From positions 1 through 38,462 of the IMG/VR virus record IMGVR_UViG_3300017749_000034: a stretch of DNA of 38,462 nucleotides, one strand, 5' to 3'. Below are positions 1 to 38,462 of this stretch, one piece after another. Both the position numbers and the translations under genes were made by a program. The DNA comes from a virus. Under the pieces are notes generated by a model, which saw only the letters and a list, made by a program, of their open reading frames with translations, was not told the DNA's origin and did no database searches. Position 1 is the stretch's first letter. Each line of letters starts with the position of its first letter.

Positions 1-109
1 CAACCCCGGCAGTAATACTACTCAGTACTGGCGAATGGTTTACGGTGGTGTCACCAGAACAATGTCTTACAATAGCACTGGTAAATTGAAAGAATTATTG
101 AGCTGGTAA
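1..109 (+). CDS. C-terminal end of an unidentified protein (partial)
   Basis: An open frame runs in from the left edge (codons from position 2) and ends in TAA at 107-109, giving the last 35 residues, which finish KLKELLSW. The piece is rich in Asn, Ser, Thr and Tyr and reads like the end of a beta-rich structural protein, but it is too short to identify. It has the same orientation as the genes that follow, and the next gene starts 44 nt later. That the frame is real is inferred from packing and strand only. Confidence 0.5.
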   Translation, partial: NPGSNTTQYWRMVYGGVTRTMSYNSTGKLKELLSW

Positions 110-153
110 TTCACTTTCCGATTCATTCTATTAATTCCACTTCTTATAGTACT

Positions 154-462
154 ATGACTTATACCCTATACACAAAACATTCTTGTGAAACGTGTGATTA
201 TGTTAAAACACTCCTCACTGATTTAAAACTTGATTATGTAGAACTCAAACTCGATGAAGACTTCACTCTTGAAGAGTATGAAGATAAGTTTGGGAACACT
301 AACTGCCCAGGAATTCTAAAAGATGGAAAACTGGTTGGTATAAAAGGAAATATCATCGAACTACACAATCAACTTGATGAGATGAATCTGATACAGAGGC
401 AAATTGTAACTGAGTTGCCTGATGATGCCTATATGTTAGACAAGGACAACACTATTTTTTAA
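154..462 (+). CDS. Glutaredoxin-like thiol-disulfide oxidoreductase
   Basis: A 102-residue protein with the thioredoxin-fold pattern of glutaredoxins. It has an N-terminal beta strand (TYTLYTKHSC), a CxxC active site at Cys11-Glu-Thr-Cys14, and a second strand (DYVELKLD). Cys51-Pro52 would be the cis-proline that packs against the active site, followed by LKDGKLVG. The family reduces disulfides in the cytoplasm, and small phage glutaredoxins are common in T4-like cyanophages, where they may serve ribonucleotide reductase. The last ~25 residues extend beyond the usual fold. No Shine-Dalgarno sequence precedes the ATG (the 44-nt gap is A/T and pyrimidine rich), so the mode of initiation is unclear. 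A structural gene context for a redox enzyme is usual in these phages. Confidence 0.85.
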   Translation: MTYTLYTKHSCETCDYVKTLLTDLKLDYVELKLDEDFTLEEYEDKFGNTNCPGILKDGKLVGIKGNIIELHNQLDEMNLIQRQIVTELPDDAYMLDKDNTIF

Positions 463-481
463 TCTCATTCCCTATTTTATT

Positions 482-970
482 ATGATAAACATCGCACTTG
501 ATTTATATTACAGAGTCAGGTATGGTATAAAAATCTATAGAAATGTTCTCACCGAAAATGATCGGTTGACACTTCTTGAAGAATCAAAGAAACATCTGAT
601 GATAATTAGTGATGTACACCCCGGTCTACAGACATCTGCAGATTTACATGAAAGAATTAAACATGAATGTTATTTAATTATTTGTAAACTTGTGAATATA
701 ATGAAGTTCAAAAGTATACATCAGTCTTGGTCTGTCTATAATGATCCTGACCATACAAAAGAGGTTTGGCACTGCCATCACATTAAATTAACATCAATTT
801 ATTATATGGAAAACCCAGAAGAATTGGGAACTATATTCAGGGTAAAAGGTAAAGAATTTCAAATTAATGTTCCGACAAATACTTTGATGACTATTCCTGG
901 TAATATTGAACATACTGGGCCCATAGTAACTAAACCAAGACAATGCTTTGTCATCGATACAGCGGATTAA
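482..970 (+). CDS. Putative 2OG-Fe(II) oxygenase-like protein
   Basis: A 162-residue protein that resembles the small phage 2-oxoglutarate/Fe(II) oxygenases with a double-stranded beta-helix. The relevant pattern is WHCHH (Trp96 to His100), then LTSIYYMENPEELGTIF, a second His in IPGNIEHTGP (His144), and Arg153 nine residues later, as expected of an H...H...R site that binds iron and 2-oxoglutarate. The usual HxD first motif reads HxH here, so the aspartate ligand is missing or replaced. The enzyme may be divergent or inactive, or the protein may be a cupin-like relative. The start follows the glutaredoxin stop by 19 nt and again lacks a clear Shine-Dalgarno sequence, so the two genes are probably cotranscribed. 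Substrate unknown. Confidence 0.6.
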   Translation: MINIALDLYYRVRYGIKIYRNVLTENDRLTLLEESKKHLMIISDVHPGLQTSADLHERIKHECYLIICKLVNIMKFKSIHQSWSVYNDPDHTKEVWHCHHIKLTSIYYMENPEELGTIFRVKGKEFQINVPTNTLMTIPGNIEHTGPIVTKPRQCFVIDTAD

Positions 971-977
971 TACTAAT

Positions 978-984
978 CTAAATA
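978..984 (+). promoter_or_regulatory. Putative T4-type late promoter (CTAAATA)
   Basis: CTAAATA lies 21 nt before the ATG of the S74 fibre gene at 1006. It matches the late-promoter -10 element of T4-like cyanophages in its common C variant. It sits in the loop of a possible 7-bp AT-rich stem (TAATACT 968-974 with AGTATTA 992-998). Confidence 0.55.
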
Positions 985-1005
985 ACAATAAAGTATTAGC
1001 ATAAA

Positions 1006-2190
1006 ATGGCACTAATCTTAGATACTGACCTTCTTTGTGTTGAACGAGGCGGAAGAAGCTATAAGTGGTCTGGCGCTGAGTTGAAGGGTCAGGTTATTGA
1101 CTTATCTCCTATTGCTCAAATCAATGGGACTCTTCCTATTGTTGTCACTCAGGTCAATCGAGATGCAAACATTTCGATTAGAACTGCATCCACTAGTCAG
1201 TCGGGTGCAACAATACTTACTAATACTATTGATGGTACTCAAACAAAAGCTCTGACTCCTAAAGGTGCTAATGATGCACTTGCTCTGAAAGCAAACACAA
1301 ATGGGTCGAATGCTACGGGCACTTGGGGTATTAGTATTACTGGTAATGCTGCTACATCAACTTCTTCCACAACCGCCACAAATGTAACTAATGTTCGAGT
1401 AGATACTGAAAGTTCTACTAATACTAATCGTTATGTTGTATTTGCCGATGGTGGGGGAAGTAGTAATAGGAGAATGAAAGTAGATGGTGGTATGACATAT
1501 AACCCATCATCCAACACACTAACAGCTACTACCTTTAAAGGAAACTTAAACGGCACAGCATCCAGTGCGTCTAGTGCCACTAACTCAACGAATGCTGTTA
1601 ATTCAACTAATGCAACTAATGTCAATGTGTTGGCGGATTCAAGTAACTCAAATAGGTATTTGAATTTCTCATCAGGTACTTCAGGTAATACGAGAATACG
1701 AGCTCATGGTGGACTATACTATAAGCCTTCTACGGGTACTTTAGTTACTTCAACTATTAATGCCACTACTGCCTCTATTACCAATCTTACGGTTTCAAAC
1801 TTTTCTTTGAGTTCTAATACTGATATTAGTTGTAGGGATTTAAATGCTAGTCGTAATGTTACCGCAACCGGTAATGTTACCTGTTTAAATCTCACCGCGC
1901 GTGGTAATGTCAATAGTGCTTCTGACTCTAATCTCAAAGAAGATATTGAGGTCATTTCAGGTGCTGTTGAATCACTGAAACAAATCAATGGAGTTAACTT
2001 TACTTGGAAGTCCAGTAAAGAGAAGAGTATGGGTGTCATCGCCCAAGATGTTGAAAAGGTATTTCCAGATATCGTGGATACTAATGACGATGGACTTAAG
2101 TCTGTAAACTATAGTGGTATTATTGGTGCTCTGGTTGAAGCAGTGAAAGAGTTGTCTGCTAGGGTAGAAGAGTTGGAAGCTTCTAAATAA
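1006..2190 (+). CDS. Tail-fibre-like structural protein with C-terminal S74 intramolecular chaperone
   Basis: A 394-residue protein. Residues 1-35 carry the N-terminal segment also seen in other fibre genes of this window (DTDLLCVERGGRSYKW). Residues 60-300 are Ser/Thr/Asn-rich beta repeats. Residues ~306-394 are a Peptidase_S74/intramolecular chaperone domain: SDSNLKED with Ser306 and Lys311 in the spacing of the catalytic Ser-Lys pair, then MGVIAQDVEKVFPDIV and VNYSGIIGALVEAVKEL. In known members this domain trimerises the fibre and then cuts itself off just before the serine, which predicts cleavage after Ala305. The C-terminus ends in a heptad coiled coil. A late promoter precedes it. Likely a trimeric receptor-binding or baseplate-attached fibre; the receptor is unknown. 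Confidence 0.85.
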   Translation: MALILDTDLLCVERGGRSYKWSGAELKGQVIDLSPIAQINGTLPIVVTQVNRDANISIRTASTSQSGATILTNTIDGTQTKALTPKGANDALALKANTNGSNATGTWGISITGNAATSTSSTTATNVTNVRVDTESSTNTNRYVVFADGGGSSNRRMKVDGGMTYNPSSNTLTATTFKGNLNGTASSASSATNSTNAVNSTNATNVNVLADSSNSNRYLNFSSGTSGNTRIRAHGGLYYKPSTGTLVTSTINATTASITNLTVSNFSLSSNTDISCRDLNASRNVTATGNVTCLNLTARGNVNSASDSNLKEDIEVISGAVESLKQINGVNFTWKSSKEKSMGVIAQDVEKVFPDIVDTNDDGLKSVNYSGIIGALVEAVKELSARVEELEASK

Positions 2191-2209
2191 AAGAAATCAG
2201 TTATCAATT

Positions 2210-2791
2210 ATGGGTATCTCACTTTCAGGTGGTCCCTGGCAATACAATCGTTTTTCCTCATTGGACGAGGGTTCTAAGCCAGACTATCTCGACTTCGATA
2301 AAGACGGTAATAAAGAAGAGCCTATGAAGAAGGCTCTTAAGGAGAAAGGTAAGAAGCCTTGTCCCAAGTGTGAGGACAAGGAATCCCCCTGTGAATGTCA
2401 CGACACGGTTAAGGAGTGGGTAGAGTCTCTCTTAGAGGGAGGATACGACCTTTCTGAGTACACCTGGGATCAGATGGTTGAAATGTTTGATGAAGGATGG
2501 AATCCTATTGATAAAGAAAAGCAAGGCAAGATTGATAGACAGATTGGTCGTGCTGCTGACAAAGAAGCAATCGAAAGGGGCAAGTCTGAGAAGTATGGAC
2601 GTGACGAGAAGAAGATTGAAAAACAGTATCAACGTCAACAAGCCATGAGATTTGGCAAGAAGATGAAGAAAGAGGAAGTTGAATCATATCTCGTAAGTGA
2701 AGGTTTTGCCAGTAACCCAGTTTCCGCAGAAGTCCTATTCAATCATATGAGTAAAGACTGGCTGGAAGCCATCGAAAAGTCACTCGGTTGA
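2210..2791 (+). CDS. Conserved phage protein with EF-hand-like loop and Cys cluster, function unknown
   Basis: A 193-residue, highly charged protein. An EF-hand-like loop DFDKDGNKEE lies at residues 28-37 (acidic positions 28, 30, 32 and 36). A cysteine cluster CPKC-x6-CEC lies at residues 51-63 and could bind zinc. The middle (residues ~105-150) is a Lys/Glu/Gln-rich helix, and the end (VESYLVSEGFASNPVSAEVLFNHMS) looks like a short helical module I associate with cyanophage proteins of unknown role. The gene follows the S74 fibre gene by 19 nt. Its stop codon overlaps the -35 box of the sigma70 promoter that follows. I do not recognise a function. Confidence 0.75.
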   Translation: MGISLSGGPWQYNRFSSLDEGSKPDYLDFDKDGNKEEPMKKALKEKGKKPCPKCEDKESPCECHDTVKEWVESLLEGGYDLSEYTWDQMVEMFDEGWNPIDKEKQGKIDRQIGRAADKEAIERGKSEKYGRDEKKIEKQYQRQQAMRFGKKMKKEEVESYLVSEGFASNPVSAEVLFNHMSKDWLEAIEKSLG

Positions 2792-2816
2792 CAAACCACA
2801 AGGGTTCTCTTATAAT
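2788..2816 (+). promoter_or_regulatory. Consensus sigma70-type promoter (TTGACA-N17-TATAAT)
   Basis: TTGACA at 2788-2793 and TATAAT at 2811-2816 are both perfect consensus hexamers with the ideal 17-nt spacer. The -35 box contains the TGA stop of the upstream gene, and the -10 box lies in the loop side of a hairpin. Transcription should start near 2822-2824. In T4-like cyanophages this promoter class serves early genes read by unmodified host RNA polymerase. Confidence 0.7.
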
Positions 2817-2834
2817 ATAAGGGACCCTTTTTTT
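2800..2834 (+). terminator. Hairpin plus T-run immediately before a start codon
   Basis: AAGGGTTC (2800-2807) pairs with GGACCCTT (2822-2829). After a one-base bulge, CTTA (2809-2812) pairs with TAAG (2818-2821), closing a 5-nt loop. A run of seven T follows (2828-2834), and the ATG of the next gene begins at 2835. It fits an intrinsic terminator for the upstream unit, and it also holds the -10 box of the following promoter. Confidence 0.65.
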
Positions 2835-3074
2835 ATGTCTATGTCTCAGACTGAGTTAGTTAATTACTACAATATCACTCCAGAACAAGTTCAAGAGGAA
2901 GTTTTACTTCTGACTCTTGAAAATATTAAGCAATTTCCTTGCACCATTTCCCTTCGAGACCAATTTTACTCGATGTGGCAACGATTTGGTTCCCAAGCAG
3001 CACGAACTGCCACCATTCCTTATGTCTGGCAAGGTAAAGTCCCCCTCCCTAGTGAATACTTCAGTGGAAAATGA
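2835..3074 (+). CDS. Small protein of unknown function (79 aa)
   Basis: An unrecognised 79-residue protein: a helical N-terminal half (ELVNYYNITPEQVQEEVLLL) followed by FPCTISLRDQFYSMWQRFG and a short polar tail. It begins directly after the T-run of a hairpin. The only Shine-Dalgarno-like bases, AAGGGA (2819-2824), lie in the 3' arm of that hairpin, 10 nt from the ATG. An alternative start at 2841 (Met3) is possible. It is the first of four tiny genes downstream of the sigma70 promoter, and its stop overlaps the next frame. Codon use looks like that of its neighbours. The function is open. Confidence 0.65.
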   Translation: MSMSQTELVNYYNITPEQVQEEVLLLTLENIKQFPCTISLRDQFYSMWQRFGSQAARTATIPYVWQGKVPLPSEYFSGK

Positions 3075-3213
3075 CCAAGAAACTCCTCCAGAGTTGATGT
3101 ATAGGGCTCCCGGAAGGGAGGATCATCAAAATATAGTCGAAATTTTTGATGAAATCATGAATCGTCTAAACAACATAGAGCAAACTCTCTCAAATATTCA
3201 AAATTCTAACTAA
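3064..3213 (+). CDS. Small coiled-coil protein (about 49 aa), GTG start
   Basis: The frame ending at TAA 3211-3213 can be read upstream to a TTG at 2917, but that part merely shadows the 79-aa gene. The credible start is GTG 3064, which overlaps the previous stop by 11 nt; ATG 3097 is an alternative. The product ends with the amphipathic helix IVEIFDEIMNRLNNIEQTLS, a short coiled coil of the same style as the end of the small protein at 23108-23314. No membrane segment or catalytic motif is seen. The next gene starts on the last base of its stop (TAATG), which points to coupled translation. Confidence 0.5.
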   Translation: MENDQETPPELMYRAPGREDHQNIVEIFDEIMNRLNNIEQTLSNIQNSN

Positions 3214-3359
3214 TGGCACGTATTTTCTCAAAGTCTGGTGAAGCACTAATCATCCCGACCAACAAAAAGACCTATCAGGGGTCTTCAAAGAATACAAAAT
3301 ACTCCAGAAGGAGCAATTCCAGCGCCAAAAAACGATACAGAGGTCAAGGTAGAAGTTAA
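3213..3359 (+). CDS. Small basic protein (48 aa), conserved-looking phage protein
   Basis: The ATG at 3213 shares its A with the TAA stop of the preceding gene. The 48 residues begin MARIFSKSGEALIIPTNKKT and continue into a strongly basic, Ser/Asn/Arg/Lys-rich tail that ends RYRGQGRS. Such a tail could bind nucleic acid or an acidic protein surface, but no known family is certain. It resembles short conserved proteins I associate with T4-like cyanophage baseplate regions. The overlapping start supports its being real and translated with the gene before it. Confidence 0.6.
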   Translation: MARIFSKSGEALIIPTNKKTYQGSSKNTKYSRRSNSSAKKRYRGQGRS

Positions 3360-3362
3360 TCA

Positions 3363-3370
3363 GATAAATA
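3363..3370 (+). promoter_or_regulatory. Putative T4-type late promoter (GATAAATA)
   Basis: GATAAATA lies 22 nt before the ATG at 3393 and starts 3 nt after the preceding stop codon. Between them stands a strong Shine-Dalgarno sequence (AAAGGAGAA, 3381-3389). Confidence 0.65.
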
Positions 3371-3392
3371 CAGCATAACCAAAGGAGAAACT

Positions 3393-3563
3393 ATGACACA
3401 TAAAGAACGATATCCTGACTTTCTGGAAGAAACCATGTTTGCCGAACACGGAACTCGTGTTCTCATCAGCGATCCTACTGCTGACATTTACATAGAACAA
3501 GCCAGAGCACGAAAACTAAGGGAGAAATACCCCCAGTGGGTCGAAGGACAAGAGAATAACTGA
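3393..3563 (+). CDS. Small charged protein of unknown function (56 aa)
   Basis: The ATG follows a strong AAAGGAG ribosome site, and the frame runs 56 codons to TGA at 3561-3563. The product begins MTHKERYPDFLEETMFAEHG. It contains the helix TADIYIEQARARKLREKYPQ and ends VEGQENN. It is probably a single helical hairpin. It is the last of the four-gene cluster, and its stop codon is part of the late promoter of gp25. I do not recognise the family; its own late promoter and ribosome site argue that it is expressed. Confidence 0.65.
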   Translation: MTHKERYPDFLEETMFAEHGTRVLISDPTADIYIEQARARKLREKYPQWVEGQENN

Positions 3564-3569
3564 TAAATA
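3562..3569 (+). promoter_or_regulatory. Putative T4-type late promoter of gp25 (GATAAATA)
   Basis: GATAAATA begins on the second base of the TGA stop of the preceding gene and forms the 5' edge of a hairpin. Transcription starting 5-7 nt downstream would begin in the hairpin loop (about 3575), 16 nt before the gp25 ATG. Confidence 0.7.
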
Positions 3570-3590
3570 GGGGCAAAGGCCCCTATTTTT
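3565..3590 (+). terminator. Hairpin with short T-run directly before gp25
   Basis: AAATAGGGGC (3565-3574) pairs perfectly with GCCCCTATTT (3579-3588) around an AAAG loop, followed by TT and then the ATG at 3591. It can end transcripts of the small-gene cluster. The only Shine-Dalgarno-like bases for gp25 (AAGG 3576-3579) are held in the loop and top of the stem in read-through RNA. Confidence 0.65.
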
Positions 3591-4118
3591 ATGTCCATAT
3601 TCATATCTAGAGAGTCAAAACGGTTTGTTGATGTTTCTTTGTCGTTTGAACCAAACCCAATCACCAAAGATCTCGCCACAATCAACAATGAAAGAGCAAT
3701 TAATAACTCCCTAAAGAACCTCATGATGATTGCAGCCAGTGAGGTACCTTTTAATGCAGATATTGGGTCTGGTGTTGCTAGTTATTTGTTTGAAAATGTA
3801 GATGAGGTGACTGCTGAACTCCTACAACAAGAAATTCAACGTGTTATTGTATTCAGTGAGCCTAGAGTTGAGTTAGTGTCCCCCCTAAACGCTGAAAGTA
3901 TAAATGGTGGTATGAATTATGCCATTAGTGGAACACAAGGACTTGATAATAGAGCTTTTTCACCAATTAGTGAGGGACAGGGGTTTGCCAATCAATTTTC
4001 ATCAGTAAGAGTAGAGAGTAGACCGGACCAAAATATGTTCTCGGTGAATATAACATACAAAATCGTTGGATATGAACAAATCTACACTTTCAACCAACTT
4101 TTAGAACCTACCAGATAG
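3591..4118 (+). CDS. 25: Baseplate wedge subunit gp25
   Basis: A 175-residue protein of the gp25/GPW family, whose core resembles lysozyme but is structural. The family EPR motif is visible at Glu90-Pro91-Arg92 (VFSEPRVELV), preceded by the SLKNLMMIAASEVPFNADIGSGV segment (residues 40-62), in which NADIGSGV fits the conserved loop. In T4, gp25 joins gp6 and gp53 in the wedge core and helps start sheath assembly. The protein is longer than T4 gp25 (132 residues); the extra length lies in residues ~100-140. The start is the first Met after the hairpin and has no free Shine-Dalgarno in read-through RNA. gp6 follows 34 nt later. Confidence 0.93.
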   Translation: MSIFISRESKRFVDVSLSFEPNPITKDLATINNERAINNSLKNLMMIAASEVPFNADIGSGVASYLFENVDEVTAELLQQEIQRVIVFSEPRVELVSPLNAESINGGMNYAISGTQGLDNRAFSPISEGQGFANQFSSVRVESRPDQNMFSVNITYKIVGYEQIYTFNQLLEPTR

Positions 4119-4121
4119 GGT

Positions 4122-4129
4122 TATAAATA
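4122..4129 (+). promoter_or_regulatory. Putative T4-type late promoter of gp6 (TATAAATA)
   Basis: TATAAATA followed by ACT lies 23 nt before the GTG start of gp6. It is an exact T4 late consensus octamer, and the wider context GTTATAAATAAC is palindromic. Confidence 0.75.
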
Positions 4130-4152
4130 ACTGAAATAAGGGATATGGAGTT

Positions 4153-6021
4153 GTGGCTGGAGCTATCCAATTAACAGAAGTAGATTTTGACCAGATTAAA
4201 GAAAATCTGGTCGACTACCTCAAATCCACCAATAAATTTACAGATTTTGACTTTGATGGTTCTAACCTTCAAGTTATTCTGAATATGTTGGCGTATCAGG
4301 CACAAATTAATGCCTATTCGACTAATATGATTGCCAATGAGAGTTTTCTCTCTTCGGCGTCACTTAGGCAGAACGTAGTTTCTAATGCGGCGATGGTTGG
4401 GTATGTCCCAACCTCTGCTAGATGTGCTACTTCGTTTATTACCTTCGAATTTCAATTTGACAGAGACGAATACACCACGGGATTTCCACTTTATCTGGAA
4501 TTGCAAAGAGGGGCTGGATTTTCAGTTACCAATAACAAACAACAACTGATTTTTAACTTTGCTGACACACAAACCTCGGTTGTTAGTAGTTTTGGAACCT
4601 GTACCTTCACAAATGTGAAAATTTATGAGGGAGTGTTTCTTTCTACTCAATTTGAAGTTGATGATTCTGACTATGCTCAAAAGTTTGTTTTAAGAAACCC
4701 AAATATTGACACCACAACAATTAGAGTCGAAGTTCAAGAAGACCCTAACGAGAATCTAAACACTTTATATACTAGAGCTGAAAATTTAGTCGATCTAGAA
4801 GATGATACTCGAATTTATTGGATTACTGAGACAGAAGAAGGATACTATGAACTAACTTTTGGTGATGGTCACTTTGGTAAGAAGTTACAAAATGGTGCCA
4901 GGATTTATGTAGATTATATCGTCTCTAATGGTGAGTTGGCGAATGGTATCCAGGGTTTAATTAACTTTACTTACATCGGTAAGACGACTGACTCGTATGG
5001 TAATGTATCCAACTCCAAACCAAACGTCTTTGGTGCCGAAAAGACACAAGGGGGTCAGGATATTGAGTCCGTGGCTTCTGTTAAATTTAGAGCCCCTAAG
5101 TTTTATGAAACCCAAAACAGAGCGGTAGTTGATGATGACTATGCCGCCATTATCAGACAGATTTATCCAGCAGTTGATGATATCTATGTTTATGGTGGAG
5201 AGACTAAACCCATTCCTCAGTATGGAAGGGTGTTTGTGGTCATCAAACCCAACTATAGTGATAAGTTATCAACTCTAGTCAAGAACTTCATCAAGAGGTC
5301 TCTGGACCTCTATAGAATCGCTTCTCTTGATGTTGTATTCGAAGACCCTGAGGTCTTGAATGTTGAGGCAGTCAGCACAGTGTATTATGAAGATACACAG
5401 ACCCTTAAGGATGCTGCTGCAATTGTCTCAGACGTGAAAAACACTCTTACTAGGTATTCTGATTCTCCCAATGTTGAGAAGTTTGGTGGTGCTGTTAGAT
5501 TCTCTAGAGTTGTTGGTTCTATCGATGACTCAGACCCATCCATCACCAGAAACCTTACTAGGTTGAGAATGAGGAGAGATATTCAAATTGTACCCAATAC
5601 TTCAGCATCTTATGAGATTTGTTATGAGAATGCGTTTCCAAAAGACCCTCTGAGTTCAGTTGTATATTCTACTGGATTTAATTTGGTCATAAATGGAACC
5701 CTCGACCCCAAAATGTATTTCACAAGAGACATTAACAACATCTCTAATGTAGATGTGGGTAGGATGATTCTTTTCTACTTGAATGAATTCAATGAGGAAG
5801 TAGTAGTCGATAAAGACTTCGGAAGTGTAGATTATGATAAAGGTGAAGTTCTGATTGGGTATCAAAAACCAATCAAGATATACGACACTCAACTAGATGA
5901 TTACATTATTGAAATAAGAGCATTTCCACGAGAGGTTGATGTTGTTGCTAAACAATTCATCTATCTCAATTTCGATGTCGCCAAGTCCATCATTAACGCC
6001 GTAGAGGAAACCGGTAACTGA
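4153..6021 (+). CDS. 6: Baseplate wedge subunit gp6
   Basis: A 622-residue protein with the gp6/baseplate-J pattern: N-terminal VDFDQIKENLVDYLKSTNKF (residues 9-28), FDFDGSNLQVILNMLAYQAQ (32-51), and an INAYSTNMIANESFLSSASL-type helix set leading to VGYVPTSA. The middle carries YWITETEEGYYELTFGDGHF, a wedge-protein motif (FGDG). T4 gp6 is 660 residues, so the length fits. In T4, gp6 dimers with gp7, gp25 and gp53 form the ring that closes the baseplate. The start is GTG at 4153, with AAGGGA (4139-4144) upstream; the nearby ATG at 4145 is out of frame. The stop is one nucleotide before the gp7-like gene. Confidence 0.93.
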   Translation: MAGAIQLTEVDFDQIKENLVDYLKSTNKFTDFDFDGSNLQVILNMLAYQAQINAYSTNMIANESFLSSASLRQNVVSNAAMVGYVPTSARCATSFITFEFQFDRDEYTTGFPLYLELQRGAGFSVTNNKQQLIFNFADTQTSVVSSFGTCTFTNVKIYEGVFLSTQFEVDDSDYAQKFVLRNPNIDTTTIRVEVQEDPNENLNTLYTRAENLVDLEDDTRIYWITETEEGYYELTFGDGHFGKKLQNGARIYVDYIVSNGELANGIQGLINFTYIGKTTDSYGNVSNSKPNVFGAEKTQGGQDIESVASVKFRAPKFYETQNRAVVDDDYAAIIRQIYPAVDDIYVYGGETKPIPQYGRVFVVIKPNYSDKLSTLVKNFIKRSLDLYRIASLDVVFEDPEVLNVEAVSTVYYEDTQTLKDAAAIVSDVKNTLTRYSDSPNVEKFGGAVRFSRVVGSIDDSDPSITRNLTRLRMRRDIQIVPNTSASYEICYENAFPKDPLSSVVYSTGFNLVINGTLDPKMYFTRDINNISNVDVGRMILFYLNEFNEEVVVDKDFGSVDYDKGEVLIGYQKPIKIYDTQLDDYIIEIRAFPREVDVVAKQFIYLNFDVAKSIINAVEETGN

Positions 6022-6022
6022 T

Positions 6023-9000
6023 ATGCACAGTAAAGAATTCATCTTGGGTGGATACCCAGAAGCTGTCGTATCAGCCTCAAATCAAGTAAGTTCCACACTT
6101 CCATCTTATATTGTCCAGAATTATGAGAAGTTTGTTGATTTTATGTCGGAGGGCATCGCCGGTCAAGAGAGAAGAGGTTTCGGGCAAGACATTCTCCAAA
6201 ACCTTAATAGGTATAGGGATTTTGGAACATATAATAAAGAACTCAGACAATACGATTACCTCAAAGAAGACCTAGGTTTTGGTGGTCTTACTGGTGCCGA
6301 AGGTATTGAAGTCCTGGGTACCACTAACGACTATTCAGTAATTACCAATCAACAGGATGAAATCGCTCTTGGTGATACTTCCGTTGATATGTTTCTTACT
6401 AATGCCGATGGTTTTCCCCTAGAGAATGGTGTTCTGTTGGTTGGAGATGAAGTTATTCTTTATCAAAGACGAGAAGGTAATAGATTTATTGGATTGTTGA
6501 GAGGAGCTGGTGCTACTGTCCTTCTTCCTTCTTTCACCATTGATGGTCAATATTATAGTAATACCGAAATACAATCCCATATTGGTGGAACCAAAGTATT
6601 CAACCTGTCCATCCTTTTCTTGGTATCCATGCTGGATATCATTCATGAATCGTTTGTTCCCAGTATTTCCACACAAAGAGTACACCCAGACATTAAGAGG
6701 TCTCCACTTCTTAGGAACATTAAAGATTTCTATCAATCAAAGGGCACTAAGTTAGGAATCAAATCATTCTTCAAGATGCTCTTTGCTGAAGATGACATCC
6801 AGGTGATGTATCCTGGTGATCAGATGATTAAACCATCTTCTTCCACTTGGGTTCAGAATAAGTTTCTAAGGGTAGTCCCCATCCCACAAACACTATGTGA
6901 CCCCAATGTAAAATATGGAGTTCCTAGTAAAATCATAGGAAATAAGATTGTTTATAAGTCTTACCTCGATAAGATAGAGAAGAATATCTATGCTACAGCC
7001 ATAACTGATTATGTTTCCAGTTACATGTATGGGGACACTATTCAGTATGAATTTTCTCTGGTATCCGATAGTACGGAAGGTGAGTTTCTTGCTAATCCCA
7101 ATACTACACTCACAAGACCTTTAAATTCATCTTCTAGTGCCATTGACAGTAGAAGAGATGTTACCACAATCACTGTAGAATCTACTCTTGGTTTTCCAGA
7201 CAAAGGATTGGTCTTTATTGAGAATGAGGGTATCTTTTATGAAAGTAAATCCTTTAATCAATTCTTTGGATGTATCCGTGGTTATAGGGGAGTGGAGACA
7301 AAACACCCTGCCGGTGTGGAGGTTTATGGACCTTATTTTATCGAGTCCTCTTATGTTGAGAATGATGAAACCTATATCACTCGTTCTTGGCCTTTGGGTC
7401 TTGTTAGTGATGTAAGAATAGATGATGGTGGTATTCTTCATTCGATTCAAGATGAAGTTACCTTAAATGGACCTGGTCGTATTGATTATAGAGAACCTAT
7501 ACTTGAGTCCTTCGAAGATAACGAAAATCATAATGATGAACTCGCTAGAACAACAAATGCTGAGCCACTCCTCCCATATATTGGTAATTATACTTGGGGT
7601 GTTAATGGGGTATATTTCGATCACGAATATGTCTTCATTTCTTCCAGTAACCTACCAGAGTATCCAGTAGGTCTCTTTAGTAGTAATGACACAACGGGAG
7701 AGTTTCTTCAGGGTGAATTTGACATTCATGTCATCCCAAGGAGAGAATCAATTCAACCTAATGACGAAATTAAATACAAGGGAACTGGTGGTATTGGTGT
7801 TTTTGTAGATGGTGTTCCCGCTTACAGTAATGTCTCTCTAGATAAGTTGGTTCAGGGTAAGGTCATCGATTTCCCCATTTACGATCAAGGTGAGAAGTAT
7901 GTAACCCCAACCATTCTTATCAATGATGTAGAGGGTCTGGCTGAAGCCACAGTAGATACCAATCTGGGTCATATCCTTTCCGTTACTTCTACCAGTGAAA
8001 CTCCTTATACGGGACAACCATCTATTAGAGTGACGAGTGGTGAAAATGCTCAAGTCCTTCTTCAGTTTGATGTTTATGGTAGAGTAACCTCAGCTCAAAT
8101 TACCAACTCTGGTCAATACTATTACGATGTTCCTAGATTGGCTGTTGTTGATAGATCAGGTAGAGGTAAGGGAGCGACATTAAGTTGTAAAGTTAATGGT
8201 GTTGGTGGTGTTGATCAGATAAAAGTATCTCATAGTGGTATCGACTATAACCCCGCCACGACTACTGTAGAAGTTGTCACAATTGGTAAAGGTGCCAGTA
8301 TTGGTGCAAATGTAGAGTATTATGACTTCAATCGATGGAGTCTTATTGAAACTGCACCTAATCAGTTTGTTGACTCTGGTAATGGTTACCTCTATCCCGA
8401 TAGTGAAGGGGTAAGAAACAAATTTGCATATATTGCAGATCCCATAAAGTTAAGAGAAAGACTTGGAGATGATGGATTCCAACACTCTCCTTTGGTTGGT
8501 TGGGCTTTTGATGGTAACCCCATATATGGTCCAATTGGTTATAGGAACACCAGAGACGCTTCTGATGGTTTAGTTCGTCAGAAATCTGGATACAGGAAGA
8601 GAGCAGACAGGGCAGATATGATTCCTTCAAATGGAACAGAGCCTGGTGTCACTCCACCTAACTCTTCATTTCCTACAGGTACATTCATTGAGGACTACTA
8701 CCACGATAACAGACCCTTCAACTCGGAGACGGTTGATGGTAATGATACCCTTGATGTTTTTAATGGAAAGGTATGTAACACCCCAGAATTCCCAGTAGAG
8801 ATTTATCCCGATGGGGTCTATTGTTACTTCATCACAGTTGAGGCTGATGGTACACCAGCTTTCCCCTACATTATGGGTCCAACCTTCAAGAATAGACCAA
8901 TCTCACAGACACTTAATGTAACTGACAATCAGGATTTTGTTCCTATCACATTCAAGTTGGCTGACCCATCGGCAACATATGATAAACGAATTATTGATTT

Positions 9001-12000
9001 TGACTTCGATAAAGTTGAGAGATATAGAAATCCCTATTTGGAATCCACAAAAGATGGAATCAGGTTAGAAGTATCTGATGTTTCACAGGGTTATGTGTCT
9101 GGTATTCAAGTGGAGGATGGGGCACCATATAACAGGATTGTTGGTGACTACCTGTATTTTGATGATACAGATACGAGAGGTCAAGGTGCTGTAGGTAGGA
9201 TTACTCATATCTGGGGTGTTGATGTAGAAGACAATCACGGTATCAGAAATGCTACAAATACTAGACTTATTTCCCATCACCAACAGATTGACCTTAGACA
9301 TTATAGTAACCTCAACCTAGAACTCGGAGCAGCAAGAAGAATCGGAACAATCAAAGCTGGCCAGGAACCTACAGAGGACCTGTATCCTATTGTCCTTCTT
9401 CCTATAAGAACAGGTGATTACTTTGTTTATGTTTCTGAAGGTACTGCTTGGAATGGTGATGATGTTGAATTGAATAATTGGGCTGTAGCTAGGGGTTTCG
9501 GTTCTAGTGTAACTTGGAGTAATGTTGAATATTACACTGAAGGAGAATTTATCTTTATTGAAGGTAACTACATCTACACTTCCAGTGGTGCTCAGGCTGT
9601 TATTGAAACCTATGAGGATCAAATTCTTACGGTTCATACAGATACACCTAACTTAGTTTTGGCTGGTGATACTTTCTTTGATGCTAAGGAAAATATTGTT
9701 GAGATTCTGTCAACTGAAGTTCTCCCAGAGGCACCTTCACTCTTAAGTAATGGTAGTCCATTTAGTGTTGGATCATCTACCTATTTCGGTAACTTCATTC
9801 CAGAAAGTGAAGAAAACCTAAAGGTAGGTGATCTTTGGTGGTCTGATCAGACGGGTCGACTCTACATCTATTATGATAACGAGTGGATATGTACTCAACC
9901 CATTGGTACTAAACCAATGATTGGTGCTTCCAATACTGGAATAGGTACACACGAACCAACATCACAGATTGTCTATCACCCACAAACAGAAAGAACAGTC
10001 ACTATTTCCACTCAGGCACCTCAACTGAGGACTGATGGGAGTAATCTCATTGAAGGTGACTTGTGGTGGTCACAACAAACTGGTATCCTTTACATCCGTT
10101 ATGAGGGTATCTGGGCTTGTACTGACCCCAATGGCACTATTCCACTAGAACCTTATGATGCTGGTGGTAGACCATTTGCGTTTGACCCAGATCCAGGTGA
10201 TCAATCGGTAGGTTTGAAGGTTGTTGTATCCTTCAAGTCACCTGATTCATATAGTCCTGTTATCGGCGCTGATGGATCTCAAACCATCACACTTCTGGGA
10301 ACGGACCCCAATAACTTGTTAGGTCAAGATATAACAATTGATATTACCGAGAATGGAACTCTCTGGTGGTCTCCAAGTGGTATTGGTACTGGTATGATGT
10401 ATATCAGATACCAGTCAACTTGGGTTATCGCTAACCCAGTTGGATCCCTGACATCTATCTACGCACTGGATACATCTGCTCCTGATGGTGGTGGACAATT
10501 CCCTGGTGGTGGCGGTCAGGGGCCTGGTGGTGGAGCTGGTGGTGTTGGTCCTCTTCCCGAGAGTGACACTCAACCTATTCTCTACTTTAGAAACACCGCA
10601 ACATTCAATGTTGGAGATATCATTGAGTTTAAAGTTGGAGCTCCCGGTATTGAAGCAAATGAAAAGGCAGAGATTCTACAGAAACTTCCTCAGAATGGAC
10701 TTAGGGTCGATAGGGGCGTAGAATCAACAACGGCACAACCAATTCCCGATGGCACCAAGACAGAAAACCTCATTAACTTTGTTTATGCTATCGAAACGGT
10801 AGAGCCTCATGGACTGAATGATGGAGATGAGATTTTTATTGAAGGATCCAAGTATGAAGAAATTAATGGATCGAGAATTATCGATAGAGCTGGTAAAGTT
10901 AAACTCGCTTTAGGTGAAGGTGTACTGACTGGTGATGAGGTAACAGGATTTACTCTATTCAATAAAGGTAGAAACTATCCTCAAAATGTTATTGTCAAGT
11001 TTAATGGTGGTGGTGGAAGTGGAGCCAGGGGATCTGCTGATGTTGATCCAACAACTGGTGAGATTGTAAGTGTATCCATCACTGAACCGGGTTCTGGTTA
11101 TATTGCGGCACCTATTGCTGTTTTCGGTGACGAACTACCCGATAATATGATTTTCTTCTATACTACACAATTCTATGAGACAGATGACCTCGTAAAGTAT
11201 TCTTCCAGAAGAAATGGTATTCAGGGTGAGGTAGCTTATGCCGAAGTGACTTCAGGTGGTGTTGGATATGAATCCATTCCACCAATCCTTGGGTCTTATC
11301 CAGGATTGGCGGATAGGGCACTACTTGAGGTGGTTTCTGAACCTATTTTGAATAGGGCAATTAATGAGGTAAATGTTATCTATGGAGGTAATAGGTATGT
11401 AAATCCTCGTGTTATTTTCTATGATGAAGAACGTAGAGGGTTTGGTGCCGAAGGTGTAGTAAATGTAGTAGGCGGTAAAGTTACTGGTATTACAATTACT
11501 GAAGGTGGAGAAGGATACGAGGTTCCAAAGGCATTTGTCGTGGAACAAGATGGTAAGTACATTCCAATTACTGATACTATTGGTTCTATTCGTGGATTTA
11601 AGATTATCGATCCAGGTCGGGCTCTGAGTGCTGACCGGTCTCTAAAACCTGAGATTCTTATTACTACTAGATGTATTGTGTCACCCACTGACAATAATGT
11701 TGGAGAGTTTATTCCAGGTAAAGTAGTATACCAGGGTGATGAAACTAACTATAAATTAGTATCTGCAGTTGTTATTGAGTATCAAGCAGATAAACAAGTA
11801 GTTGTTCTTAAAGATGTTGATGGTGTATTGAAAGATAATGAAATTCTATATCAGGAAGGAACAGACACCGAGTTCCTTATGGTGAGAGAGGGTCAGGCTG
11901 ATTGTTCTATTGTTATTAACGCCGAATCTGCAAAGATAGGTCGTTGGTATGACGATACATCAAAGATTAGTTCTGAATTGGCAGTTATTCAGGATTCTTA

Positions 12001-12415
12001 CTACTATCAGTGGTTCTCCTATGTTATCTCTTCTCCCCTACCCCAAGTCAAGTATCAGACTTTCCTGGATAAGATTATTCATCCAGCTGGGTTTGTGCTT
12101 TTCTCAGATCTCAAAATCAAATCTGAGGTTTATTGTCCAGTCACACCAGAAGATTATATCAATGAAACAATTGGTTCTGTTACTATCATGGGACCCGATG
12201 GACCACAATTCACTTATGACTATGTAACTGAAACTGTTCTGGCTGAAGATCCTGATGGTAAATTCCTTGGGATTGATATAACTATAACGGATGATGAAGA
12301 TTTTGACCAATCACCACTTTCTGGTTTAACGACTACTCAATCAAGTGTGTCTTCCACAACATCTTCTTCAGATTCAACTCAAACTTCATCATCTTCCGGG
12401 GGGTCTGGATACTGA
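6023..12415 (+). CDS. Giant gp7-like baseplate wedge protein with YHYH domain and repeat insertions
   Basis: 2130 residues, about twice T4 gp7 (1032). It occupies the gp7 position between gp6 and gp8. Residues ~25-75 (YIVQNYEKFVDFMSEGIAGQ) and ~225-260 (FYQSKGTKLGIKSFFKMLFA), plus the C-terminal FLDKIIHPAGFVLFSDLKIK (~2010-2030), resemble the C-terminal third of T4 gp7 as I remember it. Between them lie beta repeats with G-x-G-Y signatures (~615-770 and ~1640-1845), a YHYH-type domain (~820-955: HSPLVGWAFDGNPIYG ... TPAFPYIMG), three tryptophan modules (GDLWW...YIYY...W, ~1266-1475) and a Gly-rich linker (~1488-1512). The end is a Ser/Thr tail. It starts 1 nt after gp6, so is probably translationally coupled to it. 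Confidence 0.75.
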   Translation: MHSKEFILGGYPEAVVSASNQVSSTLPSYIVQNYEKFVDFMSEGIAGQERRGFGQDILQNLNRYRDFGTYNKELRQYDYLKEDLGFGGLTGAEGIEVLGTTNDYSVITNQQDEIALGDTSVDMFLTNADGFPLENGVLLVGDEVILYQRREGNRFIGLLRGAGATVLLPSFTIDGQYYSNTEIQSHIGGTKVFNLSILFLVSMLDIIHESFVPSISTQRVHPDIKRSPLLRNIKDFYQSKGTKLGIKSFFKMLFAEDDIQVMYPGDQMIKPSSSTWVQNKFLRVVPIPQTLCDPNVKYGVPSKIIGNKIVYKSYLDKIEKNIYATAITDYVSSYMYGDTIQYEFSLVSDSTEGEFLANPNTTLTRPLNSSSSAIDSRRDVTTITVESTLGFPDKGLVFIENEGIFYESKSFNQFFGCIRGYRGVETKHPAGVEVYGPYFIESSYVENDETYITRSWPLGLVSDVRIDDGGILHSIQDEVTLNGPGRIDYREPILESFEDNENHNDELARTTNAEPLLPYIGNYTWGVNGVYFDHEYVFISSSNLPEYPVGLFSSNDTTGEFLQGEFDIHVIPRRESIQPNDEIKYKGTGGIGVFVDGVPAYSNVSLDKLVQGKVIDFPIYDQGEKYVTPTILINDVEGLAEATVDTNLGHILSVTSTSETPYTGQPSIRVTSGENAQVLLQFDVYGRVTSAQITNSGQYYYDVPRLAVVDRSGRGKGATLSCKVNGVGGVDQIKVSHSGIDYNPATTTVEVVTIGKGASIGANVEYYDFNRWSLIETAPNQFVDSGNGYLYPDSEGVRNKFAYIADPIKLRERLGDDGFQHSPLVGWAFDGNPIYGPIGYRNTRDASDGLVRQKSGYRKRADRADMIPSNGTEPGVTPPNSSFPTGTFIEDYYHDNRPFNSETVDGNDTLDVFNGKVCNTPEFPVEIYPDGVYCYFITVEADGTPAFPYIMGPTFKNRPISQTLNVTDNQDFVPITFKLADPSATYDKRIIDFDFDKVERYRNPYLESTKDGIRLEVSDVSQGYVSGIQVEDGAPYNRIVGDYLYFDDTDTRGQGAVGRITHIWGVDVEDNHGIRNATNTRLISHHQQIDLRHYSNLNLELGAARRIGTIKAGQEPTEDLYPIVLLPIRTGDYFVYVSEGTAWNGDDVELNNWAVARGFGSSVTWSNVEYYTEGEFIFIEGNYIYTSSGAQAVIETYEDQILTVHTDTPNLVLAGDTFFDAKENIVEILSTEVLPEAPSLLSNGSPFSVGSSTYFGNFIPESEENLKVGDLWWSDQTGRLYIYYDNEWICTQPIGTKPMIGASNTGIGTHEPTSQIVYHPQTERTVTISTQAPQLRTDGSNLIEGDLWWSQQTGILYIRYEGIWACTDPNGTIPLEPYDAGGRPFAFDPDPGDQSVGLKVVVSFKSPDSYSPVIGADGSQTITLLGTDPNNLLGQDITIDITENGTLWWSPSGIGTGMMYIRYQSTWVIANPVGSLTSIYALDTSAPDGGGQFPGGGGQGPGGGAGGVGPLPESDTQPILYFRNTATFNVGDIIEFKVGAPGIEANEKAEILQKLPQNGLRVDRGVESTTAQPIPDGTKTENLINFVYAIETVEPHGLNDGDEIFIEGSKYEEINGSRIIDRAGKVKLALGEGVLTGDEVTGFTLFNKGRNYPQNVIVKFNGGGGSGARGSADVDPTTGEIVSVSITEPGSGYIAAPIAVFGDELPDNMIFFYTTQFYETDDLVKYSSRRNGIQGEVAYAEVTSGGVGYESIPPILGSYPGLADRALLEVVSEPILNRAINEVNVIYGGNRYVNPRVIFYDEERRGFGAEGVVNVVGGKVTGITITEGGEGYEVPKAFVVEQDGKYIPITDTIGSIRGFKIIDPGRALSADRSLKPEILITTRCIVSPTDNNVGEFIPGKVVYQGDETNYKLVSAVVIEYQADKQVVVLKDVDGVLKDNEILYQEGTDTEFLMVREGQADCSIVINAESAKIGRWYDDTSKISSELAVIQDSYYYQWFSYVISSPLPQVKYQTFLDKIIHPAGFVLFSDLKIKSEVYCPVTPEDYINETIGSVTIMGPDGPQFTYDYVTETVLAEDPDGKFLGIDITITDDEDFDQSPLSGLTTTQSSVSSTTSSSDSTQTSSSSGGSGY
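9819..10444 (+). repeat. Three tryptophan-rich coding modules in the gp7-like gene
   Basis: Three in-frame copies of a 27-31-residue module at about 9819-9906, 10051-10134 and 10353-10444. Each has the order G-(D/T)-LWWS, then a Gly-Leu/Met-Tyr-Ile-(Y/R)-Y strand, then W and P-x-G. The same module recurs in other structural genes of the window. Confidence 0.75.
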
Positions 12416-12424
12416 TGGTTAAGT

Positions 12425-12432
12425 TATAAATA
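12425..12432 (+). promoter_or_regulatory. Putative T4-type late promoter (TATAAATA)
   Basis: TATAAATA + ACT lies 26 nt before the ATG at 12459, within the palindrome AGTTATAAATAACT. A weak stem ATGGTT (12415-12420)/AACCAT (12446-12451) would enclose it in read-through RNA and overlap the AAGGAA ribosome site (12442-12447). Confidence 0.75.
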
Positions 12433-12458
12433 ACTAAAAATAAGGAACCATAAATCAA

Positions 12459-13619
12459 ATGACTTCCACCCCAATTGCATACGATGTAGTAAAGATCAGT
12501 GAATTAGAACTTATTGATAGAGTACTAAATGGTAATGATGAAATTGTTGTCAATGACCTTTTAGTTGCACCCACAGAAACCAAAAGATGTAGGGTTATTG
12601 ATCTTGCCGACTCTATCAAACAATTTGTGTTACCCATTGCGAGTGACACTTTGTTGGGTGGTGTTAAAGTGGGAGATGGTCTTACCATCAATCCAACTAC
12701 AGGTGTTTTGACAACTGATGTTGTCAACTTTAATGATTTGGCTGATGTCACCATTGACACTCCAATTAATAATCAATTTGTCACTTATGATGGCACTGGT
12801 TGGGTAAACACCACAGCTAATCAGGCATTTGTTGAGATGTTTGGTGGGGATGCCATTGAAATTACAGGTAAAGGTACAAGTTCAGAAGTAATCAGTGTAA
12901 AACCTGGTGATGGCATCACCATTACCAATGATGCCGTAACTGTTAGTACTGGTCCTGGTCTTGCTCTTGTTAATGGTAGAATTCAAATCAATATTGGTAA
13001 TGGTTTAGAATCCAACAATAACATTATTGCGGTTTCAACAGTCGCTCCTCTTTATTTCACTAACTCCGGTGATCTTGCATTAAATTATGGGTCTGGATTG
13101 TTACTCCAGAATAGTGCATTGGCCCTGGACACTTCAATGGTGACCCTCAAAGATGCTAATGGTAACGTTGACATTGCTGGTAATCTTACTGTTCAGGGAA
13201 GTTTGGTTGTAAATGGAACAAATAATATTCTTAACATTTTTGGAGACTTATCTATTGGTGGTTCCGTCCTCAATGGTTTGGATATTCAAGGAAACACTGA
13301 TATTAATGGAGATCTTGTTGTCTCTGGAGATATTACCGGTCAGAACATTAACTCCCTTTCCGATGTTAACCTGAAAGAGAATATCAAAACACTTGATGGT
13401 GCCCTCGATAAAGTCAATGGACTTCGTGGTGTTTCTTTTGATTGGAAGAGAGATGGTAAGGCCAGTGCTGGTGTGATTGCACAAGAACTTGAGGAAGTTA
13501 TTCCATCATTGGTTGTAACCGGAACTCAGAAAGCTGTTAATTACAATGGATTAATTGGTGTATTGATTGAAGCAGTTAAGGAACTTTCAAAAGAAGTTGA
13601 AGAACTTAAGAATAAATAA
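12459..13619 (+). CDS. Fibre-like structural protein with C-terminal S74 intramolecular chaperone
   Basis: 386 residues. The N-terminus (KISELELIDRVLNGNDEIVV...KRCRVIDLADSI) is a form of the segment shared by the fibre genes at 25145, 28328, 34299 and 38027. Residues ~60-300 are beta strands with short repeats (DLADVTIDTP, VQGSLVVNG, NTDINGDLVVSGDI) typical of phage fibre shafts. Residues 301-386 are an S74 chaperone domain: SDVNLKEN with Ser301 and Lys306 as the likely catalytic pair, then AGVIAQELEEVIPSLV, VNYNGLIGVLIEAVKEL and a coiled-coil end. Self-cleavage is predicted just before Ser301. It lies between the gp7-like and gp8 genes, so it is probably a baseplate-associated fibre. Confidence 0.82.
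   Translation: MTSTPIAYDVVKISELELIDRVLNGNDEIVVNDLLVAPTETKRCRVIDLADSIKQFVLPIASDTLLGGVKVGDGLTINPTTGVLTTDVVNFNDLADVTIDTPINNQFVTYDGTGWVNTTANQAFVEMFGGDAIEITGKGTSSEVISVKPGDGITITNDAVTVSTGPGLALVNGRIQINIGNGLESNNNIIAVSTVAPLYFTNSGDLALNYGSGLLLQNSALALDTSMVTLKDANGNVDIAGNLTVQGSLVVNGTNNILNIFGDLSIGGSVLNGLDIQGNTDINGDLVVSGDITGQNINSLSDVNLKENIKTLDGALDKVNGLRGVSFDWKRDGKASAGVIAQELEEVIPSLVVTGTQKAVNYNGLIGVLIEAVKELSKEVEELKNK
13611..13618 (+). promoter_or_regulatory. Putative T4-type late promoter of gp8 (AATAAATA)
   Basis: AATAAATA overlaps the TAA stop (13617-13619) of the S74 gene and lies 20 nt before the gp8 ATG. Because the bases also encode Asn-Lys-stop this could be chance, but spacing matches the other late promoters. 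Confidence 0.55.
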
Positions 13620-13638
13620 GTAAAAGTCAGACTCTATT

Positions 13639-15186
13639 ATGGCTACGGCTAACATAAACGATCTAAGAATACATAATGCTAGAAATTTCCTAGAGGCTCT
13701 TCATGGACCTAATGGAGAATATCGCAGTTACATATTCTTAGGAAGAACAACTACGTGGGAAGTTGACGACGAGACACAGGACGAAGTTCCACCTACACCC
13801 ACAAGTGCCATTGAGGAGTTCTATAGAACTTATCAAGAAATGATATCAATGAGATACATCCAAGAAGATGATGTATTTTATATGATTCGTAGAAATGCTT
13901 GGGTAACTGGAACGATTTACGATATCTACAGACAGGATTATACTCCAACTAGACTTTCGTATAGTGGAGCTAGGAATCTTTATGATGCCACTTTTTATGT
14001 CATCAACCAAAACAATGTTGTTTATGTGTGTTTAGACAATAATGATAATGCCGCATCTTCGGTTGAGCCACAGAATGACTCAAGTGATGCGTTTTATACT
14101 TCTGATGGATACCTTTGGGTGAAACTTTATACTATCAGCAATGTTGATATGTATAATCACGCAACGGAGAGATACATTCCAGTCACAACTGAATCATACT
14201 CATCCACTACTGAGGGTGCAGTTTATACCGTTGAGATTGAAGTTGGCGGTACTGGTTACACAAACAACCCAGCTGGAATCGGCAACCAGATTCCTTTCTA
14301 CTTCTGTAATATTGTAGGTGATGGAACAGGTGCTGTTGCTCGTGTCAGTATCGCTAACCAGAAGATTATTGAGATTATCGTTGTGAGGAATGGAAGTGGT
14401 TATACTTATGGTACTCTTGACTTTACTGCCTTCAATGTATATACAAACCTCACAGACTTAGACCAACAGAAGAGCTCTCTAGACCCTCTCGGTGATGGTA
14501 ACTTGAGGACAAAGGTTATTATTACTCCTCCCGGTGGATGGGGATATAATGATGACCCACTAATGTCGGAAGAAGAAAATAGACATTATGCCGAATTCCA
14601 ATTAGCGAGACAACTAGGTGGTACACGAGTGGGGGTTTTCTCCACGCTCAACTATCCTTTAGCTGATTTTGCCGAAAATACACTCTTCCGTCAGATTGGA
14701 ATTCTTCAAGATCCAAAGTTTTCCCCAAGTGCTGGTGTAAATCCAGATACGGCGACAGCTTGTTTTGCCGTTAAATTATTAGATTCCAGCTTCGAAACAG
14801 ATTATATCATTGGTGAAACGATTCGGCAAGTTGTTAGGGTTCTCGATACAGGCGAACCCGACAAGTATGCCATTGGTCGGGTTGTTGGTTGGGACAATGT
14901 CACACAAGTATTGAGATACATTCAGATTCCACAGAATCATGCTGACAGTGATGGTGTCCTTTATAGATTTGAGGGTGCTGCTGAGGTGGAGGGTATGACA
15001 TCAGAGAAAAAGGAATTCCCCGACACTATGTTTAATCTAGCTTCTTCTGGCGTTCAGTTTGAAGATGGATATGCCGCACCAGAAGTTGAGAGATATAGTG
15101 GATTAATAACTAACGTTGTAAATATCTCCCCCATTAAGAGACAACCCAGTCAATCCGAGAAAATTTCCCTCATAATCGCCTACTAA
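13639..15186 (+). CDS. 8: Baseplate wedge subunit gp8
   Basis: 515 residues against 334 for T4 gp8. Landmarks in gp8 order are YIFLGRTTTWEVDD (residues ~31-44), YMIRRNAWVTGTIYDIY (~80-96), FYVINQNNVVYVCLDN (~114-129), DGYLWVKLYTIS (~155-166) and the C-terminal ISPIKRQPSQSEKISLIIAY, which matches the end pattern of T4 gp8 (R/K-x-P...E-I-x-x-I-x-x-F/Y). A block at ~195-265 (VEIEVGGTGYTNNPAG ... VVRNGSGYTYG) is a G-x-G-Y beta repeat absent from T4 gp8 and shared with the gp7-like and DUF4815 proteins. gp8 is a peripheral wedge protein that binds gp7 and gp10 in T4. The start has only a weak ribosome site. Confidence 0.87.
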   Translation: MATANINDLRIHNARNFLEALHGPNGEYRSYIFLGRTTTWEVDDETQDEVPPTPTSAIEEFYRTYQEMISMRYIQEDDVFYMIRRNAWVTGTIYDIYRQDYTPTRLSYSGARNLYDATFYVINQNNVVYVCLDNNDNAASSVEPQNDSSDAFYTSDGYLWVKLYTISNVDMYNHATERYIPVTTESYSSTTEGAVYTVEIEVGGTGYTNNPAGIGNQIPFYFCNIVGDGTGAVARVSIANQKIIEIIVVRNGSGYTYGTLDFTAFNVYTNLTDLDQQKSSLDPLGDGNLRTKVIITPPGGWGYNDDPLMSEEENRHYAEFQLARQLGGTRVGVFSTLNYPLADFAENTLFRQIGILQDPKFSPSAGVNPDTATACFAVKLLDSSFETDYIIGETIRQVVRVLDTGEPDKYAIGRVVGWDNVTQVLRYIQIPQNHADSDGVLYRFEGAAEVEGMTSEKKEFPDTMFNLASSGVQFEDGYAAPEVERYSGLITNVVNISPIKRQPSQSEKISLIIAY

Positions 15187-15189
15187 ATA
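15182..15189 (+). promoter_or_regulatory. Putative T4-type late promoter of the DUF4815 gene (ACTAAATA)
   Basis: ACTAAATA includes the TAA stop of gp8 (15184-15186) and lies 26 nt before the ATG at 15216. A/G-rich ribosome-site bases (AAAGAAAG, AGAAG) follow. Confidence 0.6.
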
Positions 15190-15215
15190 ATTACATAAAG
15201 AAAGTTTATTAGAAG

Positions 15216-18200
15216 ATGGCTCTCCAAACGAATACTAACGTAAAGCCTTATTATGATGATTGGGAAGAGAATAAAAATTATCACCGAGTTATGTTCAAGG
15301 CTGGTTTCCCAGTCCAAGCCAGAGAACTAACTCAGTTACAAACGATCCTTCAGGATCAGATCGAAAAGCTCTCGACACGATTCTTGTCGAGTGGCGATAC
15401 GGTCCAACCCGGTGAATTCTCTCTGATTAACCCTGCGGTTTATGTCCGTGTGTCTTCAATGACACAGGGTGCCACCGTTGATGACTTTGTCGGTTTCTAT
15501 GTAACTGGTGCAACTTCTGGTGTAAAGGCTCAGGTTCAGTTTGCTGCAGCTAGAACCGATGATGACGATGCCACATTCTATGTCAGTTATGTGACTGGTG
15601 GTGCCACTAGTGAATACAAGACCTTCTTGGAAGGTGAAGTTATAGAGTCAACTAACCCTAACTTCTTCACTGCTGTTGTTGGTGTATCCAATATCAGTAA
15701 GCCCGTTAATACTCCCGCCATGGGAGATGGTGTGATCTTCAATGTAACCGAAGGCACCTATTTCATTAATGGTTTTATGGTTAATGTTGAGAATCAAACC
15801 ATTATTGTTGAGAAATATGATAAGAAACCAACCTGCCTGATTGGTTTTAATGTAGATGAAAACTTTATTACTTCTAATGAAGATACCAGTCTGTTAGACA
15901 ACTCTCAAGGTTCCTCTAACTTTGCTGCTCCTGGTGCAGACAGACTTCAAATCACACTGACTTTGGTGAGACTTGAAGTAGAAACCCTCAGTCCTAACTT
16001 TATCCGACTTGCGACCCTCCTTGAAGGTAACTTAGAAGGCAAACAGGATAACACAGTAAAGTGGGATTGGTTATATGACATCATGGCTAAGAGGACTTTT
16101 GACGAGTCCGGTAACTATATCATTGATGATTTTGTCATCAAGCCCCTAGAATACATCAATAATGATGATATTAAAATCAGTGGTTTCTTTGACCCAGCTG
16201 TAGATATAGACGACAATCCAATTACTGATGATAATGGTAATGCACTTTATCCACCAGTTCCCCCCAAGAACCTAAGAGATGACTTAATCATTCCCGATGA
16301 CTATCTAACTTTCGATGAAGCCGATGCAAAGTATGTTATCAATATATCTCCAGGAGCGGCATACATTCAGGGTTATGAAGTAGGTTTTAAAACTTCTGTT
16401 CATGTATTTGGTAACAAAGCCAGAACTCTGTCATTCAGAGATAACACCATCACTCAGGTGACACAGGGTGTTAACATTGTCGTTAGTAATGTTTTTGGTG
16501 GTGTTGATATTCAAAACTCCGTTGGGGATGGATCCTCTCTGGCATTTGACAATGTCGTTGTCTATCGTAGTTTTATCGATGGTTACGTTGGTGATTCGGT
16601 TGATACGAATGGACGACCTTTGAATAGAGGTAACGCTCCCTGGACAACCTATCACATTATTTGTGATAGTAATGTTGGAGCAACCAACTTTGGTAACAAT
16701 GAAGTTTATAGAGAAGGTAAGAGTGTCGTTATTGCTGCAAGTTCCCCCAATGGTCTTCAAAGAGGAGACACTTTGGGTGGCGCTAGTATTTTGGTATCTA
16801 CTAAGGTTATTCCCTATCCTTCTGGTGTAATTAAACCCAGATACATGTATCCCAATGGTTTGGTTGATAGTGGAAGTGGATTCTTTGGTTATAACTCCAC
16901 ATTTAGACTTGGTGTCCTAGAATCTTCTTTCTTCACAGAACTTGCTGTTGTTGATGAGTATAATGGAGGCACCAATTGGGTATTTGGTGATCTAGTTTAT
17001 GGTGAACAAAGTCAAGCTATTGGTGTTGTTGAAGAAGGAACGACTAGTAATGGACTTGTCCTTTCCAACATTGTCGGTAGATTTGCCAATAATGAGATTG
17101 TTTATCAGGGTGATGGGGCCTCTAGAAAAGAATCTAGAATTCTTAGAGAAGGTGAGGTTGTAGGTTTTGCCTTCACTGATGCAGGTCCTAGTAATAACAT
17201 CTATGATTTGTCTGGTCAAACCACATTAACAATCACCACCTTAGGTTCTGAGTTGACTCTGACACAGGGTGCTGGTGATATTGTTTGTAACCCCACGGAA
17301 ATTAATCTCACCCAACAGGGTAGAGATAAATTATATTCCTTCCCATTCCCAGAGGGAAGTCCATTCAGAACTAATAGACTAAACTACAATGTTACCACTA
17401 ATGGTGGTGTTACTGGTTTTGCTATCGTTGTTGCTGGTAAAGTTACGAATACACTTCAAAAGACTAAGTCATTCTTCTCTGCTTTGGAAGACCTTAATGA
17501 CTTCTCGGCTGACATCTCTGTACAAAACAACGCAGAGACCGATATTATTCTCGTAGCTCAGAATAGCCTATTCACTGGTGCTACTGGTAATAGTTTTGTT
17601 ACCTGTGATAGTTTGTCGGGTGACCCTTCTGATGAATTGGTATATGGTGATGTTGTCACTTTGGTGGATGACAATGGTTCAGAAATCAACAAAATGGTTT
17701 ACTTTGTTACCAAACCAGTTGGTTATGGTACACAAAGAAGTTCTTCTAGGATTTACTTCACAACCAGTTTGAACTTTAATATTACTGGTAAAACTATCCA
17801 GAGGGTTAGACTTAAGTCCCAGGGTTCTGCTGAACAGACCTTGATATATGAACTTCCTCAGAAAGTAATTAATACTCTTGAGAAAGATCCCCTGACTACT
17901 GGTATTGATTATCAGGTATATCGTGAGTTCTTCGTTAATATCGCCAACGGAACTTCTTCCGTTACGATTACTTCCGGTAGACCTAACGAACAGTTCATCT
18001 CCAACAATAGTAATACCAGTCTGGGTATTGCCGAGAACCTTACAAGACCTCAAGATCCTAATAGGATTGAGGGTAGATTCTTGACGGTCTCTAGTTATGT
18101 CCCACAAGACAACAACACCACTATGGTGTTTAACTTGAATAGAGCAATCACTGACTCCTGTACCGTTAAGATTATAACTCCAGTCCAAATCACCAATGCG

Positions 18201-21200
18201 AAAGCAAAGAGAAAGATCTATAGAGAAGACGTAGTCATTAGAATTCCTACAGACAAATCTACCGAACAAGTCATTTCGTTGGGTATTACTGATGGATTCC
18301 AACTTAAATCAGTCAAGAACTCTTTAGGAGTTAATATCACAGACAACTACTACTTTGACAATGGTCAGAGAGATAATGTTTATGACATCGCTCGATTGAT
18401 TCTAAAGCCTGGTCTACCCGAGGCTTATGGAGAACTTGAAGTTATTGTTGACTACTTCGACCACGATAACATCGGAGATTTCTTTAGTGTCGACTCATAC
18501 ACTGACCAAGATGGTGTTGATTATGGTCTCATTCCTGTGTTTTTCCCAACTACAGGCAAAACAAATGCCAGTTCCTTTAGTAATAATCCATATATTCTGA
18601 GAGATTGTATCGATTTCCGACCCATTGTCAATACCTCAGGGTCCAATGCCTCTGTAATTGCCTCTCTGGTTTCAGGTGTCGATGCTCAACATTCTCATAA
18701 CTTTAGAGATGAGTCCAAAGGAGGTAACGCTTTCGTTCCTCGTTTGCCTGTATCTAATAGTATCTTTGAGTCTGATGTTGAATACTACCTTCCTCAGTTT
18801 AACTCTTTGTTTATTGAGAAGAGTGGGACTCTTACACTTGTAGCTGGAGAGCCAGCAGAAGAACCAATCAGACCCGCTGACCTCGCTAATGGTGTAAGAC
18901 TCTACGATATTCTTCTTCCTGCTTATACTTTCAATGTGAAAGAAATCAAGATTAAGAAATTCAACTTCAAGCGTTATAGAATGAAGGATATCGCTAATCT
19001 TGATCGTAGAATTGAGAGATTAGAAGATATCGTCAGTCTGACTCTCCTTGAACAGAGTGCTCTGAATATGAGTGTTCGTGATGCCGTTACTGGTATGGAT
19101 AGATTCAAGAATGGTATCATTGTTGATAACTTTATGGGTCATGCGAGAGGTGATGTATATGCCTCACAATATAGAAATAGTATCGATCCTAAGAGAGGTC
19201 ATTTGAGACCACCTTGTTTTGTTGATTCCATTAAGGTGGAAGAAAACTTCCAGACTGATGAAGAACGACTCAGTCTCGGTAACTATGCAAGTAACCCGTC
19301 TGGAATCGTAACGGTTCCGTTTGATACCACCAGGATTATCAACCAACCTTTTGCTACTAGGTCTATTAACTTACAGCCGTATTCGGTATTCTGTTATGAG
19401 GGTGTTGTTGACTTAGATCCACCTGTTGATACTTTCCAACAAACTAACAGACAGCCTGATCTCATTATTGAGAATAACACCGTATATGATGCCCTAGAAG
19501 CCCTCACCAATACTCTCAATGAAGAGAATATGCTCGGTACCGAGTGGGGTCCTTGGTCAAGTAGCACCAGTACTGGCACCAGTAGTTCTGTTCTCACAGG
19601 TGATGCGTCAGCCAATTTTGTGGCTAATAATTCTGTTGGTGTATCTGGATTGAATCAGGGAGGAATAGATCTGCTTGCCTCTGGTGGAGCTCCACCAATT
19701 AATGTCACCAGCTCAACAACTACCACAGTATCCACAAGGTCGGAGTTCTTCAGACAATTACAAATCGCCACTGGTCAAATTGATGAGACATCTTATGGTG
19801 ATAGGGTTACTGATGTGGCTCTCGCTAGAACGATGAGAAGTATTGCTGTTTTCATCTCAGCAAAAAGCATGAAACCCAACACAAGACTTTATGCTTTCTT
19901 CGATGAAGTTGATGTAACTTCATATGTTTCTCCTGATTCTATTGTACCTGGTACAGAATTCCCTGATGGTATTGCTCGTTATACGGGAACACCTAATTCC
20001 AACCCCGGAGGCTTCGGTCTCCCCCTCGTGACAGACAATACTGGTAACTTTACTGGTGTATTCCTTATTCCTAATGGAAGACCCCCTGTAGAGGGATATC
20101 AGTATACCGGGATTATGTCTGATATTCAGTATCAGACCACAGGTACTACAAAATCTTTCGCCACTGGAACTAGAACTCTTCGGTTATCTTCGGATAGACA
20201 GAATAAGAAACAGACCGATTTGATAGAAACATTCTCACAAACTAACTTTGTTTCTAGCGGTATCCTTCAAGATAAGCAGGAAAGTATTGTTTCTACTCGT
20301 ATTCCTGACTTTACAGCCTTCCAGGGTGACCCGACAGGTAATACAGAGACAGTAGTAAGCAGTAGTTCTACTGTTGAGAGTGCTGAGTATTTTGACCCAG
20401 TGGCTCAATCATTCCAGATCGACAACAATTTCAGAGAAGGTGTTTTCGTAACTGAGTTGGATGTATTCTTCCAAACTAAAGACCTCATTCATGGTTGTGA
20501 AGCTTTCTTGACAACTACAGATGGTGAAGTTCCTACAAGAACTATCATTCCTCACTCTAGAGTTGTTAAGAACACCGACTCCACACTGAGAGTTCAGTGT
20601 CAACTAGGAACTGAAGTCAACTCTATCGCTCTGGCAGCAGGAACTACTGTCATTGGATCTGAATCGGGCACTACTGGTGTAATTAAATCAACGATTACAT
20701 TTGAATCTGCTGTCGCTAACCCAACAGAGAATGTGACTAATAAAGTCTATAATGTAATTCTTGACAATTATGTCTTGGGTAATTCTGATCAGAATATCAA
20801 TAATGAGTTCTTCCCAGGTGAAGACATCGTACCTCAACTAGACCCACCTGTTACATCACTATTCACCATTGTCAATGACGAGTATGATGTAACAAGACTG
20901 GACTTGAAGAATGTTGGTAGTGGATATTCGACAGCTACCGTTAACTTCTCAGACCCAGAACTTCCTGGTGGACAATCAGCTACAGGTACTGCCTCCATTC
21001 TCAACGGAATGGTTTATGAAGTCAAAGTTACCAGTCCAGGTACTGGTTATGTAAAAGTTCCTTCTGTCACTATTGACGGAAACGGAGTTGGAGCTACAGC
21101 CAGCGTAAAGGTAAATAGAGGAACCTCTGCTGTAGTGATGGGTTGTGCCACTTCTGAGGATGCAACTTCACCTACTAAATTTAAGTTCCATGCTCCTGTT

Positions 21201-23081
21201 TATCTGAGAGGAAATACTTGGTATTCTTTCGTTGTTAAGTCTCCAAACTCTCTGGAATACAGAATGTGGACTTGTAAGTTGGGTGAAAACAAAGTTGGCA
21301 CAGAAGATAGAGTATTTGACCAACCAAACCTTGGTTCTATCTTCAAGTCACAGAATGGTGGACTTTGGACAGAAGACCAGACCACTGATGTTAAGTTTAC
21401 TCTGAGAAGAGCCAAGTTTAATACCAACACCCAGTCGGCTATTCCTTTTGTTAACAAGCCACTTGATAAGTTTACATTGAATCTTGACCCAATTGAAACT
21501 TTCGCTGATGGTTTCGATGACGACTCTCAGGTGTTTGGAGAAAATAGTAGAGTTATTAGGGTCTATCACACCTACAATGGACTTGCTCCTAATGATTATG
21601 TTGTCCTTACCGGTATCGTTGGAGACAATAATAATACCTTGAATGGTATTCCAGTTGAAGAGGTTATTGGTATTCACGAAGTTATTGATGCTGACCTTCT
21701 GTCATTTACTATCATGACTCCGTCAGCCGCTACATCTACTGGTAAGTTGGGTGGCTCTAATGTAATGTCTACCTTCAATAGACCTTATGAAGTTCTTAAC
21801 CTCTATACTGGTTTGGCACTTAACGCCAGTAGTCAAGTAAGATGCACTTATAGAGCCACTCAGTGTGCTGGTGTTACTGGATACAATACCATTAATCAAT
21901 ATCAACTTGACAATCCTGTAGATATTATTCCTTTGGAGGACTATTACTTCAATGGATCCAAGGTTGTGGCTCACCCATTGAACGAATCTAAGTATAACGA
22001 CACCTACCATATGAAGAATCAGAAATCTCTTCTGAATACCTTCTACCTCATGACTAATAACGATGCTGTCTCGCCTGTTCTTGACCTCATCAGAACCGAT
22101 GCCATCGTTATTAGAAACCTCGTAGATAATCCTTTCGCCTATGGTGAACTGACTGGGGTTGTGTCTGATGTACTAGTGGTAAATGGTGGACAAAATTACA
22201 CAGCACCTACTATTACTATTACCGGTGGTGGTGGAACTGGTGCTACTGCCACAGCCACTATTCAAGGTGGGGCTATCACACAAATTGAGGTTAACAATCC
22301 CGGTCTTGGGTATACCTCAACACCTGAGGTTGTCATTACAGACGACAATGGATCTAATGCTGTTGCCACTGCTATCGTGTCAACCAGAGCAGTTTCCACT
22401 AATCGGACAACTATGTTTGGTAGTAGAGATGCGACCATTAAGTTTAGATCAGACTTTGACCCAGCAGCTGCTGGTATAGCTCAAGGTGATATTCTTGAGG
22501 TGGATAATAAGAAATTGAAACTTCTTGATATCAACAGAGAAACCAGGAAGATCAAGGTCAGAGGTAGTGCCCTCGACAAAATCAAGGAGAACTCAACCAT
22601 TGACAATTCTGTCATGAATGCTCTTGGAATTGAAAGAATTTCAAGAACAGATTTCCCCAAATACTTTGTTCCCGAAGAAAGGCAGAATGGTTCCGTTTAT
22701 GCTAAGTGGATATCTCGTCTATTCATTCTTGAAAATCCATGTGATGGTCTTGAAGTCAAATTGACAACTTGTCAGTATGAAAGAGAAGACATCAGAATCT
22801 ACTTCAAGGTTAGAGGTGTTGGTTTCGATAGTGATTTGAATAACGAAAACTGGATTGCTTTTAATGGCACAGGTCTTCCTAATAGTGTTGAAGACATCGC
22901 TATCAGATCTACAGATTATGTCAACCCCTCTTATATCAGACCTGAAGATTGGAGAGAAATTATCTTCACTATTCAAGATCTGGCTAAGTTTGACGCTATC
23001 AAGTTTAAGATTGTAATGACATCAAACAACCCATCTAAAGTTCCTCTCATTGATGACTTCCAGTTGGTTTGTACTGAGTAA
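15216..23081 (+). CDS. Giant DUF4815-type virion structural protein (2621 aa)
   Basis: The N-terminus is the DUF4815 signature: [20 protein letters not shown] (residues 12-31), then [20 protein letters not shown]. This family is found in tail/baseplate proteins of T4-like cyanophages. Residues ~1255-1290 form a predicted coiled coil ([20 protein letters not shown]). The segment [11 protein letters not shown]...[15 protein letters not shown] (~1725-1755) is a motif I associate with these proteins. Two G-x-G-Y beta-repeat blocks lie at ~1898-1967 and ~2316-2390. This is the longest gene in the window. It follows gp8, where T4 has gp9-gp12, and probably forms the outer baseplate or fibre network. 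The exact T4 counterpart is not resolved. No enzymatic motif is seen. Confidence 0.85.
20910..22388 (+). repeat. Two G-x-G-Y beta-repeat blocks within the DUF4815 gene
   Basis: Coding repeats at about 20910-21118 ([18 protein letters not shown] ... [18 protein letters not shown]) and 22165-22388 ([20 protein letters not shown] ... [19 protein letters not shown]). Each is a pair of G-x-x-Y-x-x-P strands joined by a Gly-Ala-rich strand. Similar blocks occur in gp8 and the gp7-like protein. Confidence 0.7.
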
Positions 23082-23089
23082 TATAAATA
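23082..23089 (+). promoter_or_regulatory. Putative T4-type late promoter (TATAAATA)
   Basis: TATAAATA begins one base after the TAA stop of the DUF4815 gene and lies 18 nt before the ATG at 23108. It sits in the loop of the small hairpin TGAGTA (23075-23080)/TACTCA (23088-23093); an AGAGG ribosome site follows. Confidence 0.7.
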
Positions 23090-23107
23090 CTCAAAAGAGG
23101 TGTTTAA

Positions 23108-23314
23108 ATGAAAAACAAGGTTGATGGGCATGATAATCTTTATAAAGACCCTGAAACTGGCATAATTGTAAACCGGGCCGGACTTGATAGAGACCGGTAC
23201 CGAATTGCCAAGAAACAAGCACTAGAATCACAGGCATCCCAACAGGAAATTGCTCGTCTTTCTAATGAAATTAATGAAATCAAATCTCTCCTCCACCAAA
23301 TACTGAACAAATAA
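23108..23314 (+). CDS. Small coiled-coil protein (68 aa), probable structural accessory
   Basis: A 68-residue protein with a clear AAAAGAGGTG ribosome site. The N-terminal part (LYKDPETGIIVNRAGLDRDR) is polar. Residues ~33-68 form one amphipathic helix (EIARLSNEINEIKSLLHQIL) with leucine/isoleucine heptads, a likely coiled coil. Its last stop base is the first base of the tail-collar gene (TAATG), so translation is probably coupled. The arrangement suggests a partner or chaperone for a neighbouring fibre protein, but that is inference. The helix resembles the one in the small protein ending at 3213. Confidence 0.7.
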   Translation: MKNKVDGHDNLYKDPETGIIVNRAGLDRDRYRIAKKQALESQASQQEIARLSNEINEIKSLLHQILNK

Positions 23315-24423
23315 TGGCACTCAATTTCCCGGCAGATATCACACAACCCTATGTTGACACTACGTCTGGGTTGAAATACATCTATAACGATGCGGTTGGT
23401 GCGTGGGAATCTGCGATTCAACCACCTGTTATCATCACCGCAGCCGCACCAGCTATTGAGTTGGATGGTTTCCTATGGTATGACAGCGCAAGTGCAGCCG
23501 TCTATATTCGTTTTGGTGATCAGTGGGTTCTCCTCACCAGTGCCGGAAGTGGTGGTGGTGGAGGAGGTGCAACTAACCTCGTCACAATCAGTGCCACTCC
23601 ACCTACTCCAGCAGCCAACGGTCAACTATGGTGGGACAATAATTCTGGTCGTTTGTTTGTTTATTATATTGACCCATCTACTGACGCTCAATGGTTAGAT
23701 GCCTGCCCTAACATCGATGGTGTTAATGGTGGTGGTGCTTTCTCTGGTCCTAATGCTCCATCAGGTGCCGTTGAGGGTGACCTCTGGTTTAACACAACTA
23801 CAGATGGTTTGAGTGTTTATGTTAATGGTGTTTGGTTGCCTGTCCAGTCACAGATTGAGGGTATCGAAACCTTAACACCAACTGAACCCATTTTCCTTTC
23901 TGGAACAACCAAAGACCCCATTATAGCTATCAGAGATGCAACTTCTGCTGTGAGGGGTTCTGTGAAAATGGCATCACAGGCCGAAACAAACACACCCACT
24001 TTGTCCAATGTTGCCCTTTCTCCACAGACATTAGACACTATTCTCAGTACTAGTCCAGAAGTTTATATTGCTGATGCCACGAATGGACAAAAAGGTATTG
24101 TAGAGTTAGCAACAGATGCCGAAACCATTGCTGGTAGTAGTTCAGTTACTGCCACAACACCAGCTGGTGTAGCTGCAGCAATCACTGCCGCCGGTAGCAC
24201 CGTTTCTATAGGATCTGTCATTATGATTGCCAATGGTTCAGTTATCCCAACGGGATATCTTCTCTGTGATGGGTCCGCCGTCGACAGATCAACATATAGT
24301 GGTTTGTTTTCCAATATCACTACATTGTATGGGGCTGGTAATGGATCAACAACTTTCAATATACCTGATATGAGTGGATCCATTACTGGTTTGCCATATG
24401 GTGCCTATTGTATCAAGACTTGA
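23314..24423 (+). CDS. Phage tail-collar domain protein (short-tail-fibre-like)
   Basis: A 369-residue protein. Residues 1-32 are a small module shared with the next gene (FPADITQPYVDTTSGLKYIY). Three tryptophan modules follow at ~51-73, ~101-131 and ~154-176 (DGFLWYDS, NGQLWWDN, EGDLWFNT, each ending in a W strand), separated by a Gly run. A fibre-type segment NGQKGIVELATDAETIAG precedes the C-terminal tail-collar domain (~298-355: IGSVIMIANGSVIPTGYLLC, then DGSAVDRSTYSGLF, FNIPDM). Collar domains occur in T4 gp12-like short fibres and other phage adhesins. It is probably a host-contacting fibre of the baseplate. Translation starts on the stop codon of the small protein before it. Confidence 0.85.
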   Translation: MALNFPADITQPYVDTTSGLKYIYNDAVGAWESAIQPPVIITAAAPAIELDGFLWYDSASAAVYIRFGDQWVLLTSAGSGGGGGGATNLVTISATPPTPAANGQLWWDNNSGRLFVYYIDPSTDAQWLDACPNIDGVNGGGAFSGPNAPSGAVEGDLWFNTTTDGLSVYVNGVWLPVQSQIEGIETLTPTEPIFLSGTTKDPIIAIRDATSAVRGSVKMASQAETNTPTLSNVALSPQTLDTILSTSPEVYIADATNGQKGIVELATDAETIAGSSSVTATTPAGVAAAITAAGSTVSIGSVIMIANGSVIPTGYLLCDGSAVDRSTYSGLFSNITTLYGAGNGSTTFNIPDMSGSITGLPYGAYCIKT

Positions 24424-24429
24424 TAAATA
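24422..24429 (+). promoter_or_regulatory. Putative T4-type late promoter (GATAAATA)
   Basis: GATAAATA overlaps the TGA stop (24421-24423) of the tail-collar gene and lies 18 nt before the ATG at 24448, with the strong ribosome site AGAAGGAGAG between. Confidence 0.7.
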
Positions 24430-24447
24430 GTAAAAAGAAGGAGAGTT

Positions 24448-24765
24448 ATGGCTCAGATAGATTTTCCACCAAATCCAGCATTAAATCAACAATTTACAGC
24501 ACAGAATGGAATTGTTTATTTCTGTAGTAATGTATCTCCCATTGTTTGGGAGGTTGTGAGTCAAACTGGAAACACAGGACAAAGACTTTGGAATAGAGAC
24601 GGGTCGACTAATAGCATCTACCCCATCTATCCTGGTGATGATGTACACATAAGAGACACTGCTGGTAATATTACAACCTCTATTACTTCTGGTGGACCAG
24701 GTGAAATAGCATCTGTAAAGACAGATAACCTTTTGTTTGCTCAGATGCAACCACTCCCCGCTTAA
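24448..24765 (+). CDS. Small virion structural protein (105 aa), unknown role
   Basis: A 105-residue protein. The N-terminus (IDFPPNPALNQQFTAQNGIV, then YFCSNVSPIVWEVV) matches the pattern of the tail-collar protein N-terminus: an FP start, a Q-(F/Y)-T stretch, G-x-x-Y and a closing W. The middle is beta-rich (YPIYPGDDVHIRDTAGNITT). The C-terminus ends MQPLPA, similar to the ends of the two large fibres downstream. It reads like a fibre head or attachment domain without a shaft. Strong ribosome site. It starts the operon that includes the next genes. No enzymatic motif is seen. Confidence 0.7.
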   Translation: MAQIDFPPNPALNQQFTAQNGIVYFCSNVSPIVWEVVSQTGNTGQRLWNRDGSTNSIYPIYPGDDVHIRDTAGNITTSITSGGPGEIASVKTDNLLFAQMQPLPA

Positions 24766-24769
24766 GAAG

Positions 24770-25141
24770 ATGGCTAGTTTTTCAGTAAATATTACCATCT
24801 CTCGTGGCAATGACTTTAGTCAGGTTTTCTTTCTGACTAACCCAGACAGGTCTCCAGTTGATTTAACTGGGGCAACTTTTAGTGCCAATCTGGCAAAACA
24901 CTCCATGGCTCAAGATGCCCTGGCTGAAGGTGGTACTGTTTATAAATTCATTCCTTTTGCCACATCGGTAGTAGAAGAGGGTAATGGCACTTATTCTATC
25001 TCACTTACACCGGAACAAACCGGTAACCTCGAAGAAGGTAAGTATGTGTATAGTGTTTCTATGATGAATGTTAACGGAGTCATTACGGAAACAATCAGTG
25101 GTTTGGCTTTTGTAGACAACGCATTCGGTAATCTGAGGTAA
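24770..25141 (+). CDS. Ig-like/BppU-N-like structural protein (123 aa)
   Basis: The start chosen is ATG 24770, four bases after the previous stop. A TTG 33 nt upstream also opens the frame but would overlap the preceding gene. The 123 residues show a beta-sandwich pattern: ISRGNDFSQVFFLTNPDRSP, VDLTGATFSANLAKH, GTYSISLTPEQTGNLEEGKY and YSVSMMNVNGVITETISG. This resembles the BppU N-terminal/Ig-like domains that anchor receptor-binding proteins to baseplates; the assignment rests on pattern only. Its last codons carry GAGGT, which serves as ribosome site for the large fibre gene 3 nt later, so the two are probably coupled. Confidence 0.65.
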   Translation: MASFSVNITISRGNDFSQVFFLTNPDRSPVDLTGATFSANLAKHSMAQDALAEGGTVYKFIPFATSVVEEGNGTYSISLTPEQTGNLEEGKYVYSVSMMNVNGVITETISGLAFVDNAFGNLR

Positions 25142-25144
25142 CAA

Positions 25145-28100
25145 ATGGCTATCAATATCCCAGTACCTATTAGTGATCTACCTAGGATTGGTTCCCTATA
25201 TCCAAGTTATCTATTTGTTACCGAAAAACAAAGTATAACACACAACATCAGTTGGAATAAACTTCTCGGTGACCTAACTGATCTTCCTAGTAGCATCATC
25301 TTTGGTTATGGTTCAGCTGAACTTCCTGCTATTGGTTTTGTTGATAGTAGTGCAGGCTTCTACGCACCACAGATTGGTGCTATTGCAGTAGAAACTAGTA
25401 ACAAACAGAGATTTACTATTGGTCCTTCTGGCGTTATTGAATTCGGTCTTGGTGGTCCATCCGTAATTTCAGAGGACATATCACATACGATTACTTCAGA
25501 ATCGACAATAAAGTGTGGTGTTAGATTTAATCAAAATATTATTGTTGATGAAGATGTTAAATTATCTGGAGACCTCACTCTCTATGGTAAAATTGACTTT
25601 GAAGATGTTGTTATCAATGGTCAAGGCGATGGTGATGATTTAGTTGTTAATGGTGCAAATATCTCATTAGGTGGTGGTTGTGACACGACAACATTTAATT
25701 GTTATAACACAACTAGATCTTATTGTGGTATTAAATCTTTAGAAAATTTTACAATAACTTATAATCTTGTATCACTTTCACCCCTTAATATACCCAACAT
25801 AACAGTTACCAATGAATCATCATTACAAAAGGTAGATACACCTAGTAATCTTGTAGTTGATGATGGTGGTGTTGTTACTTTTAATCCTGACGGTATCTTA
25901 ACAATTACCGGTGATGTAACTGCCGGTAAATTCTTTGGTGATGGTCAAGATATAACAAACCTCAACCTTCCATCATCACTCAGATTGAAGGGTTCTATAG
26001 ACCCTACAACTGTAGGTCCCCCAGATCCACCAGTGGATGGAGATGTTTGGTACTCAACAGCAACAGGAAACTTCACCAATGATTGGGTTGGTGTGGAAGG
26101 TGATGCAGTAAGAGTTGGTCAATCTTTCTATTACAGAGCTATCACAAACTCCAACCCTACCGCTAATTGGGTTCTTGGTGGTCTCAGTGATCTACAATCT
26201 CCACACTTTATGTTTATTGACCTGGACCAGACGGTCTCGGGATCACATACACATTCAACAATAATAAACGCGACTGATAATATTGATACTGGTAGTTCCG
26301 ATATTGTTGCTCAAACTCTTATATTAAGCAACAAAGCAGTTTCTGCTCTAACTATTTCTGGAAATGTTGCTGGTACTCTAACCACAAGATCATATGTCGA
26401 ATCGAGGATGACTAATTCCACTCTCGATTTTCCATTAAAGGTATCAAAGTATATTACTGGTCAGGATTATAATGGATCATCATCACAGACTTGGAGGTTA
26501 GATGCAAGTCCAACGGGTAATGATAACATTGTTGCAAGAAATGATGAGGGTAATTTTAGTGCCAATAACATCACAGCAGTTTTCCTGGATGGAACTTCCG
26601 CAGATGCTCGTGAATTAGATGTTAATTACCCAAGTGTTAGTGGAGATTATCCAGTTACATTTACTCATGGTATAGCCACATCTCAAGTAGTCCATTCTGA
26701 TACTGGATTCACACATAATCCAATAACAGATACTCTTAAGGTTGGTGTTATTGTAGGTGATGTTACTGGTGATGTAACAGGTAATGCCGACACGACTACT
26801 GCCTTTGAAACATCACGGGACATCTGGGGTCAGTCATTTAATGGCACAGCCGATGTATCTGGTGATATGTCGAGTGTTGGTAACATTATATCACAAAGTG
26901 ATAATACCAAAGATATTGGCTTATCTGATAATGTATGGGCCAACATATACGCCACCACTTTCCGTGGAAGATTTGAGGGCAATGTAAAAATTGGTAATAG
27001 TACAGAATATACATTGACAAATGGAACACATATCCTTGGTGGTGTGTGGAATGGGTCTGTTGCCAAAACTTGGTCTATCCGATGTGATTCTAAAAATACA
27101 CCAGAGTATATTGTTGTCCGAGATGAATCTGCAAATTTCTCATCCAATATCATCACGGGTGTTCAATTTGTAGGACCACTAACGGGTGATGTCACTGGTA
27201 ATATTACTGGCTCTTCTGGTTTAGTTACTGGAAACAGCGCCACCTTTACTGCATTCGAAACAACAAGAACTCTCTGGACTCAGCCGTTTGATGGTACATT
27301 CGATGTAACTGGTTCTATCCTTAGTGAGACCATTACTCCAGAAATAACATCTACATCTGATATTGGTTCCAGTGCTCTTCCATATAAAGATCTTTATGTT
27401 GACACAATTATTGGTGATGTTCCCAATAATGGTACATCAACAGATAAAGTCAATAACCCACTGACTAGGGGTAATTATTGGGAAGGAACTATTAATACCT
27501 GGGATGGTTCTATTTCAGACACCTGGTCGGTTGACCCTAGAAGTGAAAGTGTAGCGAACAAAACAATCCTTAGAGATACAAACACTAACTTCGAATCAAA
27601 TGTAATCACTGCAACTTTCAGGGGACCAATTACAGGTAATGTCACTGGAAATATTTCCGGTCACTCTGGTTCTATTACAGGTAATGCTGGCACTGTAACA
27701 AGGTTAGAAACACCCAGAACTCTTTGGAGTCAGTCATTTGATGGTACCGATAATGTTAGTGGAGATGTTTTAGGCACAGGTAACATACTACCGACTACAA
27801 CTGACACAAGTGGTATCGGAAGAGAAGATAAAAACTATTCAGATGTGTATGCTACGACTTTCCATGGATACTTTGATACCACAGTACCCGAGGTTACTCA
27901 ACTAGTAAAGACACTTACACCTGGACCTTATATTGAGGGATCTCCCTGGAATGGATCTTCCGAATTGTATTGGAATGTTTATGCAAGAAGTGCAAATACT
28001 CCAGAGTCAGTAATTCTTCGTGATAATAGTGAAAACTTTGAGGCTAGTAGAATCACTAGTGATTTGATTGGTTTCGTAACAGGAGACCTGACAGGCAGTG

Positions 28101-28303
28101 TTGGTGGTAGTTCAGGTTCCGTTACCGGAAACTCTGCAACTATAACAAAGTTCGAAACCCCTAGAGAAATCAAAGTGACACTTTCAGGCACCTATGCTGG
28201 AAGTGGAACAATACAATATGATGGCAACACAGCTGTAGAGATAGAACTCGAAAGTGCGATTGACAATGTAGATATTAGTGATCTCAGTCCACTCCCTCAA
28301 TAA
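25145..28303 (+). CDS. Long repeat-containing tail-fibre-like protein (1052 aa), copy A
   Basis: 1052 residues. The N-terminal segment is PISDLPRIGSLYPSYLFVTE...ISWNKLLGDL (residues 7-45), shared with four other fibres. Then comes DSSAGFYAPQIGAIAV (~62-77), beta shaft strands, and a GDVWYSTATGN module (~299-349) with a closing NWVLGG. From ~554 to ~1003 lie three 150-residue repeats with the anchor (F/L)ETxR(T/D)(L/I)W-x-Q and a TGDVTGN...TGN lead. The tip ends in TPREIKVTLSGTYAGSGTIQ and SPLPQ. The gene is the upstream half of a tandem pair with 28328-31519. It is probably a trimeric adhesin or side fibre. No catalytic motif and no S74 domain are seen. Confidence 0.8.
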   Translation: MAINIPVPISDLPRIGSLYPSYLFVTEKQSITHNISWNKLLGDLTDLPSSIIFGYGSAELPAIGFVDSSAGFYAPQIGAIAVETSNKQRFTIGPSGVIEFGLGGPSVISEDISHTITSESTIKCGVRFNQNIIVDEDVKLSGDLTLYGKIDFEDVVINGQGDGDDLVVNGANISLGGGCDTTTFNCYNTTRSYCGIKSLENFTITYNLVSLSPLNIPNITVTNESSLQKVDTPSNLVVDDGGVVTFNPDGILTITGDVTAGKFFGDGQDITNLNLPSSLRLKGSIDPTTVGPPDPPVDGDVWYSTATGNFTNDWVGVEGDAVRVGQSFYYRAITNSNPTANWVLGGLSDLQSPHFMFIDLDQTVSGSHTHSTIINATDNIDTGSSDIVAQTLILSNKAVSALTISGNVAGTLTTRSYVESRMTNSTLDFPLKVSKYITGQDYNGSSSQTWRLDASPTGNDNIVARNDEGNFSANNITAVFLDGTSADARELDVNYPSVSGDYPVTFTHGIATSQVVHSDTGFTHNPITDTLKVGVIVGDVTGDVTGNADTTTAFETSRDIWGQSFNGTADVSGDMSSVGNIISQSDNTKDIGLSDNVWANIYATTFRGRFEGNVKIGNSTEYTLTNGTHILGGVWNGSVAKTWSIRCDSKNTPEYIVVRDESANFSSNIITGVQFVGPLTGDVTGNITGSSGLVTGNSATFTAFETTRTLWTQPFDGTFDVTGSILSETITPEITSTSDIGSSALPYKDLYVDTIIGDVPNNGTSTDKVNNPLTRGNYWEGTINTWDGSISDTWSVDPRSESVANKTILRDTNTNFESNVITATFRGPITGNVTGNISGHSGSITGNAGTVTRLETPRTLWSQSFDGTDNVSGDVLGTGNILPTTTDTSGIGREDKNYSDVYATTFHGYFDTTVPEVTQLVKTLTPGPYIEGSPWNGSSELYWNVYARSANTPESVILRDNSENFEASRITSDLIGFVTGDLTGSVGGSSGSVTGNSATITKFETPREIKVTLSGTYAGSGTIQYDGNTAVEIELESAIDNVDISDLSPLPQ
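26804..28153 (+). repeat. 150-residue coding repeats in fibre copy A
   Basis: Repeat anchors (codons for the F/L of (F/L)ET) fall at 26804, 27254, 27704 and 28151, spacings of 450, 450 and 447 nt. Each unit carries TGN-(A/S)-x-T, the ETxR...W-x-Q-(S/P)-F-(N/D)-GT strand, a D-I-G...Y strand and an ITA-x-F-x-GP-(I/L)-TG lead into the next. Confidence 0.8.
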
Positions 28304-28306
28304 ATA
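28299..28306 (+). promoter_or_regulatory. Putative T4-type late promoter (AATAAATA)
   Basis: AATAAATA + ACA overlaps the last codon and TAA stop (28301-28303) of fibre copy A and lies 21 nt before the ATG at 28328, with AAAGG between. Confidence 0.6.
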
Positions 28307-28327
28307 ACACAAAGGTAAAAAGTCACA

Positions 28328-31300
28328 ATGGCAAAAGTTATAAGGATTGGGGAATTACCCGTCGCCAGAGAACTAGTCAATGAAGACCTACTTGTCGTCA
28401 ATAGTTTTGCCGATGATAGGACTTACTCTATTACCTGGGCAGACATGCTCGGTAGTATTACTGAGATTAGTCAGCCAGTTTTCTTCTCTCGTGGTACAGA
28501 AACGAGACCCAGTATTGCCTTTGTAGATTTTAACGCTGGTTTCTATTCACCTGGTCCTGCTGCTCTTGCAGTAACAACAAACGGCACCACCAGGATGTCA
28601 TTTGATGCTGATGGTAATATTGTATTAGGGTCTGGTTGTGATGTTGGGTCTATAATATTCCATAGTCCGGTAACTTATACTTGTGATGCCACTTATGAAC
28701 AAGATGTTCAGATTGATGGTAACGTAATTGTTAGGGGTGATATTCAAGTCAACGGTGAATTAGATTTTATTGGTAACATCGGTGTTCAAATTGATGGTAA
28801 CCTCACAGTCACTGGTGACACCGTACTTGGAGACCCATCTAATGGGTGTGCCGGTTTATTACAGATACACTCACTAACAACCTTCCATTGTGACACTTTC
28901 TTTCAGCAAGATCTCACTGTTACAAAAAACATCACAATTGGTGGTGACACATCTACAGGTAATCTGACCGTTGTTGGTGATTCTTTACTTCAAGGTGAGG
29001 TCACTATTACAGATGATGTAACTATTTCCGATCCACTGGCTGATGGTAATATTACAATCGACGCAAGTACGGGAAGTATTAACCTTTCTGGTAACTTAAA
29101 TGTTGGTGGTATCTTAAGTGGTGATGGTTCCGGTATCACCAACCTCAATATTCCAGGAAGTTTGTCATTCAAGGGTGCCATTGATCTCACCACAACCGCA
29201 CCTTCTAACCCACAAACTGGTGATTTGTATATCACCGAAGATGGTCCAGGAACAGTTAACTTTAGTTTCAATGGAATCTCCGGTCAAACATTCCAAGATA
29301 ATCAATTTGTATTCTATACTGTAGATAATCTCTGGCAACTTGGTTCCGTCCAGGATACTTCTGGTATTGTTACCCTTTCCGGCACTCAAACAATTACGGG
29401 AGAAAAAACATACACCCAAGTTCTCAACGCCTTAGGTGGAATCAACTCCACAGGTAATGTCATTACCGCCAACAACCTGTCATTGTCGGGTAAGGCCACT
29501 AGTGCCTCAACACAAGTCAGTGACCCTATCACTACACTCACAACAAAGGATTATGTTGATAATAGATCCTTAAACGCTGTTGCTGATTTCCCATTGACTT
29601 TGGGTGCATATATTACAGGAAGCCCCAACGATTTCTATGATGGTGAAGTTGCAGTCACAGCAAATATCGACGCCACACCGAATAACACCCCCAACTTCGT
29701 TGTTGCTCGTGACGCTTCGGGTGATTTTACAGCGAATATCATTACATCCGATCTAAATGGTAGAGCTAAAACTACTAGTAAGTTAGATGTTAATAATGAT
29801 GAGTCTAGTGCCAATCAAAGTTATCCTCTGTTTATTCAAGATGGCACCCCAACCTCTGGAAATGTCGCTCTAGAGAAAGATGTATTTGCTGATACTGGGT
29901 TATCATACGTACCGTCCACCAACACCCTAACAGTATCTAATGTAGTTTCCGATATCACGGGAGACATCACTGGTAATGTTTCTACAGCAACAGCTCTAGA
30001 AACACCTAGGACTCTCTGGGGTCAGACATTTGATGGTACTGCCAATGTATCTGGTGATATCATATTTACAGGCAATATTATCTCAGACGGCAATAACACC
30101 AAAAACATTGGTTCGTCTGTTAATGTATTTTCAAATGTTTATGCGACAACCTTCTATGGTTATCTCGACGGTAGTGCTTTAGTTGCCGACAGAACAAAAG
30201 AGAAGTTGACAGCTGGTCTTCACATTCTCAGTTCTAATGGTGTCACCGAGTTTGATGGTTCTGCTGCCACAACTTGGTATGTTGACACCGATAGTAATTC
30301 GACAGCAAATAAAATTGTTGTTAGAGATACAAGTGGTAACTTCTCATCCAATGTAATTACAGCCAATGAGTTTGTTGGACCACTTACAGGTAATGTAGTT
30401 GGTAATATCACTGGTTCTTCGGGTTCTTCCACCGGTAATTCGGCGACTGCGACCCAATTAGAGACAACCAGAACTCTTTGGGGTCAATCTTTTAATGGAA
30501 CTGCTAATGTAACCGGTAGTTTGATTAACACAGGAGATATTACACCAGTATCGGGTTCCACTTTCGATCTTGGTTCTTCGTCTTTAACATATAAAAACAT
30601 TTATGTTGATACCATTAATGGTAACATTGAGGGTAATTCAGGATCGTCAGATAAAGTCAACAATCCCCTGACGAGAGGACAATATCTCAGTGGTGGTGAT
30701 GTAAGCTTCGATGGATCCGCACCTTCCACTTGGAACATCGATGCGACCCCATCCAACACCGCCAACTTCATCGTGGCTCGTGACTCGGCTGGTGATTTTT
30801 CAGCAGGTACAATCACTGCAAATCAATTTGTAGGCAATCTTACAGGTAATGTGACAGGTGATGTGAGTGGGTCTTCGGGTTCAACCACCGGTAATGCAGT
30901 GACCGCTACAACTTTAGAGACAACCAGAACTCTTTGGGGTCAATCGTTTAACGGATCAGCTGATGTAACTGGTAATATCGATAATACTGGTAATATTCTT
31001 CCGACCACCAACGTCACATCAACTATTGGTAGTGAAACTCTACAATATTCTGACATATACGCTACAACTTTCCATGGAAACTTGGATGGTATTAGTGATA
31101 TTGCCAATCAGGTAAAATTCTCCTTGTACAGGGGAGCCTATATGACTGGGTCCTTTATTTCTTTCAATGGATCACAAGAAGATACTTGGAATATAGATGC
31201 AACTCCAAGTTTGGTGGCAAATACTGTCGTTGCTCGAGATGCCTCAGGTAACTTTTCAGCTGGTACAATTACTGCGATTGAACTTATTGGTGATGTAACC

Positions 31301-31519
31301 GGTAATGCCTCTGGTGATGCCGCAGGTTCTTCATCTTCGTGTACAGGTAACTCAGCAACTGGTTCTAAGTTACTAACGCCAAAAGATATCACAGTGACAA
31401 TCACTGGCGCCACCATTGGTACAGGGTCAACTAGTTTTGACGGATCATCGAATGTTGAAATTGACGTTATCACTGAGGGTATTGTTGACCTTCTTACTCT
31501 CGATCCCCTACCTGCCTGA
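28328..31519 (+). CDS. Long repeat-containing tail-fibre-like protein (1063 aa), copy B
   Basis: 1063 residues, a clear paralogue of copy A. The N-terminus is VIRIGELPVARELVNEDLLV...ITWADMLGSI, and the AGFYSPGPAALAV strand follows in the same place. The shaft has DGNLTVTGDTV-type strands and a TGDLYITEDGPG module (~298-339) that closes in LWQLG. Three repeats of 152-154 residues (anchors LETPRTLWGQ, LETTRTLWGQ) lie from ~557 to ~1014, and the tip TPKDITVTITGATIGTGS ends in LDPLPA. It has its own late promoter. The order and domain layout equal copy A, so this is an old tandem duplication with divergence. It is probably an alternative or companion adhesin. Confidence 0.8.
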   Translation: MAKVIRIGELPVARELVNEDLLVVNSFADDRTYSITWADMLGSITEISQPVFFSRGTETRPSIAFVDFNAGFYSPGPAALAVTTNGTTRMSFDADGNIVLGSGCDVGSIIFHSPVTYTCDATYEQDVQIDGNVIVRGDIQVNGELDFIGNIGVQIDGNLTVTGDTVLGDPSNGCAGLLQIHSLTTFHCDTFFQQDLTVTKNITIGGDTSTGNLTVVGDSLLQGEVTITDDVTISDPLADGNITIDASTGSINLSGNLNVGGILSGDGSGITNLNIPGSLSFKGAIDLTTTAPSNPQTGDLYITEDGPGTVNFSFNGISGQTFQDNQFVFYTVDNLWQLGSVQDTSGIVTLSGTQTITGEKTYTQVLNALGGINSTGNVITANNLSLSGKATSASTQVSDPITTLTTKDYVDNRSLNAVADFPLTLGAYITGSPNDFYDGEVAVTANIDATPNNTPNFVVARDASGDFTANIITSDLNGRAKTTSKLDVNNDESSANQSYPLFIQDGTPTSGNVALEKDVFADTGLSYVPSTNTLTVSNVVSDITGDITGNVSTATALETPRTLWGQTFDGTANVSGDIIFTGNIISDGNNTKNIGSSVNVFSNVYATTFYGYLDGSALVADRTKEKLTAGLHILSSNGVTEFDGSAATTWYVDTDSNSTANKIVVRDTSGNFSSNVITANEFVGPLTGNVVGNITGSSGSSTGNSATATQLETTRTLWGQSFNGTANVTGSLINTGDITPVSGSTFDLGSSSLTYKNIYVDTINGNIEGNSGSSDKVNNPLTRGQYLSGGDVSFDGSAPSTWNIDATPSNTANFIVARDSAGDFSAGTITANQFVGNLTGNVTGDVSGSSGSTTGNAVTATTLETTRTLWGQSFNGSADVTGNIDNTGNILPTTNVTSTIGSETLQYSDIYATTFHGNLDGISDIANQVKFSLYRGAYMTGSFISFNGSQEDTWNIDATPSLVANTVVARDASGNFSAGTITAIELIGDVTGNASGDAAGSSSSCTGNSATGSKLLTPKDITVTITGATIGTGSTSFDGSSNVEIDVITEGIVDLLTLDPLPA
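29996..31372 (+). repeat. 152-154-residue coding repeats in fibre copy B
   Basis: Anchors of the LETxR motif fall at 29996, 30458, 30914 and (as LLTPKD) 31370, spacings of 462, 456 and 456 nt. The units match those of copy A, with TLWGQ(T/S)F(D/N)G as the most constant part. Confidence 0.8.
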
Positions 31520-31525
31520 TAAATA
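31518..31525 (+). promoter_or_regulatory. Putative T4-type late promoter (GATAAATA)
   Basis: GATAAATA + ACT overlaps the TGA stop (31517-31519) of fibre copy B and lies 16 nt before the ATG at 31542. Confidence 0.65.
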
Positions 31526-31541
31526 ACTAAAAAGTCAGAAG

Positions 31542-33059
31542 ATGCCAAACTCACTTAACACCATTGCAAGTATTGGTTCAATCAATACTCCAATTCCACA
31601 AACTCAAACGGGAAATACTGCGCCCACAACACGATCCGGTGGTCAACCATTACAGAATGGAGATCGTTGGTTTAATACAGACACTTCCTCTGAGAGTTTT
31701 TATTACGATGGTCAGTGGGTAGATATTTCTCAAAGTGGTCCTCCTGGTGCTGATGGTGCTCCTGGTGCTCCTGGTGCTCCTGGACCTAGTGCGGTCTCAT
31801 CTGATGTTAATAATTCCGCAATACTTGGGTCAGATAATCTTATTTTTGTCCCAACAACTACTGGTAGTGTAACCAGTGTCAATGATAAAACAGGTATTGT
31901 AAGTCTTGGCATTCGGGATATGAATGACTATGACGCATCTAATGTTGTTTATACCTACGAGGAAGGTGACTACACACAATCAGGTCAGTATGGGACACTG
32001 GCAGACACATTCATCTTCATCAACTTTACTGATTATGATGGTAATTCAGTTCCTATTCCCACTGCTAATTCAAGCCTTTGGGTGTCAAATGACAACATAA
32101 CATTCGTCGAACAACCAGTCACTTCTGTAAGTGATAATGGAACTGCCTGGACAATCAACACAGACGACAGAACACCATTCAATAATCTTGGTGGTGGACA
32201 ATTGTTCTTGTCATTATCCAATATATCATTAGAGGATGGTGATGTCTTACAATGGAATGATACGGATCAGAAATTCAAACCTGTTCAGTTATCTGCAGGT
32301 GGCGGTGGAGTTACCATATCTGATGTCAATACCATTATTGATAACAGAAGACAATCCACCACTAGAGTTGATATCTCAGAAACTGCTCTTTGGGTTGGAG
32401 AAGCGGCACCAGTGGTAGATCCAGGTGGAAAACCTGGTTGGTACTTCGCCAATAACGGAAATAAGATTCAATGGGCTGTGTGGACTAATGACCTAGAAGC
32501 AGAGAAACAATTTACTTATTCGGAGATGAAATCCGCCTCTCTTGTTATTAGAAACTCTGGAACGATGTATCCATATTTTAGTGTGTATACACGTCGTAAG
32601 AATGATGGTAATGATTACAACGTTTCTTATAGAAGTCGTTATAATTTTGAGATCAATCAGGATGATTCTGGATCAGCTACTAAGACAAGACTTCTTACTA
32701 CTCTTGACAACAATCCAATCAATGGAAACATCCCACATCGTGTAGCTACACTTCAGGGTTTCAGTTCTGTTGGTCCTCGAGAACCAGATGAAGTCGTCAA
32801 GAACATCACTCTGGGTAGTGGTAGTGGTACCCCTGTCGGTGCTTATGACTTTGTTGCTTCTGAATTGATTATCGATACTGTCGGTGAAATGTTTAGCATT
32901 GAACTCAACGCCACTCCTGTGATTGATTCGAATACATCAAGAATGTATTACCAAGCCACAGCACCTGGCGTGTTGGGAAGAAAGGATGGTGATTTCTGGT
33001 ACGATACAACTAATACAACACTAAACATCTGGACCGGATCCAGTTGGACTGCCTTATAG
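31542..33059 (+). CDS. Structural protein with collagen-like segment and terminal tryptophan modules
   Basis: 505 residues. A tryptophan module (NGDRWFNTDTSSESFYYDGQ, residues ~39-58, then W) is followed at once by a short collagen-like Gly-x-y run (GPPGADGAPGAPGAPGPS, ~66-83) of about six triplets, expected to form or nucleate a trimer. Then come beta-rich domains, including VTSVNDKTGIVSL (~109-121), a common phage-fibre motif, and a DGDVLQWNDTDQKFKPVQL strand (~232-250). The C-terminus repeats the tryptophan module (DGDFWYDTTNTTLNIWTGSS, then WTAL). No catalytic residues are recognised. Probably a trimeric fibre or baseplate decoration. The next gene on the right is reversed. Confidence 0.75.
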   Translation: MPNSLNTIASIGSINTPIPQTQTGNTAPTTRSGGQPLQNGDRWFNTDTSSESFYYDGQWVDISQSGPPGADGAPGAPGAPGPSAVSSDVNNSAILGSDNLIFVPTTTGSVTSVNDKTGIVSLGIRDMNDYDASNVVYTYEEGDYTQSGQYGTLADTFIFINFTDYDGNSVPIPTANSSLWVSNDNITFVEQPVTSVSDNGTAWTINTDDRTPFNNLGGGQLFLSLSNISLEDGDVLQWNDTDQKFKPVQLSAGGGGVTISDVNTIIDNRRQSTTRVDISETALWVGEAAPVVDPGGKPGWYFANNGNKIQWAVWTNDLEAEKQFTYSEMKSASLVIRNSGTMYPYFSVYTRRKNDGNDYNVSYRSRYNFEINQDDSGSATKTRLLTTLDNNPINGNIPHRVATLQGFSSVGPREPDEVVKNITLGSGSGTPVGAYDFVASELIIDTVGEMFSIELNATPVIDSNTSRMYYQATAPGVLGRKDGDFWYDTTNTTLNIWTGSSWTAL

Positions 33060-33116
33060 TCTTAATTACCTTACTTGAAGTTGGCACTACAAGTATAACA
33101 CTATTAGAGGGGTATG

Positions 33117-33332
33117 TTAAGCAGTCTTTATTCTACCTAGACTAAACCCATCAGGAATGGGCTCTTTGTTTGAGATGTACTTCTCTTCAGTTGTGTTGTT
33201 AATCCATCTCCAGTTCTTGGATCCGGGTGTACCCACCTTAGTCCAGATACGGAGGTTGGGTGGATTACGAAAGTAACGAATCTCATTAGTCACGTTATGC
33301 TGATAACGTTTAGTGCCTTTAGGAATAGCCAT
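33117..33332 (-). CDS. Small NUMOD/homing-endonuclease-associated-like protein on the reverse strand
   Basis: 71 residues and the only credible reverse-strand gene here. It starts MAIPKGTKRYQHNVTNEIRY. Its second half, WRWINNTTEEKYISNKEPIP followed by DGFSLGR, fits the W-(V/I)-x-N-x(6)-(I/L)-x(4)-(E/x)-(I/P)-P-x-G-(F/W)-x-x-GR motif often found at the ends of phage homing endonucleases and related small proteins. No nuclease core (GIY-YIG, HNH) is present, so it is either a stand-alone DNA-binding module or a remnant. A late-promoter octamer faces it at 33354-33361. It sits between two structural genes in opposite orientation, which suggests insertion. Confidence 0.65.
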   Translation of the reverse strand: MAIPKGTKRYQHNVTNEIRYFRNPPNLRIWTKVGTPGSKNWRWINNTTEEKYISNKEPIPDGFSLGRIKTA

Positions 33333-33353
33333 AATCTACCATAATATTTTAAT

Positions 33354-33361
33354 TATTTATA
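33354..33361 (-). promoter_or_regulatory. Putative late promoter on the reverse strand (TATAAATA)
   Basis: Read on the reverse strand, 33361-33354 is TATAAATA, 21 nt before the start of the reverse gene. It shares four bases with the forward promoter at 33358-33365. Confidence 0.6.
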
Positions 33362-33365
33362 AATA
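33358..33365 (+). promoter_or_regulatory. Putative T4-type late promoter (TATAAATA), forward arm of a palindrome
   Basis: TATAAATA lies 25 nt before the ATG at 33391. With the reverse motif it forms a perfect 12-bp palindrome TATTTATAAATA (33354-33365). Confidence 0.65.
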
Positions 33366-33390
33366 GAAACATAGGATATTGTGAAAACAA

Positions 33391-34266
33391 ATGTACGTCA
33401 GAAGGGGCTCGAATTGCCAGTTAGTAGATCAGCCAAATCACGTTAATGTACAGGACGTTTATGGGAATACTTTTGAGAACTGGTGTGTAGACTTTGTTAG
33501 GACTGATAGGTTCAACTTTCCAATCGGTATTACTCCCACCCCTCAAGTTGCTGCATCGGCAATTCCGGGTGATTTGGACCCCCAGTTATTTGAGACCCCA
33601 ATTTATGCTTGGGTGGAGAAGGATGGTGTAGAATATTATTATGAACTTCTGGGATACAACGGTCTTCCAGCTTCACAGAAGAGTTGGGCCATTACTGAAG
33701 AAGGAAGAGGTAATGTTAACACCCCTTGGGTGAATGATGGCACATCACAATTGTTGGCTGAGAAGTATGACGACTTTGCTTTCCTTGCCAACCCCTCTTA
33801 CTTCAATAATGCTGCTGACTTGCCACCTGAAGCGACTTATGTAAAACCAGGTCCTGTTCCACCTATTAAAGAAAGTGCTGGTGGTCTTTTATATTATCAA
33901 GCTGATGATCAGCTCCACTATATTGTTGGACTTCCACCAAATCAAGACCAGAAACTACAGATGTACCTTGGTGTAGTTGCAAGTGCCCCACCAGCACAGG
34001 CAACTGGTTGTGCTGACCAGGACCCAGATAACTTGCTTTCAGAGTATATCTTCAACACTTCGGATAACGGCACTCGTGTTCCCGAACTTTACATTAAGTC
34101 CCCTATTGTGCCGGGTACTACCGTAGATGATGCTGTGACACTAGATCTCTACTCTGTATTGGGATTAGAGTCGGATAGAGACCTTGTCCTTTATAATGCA
34201 AACAATACTCTAGCCCTTCAATTAGAAGATGATACCACTGTAGTGACTGGTACTACTTTCAGTTGA
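33391..34266 (+). CDS. Virion structural protein, unknown family (291 aa)
   Basis: A 291-residue protein. I do not recognise a family. Residues 1-40 start MYVRRGSNCQLVDQPNHVNV and continue into DVYGNTFENWCVDFVRTDRF. The middle holds aromatic beta strands (ETPIYAWVEKDGVEYYYELL) and a Pro-rich stretch (YVKPGPVPPIKE, ~145-156), and the end is Thr/Asp/Leu-rich. It has no membrane segment, signal peptide or enzymatic motif. A late promoter precedes it and a fibre gene follows, so it is inferred to be a minor tail or fibre component. The start at 33391 has a weak AGGA site upstream; a nearby GTG is out of frame. Confidence 0.65.
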   Translation: MYVRRGSNCQLVDQPNHVNVQDVYGNTFENWCVDFVRTDRFNFPIGITPTPQVAASAIPGDLDPQLFETPIYAWVEKDGVEYYYELLGYNGLPASQKSWAITEEGRGNVNTPWVNDGTSQLLAEKYDDFAFLANPSYFNNAADLPPEATYVKPGPVPPIKESAGGLLYYQADDQLHYIVGLPPNQDQKLQMYLGVVASAPPAQATGCADQDPDNLLSEYIFNTSDNGTRVPELYIKSPIVPGTTVDDAVTLDLYSVLGLESDRDLVLYNANNTLALQLEDDTTVVTGTTFS

Positions 34267-34268
34267 CT

Positions 34269-34276
34269 TATAAATA
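34269..34276 (+). promoter_or_regulatory. Putative T4-type late promoter (TATAAATA)
   Basis: TATAAATA + ACT lies 22 nt before the ATG at 34299 and two bases after the TGA stop of the preceding gene. The ribosome site that follows is weak (TTAGAGA). Confidence 0.7.
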
Positions 34277-34298
34277 ACTCAAACTAACTTAGAGAATA

Positions 34299-36866
34299 AT
34301 GCCGGTCTCTGTAAGACTTAGTGAACTCTCCCCCATAACTCAGGCACAGCTGACTGATTCAGATCTGTTCCTAGTCACTGACTCGGAGGCTACATCATCT
34401 AAAAAACTCACACTCGCTAACTTCAAAGCTCACCTCTTCAGTGGTAATAGCTTTGCTGAATTTAACGATGTTGATTTATCAAACCCCGCCCCCTCGGACG
34501 GACAATTCCTTCAGTATGATGCTGGATCCCAAAGATGGAAAGCGGGTGATATTTCACTCTCTTCTTTGGGTGAATTGGCTGACGTTGATTTAGGAACACC
34601 ACCCAGTAATGGACAAACTCTTATCTGGGATGGTGTAGGTAATAGATTTGAGCCAGGTACGATTGACCTGACTCCACTTCAAACTCAAATCACCACAGTT
34701 GATAATAGTTTAAGTGCTGTTGATACCAGACTTCAGACAGCTGAGACAAGTGTAAGTAACCTGGAAGTCGCTCTGGCACCAGAAACACTTAACTCTATCA
34801 ATGAGTTGGCTGCTGCTTTAGGTGATGACCCTGCTGCTTTCTCCACACTTCAAACAAGTCACACAACTTTATCTGGTGCCTTCACTACTTCACAGGCGAC
34901 ACAGGACGGAAGACTAACCGCTCTAGAAACCGAAGTAGCCAACCTGGACATTGACCTGGCCCCAGAGACACTCAACTCTATCAATGAGTTGGCAGCTGCC
35001 CTTGGAGATGACCCTGCCGCCCTCACCACAGCACAGACAGAAATTACCAACCTGGGTAGCACTAAAGCCAATAAGGCAGGTGACACCTTTACGGGTGTTG
35101 TTACTATTCAGGACCACCTTATTGTTGATGACAGCAATAACCTTGCTACAGAATACAATCTGAATATCAAGTCATCTGGTTCTTCTGTCTTTGGTGTTCT
35201 TGGAAATGGGTCAGTTCTTCTTGGTAACAACCCAACCACCCCATTCCTTGCTACTCAGGACCACCACGCAACCAGTAAGAAGTACGTTGATGATGCCATC
35301 GCTACTCTGGGACAAGATGGAGCACCTGGTTCGTTGGACACTATCAACGAACTGGCTAACATAATCTCTAAATTAGTCCCACCAGCACCCACAACTTTGG
35401 ATGGACTTGCTGTTAATGTCCTCACTAACGGAGGGACCCGAAGGTTATGTGTTGGCTTTACGGACAGGACTGGTGGTACATCAGGTTATAGTGCTGGTGA
35501 CCAAATTAAGAGAAACACAGATAGTTCTATTACAACTGATAAGATTCATGATGTTGGACCTGGTGATACTGGTTCCTTGGTTGGTATAATTAGTGACACC
35601 TTATCGACTTCCACTACCTTAACATCAGATATCAATAGTGCTAGTGTTAACGGATTAGAGCTTTCGGACAATAAGGACGCTTCACTCTCCACAAGAGATA
35701 GTGGGATTCAAGCAGACTTCTATCAAGTGTATGATGTAAGGTTTGTTAACGCCGCTGTTTCTGGTGCAGGACTTAACGAAGTATATTTCCAACACTCTGG
35801 AAATACCAGTGCTAAGGGTTACTTCTACGAAGATAACTCAACAGTATCAGCTCCTGTTCTTACCACCTCCTCAATATACCCACCTTCCTCACAGGATCAG
35901 GATGTAGCGTATTCTTCCGGTGTCCCCCATTACACCAACTCAACTGACAATGAGTTTTCATACTCTCTTTTCGCTACGAATATGTCAGGGGATATGTACA
36001 TCAATAATACTATCGCCACTTCCTCACAAACATCTGGTTTCACTCATCAGGGTAATAAGACTTATGTGGACTTCGGTGGCACTAACCCACCAGCTAAAGA
36101 CTTTGGAGTTGGGTCCAGTGAGTTCACAACTATTATTCAATATCCCAGAGACCTTCATGTCCAGGTGACCAATAACCAGTTTTCTAACTGGTCAATGTCT
36201 ACACCATATGGAAGTGACTCGGTAAGACCTAATGTTTCACTGACCTTTAACATCATGGGCTCAACCGCAAGGACGAATGTGGTAGATGAAGATAATATTT
36301 TGATTACTGGAGTTGGTTCTGGAACAGGTAACGCCGCCAGAGTCGGAGATGGTACTGGAGATAATCCAGTAGCCAACCCACAGGTATGGGATGAGACATC
36401 AACACCATCTAACCACGAGGCAATCGTAGTTGGTGGTGTTTTAAAACATGATGTCACTGACTACTCAACTGGTCATCGACCTGTTGGACCTGACCTATCA
36501 AGTAGGACAGTCAATGCTCAGTATGCTGAGTTTGACATCAGAAGGTCTGGTGTTTCTCAGTTCACTATCAACTACACAGGATCCTGTGATGGTTGTTGGG
36601 TGACAATGCCAAACAACACAGCCTGGCAGACTTCACTTTCAGGCACAAATGGCTGGGCTGATATGTTCCAGTCCTATCGAGGTTCAGGTGTCCCCACCAG
36701 TGCTGAACCTGGGTGTTCATCCGGTGGAGTTATGGATAACAATGGAGGTTCATTCACTTGTGTGTTTGGAACCGAATCGTCTTCCAACGACTCTGAAAAC
36801 CGAATACTGGTGAGATGGAAACTGGCAGATGACCAGTCCATCACTTCAATGTCATTCACAGCTTAA
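34299..36866 (+). CDS. Large fibre-like structural protein with INELAAALGDD coiled repeats (855 aa)
   Basis: 855 residues. The N-terminus has the shared segment (VRLSELSPITQAQLTDSDLF, then LVTDSEATSSKKLTLANFK). Two strands follow (FNDVDLSNPAPSDGQFLQYD and ELADVDLGTPPSNGQTLIWD), then a helical part (~125-260) with two copies of APETLNSINELAAALGDDPA 61 residues apart and a weaker third (SLDTINELANIIS, ~345-357), typical of fibre coiled-coil stalks. The C-terminal ~450 residues are beta-rich, with a Cys pair (GSCDGCWVTM) and further Cys near ~810 and ~824, and may be the receptor-binding head. It is cotranscribed with the next gene, only 15 nt away. No enzymatic motif is seen. Confidence 0.75.
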   Translation: MPVSVRLSELSPITQAQLTDSDLFLVTDSEATSSKKLTLANFKAHLFSGNSFAEFNDVDLSNPAPSDGQFLQYDAGSQRWKAGDISLSSLGELADVDLGTPPSNGQTLIWDGVGNRFEPGTIDLTPLQTQITTVDNSLSAVDTRLQTAETSVSNLEVALAPETLNSINELAAALGDDPAAFSTLQTSHTTLSGAFTTSQATQDGRLTALETEVANLDIDLAPETLNSINELAAALGDDPAALTTAQTEITNLGSTKANKAGDTFTGVVTIQDHLIVDDSNNLATEYNLNIKSSGSSVFGVLGNGSVLLGNNPTTPFLATQDHHATSKKYVDDAIATLGQDGAPGSLDTINELANIISKLVPPAPTTLDGLAVNVLTNGGTRRLCVGFTDRTGGTSGYSAGDQIKRNTDSSITTDKIHDVGPGDTGSLVGIISDTLSTSTTLTSDINSASVNGLELSDNKDASLSTRDSGIQADFYQVYDVRFVNAAVSGAGLNEVYFQHSGNTSAKGYFYEDNSTVSAPVLTTSSIYPPSSQDQDVAYSSGVPHYTNSTDNEFSYSLFATNMSGDMYINNTIATSSQTSGFTHQGNKTYVDFGGTNPPAKDFGVGSSEFTTIIQYPRDLHVQVTNNQFSNWSMSTPYGSDSVRPNVSLTFNIMGSTARTNVVDEDNILITGVGSGTGNAARVGDGTGDNPVANPQVWDETSTPSNHEAIVVGGVLKHDVTDYSTGHRPVGPDLSSRTVNAQYAEFDIRRSGVSQFTINYTGSCDGCWVTMPNNTAWQTSLSGTNGWADMFQSYRGSGVPTSAEPGCSSGGVMDNNGGSFTCVFGTESSSNDSENRILVRWKLADDQSITSMSFTA
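34773..35021 (+). repeat. Two coding copies of a 22-residue INELAAALGDD repeat
   Basis: Copies at 34773-34838 and 34956-35021, 183 nt apart. Both encode the same 22 residues, yet 9 of the 22 codons differ, all synonymously. Confidence 0.85.
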
Positions 36867-36881
36867 TCGGGAGGTAAAACA

Positions 36882-37943
36882 ATGACAGTTTCACTAGAAC
36901 AGAAAGTTGACTTCCTTCTTAAGAAGCTCGGCTACTCAGTAACAAAGACAGGTCTCGCAGAAGACGAGAGCCTTTCAGGAACAAAGAAGGCACCCTTTGC
37001 TGAAGCAATAGCTTCACCACTGGTTGTCCCCAACACAAGTATTTGGCAGGAGTCTGAAGACATCCCATCCACACCGCCTGGGGCTTCCACGAGTGTGGTA
37101 GAAGTATATGGTACATCAAATGCCGTATTGATGACAGCTGACCCAACTGTGACGGGTAACCGAACCTTTATTGCTCATAGTGGAGCAGGTAATAGTAGCT
37201 CTCCCATTTTGGGTGACTGGATTGACGTTCAGTTTGGTTCCGACTACATCGTTAATGTTTATAAGGGTGACCCTGATAATGGTGGAGTTAAGCTTTCTGC
37301 TTCTGGTAGTGGTTCTGATGATAGTTGGTTCTTTGACTACTCTGCTGGAGTTCTTAACTTTAATGGTAGTAATGTACCAAGTGGAGTAAACTCAACTAAC
37401 ATTTATATCGTTGCCTACAGATATATTGGAGCTAAGGGTGTATCTGAAGCATCAACAATCACTAACCTGGCTGAGAACACTGCTGACATTGACCTGATTC
37501 AAGAGAAACTTATCTCTCTTGATGAAAGAATTGAGAAGTTATTTGCTCTTGACACTCTTGTGCTCAGACTGGAGGATCAAACTCCAGAAACCGCTTCCTT
37601 GCCATCGACATCAATGTTTATTGATGAAGATAGTGACTCATCCACAACTACCTTTGGTGTCACACTTGACCCAGAGAGAGGAGTTTATGCTCTTGATGGT
37701 ATTCCTCAACCGACAGTTCAACTTCCTAGAGGTGACATCATCAAGTTTAATATCAGTGCCCTGACATCACCGACAGAGTTCAAAATTTATAAGAATGGGA
37801 GTCCACTCACACAGGGTGTATCCTATGGTGCTACCGAGGTAACAATTGATACTGGTAACTTACCTACCAATACCACCAAGATATTCTATAGGAATTCCCA
37901 GACTTCAGGGATGGGTTGGATTATCGAAGTTACTGACACCTAA
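36882..37943 (+). CDS. Virion structural protein with conserved cyanophage-type N-terminus (353 aa)
   Basis: 353 residues. It starts TVSLEQKVDFLLKKLGYSVT and continues KTGLAEDESLSGTKKAPFAE, an N-terminal helix plus a TKKAP..EAI.SP linker that I associate with fibre-associated proteins of T4-like cyanophages. Residues ~70-185 form a beta domain (FIAHSGAGNSSSPILGDWID), then a coiled coil (NTADIDLIQEKLISLDERIE, ~199-218), then a C-terminal beta domain ending GMGWIIEVTDT. The ribosome site is excellent (GGGAGGT, 36869-36875), and there is no late promoter in the 15-nt gap, so it depends on the promoter at 34269. The role is unknown; fibre assembly or attachment is a guess. Confidence 0.7.
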   Translation: MTVSLEQKVDFLLKKLGYSVTKTGLAEDESLSGTKKAPFAEAIASPLVVPNTSIWQESEDIPSTPPGASTSVVEVYGTSNAVLMTADPTVTGNRTFIAHSGAGNSSSPILGDWIDVQFGSDYIVNVYKGDPDNGGVKLSASGSGSDDSWFFDYSAGVLNFNGSNVPSGVNSTNIYIVAYRYIGAKGVSEASTITNLAENTADIDLIQEKLISLDERIEKLFALDTLVLRLEDQTPETASLPSTSMFIDEDSDSSTTTFGVTLDPERGVYALDGIPQPTVQLPRGDIIKFNISALTSPTEFKIYKNGSPLTQGVSYGATEVTIDTGNLPTNTTKIFYRNSQTSGMGWIIEVTDT

Positions 37944-37946
37944 ATA
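37940..37946 (+). promoter_or_regulatory. Putative T4-type late promoter (CTAAATA)
   Basis: CTAAATA contains the TAA stop (37941-37943) of the preceding gene. It lies 80 nt before the ATG at 38027, much farther than in the other units, so the next gene would have an unusually long leader. Confidence 0.5.
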
Positions 37947-37983
37947 CTTACGAACATTATAGTATAGTATTGTTAAGTGGAGT

Positions 37984-37997
37984 GAAGAACGTTCTTC
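37984..37997 (+). promoter_or_regulatory. Perfect 14-bp palindrome in the leader of the last gene
   Basis: GAAGAACGTTCTTC reads the same on both strands and is followed by TTTTATAA. As RNA it allows only a 5-bp stem with an ACGU loop. It could be a protein-binding site, a weak terminator or an RNA-processing hairpin; nothing decides between these. Confidence 0.4.
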
Positions 37998-38026
37998 TTT
38001 TATAACAAAACACGGAGTAATTACAA

Positions 38027-38462
38027 ATGGCCGCATCGCTTAAAGTAAGCGAACTTACCGCTTTGACTACGGTAGCTGCAGCAGACCTTATCTTGGTCTC
38101 TGATGCTGACGTAAGCATTTCTAAGAAAGTTACGCTTACTAATCTTGAGGGTTCCATTTCCCTCGCCAACCTCGGTACTAAGAGTATCGACAACCTGTCT
38201 GACGTTGACATCACAACGGCTGCACCTAATGCTGGAGAAGCTCTTGCGTGGGATGGTTCTAACTTCATTCCTACCGCAGCTCACTTCACCCTTGCTGGTG
38301 TTTCTGCTGGTGCAGTAAACCTCGGAACTTTTACCGGTGACATCATCACCGATAACACCACAATCAAAACTGCTTTCCAGGATCTGGAAACCAAGATTGA
38401 AGCTAACGACCAGGCAGCTGCTACAGCTTCTGCAGTTACAGAAATCGACGGAAACGTTAACG
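38027..38462 (+). CDS. Fibre-like structural protein, N-terminal part (cut by window end)
   Basis: The frame opens at ATG 38027 after a good ribosome site (ACGGAG, 38012-38017) and runs out of the window without a stop (145 codons seen). The N-terminus ASLKVSELTALTTVAAADLI, then LVSDADVSISKKVTLTNLEG, is the clearest example of the segment shared by the fibre genes at 12459, 25145, 28328 and 34299. A strand SIDNLSDVDITTAAPNAGEA, then LAWDGSNF, follows, like the DVDL...DGQ...LQYD strands of the 34299 gene. The visible end (TAFQDLETKIEANDQAAATA) is a coiled-coil start. The long 83-nt leader with a palindrome is unusual for this region. Confidence 0.75.
   Translation, partial: MAASLKVSELTALTTVAAADLILVSDADVSISKKVTLTNLEGSISLANLGTKSIDNLSDVDITTAAPNAGEALAWDGSNFIPTAAHFTLAGVSAGAVNLGTFTGDIITDNTTIKTAFQDLETKIEANDQAAATASAVTEIDGNVN

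Follow-up and report, generated by a model that had tools for sequence, protein, structure and literature searches.

Small genes without assigned function that stand under a sigma70-type promoter, with late boxes only before the conserved late genes, were described in 2006 (PMC1524935). The morons of lambdoid phages combine a promoter, one or several ORFs and a terminator into an independent unit located between conserved structural genes (PMC1524935). For the late genes e, soc, 25 and I-TevI of phage T4, a hairpin was reported that forms only on the read-through early RNA (PMC2988022), and the late box of T4 covers positions −13 to −6 (PMC1524935). Cyanomyoviruses are devoid of alt, modA and modB and are thought to transcribe their early genes with the host sigma70 (PMC2984593).

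The window, that is, the whole 38-kb stretch of DNA analysed here, is an IMG/VR virus record of a T4-like cyanophage. By gp25, its nearest isolates are S-CREM2, MA01 and its kin, S-H34, S-N03, S-B68 and S-CRM01, most of which were placed in ‘cluster C’ (PMC10665884). No Rfam elements or tRNAs were found in the window. A profile search with P1, the first small protein of the island considered below, gave 31 IMG/VR loci encoding it, and isolates were added for comparison. About 30 related P1-bearing loci were compared; they are related by descent, and counts of loci are therefore not counts of independent events. The gene order P1-P2-(P3)-(P4)-gp25-gp6 is kept in all P1 loci, as far as the contig extends. 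The first-pass annotation had proposed looking in other cyanophages for the same promoter and small-gene set upstream of gene 25, and the gene set was found in about 30 related loci, with the promoter in nearly all of them.

In our opinion, P1-P2(-P3) is a conserved pre-late unit in the late block of cluster C phages, with hairpin-insulated ends and small, probably non-virion products; the probability of this reading may be put at about 0.78. The start sites, stop sites and timing given for the island are predictions from the sequence. Its features are as follows.

2788–2816, plus strand: host-type (sigma70) promoter, TTGACA-N17-TATAAT, with 12 of 12 positions matching, conserved before P1 orthologues.
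2800–2834, plus strand: terminator-like hairpin (2800–2829) and a run of seven T, with the −10 box in the apex; minimum free energy −13.7 kcal/mol, z −3.3.
2835–3074, plus strand: P1, 79 aa, a small protein predicted to be all-helical; no PHROG, Pfam or PDB match.
3064–3213, plus strand: P2, 49 aa, with a GTG start, overlapping the end of P1; phrog_699/27895; one long predicted helix.
3213–3359, plus strand: P3, 48 aa, strongly basic; phrog_516, widespread in cyanophages.
3364–3370, plus strand: late promoter box ATAAATA of P4; a late box lies within 70 nt of P4 in 19 of 20 loci.
3393–3563, plus strand: P4, 56 aa, by its promoter box a mainly late gene; phrog_1414.
3563–3590, plus strand: composite boundary, in which a late box ATAAATA (3563–3569) abuts a hairpin (3565–3588) with a T run; present in 29 of 30 P1-bearing loci.
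3591–4118, plus strand: gp25 baseplate wedge gene (GPW_gp25, phrog_261), the first conserved late gene after the island.

Codon-position differences and dN values well below dS, calculated against locus L011, show that P1–P4 are all real genes, in agreement with the initial description of four tiny genes of 79, 49, 48 and 56 codons. The products had been called unrecognised. This is correct for P1, which belongs to no known family and whose function was not indicated by any match in PHROGs, Pfam, PDB sequences or Foldseek, and incorrect for P2, P3 and P4, which match phrog_699/27895, phrog_516 and phrog_1414, respectively, all being PHROGs without assigned function. Apart from one weak match, P1 was detected in cluster C-type records only; its predicted structure is all-helical (pLDDT 89), and in the viral structure library only the S-N03 relative matches it. 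In the predicted structure of P2, a single long helix comes after a short segment. Since the start of P2 overlaps the stop of P1, the two genes are probably translationally coupled, and from this overlap it may be supposed that their products perhaps form a complex. P3, present in 317 phage records, has an invariant GQG near its end and, judging by its basic character, is possibly a nucleic-acid-binding protein. This gene stands away from gp25 in S-TIM5 (L132), where it is beside speD and a tail fibre gene, and in Sf-FS3 (L124), so its link with gp25 is not obligatory. Between P2 and P3, L025–L028 and L033 have an additional gene that is lysine-rich, coiled-coil-like and variable in length. 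In S-CRM01, an unannotated 70-aa ORF (L005:3055-3264; HQ615693, about 177741-177950) overlaps the P3 stop and contains the motif CSHCG...YHYTC; with its paired cysteines and histidine, it possibly encodes a small zinc-binding protein.

Matches to TTGACA and TATAAT are given out of 12 positions, and Markov sequences served as nulls. The perfect TTGACA-N17-TATAAT reported before the four genes was confirmed: no other site in the 38-kb window reaches 12/12, 0.07 such sites being expected there under a first-order Markov null, and its predicted start lies at about 2822–2824. The −35 box (2788–2793) holds the TGA stop (2789–2791) of the upstream 193-aa gene. Besides the window, the promoter is perfect in L011, L025, L026, L028, L033, L034 and L037, and in most loci the spacer is 17 bp long and the −10 box ends 15–26 nt upstream of the P1 start. 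The mean match upstream of P1 in 27 non-redundant loci was 10.15/12 versus 7.27 (sd 0.18, maximum 7.9) for the Markov null. A sigma70 score of at least 9.5 was obtained upstream of P1 in 24 of 30 loci and elsewhere much more rarely (P2, 0/30; P3, 3/23; P4, 1/20; gp25, 1/28; gp6, 0/28); L014, L015 and, for the start chosen, L022 have a weak promoter or none. A chance origin of the promoter was rejected on the strength of its conservation across loci and of shuffles. The extended −10 element (TGnTATAAT) accompanies an imperfect −35 box in 11 of 16 loci and a perfect one in 1 of 10 (p=0.005), a comparison somewhat favoured by the scoring scheme; selection on promoter activity would be expected to produce such pairing.

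A GAGTC-like motif was noticed about four bases after the −10 box in L025, L026, L028, L029, L032–L034, L039 and S-RSM4 (L129). Scanning the collection for leaders with this motif gave at least 120 matches versus 24 for a scrambled control; the matches were redundant and of mixed kinds, including tRNA leaders as well as unrelated genes, and no claim of a cyanophage early signature is therefore made.

When 295 annotated gene starts of S-CRM01 were scored, the P1 promoter took second place behind only that of gp55, the late sigma factor, and its spacer and start-codon distance were the same as in gp45 and uvsY. The gp55 gene carries this promoter class in 77 IMG/VR loci. A near-consensus host promoter precedes gp55 in essentially all cyanophage loci examined (L044–L123), the mean match being 10.6/12 in the more distant set. 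The distribution of late boxes is different: they are located upstream of P4 in 19 of 20 loci, of gp25 in 26 of 28 and of gp6 in all 28, and upstream of P1 in only 4 of 30. The window contains 16 late boxes, 15 of which have an ATG 22–39 nt downstream; the genes upstream of P1 have theirs at 978 and 2183, and none precedes P1. In L025–L028, a late box (ATAAATA or CTAAATA) is situated within the 17–18 bp spacer of the host-type promoter, forming an overlapping early/late promoter, so synthesis of P1 may fall in both phases in these loci.

The promoter class of P1, the lack of a late box at this gene in most loci and the use of host sigma70 by cyanomyoviruses together strongly support early, or at least pre-late, transcription of the P1 unit as the best reading of the sequence data. 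The host-type promoter assigned to the island by the first-pass annotation is thus both conserved and specific to the unit. The idea of a four-gene early island is retained for the core P1-P2(-P3) and abandoned for P4, whose own late box is conserved; the accompanying suggestion that a late promoter gives the last gene a late phase agrees with the box at 3364–3370.

Hairpins were found at both ends of the island, as had been supposed, and their interpretation as insulation is upheld as far as sequence allows. The one before gp25 (3565–3588) is real, with an energy of −15 kcal/mol, and has the look of a terminator: its stem ends 2–11 nt before the start codon, a T run comes next, and there is no clear Shine-Dalgarno sequence. 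A late box combined with a terminator hairpin precedes gp25 (or P4) in 29 of 30 P1-bearing loci versus 0 of 9 isolates without P1 (Fisher p=5e-8), although all nine of these isolates do have a late box within 300 nt before gp25. In L025 and L033, the combination stands before P4, where the late part begins. Of the window's 16 late boxes, only that of gp25 has such a hairpin. Elsewhere in S-CRM01, a late box clearly abutting a terminator hairpin was seen only at the glutaredoxin gene (L041:29492 region, minus strand). If the −13/−6 rule of T4 is applied, the late RNA at gp25 should start close to where the 5′ arm ends and would be unable to fold the hairpin; a predicted late start inside the hairpin, giving late RNA without the 5′ arm, is a geometry shared by 29 of 30 loci. 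By the same logic, P1 RNA started at the sigma70 site would escape its own hairpin.

Hairpins over the −10 box of P1 were revealed in about half of the loci, and their arm sequences are quite different from one another. Some of them have no T run, and in L025, L026, L028, L033 and L034 the promoter is kept with no significant hairpin at the −10 box. Termination is therefore maybe not the sole role of this element. A protein operator as the origin of the dyad is less likely, as the arms differ by lineage yet stay complementary.

The following mechanism may be proposed. Transcription would be started at the P1 promoter by host RNA polymerase that is unmodified and carries the primary sigma factor of the host, and the early transcript would cover P1, P2, P3 and P4 and end at the hairpin before gp25. 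Read-through RNA coming from upstream would carry a whole hairpin and would either stop there or have the next start codon masked; RNA begun at the embedded promoter would be without the 5′ arm and would continue. The placing of a promoter within a hairpin at both ends would thus keep late tail-fibre transcripts out of P1 and early P1 transcripts out of gp25. Later, the gp55-dependent boxes at 3364 and 3563 would turn on P4 and gp25-gp6. The products of the island would probably be small proteins outside the virion. A fuller version of this scheme, in which two mirror-image promoter-in-terminator elements make up a two-way insulator, P1 and P2 are a host-takeover pair made only early, and hairpin sequences have been repeatedly replaced with their geometry kept, is put forward tentatively, the odds being rather against it as a whole.

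Mass spectrometry easily misses very small proteins. In the virion proteome of S-CREM2, ORF115, 116, 120, 121 and 122 were present, and 117, 118 (P1) and 119 (P2) were undetected (PMC10665884 Table 3). Proteins of about 80 residues were detected in the same virion, which gives the absence of P1 and P2 some weight, not much; it is consistent with a non-virion role. That the island products act on the host has, in our estimate, slightly less than an even chance. The same absence suits another explanation, in which transcription is as described above and P1 and P2 are non-virion assembly helpers, such as a chaperone or catalyst, made in advance for gp25 and gp6 and having no action on the host. 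The unit adjoins gp25-gp6 in every locus showing both, and GenBank names P1 of S-CREM2 (gp118) a ‘tail assembly chaperone’. No sequence, profile or fold match of P1 to any known chaperone supports this label, however, and a frameshifted tail-assembly chaperone pair is not supported either: P2 is read in the +1 and not the −1 frame, with a start codon of its own where the two genes meet, and the P1-P2 pair adjoins gp25, not the tape measure gene. Moreover, helpers of this kind would be expected to be expressed late, yet 26 of the 30 loci have no late box at P1, and other phage lineages make the same baseplate without P1. Such a helper role may be regarded as a possibility of some substance, with the balance against it.

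Two further explanations concern transcription itself. P1–P3 may form a two-phase (‘middle’) unit, expressed early from the host-type promoter and again late, either through late boxes that overlap it or by read-through, and would then not be specifically early. For middle genes of RB49, S-PM2 and Syn9, early promoters overlapping with late ones have been suggested (PMC2984593), and the late box in the promoter spacer of L025–L028 is of this type; 26 of the 30 loci have none before P1, and in the window a terminator-like hairpin separates the upstream late genes from P1. This reading is rated as unlikely. It may also be supposed that TATAAT is an accident without promoter activity, the loop, rich in A+T, of an ordinary terminator at the close of the tail-fibre transcript. 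The −10 box of the window does sit in a hairpin apex, and the genes before it are served by the late boxes at 978 and 2183, but L025, L026, L028, L033 and L034 preserve perfect promoters with no significant hairpin, and promoter conservation is far above the null, so this explanation is highly improbable. The pre-late unit P1-P2(-P3) is preferred to all of these.

A set of small genes of cluster C phages, formerly regarded as hypothetical proteins in the virion block, is thus probably expressed ahead of the virion genes, which makes P1-P2(-P3) a definite candidate for a part in host takeover or in the control of assembly. Units with opposite timing are compactly nested here on one strand, with little intergenic DNA between them. 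At such a locus, labelling genes as late, structural or ‘tail assembly chaperone’ from their neighbours would be misleading.

Comparing the island with known systems, it may be concluded that early small-gene units and the embedded-promoter logic of T4 were known before, and that the island differs in the terminator form of the hairpin and in its mirror image at the early promoter. The island shares with the system of 2006 (PMC1524935) its small genes, their sigma70-type promoter and the restriction of late boxes to conserved late genes, and differs from it in lying inside the late block directly before gene 25, in being a fixed set within one clade and in having its promoter within a hairpin. 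Like the morons, it combines a promoter, ORFs and a terminator between conserved structural genes; unlike them, it contains several genes kept throughout a clade and has no atypical composition (G+C 0.406 versus 0.408 for the window). Its −35/−10 class, 17-bp spacer and start-codon distance are those of the cyanophage gp55, gp45 and uvsY promoters, whereas these genes serve replication and late transcription and P1–P3 are placed among virion genes. As in T4 e, soc, 25 and I-TevI, the late promoter is positioned so that late RNA is deprived of the 5′ arm, gene 25 being involved in both cases; the T4 hairpin hides the ribosome-binding site, whereas that of the island is shaped like an intrinsic terminator, T run included, and is mirrored by a second hairpin at the early promoter.
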